Source of the DNA: Paramacrobiotus metropolitanus
Lineage: Eukaryota > Tardigrada > Eutardigrada > Parachela > Macrobiotidae
NCBI RefSeq assembly: GCF_019649055.1
Contig: NW_026570293.1
Span: forward strand, 310,001 to 374,000
Direction: 5' to 3'
DNA length: 64,000 nucleotides
Below the pieces are notes generated by a model, which saw only the letters and a program-made list of their open reading frames with translations, ran no database searches and was not told the origin of the DNA. Of the stretch, positions 1-64,000 are shown piece after piece. Numbering within the stretch: the stretch's first letter is position 1; each line of letters opens with the position of its first letter. Position numbers and translations under genes: made by a program.

Positions 1-31
1 CAAATCTGCGAAGTCAGTCGAATGTCTAAGC

Positions 32-1267
32 ATGGACAACAAGCTGTTGAATGTCATACCGGTTGAGCGTGACCGCAGAGACTTCGATGAAGTCCACGAC
101 TATCCGTCCTATATGGCACGGAATCCAGAATTGAAAAAGTGGATGACGCCGATGGACAGGCCACAGGATAAGCAGTTGTTCCCTACAGAGAAAAGATTTC
201 GTGACCCACAGTTCTGGCGTGAAACCCAACAGCAGTGTGTTGATAGCCGGATGTGGTACAAGATGTACAAAAAACCGTCGCATGCTAATACGAATTTTAC
301 TAAGTATGAAATAAATCGGTTTGTAATCTGCGAAGGAATTTTGTGTAGAGTACCTGATCACTCTGGTGCTTGCCCACGGATTTACGTGCCGCACCAATGG
401 CGACAAAAGTTGATAGCCTGCTTTCACGAAATATTAATTCATAAGCAAGCGTATGGCCCGCATGAGAAATTGTATCCGTATTTGGTCAAGCTTTTCTATT
501 GGCCTGACTGCATTATTGAAATTGAGCGTTATGAGAAAAATTGTGATGTATGTCGAAACTCGGTTAATGATCGCCGGCATTTTGAAACTTTAAAACGTAC
601 CGAGCAATTACATGCACAAAAAGCTACAGGAAAACGTAAGGTTACCTTTTCTGTGGATAACCCGGCTCCGGCAGGAGAATTCGAGAATGGTAGCTTTGTC
701 CCAGCTGATGGCATGAAGCCCATCAATATCGGCTCGTGTCCGGTCTCCTATGAAGATAAACAGGCGGAGAAGCAAAGGGAAATTAATTCGCAAACAATTA
801 ATAACTCACCGCAGCAGAAACAATCTGAGTTCGTTTCAAAGGAGTCCAGAGCGATCTACGATGTCTCAACAAATGTTAACATTAACGAGCAGTGGGAAAT
901 CTGGAATGAAATACAGAAGCAAAAAGCGCTGAGAGATTCTGCAGCCGTCAGTTTAGCTCAACCCACTGCCGGAAATGTCGAACCGTCAACAGAAGGTTCG
1001 GGAAGGAGTTCTCCACGGCGTAAAAAGTCTAGTTACAGTCGTAGAATTAAACGTGAATATGCGGAAAGAGAAGCTGCAAGTCAAATGTCGGCTGAAACTG
1101 TGCAGCCAGCCCCCGTTCAGCAGCAGCCAGTGGCTAAAAACTTACCCAAACGGTCCCAGGACGTCCGTGAATCCAGGGATCCCGGCATGTGTGTAAACGA
1201 AAGATGCCATCGAGTTGGCGTACAGGGATGCCCATCTGAAACAGGCACAAGCACAAACGGAAATTGA
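32..1267 (+). CDS. Retroelement ORF1 with integrase-like H2C2 zinc-binding module
   Basis: The frame is open to the window edge (base 2), so the ATG at 32 may not be the true start. Residues about 117-175 look like the N-terminal zinc-binding domain of retroviral-type integrases: a VPHQWR entry, an H-x4-H pair, a FYWP motif and a C-x2-C pair. There is no DDE catalytic core after it. The rest is hydrophilic, rich in Gln, Glu and Lys, with a basic SPRRKKSS-type patch near residue 325. It overlaps the pol frame by about 70 bases in the +1 register. Either this is a +1 frameshift arrangement, or ORF1 is the tail of another copy joined to a 5'-truncated pol; the missing protease favours the second reading. 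No CCHC knuckle is seen, so an identification as gag is not supported. Confidence 0.6.
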   Translation: MDNKLLNVIPVERDRRDFDEVHDYPSYMARNPELKKWMTPMDRPQDKQLFPTEKRFRDPQFWRETQQQCVDSRMWYKMYKKPSHANTNFTKYEINRFVICEGILCRVPDHSGACPRIYVPHQWRQKLIACFHEILIHKQAYGPHEKLYPYLVKLFYWPDCIIEIERYEKNCDVCRNSVNDRRHFETLKRTEQLHAQKATGKRKVTFSVDNPAPAGEFENGSFVPADGMKPINIGSCPVSYEDKQAEKQREINSQTINNSPQQKQSEFVSKESRAIYDVSTNVNINEQWEIWNEIQKQKALRDSAAVSLAQPTAGNVEPSTEGSGRSSPRRKKSSYSRRIKREYAEREAASQMSAETVQPAPVQQQPVAKNLPKRSQDVRESRDPGMCVNERCHRVGVQGCPSETGTSTNGN

Positions 1268-4199
1268 CTCGGTTGAACAGGACATTTACCGGTTCGAGCC
1301 TGAACCTGGTCCTATTGACTGCTTTAAAATGGAGCTTTTTCCGGCTTCACCGGTTATAATTCAGCCCCATTCACAGGGAATTATTCGGGCAACGACGTCA
1401 ATGTCCGATGAGCAGTTTATGGAATTCCAGGATGAGTACCTATACACTCAGCCCTTTCTCTATGAAGGGTGTATCCCTGCAACAAATAAAAATGCGGTAT
1501 TATTGGATGGCGTTTTAACGCTAAATGAGTACGATAATTGCCGAGTCTGTGTTGTAAACGTCTCCGACAAGCCGCTAGTTTTAAATGAAGAAACGAACCT
1601 TGGCGAAGTGGCTCTAGTTGATGCAGTGTACCAGATGGACTCTCCGGAGTTCCAAAAGAATTGTCAGGAAGCAATTGCTGACATTCCCAGTATTGAGGAG
1701 GGTGTTCCGGCACCGGAGAAAATTAACGAATGTGTGGCTATGCAGCTGCCGCCACCCGCTGTTAGTGTGGTTGATCCTGAAACAGAAGAAACCTTCGCGA
1801 AAATCAAAGTCGGAGACATTTGTCCGAGCAAGGAGGAATTAAAAGCTATCTTCTATCAGGCAAAAGCTGTACTTCCGACTAAAGCGCGCCCCGTGGGATG
1901 CTGTACCATTTATGAGCACTCCGTGGATACAGGTACCAGTTTGCCGGTCAGAACTCCTCCGTACCGCACGTCATTTGAAGATCGTAAATGGCTTCAATCT
2001 AAAACACAGGAAATGATTAAAGATGGTATCATTGAGCCAACAAATTCGGGATGGGGAAGCCCGATTTGTATCGTAAAAAAGAAAGATAAATCTCGGCGTT
2101 TAACCGTGGATTTTCGCAAACTTAACGAAAGATTAATGGGCAGCAGTTACCCGCTTCCCAGAGTCGATGATATCTTAAATGCGTTGGATAAAGCTACGGT
2201 ATTCAGTAAAATCGATTTAAAAAGTGGCTTCTGGCAAATAAAAATAAAACCAGAAAACCGGTGTAAGACAACAATGGTCGGAGAAGAATTTACGTTCCAA
2301 TATAAAGTCTTACCTTTTGGGATGAAGGACGCGCCTTCCGCTTTTCAGCGCGCCATGGACTTGACGCTTGCGAACATGAAATGGAGAAACGTATTAGTTT
2401 TTATTGATGACATTATTGTTTTCAGTAAAAACCTGGCAGATCATATGCGGGACTTGCAGGAGCTTTTTCTGAGGCTCCAGGAATGTGGCTGGACGATTAA
2501 TCCTGAAAAAACAGAATTATTCGTCAACTCAATTACCTTTTTGGGTCTTACTGTCGATCAATTCGGTATCAGCACGGATCCAGAGAAGATCCAGGCAGTT
2601 AAGGAGTTCGGCCCTATAAAAGACAAGAAAGACATCCTCAGATTTTTGGGCATGGTTGGCTACTATCGCCAATTTATTAAGAACTTTCAAGAGATTGCCG
2701 AGCCGCTTCAAAAACCCATTCCTAAAAAAGTTACCTTTGAATGGGGAACCGATCAGTGCCGTGCTGTGGAGCAATTAAAGGAAGCGTTGGTGACGGCGCC
2801 GGTCTTGGTTCGCTATGATTCAGAGGCTCTGTCGAGGGTGGTCGTGGATGCCAGCACTATCGCCGTCGGCGCAGTGCTTATGCAGTGTCCTCGGGAAAAA
2901 CCTACAGATGTGCTGACGAACTGGAGACCTATCGCGTATTTAAGCCGCAAGTTGACTGAGACACAGAAAAGGCTATATTTTCCTACAGAGCTTGAGGCTT
3001 ACGCGGTTATTTGTGCCTTAAAAAAGTGGAAGCACTATTTGTCTGATTACCAGTTCGAAGTACAAACGGATCATCAAGCGTTAGTATTTTTAAATAATAT
3101 GCGCGATGCAGCTGGCCGTCTCGGGCGCTGGGCGCTGTATATTCAGCAGTTTAACACTAAACCTGTTCACATACCTGGCAAAGAGAACGTTATTGCTGAC
3201 GCTTTAAGCAGAAACCCGGGAGAACAACCAGAACCTGACTCTGACGACTCGAATATTGAGTTTGATTATCGGCAAACTTACCCTTTTGCTGGTGATGCAG
3301 CGATGATCGAATGTTGCTTCGCGGTCCTGGAAAGAGATTACGTGGATGTCCGCTCTGAAATGATGCTGGCAGAAGTAAAGGCTGTTAAGGAAGAGGATAT
3401 GCAGGCCTTTGACGCGGATAAAGTTCAAAAGTTGATTACAGATGACAAAGCCTCGCATTGGGCTGAGGAACAGTCTCGTGATGCCCGCATTGTCAGATGG
3501 CGATTGCTCCTAGAAAATAAAAAGGAAAAAATGTCAGAGCATGAGAAATTACATCTAAACAAATTCGTGGTAAAACAAGGTGTTGTATACTACAAACTTG
3601 AATTAAACCGGAAGATTTATTATTGCATGTATGTGCCCGTGCATTGGCGGTTACAATTCCTTCAGGATAATCATGACTCACCATTAGCGGCACACTTGGG
3701 GGTTTTAGCCACCTATAAGCGGATGTACAAGTATTTTTATTGGCCTCGTATGTTTGAGTCTGTCAAAAATTACTGTGCCTCTTGCCCGGCGTGCCTTGCA
3801 CAAAATCCTTTGGCTACGGCACCGGCCGGCGCTCTCCAGTCAAATCCGACGGTTCCTCCTCGGTTAGTTTGGGCAATTGACGTCGCCCCGGCCCTTCCAA
3901 CGACGGAATCTGAAAACAAAAACATAATTATTGCAGTAGATTACGGAAGCAAATACATAGTGGCTGAAGCAGTTGAGAGAAATGACGCCGCCACATTGGC
4001 GTTGTTCTTTTATCGGCGTATACTTACGGTCTTTGGCATGCCAGTACACATTACCTCAGACCGCGGTAGTAATTTTATGTCAGAAATGTTTCGAGAGCTT
4101 CTAGCTCTCGCTGGTGTCGCTCATGCACCGACGGCGTCGGGCCACCAGCAGGGTAACGAACTTGTTGAAAAACGCGTAGGGGAAATCAAAAAGCATTAG
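1215..4199 (+). CDS. pol: Gypsy-type pol: reverse transcriptase, RNase H, integrase (frameshifted)
   Basis: Copies element RNA into DNA and inserts it in the genome. The frame opens after a stop at 1194-1196 and has no ATG; 1215 is a TTG. The N-terminal 200 residues look like the protease-to-RT linker. The reverse transcriptase shows VDFRKLN, IDLKSGFWQI, PFGMKDAPSAFQ and the catalytic FIDD box near residue 397. RNase H follows with an Asp near VVVDAS and the TELEAYAV segment near 592. Integrase has an H-x-H/C-x2-C zinc domain (about 810-865) and the Asp, Asp, Glu core (AIDVAP, TSDRGSNF, GNELVEK, about 888, 949 and 982). Just after the catalytic Glu the frame hits TAG at 4197; the remaining integrase continues in another frame. 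This looks like a one-base loss, so the copy is probably inactive. Confidence 0.92.
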   Translation: MAYRDAHLKQAQAQTEIDSVEQDIYRFEPEPGPIDCFKMELFPASPVIIQPHSQGIIRATTSMSDEQFMEFQDEYLYTQPFLYEGCIPATNKNAVLLDGVLTLNEYDNCRVCVVNVSDKPLVLNEETNLGEVALVDAVYQMDSPEFQKNCQEAIADIPSIEEGVPAPEKINECVAMQLPPPAVSVVDPETEETFAKIKVGDICPSKEELKAIFYQAKAVLPTKARPVGCCTIYEHSVDTGTSLPVRTPPYRTSFEDRKWLQSKTQEMIKDGIIEPTNSGWGSPICIVKKKDKSRRLTVDFRKLNERLMGSSYPLPRVDDILNALDKATVFSKIDLKSGFWQIKIKPENRCKTTMVGEEFTFQYKVLPFGMKDAPSAFQRAMDLTLANMKWRNVLVFIDDIIVFSKNLADHMRDLQELFLRLQECGWTINPEKTELFVNSITFLGLTVDQFGISTDPEKIQAVKEFGPIKDKKDILRFLGMVGYYRQFIKNFQEIAEPLQKPIPKKVTFEWGTDQCRAVEQLKEALVTAPVLVRYDSEALSRVVVDASTIAVGAVLMQCPREKPTDVLTNWRPIAYLSRKLTETQKRLYFPTELEAYAVICALKKWKHYLSDYQFEVQTDHQALVFLNNMRDAAGRLGRWALYIQQFNTKPVHIPGKENVIADALSRNPGEQPEPDSDDSNIEFDYRQTYPFAGDAAMIECCFAVLERDYVDVRSEMMLAEVKAVKEEDMQAFDADKVQKLITDDKASHWAEEQSRDARIVRWRLLLENKKEKMSEHEKLHLNKFVVKQGVVYYKLELNRKIYYCMYVPVHWRLQFLQDNHDSPLAAHLGVLATYKRMYKYFYWPRMFESVKNYCASCPACLAQNPLATAPAGALQSNPTVPPRLVWAIDVAPALPTTESENKNIIIAVDYGSKYIVAEAVERNDAATLALFFYRRILTVFGMPVHITSDRGSNFMSEMFRELLALAGVAHAPTASGHQQGNELVEKRVGEIKKH

Positions 4200-4876
4200 C
4201 GAAGTATGTTAATGAACAGCAGAGTGACTGGGATATATTCCTTCCAGCACTCTGTGCGGCCTTTAACAGTAAAGTAGTCGAGCGTACCGGCCGTACACCA
4301 TTTTTTATGATGCATGGCACCGAGATGCGCTTACCTGTGAATAACTTCCTGCCATTTGAAGAGGATTTCGTGATTCCCGCTCACGTATATGTACAGCAGA
4401 TGCAGCGTGGCCGTGGAGAGGCCTTGGATTTGGTGAACGCAGAGGAATTTCGGCATAAACTAAAAGACAAAATAAGATATGATGCCAATATATCTCACAA
4501 CTCATGTAAAGCCGGAGATCAGGTTTTGGTGTACGTATTACACCGGAAAGTGGGGAAAAATCCATCACTTATGCCCCGTTGGACTGCGGGATGGGAGATC
4601 GTTCGCCAGTCCGGGCCAGTCCACTACGTAGTAAAGAGTAATAGGCGTGGGAATGTCAAAACTGACACTGTGCATGTCAGTCGCCTAAAGCCGTATAACT
4701 TCCGTGATGTTGATACTATTCTACAAGATGAGCAGTCACCGAAATCGCTTGATTGTGTGGAGAAGGAATGCCCTGATGAACTGGTTGAGGCGCCCGCGCC
4801 GCCGCCTGTGATTCCGTCCGTTGACTCAGCATCGTCGCGTCTTGATGCTGAGTACGCTGAGTATCTGGATATTTAG
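4193..4876 (+). pseudogene. Integrase C-terminal part, displaced to a second frame
   Basis: This frame continues the integrase core past the frameshift: the usual tryptophan and 'FNSxVxERTGRTPFFMMHG' type segment, then a basic C-terminal region with a GDQVLVYV-W-GWEIV pattern typical of the gypsy integrase SH3-like domain (about 4520-4700), then VHVSRLKPY. It stops at TAG 4874-4876. In the same frame, after one more stop, the tail resumes with TRSGRVVKPVERL, the usual ending of gypsy integrases. The ATG at 4307 is therefore internal and not a real start. Confidence 0.85.
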
Positions 4877-5622
4877 ATGGAAGCGGTTCCATTGCTTTAA
4901 ACCCGCTCTGGGCGTGTGGTGAAACCTGTGGAGAGACTGGTGAATCAAATGAACGATAAAAAGCGCAAAAGAGACCCGTCAGTTGACGTTAAAAAGCGTA
5001 TGGTCACAAATGATAGAGAACCGGCTATTCCGATGTATCCCAGCCGGGAGGGGGCCAATCCGAATCAGTTGAACCGTTGGCCAGTGATTCTCTGCCAATT
5101 ACCTGTAACGCAATGGAGATCGGGCCGGCACAGCCAATGCAGACTTCACCGCCCATCGTAGAAGACAGAATTCTTCCAGCCCCGGCTTGGACACGTCCAA
5201 TTGAGCAGTTTTGGCCTCAGGGAGTGATATCCGATGATGCCCTTGATAAACAGGAATTCTGGAAGTATCGCCAAATGGAGTGTAGTGACACCATGATTTG
5301 GGACCAGGTGATTGATGGCGACTGAACCTTGGAGGAATCCCCGTATGCAGCTTGGCATCTTCCTCTTGTGCTGAAAATAAATGGCATTATTTGCCATAAC
5401 GGCGAGAAAGCGGATATACCAAAAAGGATACCTAAAGTCCTTATCCCTTTTCAGTGGCGTAAAATATTAGTTGAGTCTGTACACCGTCGGCTGCTTCACA
5501 AATACTCTAGCGCTATATCACCATACGAATACCTCTATTCAAGATTGCGATTCTTTTGGCCGGAAATGCGGTCTGAGCTACAGAAATTCCCTAGAATTTG
5601 TACCTTATGCAATAATGATTAA
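4877..5622 (+). pseudogene. Decayed tail with a second copy of the ORF1-type H2C2 module
   Basis: From 4901 the frame encodes the basic end of integrase. After a frame change near 5080 a segment begins that resembles ORF1: FWKYRQMECSDTMIW (5257-5301) matches the FW-x5-QQC-x2-SRMW stretch of ORF1. Beyond an in-frame TGA at 5323-5325 a zinc-binding module with IPFQWR, H-x5-H, FFWPEM and C-x2-C (to 5619) matches ORF1 residues 117-175. The two copies resemble each other more than either resembles the zinc domain inside pol. Three stops or frame changes mark it as broken. Confidence 0.65.
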
Positions 5623-5963
5623 AATGGCCGAGCGGCCGTGTAAATGTGTTTACTTATTTTATCTTTAAATTTTAAGCATTGAAATTTTATGCCTTAATCT
5701 ACTAACTGTCTGGAAAATTCCCAAGATTACTTGTACGTACAGATTGAGTGTGCGTAGTCGCCATTGGACAGTCCGCGGTGACGTAGTAGCGTTCGTTGCT
5801 CTTTCTGCATATCAGCTGCGCAGGAAAGCTGTTTTTAGCTAGGCCGCAAATGAAATTAACACCTGCAAAGATCAGTGTCAGTCATTAATTTGCTTTCAGT
5901 CTCGTCCGAGTTTGCTCTTTCTCCACACTGAGTTCGCGGCTAAAATTACTGTGTATCGCTACA
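5623..5963. other. Spacer between retroelement and first orphan gene
   Basis: AT-rich at first, then mixed. No ORF, tRNA or inverted repeat was recognised. It should contain the promoter and 5' leader of the 5964 gene; a TATA box could not be assigned. Confidence 0.4.
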
Positions 5964-6797
5964 ATGCATCGCCCGAAAGTGTCAGCGCATCCTTCTTATC
6001 AGCATGAGGATACCACGAGTTCCTCGGAGGATTCGGTACAAGTCGAAGCGGACATTCCGCCGCCAGAGAATCCTGATCCTCACGTTGGATGGCCAGAGCC
6101 GACATTTGAATGGTCGACGCGTATGGTGGATTGTCGCGTTCCACCATCTGCGGATGATTATGCCCGTGGAGCGCGGGGCTATATTCCTCCATCAGGTCTG
6201 CAACGTTCCCATTACAGTCCAGATGCTGATTACGTAGAGCTGCACCCGGATACTCGCCTGCGCTTCCGCGGCAAAATCTTTCACAATGGTTCGCAGATGA
6301 TGGTGGACAAATATAACCGCTTTGTAAACACTCTGGATCTGTCAAAGGACGCCCATTATGCTTTACTTCGTTACCTGCGCGTGGACTTCCGACAAGGATG
6401 GCTTATTGGGCAGATTGTTTGCGAACTTCGGCGGAATTTCGGCATCAATGTTGTGCGGAACCCAGTGGAGTTTCTCACTGCTCTGAATTATCATCCGGGA
6501 GAGACTGGTGATCGTGGAGCTGTCGTCACACTCGTAGACGTCTATAATCAGCATATTACGGATGATGTCTCGATGATTGATGAAGACTTACGTCTGGAAG
6601 CGGAGCAGCGTTACTATCAGCGCTTGGATGCCGTGCAACAACGCGCGCCGGGACAACAACGGCAGGGATTGAAAGTTCGTTGGTCGTTGGCGGAAGGACA
6701 GGAGAAGCGTGTCCCGGGTAAACTGGATGCTTCGATTGCTAAGCGCCATCGTCCGCGCCGTGATGACGACGATGATAACATGGGCGCTGCAGTCTAG
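5964..6797 (+). CDS. Orphan protein of the 'NGT' family (277 aa)
   Basis: I do not recognise this protein. It is a single open frame from an ATG to TAG, with GC-rich third codon positions unlike its AT-rich surroundings, which supports coding. Residues 1-60 are acidic and Pro/Ser-rich. Residues about 101-155 hold a motif (F-x-N-G-S, then Y-N-R-x-V-x-T-x2-L, then L-x-R-Y-L, then a hydrophobic end) shared with the genes at 7384 and 13899. A charged helical part follows (EDLRLEAEQRYYQRLDAVQQR). The C-terminus is strongly basic and then runs into DDDDDN. Basic and acidic tails suggest a nucleic-acid or chromatin partner, but that is inference. No signal peptide or membrane segment is seen. Confidence 0.7.
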   Translation: MHRPKVSAHPSYQHEDTTSSSEDSVQVEADIPPPENPDPHVGWPEPTFEWSTRMVDCRVPPSADDYARGARGYIPPSGLQRSHYSPDADYVELHPDTRLRFRGKIFHNGSQMMVDKYNRFVNTLDLSKDAHYALLRYLRVDFRQGWLIGQIVCELRRNFGINVVRNPVEFLTALNYHPGETGDRGAVVTLVDVYNQHITDDVSMIDEDLRLEAEQRYYQRLDAVQQRAPGQQRQGLKVRWSLAEGQEKRVPGKLDASIAKRHRPRRDDDDDNMGAAV

Positions 6798-7383
6798 TAA
6801 AATCCCTTCTGCAAAGCACAGTGTGTCTTTTCATAACTGTCTGTGCTGATTCTCGGTTCTGCACCTTCCTGTCTCTAAGCAGTATTAGTTTTATGCAAAT
6901 TATGGCTTCTTTTTAGTTCGAGAATATGCACAGAACTTTTGGCTTCAGTTTACAATTAGCCTTTTAGTCGGGTTTTACGATATATCCGCTGCTATGTGTT
7001 TTGACTTACCGTCTATCCGTAGGAAACTGATGGGACCTGTTTCACAATAAATCTTATGCAGTGACTCGGGAATTATTATTACCCGTTGACAAATTCCTAG
7101 AAATAGTTTAAGGATTATTATAAACATAGTCGTCACTGAAATTCGTAAAAAGATCTTCGATTTCATGTTTCGACAAGTTGTGTTCTGTGATCACAGCAAC
7201 CGCCCGTATGTCGCCAAATGTTAGGGCAGGGCAGTTACAGTTGCTCAGCTGTTTCCGGTCTGTACTCGGTGCATCAGCTTTTTCTTGCTCAGACTTGTCA
7301 GTCCATTTTACCCCGCACTTTTGCAGTTCTCTAAATTTAGACTTTCGTTTATCTGTCTAAATTTTTAATCCTCTCAGTCCCAA
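6798..7383. other. Intergenic spacer with likely 3' UTR and leader
   Basis: AT-rich, with AATAAA at 7046-7051 as a possible poly(A) signal for the upstream gene. Just before the next start, at 7358-7376, is a pyrimidine-rich TTTTTAATCCTCTCAG that looks like a splice or trans-splice acceptor six bases before the ATG at 7384. No other structure was seen. Confidence 0.35.
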
Positions 7384-8193
7384 ATGGATTTAGTCAACGG
7401 CACTTTCGGCTATAAAAACTCTTTTGGCCGCATTGTTTCGGATGAATTTGCGGAGAAACTACGCCGTGAGTACTTTTCGGAATATCCCTTGTCGAGTCGT
7501 GTTGTATTGTTTGATGTTGTATTACAGAGGACTGCTTTTTGTCCCTTTTCAAAAGCTGAACATGTGTCTGTTGTTTCAATAGTCGAAGAACCTGGAAATT
7601 ACGAAAAGTTAATTGACTTTGAGGAGCGTATCATCCGTGCGGACTCAACGGAATTGTACTACGTTGAAGTTGGGATCTGGCCGGGACCTGATACGCTGAT
7701 TTGCCGTGCAGCTGCGGATCGCATTCGTGCGAGCATGAATTTACCGCCGCTGCCACCGAGACCGGAATCTCCACGCACTCGTCGTCTCCGCTGGAAGGCT
7801 GAAAAGGCCGCAGAGGCTGAAGAGAAAAAGCGTTGGGAGGAGGAACTCTGCTGCGTGGACTGCGAGAATTTCGGCCCAGGTTTTTGTGGCCGCATTCGCT
7901 GGTCTGAACCCAAAGTTAAGCAGCCAGCTGAGCCACCTGTTGAAGCGGACGAACCAATCCCGAATATTTGGGGATCTGGCAATCTGGAGGATTGGCAGGA
8001 GCCTGCTTCCGATCTTGCTGACTGGTGGGAGCAGAACAAGCTGGACATTCCGGATCCAGTCAAGGTCTTGCATGTGGATATGTTGTGGGAGGACGAAGAT
8101 TTCGGCCCTGATCGGAAACCGAAGAAGAAGCGTAAGCACATCGTTGTGCAGCGTCTCTCCTTGCGCGGGATTCGCTTTCCCTACTGGATGTGA
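7384..8193 (+). CDS. Orphan protein of the 'NGT' family (269 aa)
   Basis: Unrecognised protein in one exon, ATG to TGA. The shared motif is at the very N-terminus (residues 3-48): V-N-G-T, F-G-R-x-V-S, LRREY, then VVLFDVV. After it comes a second globular part with a hydrophobic YYVEVGIWPGPDTLICRAAADRI segment. Next is a Pro-rich linker, a charged helix (about 130-158), a Cys cluster (C-C-x2-C-x9-C near 158-170), an acidic Trp-rich region (WGS, W, W) and a KPKKKRKH nuclear-localisation-like stretch near residue 245. Codon use is GC-rich and matches the 5964 gene. An acceptor-like AG lies six bases upstream of the ATG. A nuclear role is possible. The longer minus-strand ORF over this gene is a shadow. 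Confidence 0.7.
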   Translation: MDLVNGTFGYKNSFGRIVSDEFAEKLRREYFSEYPLSSRVVLFDVVLQRTAFCPFSKAEHVSVVSIVEEPGNYEKLIDFEERIIRADSTELYYVEVGIWPGPDTLICRAAADRIRASMNLPPLPPRPESPRTRRLRWKAEKAAEAEEKKRWEEELCCVDCENFGPGFCGRIRWSEPKVKQPAEPPVEADEPIPNIWGSGNLEDWQEPASDLADWWEQNKLDIPDPVKVLHVDMLWEDEDFGPDRKPKKKRKHIVVQRLSLRGIRFPYWM

Positions 8194-8926
8194 GGATTTT
8201 TGCTGTGGGCCGCATGTATGTCTAAACTGCGGTGGGATAATTTAATAATAGGTCTCTGGTTTTAATTCCTGTTGATGTCATTATTCTGTGCAATAATTAA
8301 CCTGAATGCCGTGCGTCTAATCTGGTATAATTTTCAAGGCGCTGCAGCTTTTAATGTTTAAATTGAACGTTCTCAATGCAGTTGTGATAGGAGCCTATCG
8401 GTTAAGGGCTCTCTTTTCTGTGAATCGTAATGATTGCTGATGACGTCGTATAATTTTACTCGCGGCAATGATTGTTAAAATATTTAATTTTGGGATTAAA
8501 AGCGGAAAATCGAATATTTACTCCTAGATTCAGTTAATGCAAGTGCAGTTCGCGTGGTAAACAATGGACGGCAGGCCTGCCACCGGGTAACGAGGCGAGC
8601 TATCTCCACAGTATACGTATTAAGCTTCTGATTTTACAGGCGTATATTGCCTTAATATACACACTCTAGTGAAGTAGCTGACGATGTTTAGAAGTGTTGC
8701 TGCAATACACACGCTCTGTCGTAGGCCGTGTGTTAGTGGACTTCGCTGGTTACGAAGTATGCGGTCGCCAGCGTGGGCGGCTGTCACAGTCTCATCCTGA
8801 ATGTGTCCCAGCGTAAATTCCGTCGGAATCTAAGTTGTATTATTTCTTCTAGTTTAACCGCTCGATATTGTGAGATAAATTTCCGTTTCGTTTTGTTTAT
8901 CGCATTGTCGCGGTTTTCGCATCAGC
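8194..8926. other. Spacer between orphan ORFs
   Basis: AT-rich 3' flank of the 7384 gene, then a mixed region. No credible ORF or tRNA-like unit was found. The final bases (TTTTCGCATCAG, ending 8925) look like an acceptor directly before the ATG at 8927. Confidence 0.35.
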
Positions 8927-9109
8927 ATGACGCCTCCAGCCTCTGAAAGGTAGAAAGCAGCTAAACAGGCGCTGGACAACCGTGTCGCGGCATGGACGGA
9001 GGTAGTCGCACAGAAGATGGCTGAGCGCTCAGAAGCCCAGCAGCGTTTCGAGCGTGGCAGAATTGCCGTCAAGGAGGCTGTATCCAAGCTCCCACCGAAG
9101 ACTCCTTGA
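8927..9109 (+). CDS. Small helical ORF interrupted by an in-frame TAG at codon 9
   Basis: An ATG one base after an acceptor-like CATCAG starts MTPPASER, then TAG (8951-8953). The same frame then runs on for 51 codons to TGA at 9107-9109. That part is rich in Ala, Glu, Lys and Arg and looks like one long amphipathic helix (KAAKQALDNRVAAW, then AERSEAQQRFERG), with GC-rich codons like the neighbouring genes. Coding character after the stop implies a recently broken small gene, readthrough of TAG, or a start within a separate transcript. It lies between the 7384 gene and the poly(A) signal at 9456. No function is recognised. Confidence 0.45.
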
Positions 9110-9455
9110 TGTGACCTGCATTGGGTGGACCTTTGGAGGCGGATTTTGTTCACTATCGCTAGACTGTCTGGTGTTTAGTGCGAAATCCTTGGAATGGATC
9201 GCTATACGCGTATGATTTCCTTTGCTTTCATTCTTTTACTCGTACGCTCATGTCCCTCTTTTTGAGATCTCATATTGAAAACCCCGCGCATCGTTTTATC
9301 TTTTTATCTACGTTCTTTTACGGTTGCTTGTTCTCTTTTATTTAAGGTGGTGTTTCCCACACGCGTTGTACACTGTTCAGCTGGTACATTATGCTTTTTG
9401 CGCTTCGTTTCGCAAGTTTCTTTTGTTGTTTGCTTACTATGCGAGTTGCGAATTT

Positions 9456-9461
9456 AATAAA
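9456..9461 (+). terminator. Poly(A) signal AATAAA closing the left orphan-gene group
   Basis: AATAAA lies in a TAATAAAGCTT context on the plus strand after the 5964, 7384 and 8927 ORFs. The identical 11-base context recurs at 17155, after the right plus-strand group, suggesting that the two groups share a 3' end. Confidence 0.5.
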
Positions 9462-9668
9462 GCTTAAGTAGTCGCCGTCAGTGCTGTTGGTCGGTAAATT
9501 TTACAACAGTGTAGCGCACAGCCCCACGAAAACCACACTTACGTTGCAACACTTGCTGGATCCCAGCTAACTGGCTCTTCGGGTGGGTAGGTCATAAGCA
9601 TATTCACTATTGCCTAGTGTTTGCGTTCGCCTTTGGCGCTGCCGTTTTCAAATACTTTGTGTAGAGCG

Positions 9669-9765
9669 ACCCCGCTGGTATAGTAGTGCCTTCCGTTGCT
9701 TCGTCATTGGAGGTCGGAGGTTCCAGTCTACATAAAAATGCAATTTTGTAAATATCCTTCTTTTT
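9669..9765 (+). ncRNA. tRNA-like unit 1
   Basis: A box TGGTATAGTAG at 9676-9686 is an exact consensus match. The B box at 9719-9729 (GGTTCCAGTCT) has two mismatches. A T-run is at 9761-9765, preceded by ATATCCTTC. Stems pair poorly. Confidence 0.5.
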
Positions 9766-9894
9766 GGTTTTTATTTTGTGAGCCATTATATTTTTATTCG
9801 TGGGACTCAATATGAGGAATATTAGGTGAATCGCTGTTGAGAAGCGTCAAAATCAACACTGTCATCAGTGTTATTAGTACTATTTTTACCGACG

Positions 9895-10004
9895 ACTTGT
9901 GTGGTGCAGTGGTCTAGTCAGGAGATTAATACTGGACGATCCTCCGCTAAGTCTTGGGTTCTAATCCTAAAAATTTAAAAGCATTTTCATAAAACTTCCT
10001 TTTT
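9895..10004 (+). ncRNA. tRNA-like unit 2
   Basis: A box TGGTGCAGTGG at 9902-9912 is exact. B box GGTTCTAATCC at 9957-9967 has one mismatch. The 55-base spacing resembles a tRNA with a long variable arm. The T-run is at 10000-10004 after AAAACTTCC. Most similar to unit 6. Confidence 0.6.
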
Positions 10005-10131
10005 ATGTTCGCATTTTTGCGCCCTGATGTACTTATATATTCCGTGTCATGGCGCTAATCTCATGTTAGTTTTCAATGAGCGACGCACAGTTCTAAAGCT
10101 CTTGTCGTTTGGATTCTGTGTTTATACGTGT

Positions 10132-10238
10132 TATATCGTAGTGTAGTGGTTCAGAGTCGGTGCTGCACACACCATCTTGTTATGGCTCTGTGTTAAAAAC
10201 TCTTATTTATGTGTGCCATTTTCATAGACCTTCTTTTT
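10132..10238 (+). ncRNA. tRNA-like unit 3
   Basis: A box TAGTGTAGTGG at 10139-10149 is exact. The B box at 10184-10194 is badly decayed. The T-run at 10234-10238 follows ATAGACCTTC, keeping the trailer consensus. Confidence 0.45.
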
Positions 10239-10339
10239 GGGTTTTATGTTGCTGCAATACCGTTGAATATGCATTGCTGTTGACCACTGTAATTTTATGA
10301 TCCCTTTCGATGAGTGAATTCAAAAGTTTCGTTGTAGAT

Positions 10340-10453
10340 AATTCCGTAGTGTAGTAGGAAGATCTGTTGAACTACAGCAACGGGGAAACTAAAAGGTTTC
10401 GGGTTCAAGTTCCTTACAACTAATTTGCATTTTCTGAGAAACTTACTTTTTTT
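10340..10453 (+). ncRNA. tRNA-like unit 4
   Basis: A box TAGTGTAGTAG at 10347-10357 is exact. B box GGTTCAAGTTC at 10402-10412 has one mismatch. Seven Ts at 10447-10453 follow GAAACTTAC. Body and upstream flank resemble unit 7. Confidence 0.6.
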
Positions 10454-10593
10454 CGCTCTATATTTTTGTTTTCGCCCTGGGAAAAGTATTTGCGATAGTC
10501 CCTTGAATTGCGGAATTAATTTCGAAAAGCGGTGCTTAAACGCGCGTATTGAAGTGACACTGCGTTTTGCCGTTTGTTCGTCTGCAATCGGCT

Positions 10594-10708
10594 GACTTCG
10601 TAGTTCAGTGGCTATGAATGATGGCCATTCGCTTCATGTACTACCTCCTTTAACAGTCCCGGTTCGAATCTCAGGTTGCATGTTGCATGATCAAAAAACC
10701 CTCTTTTT
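10594..10708 (+). ncRNA. tRNA-like unit 5
   Basis: A box TAGTTCAGTGG at 10601-10611 is exact. B box GGTTCGAATCT at 10661-10671 has one terminal mismatch; spacing is 60 bases. T-run at 10704-10708 after AAAAAACCCTC. Confidence 0.6.
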
Positions 10709-10879
10709 CTACTCTACATATTTGCATTTTTATGGGACGAAGTTATGCCAAAGAGATCCCGAATTTTGCGATTAAACTGGAGCAGTAACTCACTAATGCT
10801 TCAATGCTTTATTGCAGTCTGATTAAATATACACGACATGGCGCTTCCGGTGTTAAATTTATCTGGCTTTAGCGTAGAG

Positions 10880-10987
10880 CACTTTGTGGCGCAGTGGCTA
10901 GACTGAGAATCCATACCGACCCGCTTCTTACAAGTCTAGAGTTCAAATCCCTAAAAGTTAATCTGTCTAATTTAAAACCTTCTTTTT
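10880..10987 (+). ncRNA. tRNA-like unit 6
   Basis: A box TGGCGCAGTGG (10887-10897) and B box AGTTCAAATCC (10940-10950) both fit the consensus. The T arm pairs in four of five positions. T-run 10983-10987 follows TTAAAACCTTC. This is one of the two best-preserved units. Confidence 0.65.
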
Positions 10988-11088
10988 GGGTTTTATATTT
11001 TTGTGTTAATGTACAGTGTCATGTTGGTTTGGAGATGGGTAGTTTTACGGTCATTTCCGTTGAGTGAATTTAAAGTTTATCGTTGTAG

Positions 11089-11199
11089 GATACTGTAGCG
11101 TAGTGCTCTGCACCGTTGAATCATAACCACGGGTGCAATGAAGGTCCCGGGTTCGAAACCCGTTGAAATTAATTTGCATTTTCTAAACTTTACTTTTTT
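11089..11199 (+). ncRNA. tRNA-like unit 7
   Basis: A box TAGCGTAGTGC (11096-11106) has one mismatch at its last base. B box GGTTCGAAACC (11150-11160) has one mismatch. The T arm pairs in four of five positions. A further hairpin GCACC/GGGTGC lies between the boxes. Six Ts at 11194-11199 follow AAACTTTAC. Confidence 0.6.
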
Positions 11200-11382
11200 G
11201 TTTTTAAATTTTTGTTGGTATCCTTGTGAACATGTTGCCGTACACGGAGTGAATTTTGCGATCATAATGGTGGTGAAATTTTAAAACTTATCACCTGCTT
11301 TACTGGGAATCTCTATTATATCGTGGATTTTCGTAGTACAGCGCCTCCAGTGATTGCCAATTTAAAAGTAAAATGTGGTATA

Positions 11383-11494
11383 GCCATGCTAGCGTATGGG
11401 CAAGAGCAGGATGTAGTTGTCCACCTAGATGCAAGGTTCAATCCTGCGTAAATACAAATTTTGCAACGGTTAGAGTTTTCCTTTCATCTTTTTT
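11383..11494 (+). ncRNA. tRNA-like unit 8 (most decayed)
   Basis: A box TAGCGTATGGG at 11390-11400 has one mismatch. The B box GGTTCAATCC near 11435 is one base short. T-runs are at 11476-11479 and 11489-11494. This is the right end of the array. Confidence 0.45.
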
Positions 11495-11499
11495 ATTTT

Positions 11500-11895
11500 T
11501 TGCTAGTGATTCCTGTAAGTTCATATCTATATTGGAATATTAAAATTATTTTTGGCATGTCATTTGCGGTTTTACACAGCTATATTGCCAACTATAGTTG
11601 CGCTATATTCGAATTCACTGTAGTTACACTGCGCGTTACTACTCCATCGATTTTATTGCAGTTATCAAAATGCTACGTAAAGCTAAAATTAATCTTGGAT
11701 TAAAACAAATCTGTCCGACCAGCAAAGTTAATGACTGTATGAGAATCTGTACGAATGAGAATCACAGTTAAAACAGCGATGAGATTAATTCAATGAGATT
11801 AAAAGAATAGACGGAAGAAACAAAAGTCGGCTGAATTTCATAGCACGATTATCAGACAGCCGCTGGAAAAACTATGCGCGTCACAACATTGCTGT
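11500..11895. other. AT-rich spacer right of the tRNA-like array
   Basis: Low-complexity AT-rich sequence with no credible gene. It should contain the 3' end of the minus-strand ORF group. Confidence 0.35.
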
Positions 11896-12432
11896 TTAGT
11901 CCAAATCCAACTTCTCTTTGGCGCTTTTCAAGTTAGATAGACGCTGTTCCAGCGCTTCACGGATATACGCCATGTGTTTGGCATCCAGCGTCGCTCATGC
12001 CTTCAGCGTGTTTACCAGCGCCTTGCAGTTGTCCATAATGTCTTTTTCGCGCTCAACCTGTTGCAGCAGCTTATCGATTGCATCCGGTTTAGTAGCGGCT
12101 GCGTCAGCTGGCTTTTCATCCTTTTCCTTGGATTTCTTGTTGTCTTTTCCCTTCTGCGCATTTTTCTCTGGGGCGATATATTTCGGACGGCCGCCCGTGG
12201 CTTTCAGCTGGGTGAGAGTGATAATTGGCTCTCTTTCAATCCGCGCGTCCTTGCTAGCCCGGATTACCAAATTCTTGTCCGTCGTATTATTCTTTGATGG
12301 CTCAATTGCATCCAGACGCTCCATTACGCCGTCCACGACTAAATCGACGTCTTCTCCCACGTGGCCGAAACTGCAATCCGTAACACGTTGTTCGATTTCT
12401 TTCCCGTTGATGGTGACTTTCATAGTGCCCAT
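11896..12432 (-). CDS. Orphan coiled-coil protein with an in-frame TGA
   Basis: The likely start is the ATG at 12432, because TTATTTACAG just upstream is a good splice or trans-splice acceptor; a longer upstream frame looks non-coding. The first 100 residues contain MKVTINGKEIEQR and a GRPKY segment. A lysine-rich linker (KNAQKGKDNKKSKEKDEK) follows, then a helix (DAIDKLLQQVEREKDIMDNCKALVNTL) that stops at TGA 11995-11997. The frame runs on for 32 codons of similar helical character (MAYIREALEQRLSNLKSAKEKL) to TAA at 11896-11898. This is either a short protein with a decayed tail or a readthrough product. No family is recognised. It is the last of three adjacent minus-strand ORFs, and its GC-rich codons resemble the plus-strand orphans. 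Confidence 0.5.
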
Positions 12433-12566
12433 TTTCACATCTGTAAATAAGTTGGGTGATTGTAGTGCACGTGCGGGTAACAAACCGATAAAGGCGTAAA
12501 TCGCTAGGCAAATGATAGAATTATGGCCCCTTTTTGTCACTAAAAGTTTTGTCATCAATTATCTGC

Positions 12567-13286
12567 CTAAATATTACTATGAATTACGTTTAAACACTCA
12601 CTGATTGTTTGAGCCAGAGTATCGCAAAGGCAGCATCCGCGGATGCTTCTCAGCCACAGGTCTATGCAGCTACCGACAAACAAATTTCCGTGGACTACGA
12701 TGACGTGCTTCTCCTTGACCAGTCGGCGCAGGCCTCGTTCCAGCCAGTAATCCCGATCTTCGAGCCGTACGTCGTAGGTGCAGGCCCAATGTTGGATCTC
12801 GGCTCGTGACATCGCATATCGGCCGTGATACAGAACAGCACGAATCATCCGACGAAGTTTTCCGTATGTGTCAATTACCCTTACTTCGGGATCGCGGCTC
12901 TTATGCACTTCGTCAGCCACTTCGAGAACAAAGCGCCCGTCGCGAGACATCTTCTTCAGCAGGATTCCGGCGTTGATTGCGTCGCCGAGGAAGAAATCCA
13001 CTCGGTCAGCTGTGAAATCGTCGTGCATGTCAATGATAAACTGTTTGACGGAAGCCATATCCACGTAGAAACCACAAATATCCGCCTCCAAAATGCAGGC
13101 GTGGGCTGCAGTATGTATCGCCAGTTGTCGACGGCTTTGCGTGGTTTCCTTGGCCGTCAAAGGTTCCGCCATGGCAAACTGGACCGATTCGCGAGTTCGC
13201 TCTTTCCAATATCGAGCATCTTCAATCGCATCCGTTTCGGGCGATGGTAAGGGCTCTCCAGCTGGTCCCATAGGCTGTGCGGACAT
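12567..13286 (-). CDS. Orphan protein with possible winged-helix domain (239 aa)
   Basis: Unrecognised. Single open frame from ATG at 13286 to the stop at 12567. Residues 40-110 are mostly helical (AIHTAAHACILEADICGF, then VKQFIIDMHDDF). Residues about 160-200 look like a winged helix-turn-helix: SRAEIQHWACTYDV, then DYWLERGLRRLVKEKHVIVV followed by a short strand HGNLFV. This suggests DNA binding, but it is an inference from pattern only. A GTAGCTGC after HGNLFVG could be a splice donor, in which case the last 35 residues would be intronic. It sits in a same-strand group with the ORFs at 11896 and 13340, spaced by 135 and 54 bases, so a polycistronic transcript is possible. Confidence 0.6.
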   Translation of the reverse strand: MSAQPMGPAGEPLPSPETDAIEDARYWKERTRESVQFAMAEPLTAKETTQSRRQLAIHTAAHACILEADICGFYVDMASVKQFIIDMHDDFTADRVDFFLGDAINAGILLKKMSRDGRFVLEVADEVHKSRDPEVRVIDTYGKLRRMIRAVLYHGRYAMSRAEIQHWACTYDVRLEDRDYWLERGLRRLVKEKHVIVVHGNLFVGSCIDLWLRSIRGCCLCDTLAQTISECLNVIHSNI

Positions 13287-13339
13287 AATGCTTGGATGAT
13301 TAGAAATGATTAAAATGAAAATTCAAGGAATAAAATACG

Positions 13340-13585
13340 CTAGTAAAATAAAAAACAGAAAGATTCCGTCACCGAAAAAGGATAAATGTTGTTGGGTTCT
13401 TCACTTTTAGTGATGAACAGCTGATATTTTCTGTGCTGGTAAACCGGCATTCTGTCGCGTGTCAGCCGCCCTGTTAAGGCAATGCTATCGGAAACTATGT
13501 AGTTTTCGATCTCTGCTCTGAATATTTCCCAGCTGCGTGTTTTGGCCTTGGCTTTCCTGTTTCGAGTTTCTTTGGTCACCATCAT
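13340..13585 (-). CDS. Small basic ORF upstream of the 12567 gene (81 aa)
   Basis: ATG at 13585 (MMVTKETRNRKAKAKTRSWEIF). The first 60 residues look coding and basic; the AT-rich end (FSVTESFCFLFY) may be intron or non-coding. It could be a first exon or an independent small gene. No family is recognised. Confidence 0.3.
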   Translation of the reverse strand: MMVTKETRNRKAKAKTRSWEIFRAEIENYIVSDSIALTGRLTRDRMPVYQHRKYQLFITKSEEPNNIYPFSVTESFCFLFY

Positions 13586-13898
13586 TGGTGTTTTGTATTA
13601 AAACCTGGTTTTTGTGGTGGTAATTTATAAATCTTTGGTGAAACGAGCGGTATTCTGTGTGATCTAAGTTAAATAATCAAAGTGGGTACAAAAATCACAA
13701 AACTCGGTCTGTCGCCTGTCAACCGCCTAGTGGTATACTCAGTGAATTTTGCGTTTCCGATGTCGGTGTCGGTACCAGCTGAAATTATTTGTTGTCCTTT
13801 TCCTTGCACTTCAGTTCTCTTGTTTTCCGATCCTGCTGGTATTGATTCTCATTTTAATTATCCGTTCTTTTGCGATTTGTCATTTTTAAGTTCTGAGA

Positions 13899-15461
13899 AT
13901 GTCACCTCCTGCAAAGAAGCCAACTGCGCGGAAGACCGCATCGCGTACACCGCGCCCGAGTCGTGCAACTGCGGGATTGAGTTTTGGTTATTCTCCTGAC
14001 AGCGATGAAGCCCGTTCTTCATCGCGCGCCACTCGATCTCGAGTTTCTCGCCGTTCTTCCGCCCAACCAGTGTTTGCTGCGCAATCCCCGGGACGATCTG
14101 GACGTGCGAGTGCAGCAGTGGTTCAGCAGCCTTCAACGAGTCGGGCAGGCGCGGTCGTGGATGCTTTACAGCGCCGTTATGACAAACAGAGGCGACGCAC
14201 AATCCTTCGCCGCAATGCTGCTGTGGTTCGCCGTCATGCAGGCCGAGGATCATTCCCTGCCAATCCTGACGTTGAGATTCGTCAGCCATCACCGAAGAAA
14301 TTGCAGACACAAGCGGAGAGACAGTTGGGTACGCCGGATCTTACAGAAGAAGAGCCGTCGTCATCTGAAACCCCGTCGGTGCGAGCAAAGCGAGGTATTT
14401 TTCATATTACGTTCTTGTGGTTTCTTTTGCTAAATAGCAACGATAGCATTAATGCGGTTCTCGGTCATTTCTTCTCAGATTTATCGGCCTAAGTTTCTGG
14501 TTAATGTAGTGGTGAATCTGTTTGGTATATTTATTTGAATTAACGGATAGTTGGTCTGTGCTGTTATTTCGTATTGCTATTGCGTATCAGTGATACTGTT
14601 TAACGGGGATTAATTGGTGCTTCTTGTTTTGAACCAGATGAAGAGCATCTGCGTCAAGGTGGCATCCTCTATGTTCCGTATAACCCGGATGCACCGCGGC
14701 CGGTCTTCAAGACCAAGCAGACGGCTCGCAAACGAGCGCATTCTGGCGTATTTCCAAGAATGGCTGTGGCGCGCAAGAATGGTGAGGCTCTGGCTATCTC
14801 GCAGGCCTATTTTTCTGGCCTTAATCGTTTCCATCCTCGTTATTCTGATTTGTATTTGTCGCATTTTCTATTCCCGAATGGAACGTTGATTCATCGCTTT
14901 GATCGTTGTGTTGTTACTTCTCGGCTACCTTCACCAATTGCACTAGAGCTTCGACGGCAGTATCTTTATTTAAATCCTGTTTTTGTTGCCTTGTTTCAAG
15001 AAATCACCAAGCGTCAGAAGGCGGATGCGGTTGCGCGTCAAGCGATTGTTGATGTTGCTGCTGTGGAAAATGAGCAACCGCAGCCTTCCACTTCAGCTGC
15101 CGGCCCGTATTATTTCCGCACCCGTGGCGAAAAGCGCAAGTACAAGGAGGTTTCGCCATCCTCGTCTTCGGCGCCAAGCGAAGTTTCGGTCTCGGATGAT
15201 GGTGAAGATCGTGAGGATCCTTCGGCCGTGTTATCCCCTGAGAATGCTAATGTCGAAGCTGACGAGAATGCGGACATGGTAGTTGATTGTGAGGGCAACG
15301 ATGGATCTGACTTGGAGAAGACGGATGTAGATCCGTTGCCGTCTCTGCAGCCGGCTGTCCCAGCTGTGCCACCTGTTGCTGCTGTCGCCCGTGAGGACTC
15401 GCCAGAAATTGCGGAACCAGTAGCTTACGGTCAACAGCAGCCACACTCTGATGAATTGTGA
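13899..15461 (+). CDS. Orphan 'NGT' family protein, two exons (439 aa)
   Basis: Exon 1 is 13899-14394 and exon 2 is 14638-15461. The donor is G|GTATTT and the acceptor TTTTGAACCAG|AT. Joining restores one frame across a 243-bp intron, which explains two apparently separate ORFs. Residues 1-165 are very basic and Ser/Arg-rich, like a nuclear or RNA-binding tail. Residues about 242-290 carry the shared motif (F-P-N-G-T, F-D-R-x-V-x-T, LRRQYL, FVALFQEI). A KRKYKE stretch and a long acidic tail (EDREDP, VEADENADM) follow. Charge layout resembles the 5964 protein. It is divergent from the minus-strand group, with about 310 bases between the nearest starts, so a shared promoter region is possible. 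No function can be assigned. Confidence 0.65.
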
Positions 15462-16006
15462 ACTTGCTATTTCTGATTTTTATCCTTCCTGCTATACATT
15501 GGCTAGAATTTGATGATCTGTCCTTTCGTTTTGATCTTAATTCGCATTTACCTGGCCAAATTTCGCGATTTATTTTTATTCGGTAGCCTTTTTGTACCAC
15601 CTAGGGAATTTTGCGTTTATTTTTATCCAATTTTTATTTTTCGATTTTATGCGCTTTTTGAGTCAATGAACTGGTCGTTAGTATTTGTATCTGCGCTGTA
15701 GATAGCGCTGAATCTTCTGTTGTACCTGGATAGATCTGATCGGATGATTAAGTTGAATTAAAGGATATAGCGCGAAGCGCTGATTGGTTGTTTTGCTTAC
15801 CTGTATGGAATCTGCCGCACTTTAAAATTTCGCTCTAGCAAACGCGTATAAAATCACTTGCGAGTGGCGTGCAGAAATCGGCATTGTGGATTTTTCGTTT
15901 CGGCACAGTAGCGTATTAGAATTTACGTTCTCTTGCGAAGTGTGATTTTGACGCTTTTCTCTTTACACTTTAGCGTTAAAGGTCATTCGTTTTCGTTAAT
16001 TTGGGC
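15462..16006. other. Spacer between right-group orphan genes
   Basis: AT-rich likely 3' UTR of the 13899 gene and leader of the next. No gene or repeat was recognised. Confidence 0.35.
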
Positions 16007-16795
16007 ATGCCGCCTATTGATCCTAACCGTGCTTTCGATAAATTGGTAGACGCCATTTTTCATTCGTCTTCCAACCAGCAGCAGCAGTACAATGCCGGTT
16101 ATAATCACCGAGGAAGGGGTGGAGCCCGTGGTGCTTTCCGTGGCAACTTTCGTCCGTACGGCAGAGGAAATCATCGGAATTCTGGAGACAATAATCTCCG
16201 TCGCGGAAACGATAACTGGCGTCGTAATGGGAGACATCTGGGCGCACCGGAGGTTATTGAAATACCTGATGGAGCTCCTCACCCAGCTGCACCAGTGGAA
16301 GCTCCCGCCGCAAACATGGAGGTTGATGACCCGGGAAACCAAGCGGCGAATGCACCGAATCAGGGCCAAGTCGGCGGAGCTGTGGTTCCAGGTCAGCCCG
16401 ATGCTGTCAACCCTGCTGTCGGTTTACATGGCCCGGCAGCCTTGAATGTTGTCCCTCCGGCAGTCATTCCACCTGTGCAGCAGCAGGCCCCGCAGAACGC
16501 TGAATTTCCGGGTTTGCCACCAAATGTGTTGCCGTTAGCTGAAGTGCCGATTGTCCGCGATGCCCGCGACCGCTCTCCGGCTGATCGCCCTCGTGCGCCG
16601 TCCGCACCTTCCGGTCCTGTTGGATCAGCTGAGCATAATTTTGTGCCTGCTTATTTGGCCCAGCAGCAGCCGCGTGAATTGGATGCTGATCGCCGACGAC
16701 AGATGGCTGCGGAAGTGTCTCGTCGTTTGGATGCCGCTGCGTCTGGCTCTGGTATTACTGGTTTGTTTTCATTGGCTCCCAGTGCTGGCAAGTAA
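16007..16795 (+). CDS. RGG/Gln-rich low-complexity protein (262 aa)
   Basis: Single exon from ATG at 16007 to TAA; the frame also opens upstream with TTG, but ATG is preferred. Residues 10-80 hold a QQQQY stretch and an Arg/Gly/Asn-rich RGG-type block (RGRGGARGAFRGNFRPYGRG), typical of RNA-binding or phase-separating proteins. The middle is Pro/Ala/Val-rich and disordered. The last 60 residues (LDADRRRQMAAEVSRRLDAAA) form a probable helix. RGG composition is known to bind RNA in many families; the role here is inferred only. Codon use matches the other island genes. It is followed by AATAAA at 17156 in the same context as the left group. Confidence 0.6.
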   Translation: MPPIDPNRAFDKLVDAIFHSSSNQQQQYNAGYNHRGRGGARGAFRGNFRPYGRGNHRNSGDNNLRRGNDNWRRNGRHLGAPEVIEIPDGAPHPAAPVEAPAANMEVDDPGNQAANAPNQGQVGGAVVPGQPDAVNPAVGLHGPAALNVVPPAVIPPVQQQAPQNAEFPGLPPNVLPLAEVPIVRDARDRSPADRPRAPSAPSGPVGSAEHNFVPAYLAQQQPRELDADRRRQMAAEVSRRLDAAASGSGITGLFSLAPSAGK

Positions 16796-17155
16796 CCTTG
16801 ACTCACCTTTGCCCTTGATCTTTTGTTTTCCTTGATCTCACCCGTATTACTGCTTACCGTGTTGTTTTGTGAATCATTTTGATGCACTGTAGCCGTGCGA
16901 ATTTTTCTCTTGTTCCTGCTTTTTACTAGTTGCCATTTTGCACCGGCTTGTTTGTAATTTGCGCTCATGGTCTTTTGCCATCTCCTTGTTTGTTGTTGTT
17001 GACCTTGTTATTCTGATGCAATCTGGATTGGAGAATTCGTAAGAATACCAGTCGGATAATTTATTGCTCCGTTCAGCTTCGTTCGTACGTTCAATGCATA
17101 GTAGTTCGATCACTCAACAAGCCATATTCAACTTTAAGCTTTCAATGTCACAGCT

Positions 17156-17161
17156 AATAAA
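17156..17161 (+). terminator. Poly(A) signal AATAAA closing the right orphan-gene group
   Basis: AATAAA within TAATAAAGCTT, identical to the context at 9455. It is 361 bases past the stop of the 16007 gene, a plausible 3' UTR length. Confidence 0.5.
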
Positions 17162-18166
17162 GCTTTATGCCGTCTCCTGTACATACAATCACCAGTTAAC
17201 TAAAACGGCACAGTATAAGTAATTCATAGTTCGCCTTCCTGGATCCTTGGACCTCCGCCCTGCTCAACCCGTGGACTTCCGGATGCCTCTTCGCCAAGGA
17301 TTCCACACACTAACTCTCTGGGAATCGCAGCGTACAGTCACATTGGGCATCGGATGGACGCGTGGATTGTGCGGTGGATCGGGATCAGGAGCGATGGAAG
17401 TGCACAATCGCACTGGGATGTTGCGGGATGGATTGTTTATATTGGCACGGCCAAGCTTCGTTCGTGGGGGTGACGTGTGGGAATAGGATCACACGCCGGA
17501 GTACGTACGGATGCTGACTGTCCGCCTTCCACCTGCAACACAAACGGATAATCTAGTCAATCTCTTCTGTGATTTGCTGTTCTCTTTTACTAGCGATGTA
17601 TGTGATGTCATAACGCGAAGTCTATATAAGTTCTTGTGATGCCTAATATCGGAATCAGTAGTCTGAGTTTCACTTCTGAGACTGCTTCCTAATGACAATT
17701 TCCTAGCGTTGTGAACTGTGGTGTGAATTGGATAAAGAGACAGCAATACTTGTTCCTTCTGATGTACATGATCGTTCCCGGATTATTGCATAGAATACAG
17801 GTTTGCTCGTGACACAATCGTCCTAGCTCTTGCCAATCCTCGCAGGACTCGCGACCGGAAGTTGTGATTAGCTCGTTCCTGAGGGATTCCTGAATTCTTG
17901 TGTTCCTGGATCGTTCGTCATTTCTCTACCATAGTTCTTCTGTTACAGTTTGAGAGTACGAGTGCCTACCGACTGACATTTACAGGCGTGGAAGAGTAAA
18001 GATAGTTCATGGAGCCTTAATCGGCGTGAACGCTTATACACGACAAAGTGTTGGGCTGCGCGAAAGCGTTTTTTTTTTGCGCGAATAATTCTTGAACATC
18101 TATCTATAAATGAATTTGGTAGTATGTTCCGGCACACTTTTCTTAACCTTTATTTTATTTGGGCAG
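17162..18166. other. Intergenic region, possible upstream exons of the membrane-protein gene
   Basis: No credible ORF. The last bases (TTATTTTATTTGGGCAG) are a splice acceptor for the exon at 18167, so 5' exons of that gene must lie here or within the island; none could be identified. Confidence 0.3.
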
Positions 18167-21100
18167 GAGGTTTGATCTAGGCTCCGGTCCTAACTCAATG
18201 CGTCCACCATACCCAGACACCCTGGAGATCTACGAAGAACAGTATGGCAGCCGCAGACTGGTCAAAAGCATGAGGGGGTACCAATCAGCGCTGAGCAATC
18301 CGACGTCCGTTGCCCAGCTGCTGTCGTACTACACTCACCAGCCATCGTTCTCCCTTCAGTATCTCCGACAGGGGCAGGGGTCCGTGCTCTTGCACGAAGT
18401 GCTGATTGACTTTGTTGTTGTCGAAGGTAAGCAGCAAGCGGAGATAACAAACATGGCACAGTTCAATTTCCATTGCGTACCCCCGTTAATTACAAAAATA
18501 CAGATAATATTATAAGAACTAGTGGACCCCGCGCAAATTGCGCGAAGTAAATTAGTGGTTGATAACTGCACGAACTATGGAGACCTACTCGTACAATACT
18601 GTACTTATTTTCGTTATTATAAATGGCACGATAGTAAAAATTACGTACTTATCTGCAGTCGTGATAATGAACAGCCAGCCAAACAACCAAAAATACTTGC
18701 GCGATTGCACCGTTTAAAACATTTGAAAACTAATTAATAATTTGACCACTCCGTTCACCACTTCTCATTGCCCTTCAATCGTACTCTTTCTGTACACAAA
18801 AAAGTTTGAAACTTTCGAATTCGGTACTCGTACTACTTTTCCTTCCGTTCATTGCGGTACTGGTTGCCCAACGGTCCAAGACAAAATTCCCTTCGCCTGA
18901 TATTTGCATTTGCATTAACCACACTTGTTTAAAATATTTCTGTACTTTACATTCACTTTCATTTTTTAAGATATTTCGAAAGTATATGTTTCGTAAATGT
19001 CCGAAATATGTATGCTGCTAGATACTTTAAACAGTCGGACAAAATACCATTATGTTGTCGCGCAGTGAATTTCTGGACGTAGAATTGGGAATAATTTCCG
19101 AAATTCAGAGGAATTCTAAAAGCAAATCTAATTTTCGACTTTCGCCAATTTTGGGATTGCTGTGTATTATTAGTTCGTGTGAATTCGGAATTTGTCTATT
19201 ACTGTGCCACGCAAACCGCTTGTGTCGTGTCGACCGGTGTCACCTGCCTGAGTGCCTGTGAAACTATCAAATTTGGTAACATGAGGTTTGAAACCCGAAC
19301 GGCGGCAAAGCTCACAAGAAGTTTTCACGTTTACAAAAACTGAGCATAACAAACACAAAAATTTCCCGGTTTTTTTCAGTTTTTGCTTGTAGCAATTTCC
19401 ACAGATATTGCGAAACTTCGCAGCCCAGCAGCAGCAACTGCACAAATTTCATAACTGGAATAGCAGTCAGATTACTATGTGTAGTTTTTTTACAGTACGT
19501 TTTAAATAATCTGTAGAAATCACAACTGGACAAACTTTAAAGTTTAAAGGTGTGCATTTTACCTTCAACAATTTAAACGCAATTTGAACGAACTCGACTA
19601 CGTACAAACCGGATAAGGTGTTGCAAGCTGCAGCCGTAAGTAAGTACTTCTTCGCAGTTTAATACGGTAAAATCAGTAGACCCCACAACCTGCGCAAGGT
19701 GGCAGCTACATATTTACTTAGCTGCGCTCTGCTAACTGGTTTTTGACGCCCCGTAGACTTTCCATGTTAGAGTTTTAATTTTTTCTCAAAACTGTTTACG
19801 TTTTTCTGGAATCTGATAACTTTGTACAAATCTACACATTCAGGGCTATCGAACGGTACATAGACATTCAAGTTTGGTTGAACGTGTCTATGACTTAGAC
19901 CCTGACACACGCAGATTTCGTGCACCTTCTTATTCTTTTATATAGATAGATTATAGTTCATTTTTTCAAGTTTACTCATACGTGAAATGTATGGAAACCC
20001 CCTAAAGCAGTGTTTGTTTTGTCCCAAAAAAAAGCAAAATTGTCGTGGAAATGTTTTTGTCGTAATCGGACTTCAAACAGCTGTATATGCCGATATAAAT
20101 TACGTCATTTTCGTGCAAGATTTTTACGTTTTTCATCTTAATACGTGCGTTATGTGATAGTTGTTAATCATGATAAAGCAATAGCTGACGTTCTAGTAAT
20201 AATATAATAATAATCTGGTAATAGTTATAATAATTGTGCGCTACGTTATCAGGTTTTATGACCGGTGTCGATATGGCAGGTTTTATGGCCGTTGATGAAA
20301 CGGTGTCGAGATATGCTGTAATTACCGCATGCATCACACCTTTGTAAACAGTGATTCTTTACTACCTGTCTTTATTCCACTGACTCTAGGCTATCAGCCC
20401 AACATTTCAGATTAGAATTACATCGCACAGCATCAAATTAACAAACAGCGGAAACAGGCAGCCAAATTGCAAAATCATTTTATCTAGAATTAGCCGAGGC
20501 TGGTGCCGTTCCCAGAATGGATGCCGCGATTCCTTTCTATATTTATCAGTTAATGGATCTGCGGCCACTTTTGTCAGCTCACATTAATTGCTGTGTTTGT
20601 CGAGCATAATCTGTCCTGAGTGTCCTCATAACACCAGCTACAGAGTATGTGAAGAAAAATGTAAAAATGTCACTGATAAGAGATATCAGTCGGAGCCGAA
20701 AGTAGCTCTTCCGGTCGGCCATGCATACATAATAACAATAATAACGGAAGCTTATTGTCCTTAATTGCACGCGTGTATCACATGGCACATTGTATGTTCC
20801 ACTCATCCGAAACATACAAGTCTTTTGTTCCATACAATTCCATCTGGTACCGTACACATTTCGTCTAATATCGCGTATGTCGTTGTATTTATTGTAATTT
20901 TGATCAAGTACCTTTATCGCGTTCGTTACCTTTAAATAATTTTATCGTTGTGATACTTTATACTTCACCAATCAAACATAAAATGTTTTGAAAAATTGTG
21001 ATTAACGCAAAGGGCACCGCGTTTTGATTAAGTATGTAATTAAGTAATTTATAATGCATAATGTTATCAAGAGGGAAATGAAGATTAGATTTCACTGCAT

Positions 21101-21518
21101 TTTAGGTTCTTCCAATCCCGGGAACACCTACTGCAGCGCCCTGCGCGGTTACGTTAATAGTGACTATATATGTGACCACGATTACGAGACGGATCGCTGC
21201 AACTGTCCGTCTAGCTACACTGACACTCCTTTCCCGAATCCGGCAAACGCGCGCGATGCAATCTGTGGCCCAACTACTCAGTACAGTACGTGCTCGATCT
21301 GATTAACCGACCTCATGTCAATGTTAATTCATTGGCGTATTGCAGCCAAGACTGTCTCCGTTGGCAAGGTTATCGGAGTCCTTGCGGGAGTCGCAGGTTT
21401 TATTTGTATTATCCTTGGTGTGAACCACTATTTTCGGCGCCGACGTCGCCTGCGAGCCGCGTATGCACCGTATCAGCGGTTGCTGTCTTACCAAAACACC
21501 CCGCCATCTTACAGTTAG
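18167..21518 (+). CDS. Single-pass membrane protein with Cys-rich ectodomain and PPxY tail (5' end missing)
   Basis: Exons supported by splice sites and phase are 18167-18426 (donor GTAAGC), 21106-21285 (acceptor TTTTAG, donor GTACGT) and 21346-21518 (acceptor TTGCAG). All joins are phase 1 and keep one frame. The 18427-21105 intron is long and could hide an exon. Exon 1 encodes a Tyr-rich region; exon 2 a Cys-rich extracellular part (six Cys in about 45 residues); exon 3 a hydrophobic segment (VIGVLAGVAGFICIILGV) followed by RRRRR, a stop-transfer signal. The C-terminus is NTPPSYS, a PPxY motif that binds WW domains of NEDD4-type ligases. The layout resembles Shisa-like and related adaptor proteins, but I cannot confirm the family. 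Signal peptide and start codon were not found. Confidence 0.55.
18427..21105. other. Long intron or intergenic AT-rich stretch
   Basis: About 2.7 kb. Short ORFs here lack coding character. A duplicated phrase CAGGTTTTATG occurs near 20249 and 20278. No tRNA or complete element was recognised. Confidence 0.35.
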
Positions 21519-22211
21519 CAGGCATATGCGCTGCCGTACTGCAGTGGCAGCCACCCAATACGGGACAAAACACCGAGACCTGTACTTATATGCCGCCTCA
21601 ATAAGTTGTGAACATATCATGCCAAAGAAATCAACAAATGCTGATTTTCCCATGTTTCCCATATTTGTAATCCATTGATCTTTTCAGCACGTTATGGTTT
21701 CTGCTAAAATCGTACAGTTTTACATTTCTGCTACAATTTCTTCGACGGACCCAAAGTCGGGTACACCTATCTATTCTTGTGGCATCATAATAAGTATAAT
21801 AATAACTTCTCATGAATTGACCGAAAGTAAAGCTAAGTCTAAAATTTTTAACGTGGCTCGGTGATTTCTTCAGTGTTTAAATGCCAACGTAAATCTTTCT
21901 AGTTCGAAAATTGTTTAAAGTAATTCGGATTTTTGAAGTGCGTTTTTTGAAGCTCCATACTGCATACACCAGGCGAATTGCGCTGTAATGTTTACCAACA
22001 GACCGGAAGAAAAACCAGCTGGGAAAAACCGTAAACAATATGTAAACAGCCGTTACATAAACTTTTAACAAAAATCCATATACAGGAAGAAACTACCAAA
22101 AACAACCAAGTAATGCTGTAAACGACCAATGGAAGTACAATAATAACAAGAAATCAAAGCCACCGAGAAACAACCTACAAACATCTACATTGTTAACAAT
22201 TTAGGAGGAAT
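21519..22211. other. Convergent intergenic region
   Basis: 3' flank of the membrane-protein gene and of the minus-strand zinc-finger gene. AT-rich, with no gene or notable repeat recognised. Confidence 0.35.
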
Positions 22212-24273
22212 TCAGTGCAGACTGTCTTGTACGACGGTACTGGACAGTGCCAGCTGCGGCTCGGCGTCCAGCGACCGCTCGGGGTGGCGAACGGTCAGAT
22301 GGTAGGCGAACATCCCGCGGCGAACGAATCCCTGCTGACACTCCTCGCACTGGTACGGGAACTCGGTGTAGTGCTTCGTTTTCTGCGGGGGAACGTAGTC
22401 TTTCGTCACAGCCTGTTTCTTCTCCCCGGCACCCGGGTTTTTCCGAAGATCCACCTTCCCTTCCGCATGCACGCGCTCTTTGTGATTCAGTAAATGGCGA
22501 CGAGAGAAGAAACTCTTCCCGCATTCACAGACCATATCCCTAGTCGCCTTGTGCACGAATTCCCGGTGTTTCTGCATTCCATGCTTCTGCTTGAAGACTT
22601 TCCCGCAGATGTCGCACGGGAACTGGCCGATATCGCGGTGCATGCGGCGCAGATGGTGCCGGAAGTTTCGGAAGCTGTATTTGCAGGTGGCCGGGAATTT
22701 TTTATCACACAGCGTGCACAGCAGCATCCCGTCCACCGAGTGCGACTGCTTGAAATGATTGTACAGTGGTACGGTGGTGGGAAATGTCTCCTCGCATACA
22801 GGCATTTGACGGTATTGCCATGGTGCGTCTGCAATAAACCGGCACCAGTGATCAAATATGCTTGAGTGTAGTTTTGCACGCTTTGATGCACATATGTAAA
22901 TGTTAATAAAATTACTGTTATTGCTGCTAGTACGTTTATTCATGCATTAATCTGGTTATTATCCGATCTTCTTGAAACTTTGCGGTAAAAGCCAGTAAGC
23001 CACATAGTAAACACATAGTCACAGCCACAATCAGCTGTATACAGTGCAATGAATCAATCTCTTTTCAAGTTTTCATGCAAAGCTACAACGGATTGGATAG
23101 TTAACAGCCTTCTGTTGGTGCACTAAGACGCTAATTTTGTCCAGATACACCATGTTTATACAGTTGCCGGGTGGTTATCATGGTAATTCGTTTAGTTATT
23201 AGAAAATTTCCCAAGTCATACCCTCATATGACGGACGTAATAAGTATTGCCGGTGAACTTCCGGTGGCACGTGGGGCACTCATACGGCTTCTCGGCATCA
23301 TCCAACAGATGAATCTGCTGAATGTGCCGTTCCAGTCGTTGGAACGTCACGAAGGAGCGTTGACATCGCGGACAGACGTGCAGATCTTTCCGTGCGTGAC
23401 AGTTATCCACGTGCTCTACCAGTGTCCGGACGTTCCCCGTGGAGAAGGTACAAAGTGGACACTGCTGCACCTGTAGTTGGATAAATAATAATTCCCCATA
23501 TAATCTGCCCATAGCCTGGTGGTAGTACGTCTGGCTTTAGGATTGTATACCGCAGATTCGGCAGGTGACTTTTATCTCAAAATCAGACCAAAAGGCGTAT
23601 AAAATATTTCTAAATTCACCCAAAAAACTTCCTAATACCCTGGTAAAAGGTCTCGATTTGGATATTATACATTTATGATTTGGATAATGTAGCAATAACA
23701 CTATAATAATACTAACCTCTGCGGTCTCTTTATCGAAAGTACCAAAGTCTGCGCGATGCTGCAACGCATGCACCTGCTGCACCGCACATGTCGCGAACTG
23801 CATTTTACAGGTTCTGCACGCACGATCGGTACCGCGGTAACGTTTAGTCTTCTCGTTAGCCTTTTTCTGCATTTTTTCCGGTTGTTCGTCCGACAGGGAA
23901 TAATGCTCCGCATCCACGTGATCAATCAGTGCCGGCCAATCTTCCGCTTGGTGGTCGCACTCGGGGCACACAATCCGCTGTCCACTCGTTGTCGGGAGAA
24001 TTCCGTCGGTGCGATGCCGCAGGTGGTGAATGTCATGAGTGATTTTCAGCCGGAAATTGATTGGGCATCCGGCGGTGCATGGAAAGTGCCCGTGTGAAGC
24101 ATTAACAGGCGGCCAGACACGGATCTGCAACGCCTTTCTCGTCAGGAAATCAAGGGCCTCATCCAGATTTTCCGCCGGCACTGATAATAACGGTTCGTCA
24201 GATGATTCTTTGGCGCTGCCGGGAAGAGGTGGGGCGAGAGTGTCCGAGTCTGTCGCGCTCTGTGTTGGATATT
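22212..24273 (-). CDS. C2H2 zinc-finger protein, multi-exon, with a one-base deletion
   Basis: Exons on the minus strand are 24273-23717, 23470-23222 and 22828-22212, with donors GTTAGT and GTATGA and acceptors TTTTCAG, ACTACAG and TTGCAG. About eleven fingers are visible, such as CPECDHQ, CPLCTFST, CPRCQRSF, CPTCHRKF, CTLCDKKF, CDICGKVF and CEECQQGF, each followed by paired His. Such proteins are usually nuclear DNA-binding regulators. Exon 2 ends in phase 0, but the open frame of exon 3 is shifted. The first finger there shows TGC, five bases (22797-22801), TGC, where C-x2-C needs six. One base is therefore missing, either a real mutation or an assembly error. Upstream exons beyond 24273 were not identified. 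Plus-strand ORFs over this region are shadows. Confidence 0.8.
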
Positions 24274-24615
24274 CTGAAAAATAAGTAATAACATAGCGCT
24301 CTTATTTGTCTTATTAAAAAATTAATTAATGGCTGATTTACAATTTCTTTAATATCTTTAATGATTTATTTATGACCCTTTATTCAGAATAATCCATTCG
24401 ATTACTCAATATGTATAATTAGACTAAAAATTTCCACGGCTATAACCAGACACTACTGCTTTAAAATTTAGTAAGTATCTGTACAGTATTACCAATAATA
24501 CCAAAACATCCAACACCGCGTTTAGCGTTATCACGCCGTAAGGCCTTATTTCTTCGGTTGCATTTACTGTTTATTTTGTATTATTATTTGTTCAGATATA
24601 TTTTAGAAACTTTAC

Positions 24616-25135
24616 TGTCAAGGCGGGCTTATGATTCAGCCCTTCTGTCATTGGCTGGTTTTGGGTTTTTTCCTGTCTGGGCATTCGCATGCTTTTGACG
24701 GCCTGCAACACAGCTGTGCTGGCTGCAGGATCCGTTTTTGGCCAGTTGGTTTTTGGCTGGCGCGCAAGGCGCGGTGTGTGTGTCAGATTTCGGCATTAAA
24801 GCCTTCATCCGGGTTTGCTTTGTTCCGCTGTCGATGGAGGATGCGCGCTTAGCCAGCGCCATCTGATAAGTCAGAGGCTGCCATAAAGACGGCTGTCCGT
24901 GGGTATCTCCGCGAGGAGGGCGGCCAGATGAAAGAACTTCCTGTTGAGGAAATTCTGAAAAATGGCGACGGCGCGGAATCGAACCGCTGGCTATTGAGTG
25001 TGTGATCCACGTAGCACAGCCACTGTGCCATCGCCGTTGTTGGCTGAGATCAAGATATTTGTGCTTGAGCTTGAGACAACCAGGTAGGCGGCGGATGGAG
25101 CGGCTGTCCTGAGGGCAGAGCCTTCTGCTCTGACA
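24616..25135 (-). mobile_element. TIR-type element copy 1 with tRNA-like core
   Basis: Begins TGTCA and ends TGACA; TTAC on both sides may be a target duplication. It consists of a 250-bp arm (24616-24865) and a tRNA-containing core (24870-25135). The same core is at 31681-31953, where the homologous arm lies on the other side in opposite orientation (32107-32346). The complete parent element was therefore probably arm, core, unique part, inverted arm. This copy lacks the right half. No transposase is seen. Confidence 0.65.
24964..25035 (-). ncRNA. 72-nt tRNA-like gene inside element copy 1
   Basis: Read on the minus strand, A box TGGCACAGTGG and B box GGTTCGATTCC are exact. The seven-base acceptor stem GGCGATG pairs with the 3' end (one G-U), and the length is exactly that of a tRNA. 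ATTTTT follows as a Pol III terminator. The anticodon arm does not fold convincingly, so this is probably a tRNA-derived SINE-type promoter and not a functional tRNA. Confidence 0.6.
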
Positions 25136-25170
25136 TTACTTTAAATATTTTTAATTTATTGAGGCGCGCA

Positions 25171-25482
25171 CTACGCCGAACGTAATTCAGCTTGGAGCAA
25201 TTTAATGACCTTTCTCAATGTAGGGTAATCAAAGTAAAGTATACCTTCGTTCATACTGCGTTTGAGCTGCCAAGCTCCCTTTAAAGTCATCAATGGATGT
25301 CCAGTGCGCTGCAGGTACCTTTTGACACTCTCCTTGTCTAACTCCAAACAGCGAACCTTCCCCCGGAGGCGCTTGGGGCTGTAGTCACCACCGTACTGAC
25401 CACTCCGCTCAGTAAAGCAGCCACCGTACGGCGACCTGTTCAGAGAAATCCTTCGACCAGAAGATTTCGTTAAATATTTCAA
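25171..25482 (-). CDS. Hypothetical basic ORF (103 aa)
   Basis: Open frame with fairly coding-like composition (GRRISLNRSPYGGCF, then a helical KESVKRYLQRTGHPLMTL and YPTLRKVIKLLQAELRSA). No family recognised. It lies just downstream of the zinc-finger paralogue on the same strand and may be its last exon, matching the gene structure of 22212-24273. Low certainty. Confidence 0.35.
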   Translation of the reverse strand: MKYLTKSSGRRISLNRSPYGGCFTERSGQYGGDYSPKRLRGKVRCLELDKESVKRYLQRTGHPLMTLKGAWQLKRSMNEGILYFDYPTLRKVIKLLQAELRSA

Positions 25483-25554
25483 ACTTCTTACATTTAATCA
25501 CACTTTTCTAATAAATTTTGTAGTTCCATTCACCAGCTATTTTAAATTTTGTAC

Positions 25555-25990
25555 TTGCCTTGAGATGCCGCACATAGGGCGGGTTAGACGAGAATTTCTT
25601 ATGGCACGTTGGACACTCCAAAGGCTTTTCCGCATCGGTCAGGAGATGTTTATGCTGAATGTGCCGCTCCAATCGTCAGTAGGAGATGAAGGAGCGTTGA
25701 CAGCGCGGACACTGGTGTAAACCTTTCCGCGAATGCCGCTCGTCCACGTGCGCGATCAACGTCGCCCGCCTGACCGTGGAGAAGGTGCAGGCGGGGCACT
25801 GCTGCTCCTCGCCGGTATCCACTGGCAACGTTTCCTCATGCCGCCAGTAGTGGACTTCGCGGACCGTACGCGAGATGAATTCCATTTGGCATTCTTCGCA
25901 TTTTGGATACGGGCATATAATTTTTGGATATGAAGCACTCTTAATCCGCTTCACGCGCCCCGATTTTATTGGCCTCAGCGCCGGACCCTA
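25555..25990 (-). pseudogene. Broken paralogue of the C2H2 zinc-finger gene
   Basis: Acceptor TTTTTAG at about 25990, then fingers with CEECQMEF, CPACTFST, CPRCQRSF and CPTCHKKF. The order and many residues match exons 1 and 2 of the gene at 22212-24273, but here the two are fused: the position of the intron between KETAE and VQQCP is continuous coding. A TGA replaces a Gln codon right after RSFISY (25676-25678), and the frame then continues RLERHIQHKH to an atypical GCAAGT donor near 25560. The stop marks it as a pseudogene unless read through. The TIR element at 24616 inserted between the two paralogues. Confidence 0.65.
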
Positions 25991-26256
25991 AAAAACAAAT
26001 ATAGGCCTTTTCGTGCTTTTAAAAACGAGGAAAATCAACAAAATATTAGCGGCTACTGAGATATCGTTATTTTTTTATTTTCTTATTCGACATTTAATTC
26101 TAAAATCCATCTAAAAACTAATTTTAAAAAAATTAAATTTTTTTTATTTCAATTCCCTTCGTCACTCTCGGACACGGACGGAACTGATATAACAAAACGG
26201 AGAAATTAAATGAAATCAATCAATGAAATCAATCAAGTCATGTCATATCAATGAGA

Positions 26257-26325
26257 TGTATGACGAGCCGTTCGTGCAAAAAGGTTTTATGTATGTTATG
26301 TCACTTATGATATGCTTGTTATGAT
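26257..26325 (+). repeat. Left piece of an element also present inverted at 31506-31672
   Basis: The segment starting ATGACGAGCCGTTCGTGCAA is the reverse complement of 31603-31672. Its continuation reappears at about 26700-26800 (CATGTTACGCTTGTTATGTATG), so the retrotransposon fragment at 26318-26623 sits within it. Confidence 0.5.
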
Positions 26326-26623
26326 TGCCACTGTTGCTATGTCTCACCGGAAAGCCGCATTAGTTACTGCGGGAGCTGCCGCCGCACAGGCGGAGGATAG
26401 AAAAGCCGGATTGTACTTGTACCTACAGGGCAGATACATCTTCGTACCGCTCGCTTTTGAAACTCTTGGACCATGGGAAAAATCGGCTAGCCGTTTAGTG
26501 AAAGAAATTGGCAAGCGACTTCAACAGCATACGGGTGAGCCTCGCTCCCATGAGTACCTTCGTCAACGTCTGTCGCTGGAAATTCAGCGAGGCAACGCCG
26601 CTTCCGTTCTCGGTACAATATAA
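26318..26623 (+). pseudogene. 3' fragment of an RLE-type non-LTR retrotransposon
   Basis: Encodes the C-terminal end of the endonuclease region: DTVAMSHRKAA, then AAAAQAEDRKAG, FVPLAFETLGPWEKSA, then YLRQRLSLEIQRGNAASVLG. This matches the C-terminus of the element at 27735-30581 (ALVFETMGVWGKES, FLKQRISVALMRGNVL). The first residues also match the end of the copy at 57728-58150, so two close relatives of one family are present. Lacks reverse transcriptase; dead. Confidence 0.75.
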
Positions 26624-26809
26624 GGAGCGGCAGCATTAAATGAGATTTTGTTATTTTGATTAATTGTTTCGAAACTGTGATGTTACCGCATTTTGTGAAA
26701 TAAAAACTGACACATTGCCATGTTACTCATGTTACGCTTGTTATGTATGTTAATAACGCAATGCAACGCACAATACTGTTTTGTGTTTCATTTTAAATTC
26801 TTTATATTA

Positions 26810-27734
26810 TATTTTACTATATTGGCTTCGAATTCAGAGCGAGAAATCTTCCAAATTTACTTTTGCGCGTATAATTTTGGTGTGGGCTAAGGGCAAAAGG
26901 TGTCATAATAATACCGGTACGTGTCATACATGTGGATCATATTGAAATGGTCCTTAGCGAAGCCTTCGAAAGATTTTTCGGCAAGGTCTGCTAGAAGTTT
27001 CACTAAAAGTAAACACTTATTCTATGATTTATTTTCCTCAAAAGTAATGGCAACACGCGCTGTGGCAACTACTATGCACAAGCCGGCCCGGATGATGAGC
27101 TCGTAAAGATATCGCTCATGTATATTTGAGTGCATGAGGAATTTAACATCTACAGTATACAAATTGGTTTTTGATTTTTAGTTATATATTTACTTAATGC
27201 CTCCAATATTTATTTTTACATTATTTTTGGCAGTCACTAACCATGCCAAATGCATGTGAAGCGTAAACATTGTGGCGTGGAGCGCCGGAGTGTGTAAATT
27301 AGCGTAACCCACGAAGTAACATTTTTCGCTGTATTTAATCGTGCTTAACATCCGGGCCGACTTGTAGTGGCAAATTTATCTACAAAGGTCAACTGGCGCG
27401 TAACAAACGATTGCAACACAGGGTATTACTGAAAGAATTGCTATAAATTTTCAGAAAATATTAATTTTAAGAAACTATGAATTACTGACGTTTTTAAAAG
27501 CAATTCTTTTTGAAGCTCTGTCCTCTACTCAAACGTGCTCATTAAATTTCGGTGAAGTTTAAATGTAAACTCTAACCAGGGCACATTTTCCGGGTGTAAA
27601 TTCAGCAAATTTTGATTATTTGGAGAAATATATTACCATAGTGGTAATTTATTGGGTTATTCACATTGACAGTGGTTACATTCAAATTACGCAGTTCTCA
27701 TCATTTCAACACATAATAAACTTCATCCAGTCTC
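26810..27734. other. AT-rich region without recognised genes
   Basis: Short ORFs only; nothing with coding character or repeat structure was recognised. Confidence 0.4.
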
Positions 27735-30581
27735 TTACCAGTACAAAACGTTACCTCGCATTAAAGCAACACTGATTCTCTGCTTCAGAAACTGAGTGGA
27801 CCGTTTCTCCTGTGTCCTCTCAAAAAGCATCTTACCGAGTGTAGACATCTTACATTTCGATTCTTTACCCCACACGCCCATTGTTTCGAAAACCAAAGCA
27901 GAGAAGTTGAAATTATCGCCTAAATATCCGTGCTTATTGTTTTTCTTTGCCTCTGCCATGACGGCGGCAGCACCGGCCTCCTGGGACGTCTTGGCGATGT
28001 AGGAGGTGGCCATGGTGTCCGGGCAGGTGACATCCCAAACCCAAGATTTTCCTTGACTGAAGGGGACCGAGGTCATGCCGTCCGGTCGTTTCAGGGTGTC
28101 GCGGTACAGGCCTGGTGGTTCCAGAACTGAAGGAATGCTGGCCGAACCACACGCACGATGGATGACGTCTCTGATTTCGTTGTGACGAGAGATCTTCGCT
28201 TTTAGACGCTTACATCCCAACCCATGATATCCCCACACATCCACAGTGCTGCCGCATTTGCACCGGTGTTCGATACATACTGTAGCGCCGATGCGCTGCG
28301 CGATAGAGATTCTCACTTCGGTATTTGACAGCAAGGTGCCGAGGCTTGCTACTGGGACTGCGTTGAGCCACAGTCCAGATTCGGGCTGGGACACAGCTAG
28401 CAGCCGGGCTTTCTGGTTTACGGAGTTAGTGTGACGTAATAGTGCATCTTTCTGGAGGAGTACGACCGGTATGTCTCAAGCACGCTGCGAGGCACGCAAA
28501 TTTTCTTCAGGTAATTCCGCGGGCCCCATTGACTTCCAAGCTTGTTCCGCACTTGCCGCATAAGGATCGCTGCACAGGTCAGTCATATGTGGCACCAGCG
28601 AGCGCACCGAGTTGACCGAGGCAAGGAATGCCGAAGATGCTAGTCGTTCAGTGCGCCGGATGCCCAAACCGCCTACCCGGACAGGTAACGATGCTTGTTC
28701 CCAGATTTCGTCAGAAATGCTCACGTTGGTAATTTCTTCCAGACTGCTGCGCACAGTAGAGTCGAATTTTTTTAGAATTTCCGGAAAACTGAAGGCTTCG
28801 CTGGTTCGTAAAAGATGCATCAGTTTAGGGACGGACCGGCAATTCTTCAGGAGGAAAAATGCCTGATGGGATGGCAAAAGTGGCAGACGAGATATCATCT
28901 TGTTTACCATGCTGATTTTCTCTTCCAACAGTGGGACGACCGATTCTCGTGTGATCCCTGCACCAAGGAGGATGACGTCTTGCTCGGTGAGGCGCTTCAT
29001 ACTTGGGTAACGCTGGACGAAAGCCGCTTCGGTCTGCGCGCGCTGTTCCGGGCTTCCTCCGCAGATGTAGTACTCACATTTTTCTTCATTAAGTTGCAGT
29101 CCCACTTCCGCTGACATTGCCCGAACCGTATCGATGTCATCAAACACCACGTCGACCGCTCCTCCGAATGTAACATCATCGAGAAAGGAAACGTTTAATC
29201 TGGATTTCAAAGTTTTAGATATTGGTAGCGTAACGAGGCTGTAGAGCAGGGGTGCTGATGGGTCGCCCTGATGAAGTCCCTCTTCTGACTGGATGATGTG
29301 CTCACCGAAAGCCAAGGAAGTTGGCTTACCGTAGCACTGATTAAAAAACGGAAAATATTCTGGCATTTCTTTTTTCACAATCCCGAGGATCTTGTGCCGA
29401 TAAACACAGTTAAACGCATTCGCAAAATCCAACTTGACAAGTACACGGCATTCGCCCTCCTAACTAACAAACATACGCGTCGCATGAATGGCAGTCTCTG
29501 CTCCTCCTTTCACACCGAATCCGATTTGATATGGGAACAGCTTTTCTACCATACGGTGTTTCTCTCTGCGACAGATGATTTTTGATGCGATACGGCGGAT
29601 GGTGTTACCGACGGCAATGGGGCGAATTCCGCCGTTTGGTTTTTGTAAGCCAGTGAGTGTAGCGCCATATAGCGAGGGGAGAATTTCGTCAGGCACTCCC
29701 CCTGAGATCATCTTCGTCACGGCACCTGCAAGTGCTGAGCATAACCTTCGTTTGTGCTCGTTCGTTCCCTGTCCTAGCAAGTCTTTCACGTGCTGGGGCC
29801 GCATACCAAACAAACCTCCTGAGGATCCGTGTGGGAACGAACGGACGGCATCGAGTATTTCATTAGCGGTAACGTCAGAGATCAGGAACTGAGCTTGGGG
29901 CTTGTCAACCGGTGTCGCATGGGCACACACCCGAGGATGCTTCTCCTGTAACAGCAACGCCGCTTCTGGGGATGGACGAATAACGTGATCCGTCGAGCAT
30001 AGGGTTTTAACTGCCGCCGAAATAGCACAGTCCTGGAACTTGCTATTTACTCTCCGTGCAATGGCTTCGTCAGGATTGGATGCGGCCTGGCGGGGAGGGT
30101 TGTGAGGGGCGGGGGCTGCGCCACGGGCATTGAGATTGAGTCGCATGGCAGCCGTTACAGATAGCTCTGTTTTCTCTACTGGTAGGCGAAATATATCAAA
30201 CGCAAAGGTGCTTAGCTTCATCCATGCCACCGGTGTGTTATCTGAAGAGCATTCGTTAAGCACCATGCACAAATCGTTTGCAACAGAGGTTCGTAACGCT
30301 CGGGGAACCCGGGGGGCCAACGGGGTAGTAGCGCGAAGCTTCGCCAGTGTCTGAGCTTGGTTTTCACACAACACAGTGGCGGGAATCGCAGATTTAGTTG
30401 AGGGAAGGATGTTTCGTACCTTGCTTGCTTGGGTTTTCAGACATGTTGATTTGTTGCGATGTAAATCCAGACGAGTGAAGAGCTCTCCGCAATCTGGGCA
30501 GGCAACTGGCTGTTTTGCAAATTGGGTTCGTACAGGAGCCGGAGGTGCGCTCGAAGAGGGAGAAACCGTGTTATTCTCCAT
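27735..30581 (-). mobile_element. Non-LTR retrotransposon ORF, zinc finger + RT + restriction-like endonuclease, two in-frame stops
   Basis: One frame of 949 codons from ATG at 30581 to the stop at 27735, interrupted only by TAG (29460-29462) and TGA (28476-28478). The N-terminus has a finger (CPDCGELFTRLDLH). Reverse transcriptase follows with GLQKPNGGIRPIAVGNTIRR, motif A KLDFANAFN just after the TAG, HQGDPSAPLLYS and motif C FLDD. The C-terminal part has C-x-C-x7-H-x4-C (CKCGSTVDVWGYHGLGC) and a PD-(D/E)xK-type nuclease signature: RPDG, VWDVTCPDT, and AEAKK. This combination is known from R2-like elements that cut a target and prime reverse transcription. The copy has no visible frameshift, so it died recently or relies on suppression. 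A structured 5' leader lies at 30659-30714. Confidence 0.85.
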
Positions 30582-30658
30582 AAATCAGCAGAGAAAATAT
30601 CGTGATGAGATCATATAGAAACGAAACTTACGTCAGTAATGGTCGTGGGCGCTGGGTA

Positions 30659-30714
30659 CTGCGGGACAGCTGCCACGTCAGCTCGCTGGATATCTATCCA
30701 GCTACGTCCCGCAG
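30659..30714 (-). ncRNA. Three-way-junction RNA structure in the retrotransposon 5' leader
   Basis: A nine-base stem (30659-30667 with 30706-30714, CTGCGGGAC/GTCCCGCAG) encloses two hairpins: an 8-bp one (30685-30692 with 30695-30702) and a 5-bp one (30668-30672 with 30679-30683). All pairs are perfect. It lies 78 bases before the ORF start on the coding strand. Some non-LTR elements have a self-cleaving 5' ribozyme; a matching catalytic core was not found here. Confidence 0.5.
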
Positions 30715-30729
30715 CCACCCTCCATACTG

Positions 30730-31505
30730 GATGATGGGAAATTTACCATCCAGGAATCGTAACAAAAACAAAAACAAAGTAAAAGAACAAACGCAGCAAG
30801 GAGTAGTAGTTCACTTAATTGATTAACTTTAATTAAAATTACTAAGCTTGTGATGGTACTATAAAATGATGATGATGATGGCATGATGCTGATAATCACT
30901 GATACGATCCTGTATTACCATGTTACCATAGTATGCTTAAAAAAATAATTCCATCTGCTGTGGTCCACTGGGCGTGGCAATGCAAAAATTATATGATCCA
31001 TAGTGTTGCATACTGCTTTGCGAGAATTATACTCGTACAATGTTACTAGCACTACAGAACGGGATTTTCTGCTGTAACTTTATTCGGATGTTGTAACTTG
31101 TGGATGCTGCTTTAGGCTTTAGCCGTACACCCTTCCAGTTTTCGTCCACCGACGGAAGTAAGTGAAGCAGACGTTCTCATGCCATTCCTGCCAGATTACA
31201 AATTTTTTAAAATTGTCAGGGTCTTCTAGACCGTACATGAATTATTAGATATACGAGTACTTTTGAATTTCTAACTATTTAACAACAGTCGCAGGGCATA
31301 AGCCATTACTTATGATCCAATTAAATCAGAATAATTTTAATAAATTTTTTAGTGTCTAGCAATCACCAACTCTTGCGGCAAAACTGTCCAATGACTTCGC
31401 CGAATTTGCGCGAGAATTGCTGTTTTAATGTGATTTGTAACTTGTGCTAGCACTTTACTCCAGTGAATTTATTTCTAACCATGACATTAGTAAATGTCAT
31501 GGTTA
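30730..31505. other. AT-rich spacer
   Basis: No genes recognised. A GAT/ATG-rich stretch lies near 30866-30885. At 31466-31515 is a near-perfect hairpin with 23-bp arms (TTTCTAACCATGACATT on the left). Confidence 0.4.
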
Positions 31506-32346
31506 GAAATAATTTGAAATGAAACATAAAATAGTATCCTGTGTACAGTAACATTCAAACAAACGCAACACAAGCCGATAACAAACATAACAAGCGTAAC
31601 ACAAGTAACATGATAATCATAACAAGCATAACCTAACATACATAAAACCTTTTTGCACGAACGGCTCGTCATAGAGATATCAGAGGCTGCCATTAAAACG
31701 GCTGTCCGTGGGTATCTCAGCGAAGGGAGGGCGGCCAGATGAAGTCCGAAAGAATTTCCTGTTGAGGAAATTCTGAAAAATGGCGACGGAGCGGAATCGA
31801 ACCGCTGGCTACCGGGTGTGTGATCCACGTAGCACAGCCACTGTGCCATCGCCGTTGTTGGCTGAGATCAAGATATTTGTGCTTGAGCTTGAGCCAACCA
31901 GGTAGACGGCGGATGGGGCGGCTGTCCTGAGTGCAGAGCATTCTGCTCTGACACCCCTTTGCAGGCTTCGCTACGTCCTCGGAGCGAAATTTCGCAGGAA
32001 TCGGAGGATCCGCACTCCACGCGTTCTGGGGAGGCGGGGCCATACTGCGCTTCTGCAGTAGGCAGTCTGGTTCCCGTCCGAGCCGACGCTGCTTGTCTGC
32101 TACCATATCAGACGGCGCTGGCTAAGCGCGCATCCTCCATCGACAGCGGAACAAAAGCAAACCCGGATGAAGGCTTTAATGCCGAAATCTGAACACACAC
32201 CGCGCTTGCGCGCAAGCCAAAAGCCAACTGGCCTCTTTAGGCAGCGCAGCTGCGTACAGAGCCGTCAAAATGCATGAAAATGCCCAGACAGAAAAAATCA
32301 AAGCCAACCAATGACAGAAGAGCGGAATCATAAGCACGCCCTGACA
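31506..32346 (-). mobile_element. TIR-type element copy 2 with tRNA-like core
   Basis: Contains the core shared with 24870-25135 (here 31681-31953), a unique GC-rich part (31954-32106) and an arm (32107-32346) that is the inverted counterpart of 24616-24865 and ends in TGACA. The left part, 31506-31672, is the inverted copy of 26257-26325 plus about 26700-26800. A long minus-strand ORF over the core and unique part is not convincing as a gene. Confidence 0.6.
31782..31853 (-). ncRNA. 72-nt tRNA-like gene inside element copy 2
   Basis: Same 72-nt structure as at 24964-25035, with exact A and B boxes and a paired acceptor stem; the copies differ at a handful of positions, mainly in the anticodon-to-variable region. 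An ATTTTT terminator follows. Confidence 0.6.
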
Positions 32347-32638
32347 TCCCTGTACTGTCTAACACTGAGCTCCTGCGAAGTGCAGGTAAATGGCGTGATG
32401 CGCCGTAAAAACAACAGTGGATACAGGGACCGGTACGGTCCCTGTGCTATGTCTAATAGACTGTACTACCGGGTGGCTCGGGTCCAGTTCGGTCGGCTAA
32501 CATGGTCCGGTATGGGGAATAGTTCGGTCAGGTTTGGTCCGCCTCGGTCCCAATTTCGTCGGTTCGGATCAGGTTCGGCTCAGGAATGGTTCTGCGCCGG
32601 TTTGGCCCGGGTTCGATCGGTCTGGTTCTGATTCGGAA
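32347..32638. other. Degenerate GGTTCGGTC-like repeats
   Basis: From about 32440 the sequence repeats variants of GGTCCGG/GGTTCGG (for example TCGGGTCCAGTTCGGTCGGC). This is a decayed short tandem repeat with no gene. Confidence 0.4.
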
Positions 32639-33356
32639 GTTGTATGTGGTAATGCTGCTCATACGCATAATTTTAGACTTCTGAGCTTATACTGGATTTT
32701 GGAAACACTTATGGGACACAAATATAATATGCCAACGAAGATAAGTGCTTTTCTTCACCCCACATCCTGAGCAGAGCCCCCAATACACACTACCCATCCT
32801 GCAACACCGAGCTTTAACTTTGGGAACCCCTTTCGAGTACGGCCAGCGTTTAATTATTACAAAGCAACAACAAATATTTTCAGCTTAACACTTCGTTAAC
32901 CAGCGTGATTTCACACCGGAGTTGGCCTTATTAATTCAGTAACTAATTTCAAAAAAATATTTTTACAGCAATTTTTGGGCTGTGTGATTGAAACGTCTAG
33001 TTTGCTTTGCTGCTGTTTTCGGCACAGTCGGTGCAGCCGGAAGCCCAGGATAGAAATGGTGGAACTCACCATCTTTTTGGGACATACACGTTCAAATGGT
33101 CACACCGTTCAGCTGCGTGAATGTATGATATCGAAAACACCAGGCCATGTACTGGATACAGTGGCCAACTGATCGATTTTCAGCGACATATGAGGCTCAG
33201 ATCGCCTACAAAAAATGAGGCGCATTGGGAAATTTGGGAGGTTGCCCAATGATGCCGCTGTTCGACTGAAAGTTGCACGTGGAAAACGACCAGAGCAGCT
33301 AACAATCAGGCGCGCGCATACCGCTAGGGCAATAAAAGGCACTTTAATTAAAGTTT
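32639..33356 (+). repeat. 715-bp direct repeat, copy 1
   Basis: Nearly identical to 38428-39140 over its whole length, with scattered substitutions and small indels. Both copies contain the same 65-codon ORF (MGCVIETSSLLC..., 32975-33172 here) and AATAAA near the right end (33331). The two copies flank 5.1 kb that includes the serine protease gene. Confidence 0.8.
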
Positions 33357-33915
33357 GAAGACAGATTTTGGCGCCAGAAAAAATAGTTGGAAGTAAGAAG
33401 CGAAACTGTGCACTGATCTTGTAGTGCTAGCCTGCAGCGGTAGACTTTCCAAGTACTTCTGACGCGTGCAGCTTACAAAGTACGTAACAGAAGGAAAAGA
33501 CTAGGAAGCAATAAAATTTGGATAAAATCTTTTACCAGAATTTGGAAAGCCTTGTTTGAGCTGATTTGTAACGTCGGTAGAAAAAGGCGGACGTAAACCG
33601 CATTTTACGGCCGTTTTCAGACACAACAATTTCTGTCTAGCGGTAGTGTGCGGAAATGCAGCGGCTGTTTGTTTTGGCCTTTTCATTTACATATGACGCC
33701 GGCCTAGGATTGCTATTTACTCAAACGATGTTGGATGCTTTTTTCAATGTTGAGAAGCGAATGCTTTTATTTAATATAAATATTTGCACGCTAATGGTTA
33801 TGTGCACTGACTGATGCCGACTAAAGGCATACACAGGCAATATCAGTTAGCCTGTTACTTCATTACTTGCTACCGATAGACTGCTTGAAGTATAGTGCAA
33901 ATTATTTTAAAATAT
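33357..33915. other. Region between repeat copy 1 and the protease gene
   Basis: No credible gene. TTTTGGCGCCAGAA at about 33368 resembles a short lysine-tRNA-type primer-binding site just inside the direct repeat, but only about eight bases match. Confidence 0.3.
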
Positions 33916-34975
33916 TCAGCTGTATTCCTCTTCGTCCGTTGTGCAATCCGTGTTGAGGTCATTCCCGACTATTGATCTGACCCATTCATAAATTATCATC
34001 GAATCTGCATAGAGAGACGGCGGATGCTCGAACCCAGATCCGCTAAAAAATTTTTGCCGTAAAACATATTACGTAGTAATTCCAAAATTTTAAACAATAA
34101 GACTTACTATAGCCCTTTATACACTCCATACGCGTAATAAAACTTATCTTTGGATTTGCAGACTAGGGGCGCACCGGAATCACCGTTCGAAGGGCCGGTT
34201 AGACGTGGAGTATAAGCACAAACAAAACCAGAAATTGGGATTTGGGAATCGCAGACAACTTTATCCATAATTTGGGTTTTGATTTTTTTTAACTTTGGCG
34301 AGATGGCAATAATGTCCGGATCGAAGTTTTCTGAACTGCGATGGTGTACGCGCTGGCCAGGAAGGCTGGTGTTACCCCATCCGTACACGTGGCACTTATC
34401 TTTGTTTGCAATCTCCCGGGTTGCTGGAGTCGCAAAGCATAACGGCTGAACATGCTCGTTCAGATCGAGAGGCTGTGTTAAAGCCAATTTTTTAACATGA
34501 CCGCCACAAGCAGCTTACCACAGAAGCATACCGGAACTTACTTGAGAAAACTTGAGTAAAGAAGCATCGTACACTACTCCTATTGTCGTGTCAGGATTGT
34601 ATAACGGATTGACTGTTCTGCCAGGAAAATCCACAATTTTTGCTGTGGGATCATTCTTCTCTTGCACATCCCATGCCCCAATAAGGGCACGACAGGTTCT
34701 TCTTTCACAGAATTTGCACACGTGGGCACTTGTAATCGCGTAATTTCGCGATAGCTGAATGGAAAATAAACAATCAGCTAATGCCACGATTTTAAAGTGA
34801 TCAAGGTTACCAAAAATCCACCGCTCTCAACTTTCATCTGATTTTCTCCTGATTCAAATATAATGGCAATCATGAAAGGAATTTCATGGCGGGAAGTAAC
34901 TTTTCCTCCCGCGATTGCGTCTATTTGTTTAAAAGATACTGTGAGAAGAATAACTAAGCCCCAATGAAACACCAT
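33916..34975 (-). CDS. Divergent trypsin-fold (S1) serine protease, four exons
   Basis: Exons are 34975-34811, 34754-34542, 34472-34108 and 34042-33916. Introns of 56, 69 and 65 bp have GT-AG ends, and the joined frame gives 289 residues. Residues 1-20 are a signal peptide, so it is secreted. The catalytic triad is visible: His66 (ITSAH), Asp118 (YDASLLK) and Ser225 (NGDSGAPL). The mature N-terminus IAGG directly follows the predicted signal cleavage (QIDA|IAGG) with no Arg/Lys activation site, so signal peptidase alone might create the active form. The Cys before GGFLL and the Cys four residues before the active Ser are absent (Ser instead), removing two usual disulfides. The specificity-pocket position is Gly, arguing against trypsin-like cleavage after Arg/Lys. 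The acidic tail (TDEEEYS) is unusual. Substrate unknown. Confidence 0.85.
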
Positions 34976-34999
34976 TTTGGCACAATCTATGTATATGTA

Positions 35000-35800
35000 T
35001 CTATAGTGAATACAGCTTAATAGAGACGTTTCGTTTACCAGTTGCCGAGTGTTGGCGTATCAGTTGTAACCAGCTTAAATAGCAATGTGCTATCCGCGTT
35101 ACACGTAGCATAAGATCAACGGACCCCTCGTTGCCTGTTCAACGTGAACGTTGTTTAAAGGACGAAATCTTATTAACGGACGAGCCACCAGTGTCCTTTA
35201 ATCCTAACGTAGTGGTAAAATCGGACTCTGATTGCTTGTCAAAGAAACAAAATTACTTCGTGACAAACACTCAACAGATTACAAATACCTCGAGTTGTAT
35301 ACACTCGACAGATTTCTCTACAGATTACCTATGCAATCTTTGAGTGAAAAAAGCAGACTTGAACGCAGGCTCACGAATCGCGAGCTGAGCCATAAAAGTA
35401 AACAGCTGTCGTTTGCAACGCTGCAGTCTGAGAGATGACGTGGATAACTGAGTATCAGCAACTGGATATCAATCCACCTGGTTCCGGGTGCTCCCGCTTT
35501 TCCTTTGAAGCAAAGTAAAAGGAACCCATTTGGCTGTGTATAATCAGACGCTTATGAAGTTCGGTATCCCCACGTACATCTTGAAAATGAACTTGTTAGA
35601 GAAGCAGAAGAACCGTACCTTCTAAGTCACGTTAGTCGCCCGACCATCAAAACCCATAGGACTCAAATTTACGAAAGCTGGAGAAGCACACTAGCATGGA
35701 GGATAAACAAACTGCTGGATGAAACGTACCGCTGTGGTGTTGATGTTCTGAACTTGCGTACTCCGAAGTGTTTAATAGCCGAATTTTTTATGTCACAGCT
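35000..35800. other. Upstream flank of the protease gene
   Basis: Should hold the protease promoter. Stretches such as 35131-35438 have open frames in two registers, but neither is convincing. Part of 35500-35790 looks like decayed coding sequence without a recognisable family. Confidence 0.3.
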
Positions 35801-35804
35801 AGCG

Positions 35805-36020
35805 CCTAAAGTATGGCTGTCCGTGGTTATCCCAGCGAAGGGAAGGCGATTCCGTGAGGTATTCGCAAAAATGGCGATGTAGGGAAATTGAATTGTTGAC
35901 TACGCAGTGTGATCCACACAGCAGATTCACGGTGTCAGCGCCGCATTGCTGGCTGAGACCATCGTATTTGCGCTTGAGCCAGAGCCAATCAGGTAAACGA
36001 TCTTTCGGACGGCTGTCGTG
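35805..36020 (-). repeat. Degenerate third copy of the tRNA-core element
   Basis: Matches the core at 24870-25135 and 31681-31953: GGCTGTCCGTGG at the left, the tRNA-like part at about 35873-35943 with decayed boxes, then TTGCGCTTGAGCCAGAGCCAA. No intact arms. Confidence 0.6.
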
Positions 36021-37274
36021 TGCCTCGAGCCTATAGATAACAGGAATACAGTGATAGTATGGATCTGTAATGAATATACACTGCTGCACTGGTTCGACAA
36101 AAATTGTTGCGTAAAAGACTGCATGACTGAGTTGGGTGCTCCCGATTGGTGTCAGTACTGAATTGAATTGGTTGGCTCCCGCCCCAAATGTAATTTTATC
36201 TAATCTTTCTGGATAATGAAAAGCAGTGAAATCAAGAATTAGTGTTGCAGTGCGACACGAAGCTGACGTTCAACTGAAACACCATCGTTCTGACTTGTAC
36301 ACTTGCCTATTGACAATATTTACGTGAAACGACAAATCACAACAAACAGCATGTGATGCACAAATGCGCATGTCGGTTAATTCAAATCACTTTTGCGCCG
36401 ACAGACAACGTCTGGGAAGTGAATTTCTATCTGGTGCAGCGCGAAAGCTGCCGAGGTAGAACCTAATAAATTTTTTCTATGGGAAAACACAAAAGCCGAT
36501 TTCAGCTAACAAACATCTGCCGGCAATTGGGCTTTTCACATTACCACTGTCCAAACCTGCAGAACATGTTCTGCACTTTGTACTGCTTCATTATTTTAAT
36601 TAGATTTGTATAGAAGGACAAAATAATGCTGAAGCTCAGACATCCTGAAAAAAATCATTTGTTGTAAAAATCATTTTTAATTATCGTTTAATGTTCACGA
36701 CATTTACTCCAACGGGTGGCATGAGCGTGCAACATTGATTAAGGCCATGGCTAGTTCGGCTTTATTCAGTTGAAGAAGGTCGGTTTTTAAGGTTTTTGAA
36801 ATCGTATTCCCTTTCTTGATACTTCGTTATATCCTGTTTAAATTGAGAAAACTTCACAACTTAAAACCAGAAAAAGTGGCTGCAAAAACACGGTTTAAAA
36901 GCTGAATCGAAAAAATCGCGCTAAAAAATTAAGTAGTCTTCGGGTAACCAAACAGAACTTTAGAATGACCACCCAGAAAATCATGTACATAGTCGTCCTG
37001 CACCGAGCTAAGGCTTTTTTTTGAAAAAAAATATTTTAAACTTCACAAACTTTAAAAGAAAACATATAGGGTTCTGATTTTCGTAAATAACTTCAGAGTT
37101 AAAACAATTTTTTTCAAAGTAGTTCTCGCAGTTATACTTCTATTATTCTATAGGTATTTCTATATCCAATGCATCAAAATTAAGAATTATTTTTGATCGC
37201 CTGAATTATGTTTGATTAGTTTTTAGTTTTCAAACTTTATCTGGGGCATTTTAAACGGTAGTTTTCGAAAGTTT
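36021..37274. other. AT-rich region without recognised genes
   Basis: Only short ORFs; no repeats beyond low complexity were recognised. Confidence 0.4.
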
Positions 37275-37577
37275 ATGTACGTTTACATCACTCATGGCGA
37301 CTGTTTCAGCCCACCACACATATCAAACCATAGGGACTTTCCAGGCAGCCATTGTGCGCTTAACGCCAACGCGTGCTTCGACTTCAACTACACCATCTGT
37401 AGACGTGAAAATTGCAGATACCGGCACAACTGCGGAGAGTGTGGAAAGATGCACCCATATTCGAAGCGCCTCAGCGCGTATCAGGACAACCAACCATGCA
37501 GCAGAGTGAGCAGGGACAGCGGCGGTTTTACTAGCAACAGCTTATTGAATTTGTACTCTTGCCCTGATGTTTTCTAG
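37275..37577 (+). pseudogene. Retroelement-type Cys/His zinc-finger fragment
   Basis: The frame contains C-x7-C-x4-C-x3-H followed by N-C-x2-C-x3-HP (CRRENCRYRHNCGECGKMHP). Such CCCH plus HxCxxC clusters are seen in gag-like proteins of some retroelements. The remainder has little coding character, so this is a fragment. It lies 850 bases inside the right 715-bp direct repeat, which hints that the repeat-flanked interval includes retroelement remains. Confidence 0.4.
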
Positions 37578-37941
37578 TATCCCATTTCTAATTTTAATGT
37601 TGTAAATATTTTTTGCGACCTTTCAATTGTTTCGGCTCATGGATTACTCAACAGATGCAGTTTTACCAAACATTCAGATGCTTGGCACAATTTGCTGTTT
37701 AATCAGCCTAATCACGAATTCGCTATAAGCCGGAATCGCATTATGATAAGAATTCGAATTTCTACGATGAAATGTTTATTGCAAAACAAAAGTTCATAAA
37801 ATGTTACAGTTGCGAAAAGCTGTGGCAATAAAATGTCGTAAATGTAAAGTGAAATTTAGATGTTGCGAAATGTCGTAGTCATTAAATGTACTCGGTGAGG
37901 TTTACATCACTTGCAAGTTATACGTACTTGCATCACATTTG

Positions 37942-38083
37942 CTGTACCCGCGCGAGTTTAAGGGACAGAAAATTGCCCTGGACCGCCCGCACTAGACGTC
38001 GGTTTCTTTGATGTCAAAGAAGCCGACGCCTAGTGCGGGCGGTCTGGGGCAATTTTCTGTCCCTTAAACTCGCGCGGGTACAG
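37942..38083 (+). repeat. 142-bp near-perfect palindrome (long hairpin)
   Basis: Arms of 71 bases starting CTGTACCCGCGCGAG pair around 38012-38013 with essentially no loop. There are four departures from perfect symmetry; if transcribed on the plus strand three of them are G-U pairs and one is A-C. GC-rich compared with its surroundings. A foldback element or hairpin-RNA source. Confidence 0.85.
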
Positions 38084-38427
38084 TACAGACTTGTCATTTG
38101 TAGCTGACAATCTAGCACACTTTTCACTATCTTGTATTGCACCTGACCGTGAATGTTAATTTTGTTGTAAATATTCCTAAAAATTGGAAATTCTTACCTC
38201 AACTGTTTATAATGCCGCGTAGATAAAACTGAATTTTGCGGACAAAAAACCCGGTTTTGATACGCCGCCGATGTTTCTGTTCATGACAATCGTCGTCCTT
38301 ATTTACTGGTTTGCGCGACGGCTTAGAATGTGGGAGATATCAGCACACTACATCCCGTCGCACTCAAAGCGTCGAAAATATCATAGCGTGCAATATTAAT
38401 CGTCAGAGTTTGGCATATGAACTGAAA

Positions 38428-39140
38428 GTTGGATGTGGTAATGCTGCTCATACGCATAATTTTAGACTTCTGAGCTTATACTGGATTTTGAAAACACTTA
38501 TGGGACACAAATATAATATGCCAACGAAGATAAGTGCTTTTCTTCACCCCACAGCAGAGCCCCCAATACACACTAGCCTATCCTGCAACGCCGAGCTTTA
38601 ACTTTGGAAACCCCTTTCGAGTACGGCCAGCATTTAATTATTACAAAGCAACAACAAATATCTTCAGTTTAACACTTCGTTGACTAGCGTGATTTCACAC
38701 CGGAGTTGGCCTTATTAATTCAGTAACTAATTTCAAAAAAATATTTTTACAGCAATTTTTGGGCTGTGTGATTGAAACGTCTAGTTTGCTTTGCTGCTGT
38801 TTTCGGCACAGTCGGTGCAGCCGGAAGCCCAGGATAGAAATGGTGGAACTCACCATCTTTTTGGGACATACACGTTCAAATGGTCACACCGTTCAGCTGC
38901 GTGAATGTATGATATCGAAAACACCAGGCCATGTATTGGATACTGTGGCCAACTGATCAATTTTCAGCGACATATGAGGCTCAGATCGCCTACAAAAAAT
39001 GAGGCGCATTGGGAAATTTGGGAAGTTGCCCAATGATGCCGCTGTTCAACTAAAAGTTATACGTGGAAAACGACTAGAACAGCTAACAATCAGGCGCGCG
39101 CATACCGCTAGGGCAATAAAAGGCACTCTGATTAAAGGTT
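38428..39140 (+). repeat. 715-bp direct repeat, copy 2
   Basis: Second copy of 32639-33356. The 65-codon ORF at 38759-38956 encodes the same peptide. A following frame (38999-39196) is open here but broken in copy 1. The AATAAA near the right end is retained (39115). Confidence 0.8.
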
Positions 39141-41519
39141 GGATTCGGGTCAGCTTACTAAGCAAAGACAATGGATGCGAGCCTGCGATCAATTAGCAGA
39201 TAAGCAGAACGTCTCATCAAAAACATTCTTTCTTCGCCCGTAAATCTGGCGCACGTACTAATGAATTTCTTTTGTCTCAGTGGTCAGTGTTATTGGCCAA
39301 ACCTCATTAAAACAAGAAGTACGACTGGCTAGAAGAACTTACAAACCAATGGGATGCTTCTGGTGATTTCCATCAAAAAAGTCAGCCCGGCTGCTCAAAA
39401 CTGCTAATCAGCGAAGTGTTAATGAACTACAGCCACTTGAACAGGGATTAATGCAAAACAAATGAATGAAAATAGGAATAACCTTGGTTGGAAGAGAAAA
39501 GCAGCAGACACAAACGACTTTACTGCGACTGGATCTTAACTGGATCTTCGGCCGCATTCCTGTAACTGCTGGCAAGTCACAAACAATTACCACACAGACA
39601 GGAGATTAAAATAATACAAGTAAGAGCCAGAGTCGATACCATTCTGAGAAAAATTAATTTGCAAGCGCGAAGTGCTGCAATTAACCTTTCGTCAATGAAT
39701 GTTGATAAAACTCAAAACATAACTTACACAAGTAATTACAGTAAAAATTATTGAGGAACACGCGACACGATAATTGTTTCTGTGCTGCTGTCCGAGTAAT
39801 AAGCCACTTATTTAGATTTACCTTTTCAAAAAAATTCTCGGGAGTAGTTTCTTTTTTTGCATATCCTGGGCGTGATATGCCAGTTCTTCATATCTGTCTG
39901 TACGTCACGCAATGCGGACCAATCGCAGTAAAGGGTATGTGGCTATGGCGTGAACAAAATTGCTTTTCTTGGTTTGCATAGTTACAGTATATTAATATAC
40001 TGTAACTATGCAAACTAAGAAAAGGCTGAGGCTATTTTGCCGCAGTAAGAACAATATACATTTTTGAATACACTTTGTTTGTTATTTGTACGCGGAAAAT
40101 TCTGTTGGGAATGCCCTTTATGCACGGAACATATCCGGTTGGGAATATTGTGTAACTACTTTTCTAAAAGTTTAAAACGCACAAAGGTGTACAAGTCTCA
40201 TTATTGACCGATCCTCTTCAAATTTTGCAGGAAAACGCATGCTACCATGCAGATCGTTTTTCCATCGAATCAGCTTTCCAGTTTCCACCATGTTTTCCAA
40301 ATTTAAAATCATTAATTAATTAATTACATATTAAAAATTTTAAACCGGAAAAAATGTGACAATAAGGACAATACGGCATGAATTATTTTAGGCTGACTTT
40401 TTTGACAGCATTTGACACAATTTAAGACAAGGTTAATTGAAGGTTAGCCACTGGGATCAACTAGCGTTTAATGTTACTACGGCGTTCTTAATGAAATAAT
40501 CAAGCAGAGTCCTGCAAAAAAGAGCCAAACGTAAGCCATAAATGAAATTCAGACCATACAAAGTCAGTAGTAAAGGAAGTCAGAATTCATAAAATGCAAA
40601 AATAAAGTAAATGAAGTAATACATGTAATTGCACAGCAGTGAAGAAAATGTTAAGGTCACGAAACATAATAATAAGTATATGGCTTTTATTTCTCAATAT
40701 GTACAAAGCGAGCTTCGCTCGATCAACAATGATAATCAAATGAAGAATTTGTCCCAATTAACATGAGAAGGGACTGAGTTGTCAAATTAAGTATATGAAA
40801 AACGATTATTGAAAACAGCACTGAAAAAAATAGAAAGGTCACTTCTTTATAGTGGTAATTTGAGTACGGTCAGGAATAATGACCATTTGAATAGGCGAAC
40901 TGTACGGCTTATTAAAATCTTATTATTTATTAGTTTAATATTATTATTTTATTATTATTTCCGATCCTTGAGCTTTATTCCCGATAAAGTGCAGTAAGCA
41001 TCTTATCTAACAGTTTTCGTTTTTCATGTACACTGTAAACAAAATAACTAAACAGTATTACCGATGTAATATAGCCGTGAATTTGAACTACTTTGTATAA
41101 CGTAGTGTGCTTGTGCTTGTATATTATGTTATTCTGATGCTGATTGCCTATTAAAATATAACCCGTTAATAAGATATATAACCCGTTAATACTATAGACA
41201 CTCTTTTTTAATTGATTTATTTGTTTTAAGACACCTTGGGTCTTTATAAGCACCCTTTTTGCAGTTTTTTAAGTGCATTTTTGCGCAGCTCGTGATAAGA
41301 ATTAAGTACAGTACTTATCATTATGTAAGTATGTATTATGATGCAAGGTTAGCTACAAAGTGTTGTACTTTTCCTCCGGTATGCTGTGACTGAAAGGTGA
41401 GTAGGTACAGAGTACTGAACTGAAAGTACAGCACTAAACAAACCTTAAGATAATAATATTGATTGAGTTATCAGGTACAGGAGATATGACGTATAATTTG
41501 TTGTAGAACGCTGCAATAA
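39141..41519. other. AT-rich region, one perfect hairpin
   Basis: Nothing gene-like. At 39963-40024 is a 62-bp palindrome with 31-bp arms and one mismatch (TTTGCATAGTTACAGTATAT in the left arm). Short ORFs are AT-rich and unsupported. Confidence 0.45.
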
Positions 41520-41521
41520 TA

Positions 41522-42194
41522 CAGCCTGGTCACGCTAAGTTCGGACACGTTTCCCCAAAAATTACCACAAGTCACCCGTCTATTTTTGTACAAATATAAT
41601 CAACGTATGTATCCATCAACTTTTCCATGTAACGTTTGTACGATGAAAGCATGTTCAGAATTACAGTGAGACTGAAACTAGGTCGACCCAGCTTCGAAAG
41701 GCGAGTCGACCCATCTGTTCTGGGATACAGCTTCCATTTCACAATTCGTTTAAAAATTCCACACCTTTCCTAGTCTAGCATAATTAAATTTCATGGTATT
41801 GGCCAACCAATTCTCTTCCGGACGGCGCATAACACAGCCCAATTTCTACCAACACTACGTGACCTTTGCAGCCTTCCTGCGGGCACCTAGAAAATGCAGG
41901 ATAACCTTTTTCGGGCGCTCGCCGTACAGCCGTGAGCGGTCGAAGGTGTCTGATCTTGATGAAATCTTGTTAATATGTCGATGACTACAGTACAGATATG
42001 CGTCTACTCTTTGTTTTTTCATTCTCACAAAAATTCCGATCCGTTTCGTACCAACGAATTCCGATTCCAATTTTGGTGTGGCTAGATCCGCAATAAAAAT
42101 TTACACTAGAAAAGTGTTTAAAAAGAAACATAATGAAGAAAAGTATTTTTGAATTTATTTTATGCACCTGTCCGAACTTGGTGTAGCCAGGCTG
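41522..42194. mobile_element. Non-autonomous Tc1/mariner-like element A (673 bp)
   Basis: Inverted ends begin CAGCCTGGTCACGC on the left and CAGCCTGGCTACACC on the right (reverse complement), then share AAGTTCGGACA. Both ends are flanked by TA (41520-41521, 42195-42196), the target duplication of Tc1/mariner elements. No transposase frame inside. Confidence 0.75.
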
Positions 42195-42718
42195 TATCTG
42201 CGAATTGTCCACCTGTAGTAGTCCCAAGCGGCACATAGACTTTCTTTATCATGTGTATTATGATATATCCTCTTATCCATCCTGCAGTAAAACCTGCTAA
42301 GTTGACTGACGAATACGATACGTTTACCAGTTTCTAACACCCTTCCAAAAATTTGTAAGGAAAAGACTTTTCAGACATATTATTATGTTATCTATTGTAA
42401 GTCGTTAGATAATATTGTAGAATGTCTCTTATTTATTACTTCTTCGAATTTTTGAATTTCGAAGTACGAGTACAAAAAGTTGGTACATGAACGCGTGCCT
42501 ATAAAAAAAAGTAAAATGGGCCCCTATAAAAACGAACAATATTGTGTTTTTACTCAGTTACTGTTATGTACTCAGTATTAATCAATAAGTTGCGTATATA
42601 AAACAGTGCGTTAAAAGGGTGGCTGTAAAAAACCAAGGTGAAAAAGGGTGGCTTTAACGGTTTCCAGCCAGCATGTGCGAGTACAACTTGTGTAGGAATC
42701 TAGCAGCTCAAACACTTA

Positions 42719-43791
42719 TGCTAGGTCCATACTTCAGTTGTAAGGAAAAGTTGTACAACAAATCGTAGTCTTAAAATGGGAACTACGATTACAACATTCG
42801 TAGTTGCAGTTACCAGGATGTTGTGGCAATGTTGTGCAGTTTCTACTTTCTGCAACACTTTCCGACCATACTTCAACCACAACTAAAATTTAAGCCAACC
42901 CAGCACAGACGCGATTGGGGGAGATTGTCCCGCTTATTTTTATTAACAAGCGGAAGCAACCCTTTTATTAATTTTATAATACCACTGACCAAACGAAAAT
43001 ATACAGAAATACAATATATCAATCATGGTCGCTATCATACCAAAAAAACCATCATAATATAAATGCAGACTTTTGTAGTTACTACAGTGAATCGAGTTTC
43101 TAAAAATGTATCGGCATAGTTATAATAATACAGAGTGAGAAACATAGCTTTGATGTTACTAAAGAGGGCAGAGGTCTGTAAAAAAATGGCGCATAACCTG
43201 CAAACTACACAGTATTAACCGCTTTTAACTGGAAGCCTTTTTACGGCCCAGCGCCCTTTAGTAATTTTACCATTTTTATGCTCGGCATCAACGAACCCGG
43301 CTGCAACATACCGGCGCGATCCCGCCTAGGTACTGTCGCGCATAAAATTCCTTTAGGTTAGTATTCCTTTAGGTTATGATAATCAGTTCATAGGTGACAT
43401 CATATTGATATCAGGTAATGAGTATGTTTCAAGTAATGAGTATGTATGTAATGAGTGTGTTTTATTATTTTAAAGAGTATCATAGCAAGTATAGTTATAG
43501 TGACTGAGTTATACACACATGTAATAATAATTATGGTAATTCTGAGAAAATTAGCCATTGGCCAGTTTTCTACAATGTTGCAGAAAGGAAGAGAAGCCCC
43601 TCCCTCGTGCAACATCGATTTACAACAAATTTTTTGTTGTACAACATTTTTCTTACAACACGCAGCGTCCATACTTTCGAGAATTACAACCAAAAATGCT
43701 ACAACAAACTCGACTCTCGTGCATACTTTTTCTACGATTGTTGTAAGATTTCTATTGTCTTCCGAATTACAACTGAAGTATGGACCTAGCA
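42719..43791. mobile_element. Non-autonomous Harbinger-like element (1073 bp)
   Basis: Terminal inverted repeats TGCTAGGTCCATACTTCAGT, about 26 bp and perfect. They are flanked on both sides by TTA (42716-42718, 43792-43794), the 3-bp TWA target duplication typical of PIF/Harbinger elements. Subterminal parts contain ACAAC/GTTGT motifs. No transposase visible. Confidence 0.75.
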
Positions 43792-43794
43792 TTA

Positions 43795-45167
43795 GCGCGC
43801 GTTGCAAAGGCGAAACGTAAACAATCCGAAGAACACGAAAGCCGTAATATGTATCAGTATCATTAAATGTGTTTATTTTGCAGTAAGTAATTACTGCAAA
43901 ATATTTAGCAATTAATTAGCAATTTATTAATTAGTTTATTTTAGTTTTTCGGTGATGAAAGAAACAATACCCGACTACGGATATCAATGGAGCTGAATTT
44001 TCGAGTAAATCTAGCATGAGAGCCATCATACGGTAAATACCATCGATGGATGTTTGGTACAGGCTGTACAGCCGCGCAGAAATCGCGTGACAAACACATG
44101 TGGCAAAACAAAGATTTTGTGACTTTTGTTGGCAACAAATGAAGACTGCTGATTGCTGGTGAAGGTTTTATACGAGTAATTCATGCAAAAATTAAAATTA
44201 ATATTGTACAAATGACGTTTTAGGTTGTAAAAATTATTAATAACCGTTTTATTAGTACCCGGACTTTTTATACACGTACTTAATTGTATTCCTGGTATGC
44301 GGTAGAGGGGCGGTGCCGGTGCAAACACGCTCATTGGCTATATGAGTGGTCTAACCAACAGAGAATTCAGCATAGCGCTAACAGGGCAAACTACAAGTGC
44401 GCAGTGTAACACAATCTATAATTACCGAATTTCATGGTGCAAAGCGCTGGCGGTTATAGGTCACTGCTGTCATAGATTTCTATGTGACAGCCAACATTTC
44501 CCTGTAGATCAGATTATTCTCTACGTTTTGGTTATGGTCCTGGTTTCGCTAACAGATCGCTGGCTGAATGAGCAGTATTTAAAGTCACTGTTTCGAACAT
44601 CTGCTTAGCGACAGAAACGGCGACTTCCGACCACTCACAGGTTTTCACGAACTGCCGTCCGTGTGCGGCTGCTCTGTCGCATACCATCAATTGTTCTTAT
44701 TACTATTACTAATATCATAGTGTAATTACATATATAGCTGATAGTGAGATTTCTCTTCAAGCGTAGGTGATTAACTTGAACCCTTATGTTAACGAAACTC
44801 CATTTCGCAGAGATGGGATGGGGTAATAGAGACATTACGTACGTGGCTCTCTATACTGACAATGAGAGCAGCGGTGTGCCATAGCTGTTTTGTGACCACA
44901 TAATACAAGTACTTCTACAGGCATAGACATCATAGTTACTATTAAAACTGCATATTCTTTTATAATTCGGCCTGCACCAACAAGTTTATTTGTTTAAAAT
45001 TTACATTTAATCGAAACACAACAAGATTAAAAGATTTCTAACTCAAAAAACACGCTGCACTCAAATGCATAAGTATCATGTTACAATGTAATGCCACCGA
45101 AGAATAGGTTTGCCCTCTTACAGAGATTTTGATATTACAGACAGTCTGATAAGACAATGCCCTTACA
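43795..45167. other. AT-rich region without recognised genes
   Basis: Only short unsupported ORFs. No tRNA or element ends recognised. Confidence 0.4.
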
Positions 45168-46430
45168 GGCCAATGTCAAAAGTAAGAAAGAACTTTTGGA
45201 AGAAAGAACTTTTATGTGGCCAAAAGTAAGAAAGAAGTTTTAGAAGAAAGAAGTTTTCTTAGGTCAATAGTAAGAAAGAAATTTCCCCAGTCAAAAGTAA
45301 GAAAGAAATTTTTGTTATAGCTGCTGCAATGTATTGCTGACAAAAATGTATTGCTGCAAAAACTTTTATTCTAACCAGAACCTAAACACATCAAAACAGT
45401 TAAAATGTTTTTTAGCTGACAAAACCCATTCGCTTACAAACTGCTTAAAACCAGATTAAAAATGGTAAAAAGTGAGAATGATTGCGTCTGCTGAACTTGT
45501 CTATGCATGAATAAAAAAAAGTACAAAACGAAGTAACGACACAACAAGAAATGAACCACGGAAAAACAGCCGAAGTAACGACACAATAAGAAATGAACCA
45601 CGGAAAAACAGCCGTGGCACTTTCTCACAATCGAAACGTAAAAACGTGGCACTGCCGCACTGCATACGGCCACAATGAGTCGTACAAGATAAGATGCCGG
45701 CTAAGTTTCTCGGCAGAACTTAGCGATTAATTGCATGTTAGCCATTGCGGAGCGAATGCTACATAATGTAAAACTATCCCTTGGTGATCTCCAGGATGTT
45801 TCCAAACATAGGCTTAAAAAGGCAACAAAGAATCTCAGCAAATTTCATTGTCAAATTTTGGCTTTCATTGTCAAATTTTGGCTGCACAAGAAACGGCTTT
45901 GCATCTGCAGACTTTATGGATTGCATTGCACACACACGCACAGGTGCATCGCGTCTTTGCGTAACGATTGTGCTATCTACGCCGGGAGAGAACAGACCAG
46001 TGCCCGCGTGCCCGTCAGCTGTACAGATACTGGTCTAGACTGGAAAAATTTGTTGTTTTGCGGATGATCATAAGGAATCAGACCAGATCACACCTGAGTG
46101 TCACCGCAAGAATACTCTATTCAGCGTGGTATCTGCCGCTTTGATATCGCCTTGCTTCCCGCTCGTTCTAGTGAGCCAGTCAGCAATACACGTTTCAGGG
46201 AAAGCGCGTAATGTATTGCGCATGTAATCTGCATAACAGAGTTAATAAATTTAATTTGTGTTGTACATAATAAATTGGCATCAACAAAAATTTCTTCTTA
46301 CTTTTGACTGGGGAAATTTCTTTCTTACTATTGACCTAAGAAAACTTCTTTCTTCTAAAACTTCTTTCTTACTTTTGGCCACATAAAAGTTCTTTCTTCC
46401 AAAAGTTCTTTCTTACTTTTGACATTGGCC
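45168..46430. mobile_element. Non-autonomous DNA element with 150-bp TIRs and 8-bp target duplication (1263 bp)
   Basis: TIRs begin GGCCAATGTCAAAAGTAAG and extend to about 45320 and 46288. Each arm is built from four repeats of AAAAGTAAGAAAGAA-type units. Flanks CCCTTACA (45160-45167) and CACTTACA (46431-46438) form an 8-bp duplication with one mismatch, as made by hAT-type transposases. The interior includes a 42-bp tandem duplication (45530-45613) and an unsupported ORF at 45735-46067. Confidence 0.75.
45530..45613 (+). repeat. 42-bp tandem duplication
   Basis: CGAAGTAACGACACAACAAG and its continuation occur twice back to back with one substitution. Confidence 0.8.
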
Positions 46431-47640
46431 CACTTACATACTTAGTGCGCTGTCTGGGATTATTGAAAAGTGCCTGTATATCATAATGCGCAGGAGGAAA
46501 GGTTCAATTGAATCTTTGAAGCTACTCTATTACCCCATCTCCTCATCTCCATTTAGTGAGAGCAACGCTAATTACATTTTTGTCCTTTAACATCGACGAG
46601 TTGCAGATAGAGCGGCAGACAGAAGAAGAAGGACTACAGTAGTAGACTGTGCTAATATTATAGAGTACCTTGCGTATTACTTACTACGTATAGTAGTCGA
46701 ATTACATATATCTTTTATTATAAAGATATATGTAAATTTAATCTAAAATTTAATAGTTTGATAGTGACGTAACATGAATAGACGGGGCTGTCACACTGTC
46801 ACCGAAATTCTACCACAAGAAGAAATATTAATTAAAGAAATACAATATAAAAATAAATATTTTGTGACGTACAGAGTAACTTCAATAGGCTAGGCTGTCA
46901 CACTGTCACCGAAATTCTACCACAAAAGTGCGCAATATAAAACCTTAGAAATAAATTGTAAAATATAATCATATTTTAAGTCAGTATTAATAATCATAAT
47001 AAATAATTATGAAAATTATATTTAAATTATTAGTTTTTAAAAATAAGGAAAATAAAACTTTTGTAGAAACATCCAATTCCATTCAGCAAAATTCCATTAA
47101 AAACGAAAACTGCTGCCCCGAGCCTTGAGCTTAAAAGTCTTAGCGATTAAGAAGTTGGTCTGAACCTCGAACTCGTAACGCAATTGCCATTGGCTAGCAA
47201 ATGCCACTCCTAGAGAAGTTTCTTAATCACTACCGATGAAGAAGCTGGCCGATCAAGAAAATTTACGAAATTTCTTGATCACTCCGTTAGCAGAGCGATT
47301 AAAAAGACGAGCGATTAAGAACTTTCCTGGCTCTGGTTTTTAATCGCTCGTTTTCCTTAGCGCATTCCCCTGTCAATGTCTGAATGTTGAATGAATGTCT
47401 CAAATTGATCAGATAATCACGATAATTATACCGTTGGATAATAACGAGGAAAAAGGCTGAACAGTCAACCGTTTAGTATGCTCAGCCGGCATTTTGAGTG
47501 GCATGCGCTTTGTAACACTGGAAAATACACAAAGCTGGCGTTATCTTGTCTGCTTCGCAGTCAGCGAAAACATTCCGTCGCGGACTCGCTGTGCATATTA
47601 CGTATTATTCGTAATTCGTATAAATTAACATTTAACGGTA
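46431..47640. other. AT-rich region with short direct and inverted repeats
   Basis: A phrase GGCTGTCACACTGTCACCGA with flanks occurs at about 46785 and 46889, each preceded by GTGACGTA. At 47140-47365 the motif GAGCGATTAA recurs in both orientations, giving a small hairpin. No genes. Confidence 0.45.
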
Positions 47641-47715
47641 TAGTTAGGGACCATACACAAACTACGTACAGGAAGGATTTTTTGGGAACGTAATTTATGG
47701 ATAGTCCCTTTAAGT
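47641..47715. repeat. Small hairpin element
   Basis: TAGGGACCATACACAAACTA at the left pairs imperfectly with the segment ending TGGATAGTCCCTTTA at the right, giving about 22-bp arms. Confidence 0.5.
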
Positions 47716-47751
47716 ATCATCTTCCTTCGTGTAGCTTGATGCTTGTGCTGT

Positions 47752-48002
47752 GCTAAACCACCCCCTAAAATGTGCGAATCAGAATCTTGTAACATTTTGG
47801 TTACAGACTTCCATAGACCGTTCGAAAACAAGCCGTAAACTAAAAACACTTCGTGGCATTTCCTCGCGGAAATAGTTCCGTCGGCTGTGGTATATATCGA
47901 GAATACATAGTCTATATACGGCTTGTTTCTGAACGGTGTACAGGAGTCTGTAATCAAATTGTGACACGCACCTGATTGCAACAATTTTGGAGGGTGGTTA
48001 AG
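47752..48002. mobile_element. Foldback MITE (about 250 bp)
   Basis: Arms of about 95 bp: left GCTAAACCACCCCCTAAAAT, right its imperfect inverse ending GGAGGGTGGTTAAG. Both end internally in AACAAGCCGTA/TACGGCTTGTT. A relative, rearranged, lies at 49535-49735. Confidence 0.65.
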
Positions 48003-49534
48003 TACTATACAATGTACGACGAGAGCATCCTATTTACAGAGCAGACAATTCTTATTTCTTGAATTTATTGTCGATTTTGTTTGCCATACCGCTGGCAAAG
48101 TTTTGCCAGCTGTCTAGCAGCAACGCAGCTGAAGTACGCGTGAGGTGGCCCATGCAGCACGCAGCTGGAATGAAAATCGTCAAAAATTCGTATGTTAAAT
48201 TCTTTTGTATAAGCTCAAAAAATACAAAATAACGCATACCATTAGGCAAAACAACTGATTTTTCGTTTTTATTTTCGGGTTATTTACTGTGAACCTTTGC
48301 TGTCAATTTACCTGTCTATGGAAGACTCTTTCGAGGTTTTTTACAGGCGGCTATGCTAAGCACGTACGCTCTCAGTGCCAAACCTTGATCTAACGAAACC
48401 AGAAAATCAGCTATACTGCCTAATAGTATGCAATATTTTATATTTTTTAAGCTCACACAAAAAATTTAGCACCGAAAATAACAAAGTTACGAATTTTTGA
48501 AGATTTTCATTCCAGCAGCGTGCTACTGGAATGAGAATGTGCTCATTCTAGCACCTATTTCCTCCTAGAAATTAGCCCATTGGGTGTGTGTGGATTGAAC
48601 CAAAATTGAAAAATTTGATATTTTGGAAAAACCCGATAACAACCGCACGGTAACTGATGCAACAGCAAACAGGTTACGGTTTAATGCAGTTTCTGACGGC
48701 TGGTTGTTTCCATCGGACTTGCAAGGTAACTTCAACTCTTGCGTCTCGATCAGTTATTGTTTAAAAAAAACCAACCTCAATAATTTAGGAGAACAAGCTT
48801 CTTTCTCTGACAACTTTTATCACTGTCAAGAAATTTCATTAAGTGTGGAAACAAGCTTATGAAACACGCTTATGAAACATTATAAGTTCACTTTGAGTAA
48901 AGGCGCTCGACACGCACTGCAAAAGTGTTCTGTAACTTACAGAGCGTTTTTGTTTAGCTTGTGTTTTGTGACTGCGCGCTAAAGTATGGATGTTTTGTAT
49001 CTTAAAGGAACCCACTGGGTTCCTTTAACTTACAGAACACTTTAAACGTCGAATCTGGTGGCTGGTTTCTATAAACCAGAATCGCACTTTAACTTACAGA
49101 GCACTCTATCGTGTGTTTCGAGTGCTCCTAGTAAGTGATAAGAATGCAACATCGATTTTGTACGTTTTACGTCATAGCTGCCGCCTTAGGTTTCTCTGGT
49201 GCTCCAGAACCGGCAATCAGAATTCTCCCTTGACCGGTTTCAATTTAAATGGCAAATTCTAAATTAAAAATTTGCTGAATTTCTGATCCTGTATCTGTGT
49301 GCGTGTATATAAGACTTTTGCGTTACATGTAATTGCTTATATCCTTACAAAGTCTATGTTAGGGAGATCCAGTAAAATTGAGTGAGTCGATAGCACTCGA
49401 AGCTAGCGATCAAGTCGATAGAGTCTGGAACACAACCAGCGGTCAGTGGCTTACTTTAGTAACTAAACCAACAACTTTGGATGGTTGCACAGTTACACTG
49501 CCAGCAATGCTAAACTATCCTTTTATAAGGTATT
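48003..49534. other. AT-rich region with small palindromes
   Basis: At 48921-49046 AAGTGTTCTGTAACTTACAG and TAACTTACAGAACACTTT form an inverted repeat around a perfect TTAAAGGAACCCACTGGGTT palindrome (about 48999). No genes recognised. Confidence 0.4.
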
Positions 49535-49735
49535 AACCGTTCAAAAACAAGCCGTATATACTTAGTCTTTGTATGTATTACGTATACAGTATCTTTATGT
49601 ATGCATAACTCACTGCACTCTGCAAGGTTTTGCCCTTCGGAAAATACTAAACCACTCCCCTAAAATGGGCGAATCAAAGGCGTGTAACATTTTGGTTACA
49701 AATCTCCATAGACAAACCAAAAACAAGCCGTTAAC
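49535..49735. repeat. Second, rearranged copy of the 47752 MITE
   Basis: Contains AACCGTTCAAAAACAAGCCG at the left and CTAAACCACTCCCCTAAAAT, then ACAAATCTCCATAGAC and AACAAGCCGTTAA, matching the arms of 47752-48002. Confidence 0.6.
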
Positions 49736-49961
49736 ACTATTCCTATGCGAAGACTGGTCTTCCTCTTTTCATCGTGTTAAGTCTGCATCTGTGTGCAGCC
49801 GACCGGAATAGTGTACAAAGACTAGAAGTAGTCTTTGTAAATAAATTGTAATTATTCTAGTTTAACGGACTGCCAACTGGTGTCAGTCCGCTCCGGAAAT
49901 TCTTCTTGGTTATTGGATGACTGGATGTCATTTTTTAAGCCGTCGCAGTTATACGAACAAC

Positions 49962-50117
49962 ATGGAAAAAACCAGTAGTAAGCTAAACCTTCTGTCCGGC
50001 ATAAGCAAACAATCTGTTGTAGCCCATCTACATCAAATCAAAGCCGTGTGCGAAGCAGTTATCAGCATAGTAGCCGGTTTTGAAAAATTCTTGGTTGATA
50101 CGCTACCAAAAATCTAA
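49962..50117 (+). CDS. Doubtful small ORF (51 aa)
   Basis: From the internal ATG the frame reads MEKTSSKLNLLSGISKQSVV and ends in a helical stretch (AVCEAVISIVAGFEKFLVDTL). It could be a small exon, but no splice sites or homology support it. Confidence 0.15.
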   Translation: MEKTSSKLNLLSGISKQSVVAHLHQIKAVCEAVISIVAGFEKFLVDTLPKI

Positions 50118-53100
50118 GAACGGTGTAGCTAAGACGATTTGCTGCGAATCGGGCGACATTCTATATACTGAAGTATGGTCCAGTTGTTGTCATAAATATG
50201 CTATCAAAAATCGGAGTGTATAAATAATGACAATGAGCAACTAGCTTGCCCAGAATGCGATATAAACCATCGCGACAGTCAGAAACGATGCTTGTATATT
50301 GTTTATTGTACAGGCTGGCAGGTTAAGGTAACCCATTAAAAGCTAGGGTCGTAAAGACTCGTAATCTAGCATGGGAATTTGAGCCTGACTATAGAATTAA
50401 AAAAAAAACAAGGCGAAATTTAAAAAAAAATAATCGAGGAGGAGCATTAGCATTTAGCAAGCAATGGTGACATGCTTCAGGGTATTATGAAAAATAACGT
50501 GGGAACAGCTGCTCAAAATGCCGTTTCCGTTTTCGGCTGGCTTATGATGTTGTTGATGTTCAGCCTCTCAGCCAGTGTGGATTTACCCGTTCTTGTCGAT
50601 GCTTGTGCGGTGCGATTATTTTATAACGTACGGTTTTTATTTCGCAGTACGTTACTCATTTTCAGCTGCTACCGGAACAAATAAGCGACAGCACATCATA
50701 TCGCTATATTATAATTGTGCGCACTCTCTCGATCTCTCTCTGGAAGTAATTAATTTACTACCCGTAGAGACCTTCAAGTCCTTCAAATTTTAAAGTATTC
50801 TGTAAAGAGCAAGTTGAGCTGAACATGCTGTACCAAAAAACCGGAAGAAAATCGGTTCTGTGGCCAAATAACTGCAGCCTGGCCACTTGAAGGTATGTCG
50901 CCCATTGACTTGAAAGTCTCTTGAAGGTCTTGGCCACCTGAAGGTCTCTACGAGTACTTAGGAAGTACTGTCATTGCAAAAGGAAGCTTCACTGCTTCAG
51001 GTTAGCATGCAGGTAAGGAAAAGCGTAATTAGGGCCTTATGCACAATTAAAGTATTAGGCGCAGTCCGCAGATTACTTAATCTATAATTAAGAATAAAAA
51101 AATCAAGGGAACCCTAGAGTAACCTTTCAACCCCCATAAACAGTGAATAAATGATTCATATTTATGCCCGCACATGAAAACACATGTTAGGTCATCCGTA
51201 GGTCACAATACCCCTTAAATCAACACATTTTTGCGGAGAAAAATAAATTTTATAACGGTCCATCTTTTGTCGAATTCAGGCATAAACTGTACGGGAATAA
51301 ATTAGGTTCTGCTCGTGCAAAATCTTGTACTTTGCATCTGTGATCTGCATGTCTATAGCTAACTCTTGCACAAAAAAGTTTTAGGTCTACGAAGTCACCG
51401 GGGATTAGTAACAGCAAAGCGACTTAATTGCAGCAATCCAAAATTAACTGTAAGGATTCAATCTATATTAGCGGAAACTATGTAACCACCTTTTGCCTGA
51501 ATGGCTCAACAATACAGTAAGATTTTGTTAATTAGTCTAATACACACTGCGTGGCCCAATCTCACGATTATATAGCGGCATATTCCGGAAAAAACAGGCG
51601 TTAATATAAATAATTTAGGAGTATCGTATAAACTAATGAAACATCAATAGGAGTAGTAAGTGCTATGGAGTTGGAAAGGAAATGTCGAGTTAGTCTGTCG
51701 AGCAGTCTACAAGTTTGTACGGGAGATATGGGTGCGATAGCTTACTCGCCACGCATCGTTACTCGACCAGAACACAACACACTTCACACACCGCTGTTGA
51801 ACCCGAACCGCAACTTGCCGGGGCATTCCGCATTCTACGCCCGCCAAGAATTTTCTTTTGTTTACACACGGCTTTCGAAGACCAAAAACAGAAACTACAG
51901 TTTCATACATGTTACGACGGATATGCGTCGCATACCGTATTACGGTAACCGGTTACGGTTACGGTTCGCTGAACCTGCCGCAAAACATTAGGCCTGTATT
52001 ATCCTGGATAAGTGTACTTATTAAAAGTATACGTATTTAATAATTAACCACATGGAATACAGGTTTTGAACATAAAATTTTCGCACACAGTAACTCTACC
52101 AATCCGTACTGATTTTATATATTGATATTCCTTCTGTGCTAACGGGAATAACGTAAACCATAAAATTTTCGTTTCTCTGACAACGTTTCACTTGCGAACT
52201 CTTATTCTGCACACTCAAAATTTTTTGCTGCATTTTTTTAGCCATAGTAGAAACGAATTAAATAAACCTGAAAGTTTTGATAAACACAAAACCCGCAGGG
52301 GTTGCCCATGCGTCGCACAGTGCGTCTCCTCCACTGTGACGTCATCGTAGTCGATTACAAACCTTTTAGTTTAGTAATACGTATTATGATACCACTAATA
52401 TCAGCAGCATATACACTAATTAATTGATACATGACCTTTTTAATATTAAGAAAAAAAATTAGGCGCCATTGCTTTTCGTAAAGTAAAAAGTTAATCGGTG
52501 TAATGAGTATAATAGCAGTCGCACCGCTCCGTAATAATACAATAATATAATTCGACAAATTAAATTAATACAGACCGAGTCTGGCCGTTTCTGCCGACTT
52601 ACCTGGTTGTAGCGCACTAAAATAGTGGCAGGACATCTTTGGTAATATAAATAGAACCCCCGATATCAATTCGTTCACAACAAAGTTTATTTTTACGTCG
52701 CAAAATCAGTATTCCATTGTTCATCCAGAATCAGAGATAGGGTGATGGTAGGCCCATGTGGTTCAGTTCTCCCGCGGGCGCAGCCGATGTGCAACTACGA
52801 TATGCATCCCTACAGGGCGGCAATTGCTTAAACTTGGAAGGGGTGTACCCGCATGACATAGCGGAGCAGTGTCTTCGCAGAGGGCGTCCTTCCAATGTTA
52901 CTTCCAGTGTTTGAGGTTTCGAAATGGCCGGTCTGACGCAAGGGTGGATAAAGAATAACGCTCTCATGGGAAAGGTATGTGAGAATTTAACCCGGCACTC
53001 TGAATAGTGAATACCACTTGAGAGTTTTCGCTGTATGTCCAGTTCAACAGGAACTTGTGGATGGTGGGGTCAACTGGGAGGTATCGGTTTCGGTCCTAGC

Positions 53101-54580
53101 TGGGTGCTGCAGCTAGTAATGCGACTATCATGATTTGCATATTCCGCTCCTTCGATCGCTCTACGGGCGCAATTAAATTCATATCAGACTTGCGGATTCG
53201 GAAGAACCGGTTGCAACAGATAACTTTTACGATGGTCACGGCTTTTGGACTGTAACGCAAGCATCAGATGCTGTAGTACATTTAAAAATCACACGCTGTA
53301 TCGATCCCGATATCGGAAATCAGTGAATGATCTAAAATAAAATCTTTTTTGGAAAGCCCTGAACGGATTTTGCTGTAGCGGTAGATATTAACCGTTTATA
53401 AGACTAAAAATAAAACCAGACAGGGAACTAACGGCGCCTTATGTTTGGTAGGAGACAGGCTTCAGCCATGCTCCATCCATACTTCACCTCTATACATCCT
53501 ATTTGCATAACGAATTGCATGATTTCAACTGACTTGCAAAATACAGGTCGCACCGGTTCGGTGGTGCACCGTCCAGACTGTGTGGTCTGAGTCTGAATAA
53601 TAAATGGGTGTTATTTCATTCATGTGCTAACATTGTTAGCACATTCATGTGCTAACATTTCTGCGTCTGCATTGAAATTTTAAGAGATGTTTTCAGTCGT
53701 CCATGACAATGCACCCCCTTGTTTTACATGGAGAAATTGACGCAGTCATTATTGTTTACCCTACGGGCCAGACCCTTGTAGCAGTTGCTGATGCTGCAGC
53801 TCTTAATTAAGTGATGGTCACTTGAACTTGAATGCAGACAAATACTTCGCCAATTTCTTGTGCTTCGGTTGAATTTTAACTTGAATATAAATTTGGCTTT
53901 TGACTTGGAAGCATTTTAATCACTCGAAGAAAAAAAGCCAACGAATTGATTAATGAGATCGAGTCAACATAATAATGTAATAAGAAACAAGCGATTATCG
54001 CAACAAGCCGCATTCAGCACACTTTCATTTACAAACATAGTCAGATGTTGCACACCTACTGAGTAGTGAGTACTCGTGAAACTGACCGGTAATAGTACGA
54101 ATATACAAGGAAATTTACGCTCCTTCAGTCACGTAGCGGCCTCGCGGAGTAATTAACAGCCAAAACAGTGCTATGCAAACAGAGCAAACAATCACCTAAT
54201 CGCCATTCACAATCACCTATTTCTCATATTCGCCATCCCAGGTTTTGAATTTTACAACCGGTTAAAACCTTGCTGCCTATAGGCTTGAAAATTATTCTTT
54301 CGCTGTTAAACATTGGGTCAATTAGGGTGGGTTAACATGCTCTTCAGAATTCGAACATGGCAAAGTGCAATAAATTCTTCACGCAGATTGGGTAATTGCT
54401 TTTTCTTCCTTTCACAATTTTTTTAACATCTCAAGATTTCTGTAATTGTTCATTTTTGTGCTTTAAAAACCAAACTGTTGACATAAAGCAGAGATATAAA
54501 ACGGGCGGCCTTACAAACTTCATGGCTATAATAAGATTAAGAGCTGATTATCGTAATTATTACAACTTTCATGCAGTTGC
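50118..54580. other. Gene-poor AT-rich region
   Basis: No credible genes. Short inverted repeat CGTAGAGACCTTCAAGT (50764) against 50937-50954. TACGGTTACGGTTACGG-like tandem near 51942. Repeated CATGTGCTAACATT with its inverse at 53620-53660. Confidence 0.4.
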
Positions 54581-54589
54581 TCCACTTGC

Positions 54590-54653
54590 TGCTCCGCGGG
54601 CTTCGCCCGCGCCGCAGCTCGGCGTCGCCTGCGGCTCCGCCTTCGGAGGCTAT
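54590..54653. repeat. GC-rich palindromic cluster
   Basis: A sharply GC-rich island in AT-rich DNA made of adjacent small hairpins: GCGGGCTTCGCCCGC, then GCTCGGCGTCGCCTGCGGC and CTCCGCCTTCGGAG. Each has a TTCG-like or short loop. Confidence 0.7.
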
Positions 54654-54956
54654 TCGGTTAATTATAGTTTGAAAATTTGCGACCGGCTAATCAGTATATA
54701 TGGTTTTCCTATGTTGCATCCCCTCCCGCATCCCGAATCATTCCTGCTTTTGGTCAGATCCGGCTCATTCACGAACTCGGAATTACGTCTGAGTATAACA
54801 TGGACCGTCCAGCTGCCATCTACATATGGCTCCGGTCAGCTACAGTGCATCCGGTTGGCATTGTATTGTATATCCGGGTCTATTGTTTACTCGGATATTT
54901 GCATTGTTTTCCGAAAACCGGGAATAATTCCCTTTCCGGTTGTCGGATCTTGCCCA

Positions 54957-55045
54957 TCTTCGAACTCCCCTCATCACTGTAATAAGAAAAACTCCCCCTC
55001 ATCACTGTTATAAGAAAACCTCCCCCTCATCACTGTAATAAAAAA
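54957..55045 (+). repeat. Three tandem copies of a 29-31-bp unit
   Basis: CCCCTCATCACTGTAATAAG occurs three times in a row with small variation, just before an (AC)-rich stretch at 55099-55135. Confidence 0.8.
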
Positions 55046-55166
55046 GCTTCCTGCCAAATTTCAGGAAGATCGGACAATCCGCTCGTCTTTAATCGTGAGG
55101 ACATACACATACACACACATATACACACACACACCAACAAGCCCGATTTTGTCCAGCTGTAGTATA

Positions 55167-56281
55167 CAGGTCGGCCACGCCAAGTTGTCACCAAAAGTTT
55201 GTTTATTTATTAGAAATGTTCGAATGACTATAGAATTTTTGTTTAGCTTTATCATGATCATAATTTCTCTCCCGCATCATTTGAGCCCAAGATTGCCAAC
55301 AAGTAAGCGTTTCTCGACAAGTTACACCAGAAAACTCAAACGCCACCTGCTTTGCAATACGCCCCGACCCGTCTACCATGGTCGCCTTCCGTTCGCCCTA
55401 AATTCGTTAAAAATTCGGGGTCATCCCTTAGTGCATCGGTGACAACTCAGGATTGTTTGACATCCAGTACCTTTTCGGAAGGTACATCACCTGGTTCTTT
55501 TCGAACCCCTGGGAGGTCAGCACTGCGACTTGAAAATTAGCACTGTCAAAATGGAGGACGACGCTCTTCTAGCGATCCCCACACGAACGTGGAATGTCTT
55601 TTCTAATCATCTTTAATACAAAATAATTAAGGAAATATATCGCATTAGTTTAAGCTATGGTATGGACCAGGGACACGCGACTCATTTCGTCCCAGCGGAT
55701 TCCCATTGCGCGCATCATATTTTTTTTCGATCGCTTTGTCGAACCTTTCGCCGACTCGCCGGTGATTCACAGTAAATCAGGAATTTGATGGATATACCTG
55801 TTTACTGCAGAATCGCTTAGAATAATCCCCTCCGCATATTTTCTGACGATCATTCGAACACCTGAAGATTCCCGTTATTTAAGAAAAAATTTTCGCCGAT
55901 GGTACCGTATAGCATTACGAAAGCCTGAGAAGTTTCAAAAAAAATCTTTTATAAATGAATTAGGGGTTTCATTGCGTTGGCTTTCTCCTCCAACGCTTTA
56001 TTAATCTATTCTTAGCATACGAAATCTATTTTCAAGTGTGGAAAATGTTTTCAAGATTTTCTGCTACGATAAGTATACTGACCAGAATGACACCACTACA
56101 GATCTCACTTCGGACCTTGTTTCTGACATCAGCTTTCAAAGCTAACGGTCAGATACTGATTTCAGTAAACGCAGAATTTAATTCTGTACTAGAAACAAAC
56201 AATTAAACTGGAGTAGGCAAACTTTATCCAATTTTTAAAAACGATTTTATGTTTTGGTGACAACTTGGTGTGGCCGACCTG
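55167..56281. mobile_element. Non-autonomous Tc1/mariner-like element B (1115 bp)
   Basis: Ends CAGGTCGGCCACGCCAAGTT and, inverted, CAGGTCGGCCACACCAAGTT match over about 30 bp with one difference. TA flanks both ends (55165-55166, 56282-56283). The terminal pattern CAG-x2-xGG-x-AC-x3-AAGTT resembles element A at 41522, so they are related. No intact transposase was found. Confidence 0.8.
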
Positions 56282-56589
56282 TAGAAAGCCTCGCTACGCT
56301 CGGCAATTATACCACAGTAGTGTCATAATATACTGTTAAACCTGACAGGCTGCAGCAAAAAATGCCGGTGTAGATTTTTTATGTACTAGCTCAGACACTA
56401 GCTTTGCAGAGATAAGATTGAACTGGATGAGCTCTGAAAAAGATTGGGCAGAAATCTGTTTTCGAAAACCCTGCTTGCGGATTTCAATTGAATTGCTCGT
56501 GCGGACTCTCGGTTATTCCCTGCACTGGCAAAACATGGCTGACACAATATTGCAGCTTCCTATAGTAAAAAACTAGAAATAACCTCTCT

Positions 56590-58150
56590 ACCAGATATAT
56601 TAACGTGAGCTACGTTATATAAATGTTGGCGGCAGGCGACTCTTCCAGTGAGCAGAGGCGGTATTGGTATAGAAGAAGACTCGGGCGGAAGAATATGCGC
56701 TTTCAGCTTTCTTGGATTCGATTCACTCCGTATCCGACTTAGTACCATTATTGCTCCCTGACCACCCAACTGTTAATATCTTGGCCGTTTCTGAGTTACG
56801 GAAAACTAACGCACGTCTGGCAGAACTCCCGGAGCTTAATGTCAGAAAGGCACAACGAACATGGGACCTTCCACTGTGTAACGCATCACTATCCACACTA
56901 GATTGTGTTCGCAAGCACAAAAAGGCTTACGATATACGGTACGATATACGATAGGCTCTTCTACGTCATCACGGCGTACCCTTACCGGACCGTTTGACGG
57001 TAGGATCGACGGTAGAAGGCCGAGATATCGTAATGCCTACGGTTGGCGTCTGCGATATAGGAACCACCCTCAGTGGCAGTGGCATGAAGCACAATGTTTG
57101 CAGCTGCCAAATCATGAAACTTTAAAATTGTTCTGGCAATTTTACTTGTACTTCATTCATTAGAAAAGAATGTTAGAAGAAAGATAAAATTCTAAGGAAT
57201 TTTTTGATACCAAGCGAGTGCAGTTTATCTAAAAATGAACGAATCTGCAACCATCTGAATTTAGCATGCCAAGCTTACGGAGCCGTTGGGGTTCTCTGCG
57301 CGAGCTATCATTTCAAGTCCATAGGCGCCTGTATTAAAATTATAATGCTCGTAAACAGATTCTTGGGCTGTTAAATCTGGATGTTTTGGTATCAAAAAAT
57401 AATTTAGAATTTTAGTAATTTTCATCGAGTTTACAATTGAACGATTGTTACCATCTGCCAAAGCCTTAAAACTTGTTTGAACCGCTGCATGCTCCACGTC
57501 AGAGGCAGGATTGGACCGTATCGTTTACCGTCTGCGCGTTGCGATCACTCTAACTTGTCAACGGTACAGTCACGATACGGTGTCCCAGCGTATCGTATAC
57601 CGGACCGTCTATCGTTCGTGTGTAGCGAACAGGATCTACTGTTAGACATCTTTCACGACGATGAAATCAACCGGGCCCGCCTTCTCGCACAGTCGGCACC
57701 GCGCAAGCTGGCATATGGTTAAATGCCTTGACCTCGGCACATATCGGTAACCTCTTGGACGATGACACCGTGAAGATATCAGTCGGCCTGAGACAGAGTG
57801 TAATTATCTATGAAGCATACTCTTGTTCGAAGTACCACAAGCCCGTTAATGTGTATGGTCACCACGGCTTGTTCTGCGCTTTTTCAGCCGGAAGGCATCC
57901 ACGCCATGGTGGCCTGAACAGTATTCTGTGCAGATCGTTAGTATCAGCCGGCATCCCTGCAAAACTGGAGCCGCAAGGTACATCGCACACATTGGACCGT
58001 CGCCCAGATGGCTGCACCACGTTTGCGTGGCAGCGCGGTATGTGTTTGGCATGCGACGTGACCTGCGTGGATACTGTTGCTATGTCAAACCGGAAAGCCA
58101 CATCAGTAACTGCGGGATCCGCCGCCGCTTAGGCGGAGGATAGAAAAGCG
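56590..58150 (+). pseudogene. Decayed non-LTR retrotransposon copy (same family as 27735-30581)
   Basis: At about 56615-56740 the frame reads WRQATLPVSRGGIGI, matching EQASLPVRVGGLGI of the minus-strand element. From 57660 on it resumes with RARLLAQSAP, then HIGNLLDDDTVKISVGLRQSV, YGHHGLFC, RHPRHGGLN, SAGIPAKLEPQG, RPDGCTTF and CDVTCVDT. This is the knuckle and nuclease region, in two frames. The stretch between about 56950 and 57640 is unrelated or badly decayed. It ends near 58150 shortly after AEDRKAG, where the fragment at 26318 continues. Dead. Confidence 0.7.
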
Positions 58151-58904
58151 GGAACTTCTTTTTGTCGTCCATTGTAATATAGATCTGGTTCCTTGATTAG
58201 TGTTTTAGTACATAATTCTTATTAATTAATATTAGTTTTAGTACAGTACTATTAGTTAGTAGTTTTAGTACAGTATTAATTAATATTAGTTTTAGTTTTA
58301 GTACAGTTTAGTACAGTTTTAGTGCTATGTTGTTCTCTGTCATCCCCTTGAAACACAAGCGTTTCAAAATCAGCCATTACAGCAACCTTCGGTCTTGAAC
58401 CTTAACTAGAGCTGCGCTCCGGTCTAATGCACAGTCAGGTGCATTTCCCTAGTACAGTACTTTCTTATTAGGCAGATGATACACTGTCGGTGCTCAGACG
58501 AAACTGCGTTTCAATACAGTATCTAAGTAACTATCCAGGTAATAACGATATTCAGTACAAGGTATGCCTTGTGCTCCGCGCCCGGCAATACCCTCTTAGA
58601 CAGCAACTACTAGTAATATCTGATCACCCTACGATTTTTTCTTGGTGCTATGACCACAGGCTATTTTTCCACATTTTTCTTTAAATGGTCCGTGCAATTC
58701 CGATTTTTCTCTATATTATTGCACTAATTGCTGCCTCCTGGTAACAATTTATTGTTACGTGCAGTCGTGCACTTTTACAGCAAAAAACATTAACTCGGAA
58801 TGATTTCATGCGTAGATTTCACATCTGAATATACATAACTGCACGAATATATTCGGATAATAAACTATACACCGTGTAAAATTAAGCTGCGCTTCGGTCT
58901 ACTA
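58151..58904. other. AT-rich spacer with TTAGTACAG repeats
   Basis: 58200-58325 contains repeated variants of TTTTAGTACAG and TTAATTAATATTAG. No genes recognised. Confidence 0.45.
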
Positions 58905-60870
58905 ATGCACGCTTGTAGCCGGCAGATATATTGGCCTGTTTCCTGTTGGCGAACCCGGCAGGAAAGTAGTTTTGCTCCCATAAATCTGCCGAAATGCACC
59001 CACATTTCTGCCGACCCGATCCTATGCATTGCCTATGGGAACTCCAATATATCAGCCAAACCGGCACAGCAGTGAAATTTGATACCTTTGTTGAGCGCGA
59101 GCCGGCAGCAGCACGGCCGGGCTGCATCCTATACACATACAGCCGCCTAAGCATAGTGTACCGCCACTAAACAGGCAGAGAAGCCCGCGCTTTTTCTTGC
59201 GCCGATTCCTTATCCTTGCAGGAGAAGAAATCATCGCAAAACAAAATTACTTATTGAATATATTTATTTTTTTCCAAATAACCATTTTTCTACCGCACAC
59301 AAACTGTGAATGGTGTACAATGCGCATTACCATTAAACAGCTTTAATTAAAAACTATCAAGCACTTAATTCCGCAATAGCCACTATACAAACCAGTTTAG
59401 TATGCCTCTACATGCGCTGATGAAACTTAAACGAAATGAAAAATGTTTACTGCAAAGCCATAATTACCTTAAATTCTTCAACACATAGGCAACATGAGCG
59501 TATTTTCAGTTTAATTGGCGATGTCATGGGAAATTTGGGCACCCGAAATTAAAATGTATTTTTCATACAACGACCAATATATCTGCCGAAGTGAACCCAC
59601 ATTTCTGCCGACCCGACCCTATGCTTTGCGTATGGGAATGATGATATTATGCAGTTTAGTAAATTATGATATCTTGCACACCGCAGAACACACGCTATTA
59701 ATATCTGCTGTCATGTCCGACAAGAACGCATATACGTATTTAGCAGACATCAGTTTTCGAAAATATCAAAATACTGATCAAGTTTTGAATCATCATTTCA
59801 GCATTACAAAGCCGTGATTAGCAAAATTTCTTGTACAGTTTTTTTGTTCTCATGGAATGGCTAATAATATGCATAGTCTGTGAGATTATGCAGGATAAAA
59901 CTGCAGATCATAATAGGCAACTGGTTACTTACATTTAAAATAAATCGACACTTTTCTCTGTTTAGTACCGGGGCTATATGCCTTGGTAGCTCCATCTCAT
60001 GCTGCAGCCTGCCGGCTCGCGCTCAACAAAAGAACAGTATCAAATTTCACTGTTGCCCCTGTTCGGCTGATATATTGGATTCCTATTAATAGACAATGCA
60101 TAGCTTCGGGTCGGCAGAAATGTGGGTGCAATTCGGCAGATATATTGGTCGCTGCATGAAAAATAGTTTTTAATTTTGGGTGCCCAAATTTCGCATGACA
60201 TCGCCAATTAAACTGTCAGTATGTTAATGTTGCCTATGTAGTGAAGAATTTAACGCACTGAAGGTGTTGAAAATTTAAGGTTCTTATGGCTTATGGCTTT
60301 TCGGTAAAATTTTCTTCCGCGCATGTAGAGGCATGCTAAACTGATTTGTATAGTGGCTATTGCCGTATTAAGTGTTTGATAATTTTTAAGTAAAGCCGTC
60401 TCATGATAATGTACACCGTTCACAGTTTGTTTGCGTCAGAAGAATGGTAACTGAAAAAACTAAATACATTCAACAAATCAATTTGTTTTGCGATGATGTT
60501 TGTGCATAAATCCATAATCGGCAGAAACGCTCCCCTGCAACGATTAGACAAGGCGCAAGAGAAAGCGCAGGCTTCTCTGCCTGTTTAGTGGCGGTACAAT
60601 ATGCTTAGGCGGCTGTATGTGTATTGTGTATATGATGCAGGCGCTGCTGCTGCCGTGCTGCTGCCGGCTCGCGCTCAACAAAGGTATCAAATTTCACTGC
60701 TGTGCCGGTTCGGCTGATATATCATATATTGGAGTTCCTATAGGCAATGCATAGGATCGGGTCGGCAGAAATGTGGGTGCATTTCGGCAGATTTATGGGA
60801 GCAAAACCACTTTCCTGCCGGGTTCGCCAACAAGAAACAGGCCAATATATCTGCCGGCTACACATGCTAA
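58905..60870. repeat. 2-kb inverted repeat (large foldback)
   Basis: Left arm about 58905-59640, right arm about 60075-60870, inverted, with scattered differences and indels. The outermost match is GTAGCCGGCAGATATATTGG. Within each arm the phrase TTCTGCCGACCCGA plus ATATATCTGCCG recurs, so each arm contains a duplicated module; the spacer (59641-60074) has another partial copy near 60005-60074. No coding capacity. Confidence 0.8.
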
Positions 60871-61236
60871 CCGTCACTAACGTGCATTTTTCTAGCTTAA
60901 TAACGTACGGTATACATATCGTACTATATTCAGTGTGCGATATACTGTTACATATCCCTCGTTTGTACTTGACGCCGTTGAAATTCCGGTCTACAGCTTC
61001 GCCGTCGCTTGATTTGTCATGCCGCATGCTCTAGATGTCTTGCTTGTTATTGATTTTCTTGGAGCGGAGGAAAGCATTATTCGGTATATTTCGATGGTGT
61101 TATTTCTGCATTTGCGAGCGCGTGCAAAAAATTTCCAGAACGAAAAGATTGTTTCTGTCTCCAGAAACACCTCGCTAATCACCTTTATCTCGGCTTTGAT
61201 GCTTAGTTGTGAGAGTTTCTAACCTTCATTTAGAAC
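60871..61236. other. Upstream flank of the 61237 gene
   Basis: Short ORFs only. TTCTAACCTTCATTTAG directly before AAC-ATG at 61237 looks like a splice or trans-splice acceptor. Confidence 0.4.
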
Positions 61237-61932
61237 ATGTTTAAAGACAGAGTGTGGTCGTACGGCGCTATTACCGTGCAAGACAACGACAAATCCTTCC
61301 GTCAAGGGATGATCACTGATCTTCTTCAGCTTGAGAAGGGCTTCATAATTGACTTCGATTATCCAGAACACCATTCCGATTTTGTACCGTTTAACCGTTG
61401 CTTTGGTCCCACTCCGTCTGATTTTTATGCTGCTGGCGAATCGGTTGAGGTTCTATGCCGCAGCAGCAAGCAGGAGCCTTGGCGTTGGCATCCGGCCACC
61501 GTCATTGCTGGATCCATCAGGACCTTTGCTTTTGTCGAGATGGAGTGCAATGGTGAGAACATCCGCCAGGTGGTACGGAGATGGCATATTCAACTTCTTG
61601 GAGAAAGACCGCTGCTAGATTTGGGAAGGTACCGAAGATATAGTGTACACCTTAGCCGGCCACTCCTGCAACTGGCCAGTGCGTGCAGCCAAGAGGATCT
61701 GCATTGGTGGAATCGCACGCACGGGAATGTCTTTACGGCTTTGTTGGTAAAGATCGAAGAAGGCTACTTGATCCACATTACCAGCGACATCGAGCCCTGT
61801 TTCACACAAACGCATTTTAAAGAACTGGTGAGTAATACTCCTTCTGCCCAAATACGTACCATTCTGTTGCGACGACTTGCAAAATTGCATGGCATTGCTT
61901 GTATCTATACCCGATTCGAACAATCGAACTGA
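61237..61932 (+). CDS. Orphan single-exon protein with possible Tudor/Agenet-like modules (231 aa)
   Basis: ATG three bases after an acceptor-like CATTTAG; open to TGA at 61930. Clear coding composition. Residues about 25-58 (GMITDLLQLEKGFIIDFDYP...FVPFN) and 70-110 (ESVEVLCRSS, PWRWHPATVI, AFVEMECN) have the alternating strands and aromatic residues of small beta-barrel readers such as Tudor or Agenet domains. A third similar stretch is at 165-190 (VFTALLVKIEEGYLIHI). The C-terminal 30 residues form a basic helix. This assignment is by pattern only; no family was confirmed. It does not show the 'NGT' motif of the left island. Confidence 0.6.
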   Translation: MFKDRVWSYGAITVQDNDKSFRQGMITDLLQLEKGFIIDFDYPEHHSDFVPFNRCFGPTPSDFYAAGESVEVLCRSSKQEPWRWHPATVIAGSIRTFAFVEMECNGENIRQVVRRWHIQLLGERPLLDLGRYRRYSVHLSRPLLQLASACSQEDLHWWNRTHGNVFTALLVKIEEGYLIHITSDIEPCFTQTHFKELVSNTPSAQIRTILLRRLAKLHGIACIYTRFEQSN

Positions 61933-62507
61933 CAATGAACGTTATATTCAAGCTCGGCAATTATGCTTGGGTAAAGTGACAACACTGTTTTAATTAATGC
62001 CTTCCCACTTCTTGGTCGCTTCTTATAGACTTCGTTAAGCTTTCATTTTTCAGCCAACTTAAGGAAAGTTACCCGGTACATGGTACCAAATTCGTGTACT
62101 AGTACTTACATGCATGAAAACTTTCGCTTTTGCGCACTCCCATACACGTTTGTTTTACTTGCTTTGCAATGTTTGTTTTACGACATACGGTTAAATGGGC
62201 GGATTTAAAATGGACTAAGCGTTTCCTTCAACTGCATGTTGATCATTACTGTTTACTGTAAAAATGTTGTTTAGGTTTGCCATGTTTTATATGTAAGGCT
62301 ATCACTGATGTGATAGCCTTTTCTCTATGTTAGTCTATAACCTCGTGCAGGACATCCCTGATTGTTGTAGACATTAAGCTCATTCCGCTTTTATTCGGCA
62401 ATGGCCAATTCAGATAACAATGAGCTTGCGCAGGTACAAATTACCTAAAATGATTCAAAATTTTAAAAAGTAAAAATCAGACTGACACTGCTGGCCCTCC
62501 TTGGGGG
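61933..62507. other. 3' flank of the 61237 gene
   Basis: AT-rich. GGCTATCACTGATGTGATAG at 62297-62316 is a small perfect hairpin, followed by CC and TTTT. No genes. Confidence 0.35.
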
Positions 62508-62936
62508 CAAACACGTGCCATCAGCAGCAGGTTTTTTTGCAGCGCGCCACATGCGGATGGTGTCAGTGACCTGACCGGTAACAAAAAATATGAAGCCGCA
62601 TACATAAAGTGACCGAAATAAGCTCATTAAACAAACAAACATCCTGTAGCCAAATGATCTGGGTACAGCTACATTGGGCGAAATCGTTTGTGCGCGCCGT
62701 ATCCGGGTGGCCGGGAAGCTATGAGTGAAATAACGTATTCATTCAAGTGTACAGACTGTACTTCTAGGAGAAAGTGTGTACTTCGATTAAACGCACTCAA
62801 GTCTACTTCGATTTTTCTCATATTTCGGTCACTTTATGTATGCGGCTTCATATTTTTCTTTACCGGTCATGTCACTGACACCATCCCCTGTGGCGTGCTG
62901 CAAGAATACCTTCTGCTGATAGCACGTGTTTTTTTG
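62508..62936. repeat. Foldback element with about 115-bp arms
   Basis: 62508-62622 and 62819-62936 are inverted copies (shared GAAGCCGCATACATAAAGTG and GGTGTCAGTGAC) around a 196-bp spacer. The ORF at 62688 spans spacer and arm and is not a gene. Confidence 0.75.
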
Positions 62937-64000
62937 ATTTGGTTTCACATTTCTGTGTCATCAGAACAAAATTAAAACAGTGGAATTTGAAACTTCTTAA
63001 GGTTGTAAAAGTGAAAGAGCGGTTTTATTGCACTGCACCCACTCCACTTTTTGTTCTTAGTTTTGGCATTTTATGGAAATTTTTGAAGTTTATGCTTCGA
63101 AATGCATGCATGGGCGAAGTTTTACTATGAAAACTATTCATTTCAGATATTTTTGTTAGAAAATTTTAGCCCCAGGTGATAAAAATATGAAAGGTTTACT
63201 AGAGTTGAAGAAATATGAAAAAAACGGAAGTACCGGGCCAAAGATTTCGTTATTTATGGTCCAATCTTCCGGCAAATTTGCTTTTGACCGAACCAGCATT
63301 CCACCATTTTTAAAATTCTAAATTAATTTTTGAAATTTACTTTACAAATTTCGAAAACATGGTTGAATGGAATCGGGTATTCCGTGTACCAACAGTCTTC
63401 ATGCCCATATGCATTTTGAAAATCTGAAAGAGATCAGTCTTTAGAGAAGCTTCTGAAAATGTGTGCAAAATTTGGAAAAGGTTGGTCTGTAATGACACTT
63501 TAGGTAAAAGTGAATGCGTCCAAACTTTTTGTGTTTTCTTACAGCCATAATTCTACAACCTGATATTATGCACACAAACGGTTTTCCCGCCGATATATAC
63601 AAATTAGCTAATTTGTGTATATCGTACCAGATACTATATACCTAGGTATCTGGTACAGAATGCCTTGAAACAGTGCAAAAAATTGCATGGGAGTGCGCGA
63701 AAGTGAAATTTTTCGCACATGTGCACGAAAATGATGCCATGTGCCAGGTCACTTTTTTTTAGCAACAAAGTCTTAAAGGAAAAAGTATAATATATTATTT
63801 TATCTGTAAACAATTAAACTGTATTTCGAGAATAGTACCCATCAACGTTCATTTTACGGATTTCCGAACCTTTAATTTGCCACCTTCTTCGAAATTTCAA
63901 ATTTAGTACAATAAAGTGATGAACGAAGCTCTAACGCAGTCTACAAAGCCAGAAATCTACAAAATTTGTGGAACACATATAATTTTTTCACAGGTACGTA
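62937..64000. other. AT-rich right end of window
   Basis: No genes. At 63588-63655 are two adjacent palindromes, GATATATACAAATTAGCTAA with its inverse, and GTACCAGATACTATATACCT with its near inverse. Confidence 0.4.

What the first reader, a model, noticed from the sequence alone, without database searches (positions are those of the whole stretch)
9669..11494. Tandem array of eight diverged tRNA-like genes between orphan ORFs
Eight plus-strand units in 1.8 kb each have a tRNA-type A box and, at tRNA-like spacing, a B box. Six A boxes fit the consensus exactly although the sequence between boxes has diverged widely. Retention of promoter boxes against a diverged body suggests the units are, or recently were, transcribed by Pol III. 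Poor acceptor-stem pairing argues against ordinary tRNAs. I know of no described animal element with such an array.
Basis: partly seen in the sequence, partly recalled or inferred. Interest (0 to 1): 0.88.

Follow-up and report, generated by a model that had tools for sequence, protein, structure and literature searches.

The report
Retrotransposon carrying eight Pol III genes
Inside a giant retrotransposon sits a row of eight small RNA genes built like tRNA genes but not tRNAs, and several of them have stayed nearly unchanged between copies while the DNA around them drifted, which suggests that this mobile element makes its own set of small non-coding RNAs.

Summary
Eight plus-strand units at 9669-11494 have a tRNA-type A box, a B box (exact in some units only) and a T-run. 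Four units tested genome-wide (u1, u5, u6, u8) each matched 40 places, the scoring cap. In 16 of 20 other copies all eight units stand in the same order. u8 is the most conserved 80-nt window of 9.8 kb compared: about 1% difference among the other copies, against 12-23% for spacers. u1, u5 and u6 are also in the most conserved 5%; u2, u3, u4 and u7 are conserved mainly within copy groups. T4 runs are nearly absent from the bodies, and T5 lies 41-45 nt after the B box in 132 of 139 cases (u8: 53-54). A subfamily about 66-73% identical keeps this architecture. The units are not tRNAs: acceptor stems do not pair, and ARAGORN and Rfam find none. Best reading: selected Pol III non-coding RNA genes of a giant retroelement. 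Transcription is untested; function is inferred.

The parts
9669..9765 (+). u1: Pol III type-2 unit, A box TGGTATAGTAG at 9676, B-like box GGTTCCAGTC at 9719, T5 at 9761
   Evidence: A box exact in 20 of 20 copies, B box exact in 1 of 20; 3rd most conserved 80-nt window; genome search 90-97% at 39 other places
9895..10004 (+). u2: A box 9902, B-like box 9957, T5 10000; window copy differs from the common allele
   Evidence: 0.021 mean difference within the 13-copy group g1
10132..10238 (+). u3: A box 10139, T5 10234; no recognisable B box in this copy
   Evidence: A box exact in 18 of 19 copies, B box exact in 13 of 19
10340..10453 (+). u4: A box 10347, B-like box 10402, T7 10447; 6-bp arm with 8-nt loop at 10364-10383
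10594..10708 (+). u5: exact A box 10601 and B box 10662, T5 10704
   Evidence: A box exact in 20 of 21 copies, B box in 2 of 21
10828..10860 (+). copy of the LTR 3' end plus PBS, upstream of u6
   Evidence: 24 of 27 columns identical to the true LTR/PBS junction, BLAST E 0.004, 0 of 500 shuffles; well conserved in copies
10880..10987 (+). u6: exact A box 10887 and B box 10941, T5 10983
   Evidence: A box exact in 21 of 21 copies, B box in 9 of 21; 4th most conserved window
11089..11199 (+). u7: near A box 11096, exact B box 11151, T6 11194; arm 11113-11132
11369..11494 (+). u8: most conserved unit; near A box TAGCGTATGGG 11390 (alternative TGGTATAGCCA 11376), B box 11436, T6 11489
   Evidence: top window of 7,205; 94-98% at 39 other places
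17471..18045 (+). 3' LTR, 575 bp; the 5' LTR is L029:3740-4314, outside the window; element spans about 24.3 kb
   Evidence: 98.96% identity, 6 mismatches; flanking AAGT on both sides
1215..4199 (+). pol: RT, RNase H, integrase zinc-binding and core domains (Ty3/gypsy type)
   Evidence: Pfam; relatives at 27-42% identity in the 120 listed
4307..4876 (+). integrase C-terminal part
   Evidence: weak Pfam matches below cut-off, Integrase_p58_C and SH3_Tf2-1
5964..6797 (+). accessory ORF A, 277 aa, no Pfam family
   Evidence: codon-position bias in 18 copies
7384..8193 (+). accessory ORF B, 269 aa, upstream neighbour of the array
   Evidence: codon-position bias, 8 copies usable
11995..12558 (-). 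accessory ORF C, 187 aa, antisense, its 3' end faces the array
   Evidence: codon-position bias in 19 copies; no homologue in the protein database
12567..13286 (-). accessory ORF D, 239 aa, antisense
   Evidence: codon-position bias in 19 copies; AlphaFold model uninformative
13899..14492 (+). accessory ORF E, 197 aa
   Evidence: codon-position bias in 18 copies
14760..15461 (+). accessory ORF F, 233 aa (probably continues upstream to about 14640)
   Evidence: codon-position bias in 19 copies; conserved 14682-14761

Best explanation
The array is a cluster of eight short non-coding RNA genes with type-2 (tRNA-like) Pol III promoters, encoded by a 24.3-kb Ty3/gypsy-type LTR retrotransposon and maintained by selection through its rounds of transposition. 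Each gene has an A box, a B box 43-64 nt on and a T5 terminator about 42 nt after that, predicting eight different RNAs of roughly 100-130 nt made from the integrated copy independently of the LTR promoter. The products are not tRNAs. SHOWN: location in the element, unit number and order, constraint on A boxes and bodies, T4 depletion, fixed T5 position, survival of the architecture in a diverged subfamily. INFERRED: that Pol III transcribes them (about 0.8 given the sequence), and that the RNAs act in trans, each with its own partner or target, as the Pol III RNAs of large DNA viruses do, for instance by binding or diverting host RNA-silencing or RNA-binding factors (about 0.4).
For: Element: LTRs and flanking AAGT, pol, PBS complementary to host tRNA-Lys(CTT) over 10 gene-encoded nt plus CCA. 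16 of 20 other copies have u1-u8 in order. Mean pairwise difference among the 20 other copies: u8 .010, u1 .046, u6 .060, u7 .063, u5 .065, against spacers .124-.232 and flanks .178-.208; within group g1 u2 .021 and u4 .022 against spacers .137-.215. u8 stays near .03 whatever the spacer distance. Window 11370-11449 ranks first of 7,205. Genome searches without locus selection: u8 94-98% at 39 other places, u1 90-97% at 39, spacer 11220-11320 only 76-84% at 24. T4 inside bodies in 1 of 159 unit copies, 0.10 against 11.9 per kb in spacers and flanks; 115 distinct bodies hold 1, shuffles 23.8 on average, minimum 13 of 200. T5 at 41-45 nt in 132 of 139 cases for u1-u7, at 53-54 in 20 of 20 for u8. 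In the diverged loci L072 and L073, nine units found by relaxed patterns have A-B 46-57, T5 at +41 to +44 and no T4 inside. An arm in u4/u7 keeps pairing through C-G, U-G and U-A.
Against: No expression data. Measured against the window copy, u2, u3, u4 and u7 are not conserved above the element's average (percentiles .69.96.31.32). Exact B boxes are missing in many copies. No excess fold stability (mean z from -1.01 to +0.71). For the window copy alone, absence of T4 is not significant (P 0.14). In the diverged subfamily u5 and u8 are only 72-74% identical to the window's, no better than the neighbourhood, while one u4 is 83-86%. 5 of 15 A-box-like sites there (673, 1094 and 1348 in L072; 853 and 1529 in L073) have no B-like box by the pattern. 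Copies and units are related, so counts are not independent. No antisense target was found inside the element.
Confidence: 0.6

Rival explanations
1. Boundary or insulator: TFIIIC and Pol III bound at the row of boxes separate two converging Pol II units (ORFs A/B on plus, ORFs C/D on minus). The RNAs are by-products.
For: The array lies exactly between plus ORF B and the 3' end of minus ORF C; tRNA genes and B boxes can act as boundaries (established knowledge; listings).
Against: Would predict B boxes as the most constrained part. Instead A box and body are best kept and exact B boxes are lost in many copies (u5 2 of 21, u2 0 of 19). Separate constraint on eight different bodies is not explained.
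Confidence: 0.15
2. Replication aid: the units serve reverse transcription, as primers, second priming sites or packaged cofactors.
For: A copy of the LTR end plus PBS stands upstream of u6 and is well kept in the other copies, and upstream of the u8-like unit in the diverged subfamily (L072, read).
Against: The real PBS fits host tRNA-Lys(CTT). No unit matches the PBS complement over more than 7 nt. No 3' acceptor structure. The motif is significant only at u6 (0 of 500 shuffles), marginal at u3 (p 0.04), and not at the other six units (p 0.25-0.91).
Confidence: 0.1
3. Captured multimer of a small non-autonomous element with a tRNA-like promoter (SINE, or TRIMp3/Helenus-like) with no function now.
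For: Shared A box, B box and 3' tail with diverged bodies between units; an LTR-end/PBS copy next to a unit; tandem arrays of a Helenus family are reported (PMC10886601, passages). Plausible as the ORIGIN of the array.
Against: A relic would drift like its spacers; it does not. Units were not seen dispersed outside the element: by inspection, 38 of 40 u8 places lie within 1 kb of a u5 or u6 match, and the other two were fetched and hold arrays.
Confidence: 0.08
4. Local gene conversion or recent spread homogenised the bodies; there is no selection.
For: u2, u3 and u4 come in two allele classes that are shared among copies, which shows exchange; copies are multicopy and related.
Against: Conversion would have to stop at the A box and soon after the B box in several units and leave spacers of 100 bp diverged. 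u8 differs equally little between near and far copies.
Confidence: 0.07

Closest known systems
Helenus (TRIMp3), Kojima 2024, PMC10886601 (passages seen)
   Same: LTR retroelement carrying a tRNA-derived A box/B box sequence; the tRNA-like part shows no complementarity to the PBS; tandem arrays reported for one fish family
   Different: Helenus is short and non-autonomous, with ONE tRNA-like sequence inside each LTR. Here an autonomous 24-kb Ty3/gypsy-type element carries EIGHT different units internally, outside the LTRs
TMERs of murine gammaherpesvirus 68 (PMC8223928 passages; that there are eight is recalled)
   Same: A cluster of tRNA-like Pol III genes with gene-internal A and B boxes, several different RNAs in one element
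   Different: DNA virus; there a tRNA-like 5' part is followed by miRNA hairpins. Here no cloverleaf, no excess fold stability and a short AT-rich tail
Burro and other giant gypsy-like LTR elements (PMC6431247 passages)
   Same: Giant gypsy-type element, internal region over 20 kb, extra ORFs
   Different: No tRNA or Pol III feature is mentioned in that review (0 occurrences of 'trna' and 'pol iii')
Retand/Ogre-type plant elements with antisense ORFs (PMC11963269, listing only)
   Same: Long region between pol and 3' LTR, antisense ORF
   Different: No Pol III array known to me; not tested

Membership tests
tRNA gene | cloverleaf with paired acceptor stem | tested here: not met
   1-5 of 7 acceptor pairs in the seven units tested; ARAGORN 0 in array and in 20 loci; Rfam none
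tRNA gene | A and B boxes | tested here: met
   enriched over shuffles; B boxes exact only in part of the units
tRNA gene | similarity of the body to host tRNAs | tested here: inconclusive
   10 of 24 unit/copy comparisons slightly exceed the best of 40 shuffles against 37 host tRNAs, 14 do not; shared boxes alone could do this
Type-2 Pol III gene (any product) | A box, B box, T-run terminator, no T4 inside | tested here: met
Type-2 Pol III gene (any product) | transcription by Pol III | not testable with these tools
   no RNA or ChIP data
Ty3/gypsy-type LTR retrotransposon | two LTRs, target duplication, PBS | tested here: met
Ty3/gypsy-type LTR retrotransposon | domain order protease, RT, RNase H, integrase | tested here: met
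   protease in the L029 ORF, RT-RNase H-integrase in window 1215-4199; no phylogeny made
Helenus / TRIMp3 | short non-autonomous element with tRNA-like sequence in the LTR | tested here: not met
   element has pol and the units are internal; BLAST of LTR plus leader against the array finds only the 27-column LTR-end/PBS match
SINE | dispersed single copies | tested here: not met
TMER-like viral RNA | miRNA hairpins behind the tRNA-like part | not tested
   tails of about 40 nt were only read; the fold test covered bodies, spacers and flanks

The most novel reading that the evidence does not exclude
A retrotransposon that encodes its own battery of eight sequence-specific Pol III non-coding RNAs, a counterpart in retroelements of the Pol III RNA clusters of DNA viruses, made from the integrated copy and used against or through host RNA pathways.
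Probability: 0.4. Interest if true: 0.92.

Novelty: new variant of a known kind. Interest (0 to 1): 0.8.

Why it matters
LTR retrotransposons are thought of as one Pol II transcript coding for gag and pol. A giant element that also keeps eight Pol III RNA genes in fixed order would mean that retroelements, like large DNA viruses, can carry a non-coding RNA arsenal. Because bodies, boxes and terminators are all kept, each RNA can be looked for directly in small-RNA data and tested one by one. The nine literature searches that ran (an open-licence full-text library only) showed no such array in an autonomous LTR element; the nearest was Helenus.

Tried and rejected
Rejected: ordinary tRNA genes. 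Self-encoded primer: no unit matches the PBS complement over more than 7 nt. Antisense to the element's own sequence: longest matches 9-12 nt, within the shuffles. Stable folds: no excess (a first attempt, timed out with no output). RNAalifold per unit: little covariation because bodies hardly vary; the u4/u7 arm is the exception (40 arms from the alignment, 4 found by a pattern that favours the arm). Helenus membership: not met. AlphaFold of ORFs D and A: mean pLDDT 46 and 38, not used further. Copy number by pol: the search did not complete.

Choices that affect counts: the 20 loci L009-L028 are the 20 best other matches to u5, so u5 is favoured; checked with genome-wide searches of u8, u6, u1 and of spacers. 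Spacer 11510-11650 found only itself, but that search skips common words, and the same stretch does align in the fetched copies, so it is not used as proof. L001-L008 are short duplicates of fetched loci and were left out.

Full report
What was checked. The window is G000:C73:310001-374000 of an unnamed 169.8-Mb genome. Six exact A boxes and four exact B boxes in 1.84 kb far exceed shuffled sequence (0.85 and 0.35; 0 and 1 of 1000 shuffles). ARAGORN and Rfam see no tRNA there.

Where it lies. Twenty other places that match u5 match the window colinearly over most of 5.3-15.8 kb at about 72-85% identity, a few of them broken. Upstream of the window L029 holds a 575-bp repeat of window 17471-18045 with 6 mismatches, flanked by AAGT on both sides. 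These are LTRs, and the element spans 24,306 bp. The PBS after the 5' LTR fits the host tRNA-Lys(CTT) over 10 gene-encoded bases plus the added CCA. A long gag-like ORF with protease lies in L029; RT, RNase H and integrase lie at 1215-4199. ORFs A-F show few changes at codon positions 1 and 2 (0.07-0.15) and many at position 3 (0.31-0.38), so they are real genes under selection, two of them antisense (C, D); B rests on 8 usable copies and G on one. None of the seven accessory ORFs A-G matches Pfam; C has no relative in the protein database (the others were not searched there). The array sits between plus ORF B and the 3' end of minus ORF C.

Conservation. In an alignment of 21 copies the units stand out. 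Among the 20 other copies the mean pairwise difference is .010 for u8.046 u1.060 u6.063 u7.065 u5.111 u3.111 u4.141 u2, against .124-.232 in six spacers and .178-.208 in two flanks. Within the 13 copies of group g1, u2 and u4 drop to .021 and .022 while spacers stay at .137-.215. u8 does not grow more different as spacers do. In a scan of 7,205 80-nt windows over 9.8 kb, measured against the window copy, u8 ranks first, u1 third, u6 fourth, u5 seventh and the end of u4 eighth; second is 14682-14761, fifth 13944-14023, sixth 5732-5811. By the same measure u2, u3, u4 and u7 are ordinary (percentiles .69.96.31.32), because the window copy carries divergent alleles there. Searches of the whole genome that do not depend on my choice of copies agree: u8 94-98% at 39 other places, u1 90-97% at 39, u6 with leader 87-94% at 39, u5 74-89% at 39, but the u7-u8 spacer only 76-84% at 24. 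Lists are capped at 40, so copy number is a lower bound.

Order. Sixteen of 20 other copies hold u1 to u8 in order; one lacks two units, two lack one, and one has u2 twice and no u4.

Pol III signature. Constraint begins at the A box: difference per site falls from .113 just upstream to .045 and .011 inside (u1, u5-u8). A boxes are exact in 20 of 20 (u1), 17 of 19 (u2), 18 of 19 (u3), 7 of 20 (u4), 20 of 21 (u5), 21 of 21 (u6), 0 of 20 (u7) and 0 of 20 (u8) copies; B boxes in 1 of 20, 0 of 19, 13 of 19, 18 of 20, 2 of 21, 9 of 21, 17 of 20 and 20 of 20. T4 runs occur in 1 of 159 unit copies; 115 distinct bodies hold 1 where shuffles give 23.8, though for the window copy alone the absence is not significant (P 0.14). 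The first T5 lies 41-45 nt after the B box in 132 of 139 cases for u1-u7 and at 53-54 in 20 of 20 for u8. Between units three anchors are shared, the A box, the B box and a tail that ends in an ACCTTCTTTTT-like stretch, while bodies differ. Two loci of a subfamily about 66-73% identical to the window repeat the architecture: nine units found with relaxed patterns have A-B 46-57, T5 at +41 to +44 and no T4 inside; five further A-box-like sites have no B box by the pattern.

What they are not. Acceptor stems do not pair. No fold is more stable than shuffles. Similarity to 37 host tRNAs is at most slight (10 of 24 comparisons above the best of 40 shuffles). A 6-bp arm with an 8-nt loop in u4 and u7 keeps pairing through C-G (15), U-G (13) and U-A (14), with 2 C-A among 44; four of the 44 were found by a pattern that favours the arm. 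This is the only covariation seen.

Origin. Upstream of u6 stands a 27-column copy of the LTR end plus PBS (24 identical, E 0.004), and L072 has a similar stretch before its u8-like unit (read). This suggests that the ancestral unit came from a small LTR element with a tRNA-like promoter, or from a reverse-transcription accident, before it was multiplied. Other units give no significant match (u3 p 0.04, six others 0.25-0.91).

How it most likely works. Shown: a selected, ordered set of eight units with a complete type-2 Pol III layout inside a recently moved retrotransposon (LTRs 1% apart). Inferred: Pol III makes eight RNAs of about 100-130 nt from each intact copy. Because every unit keeps its own body and not only the promoter, the RNAs themselves should matter, most simply as trans-acting RNAs with different partners. 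The position between convergent genes leaves boundary activity as the main rival, but B boxes are kept less well than bodies.

Literature. From PMC10886601, PMC8223928 and PMC6431247 I saw passages; from the others only search listings. The nine searches that ran showed no autonomous LTR element with an internal array of Pol III units. That MHV68 has eight TMERs and that B boxes can act as boundaries is recalled.

Noticed in passing
window 14682-14761: Second most conserved 80-nt window of the element (0.042); reads as coding in the frame of ORF F behind a splice-acceptor-like stretch, so E and F may be one spliced gene.
   Followed up: partly
window 5732-5811: Conserved stretch (0.085) with no long ORF, between pol and ORF A; function unknown.
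   Followed up: no
window 32-1267: A weak integrase zinc-binding (H2C2) match (E 0.00056, below cut-off) lies upstream of RT, in addition to the usual one in pol.
   Followed up: no
window 31782-31855 (-), repeats 24930-25142 and 31748-31960: The only ARAGORN tRNA of the window, tRNA-Val(CAC), lies in a 213-bp direct repeat with a second copy, so it may be a tRNA-derived SINE.
   Followed up: no
window 32637-33092 and 38426-38876: Two direct-repeat blocks (300 and 128 nt, 97-98% identical) 5.8 kb apart, possibly the ends of another LTR element.
   Followed up: no
L069: tRNA-Lys-like gene with an insertion in the anticodon arm; ARAGORN gives no clear anticodon.
   Followed up: no
window 10600-10672 (u5): CTACCTC in 21 of 21 copies and ACTACCTC in 18 of 21, also in L072 and L073; complements the let-7 seed (recalled), but also pairs with GTAGT of the A box, and chance is not excluded.
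   Followed up: partly
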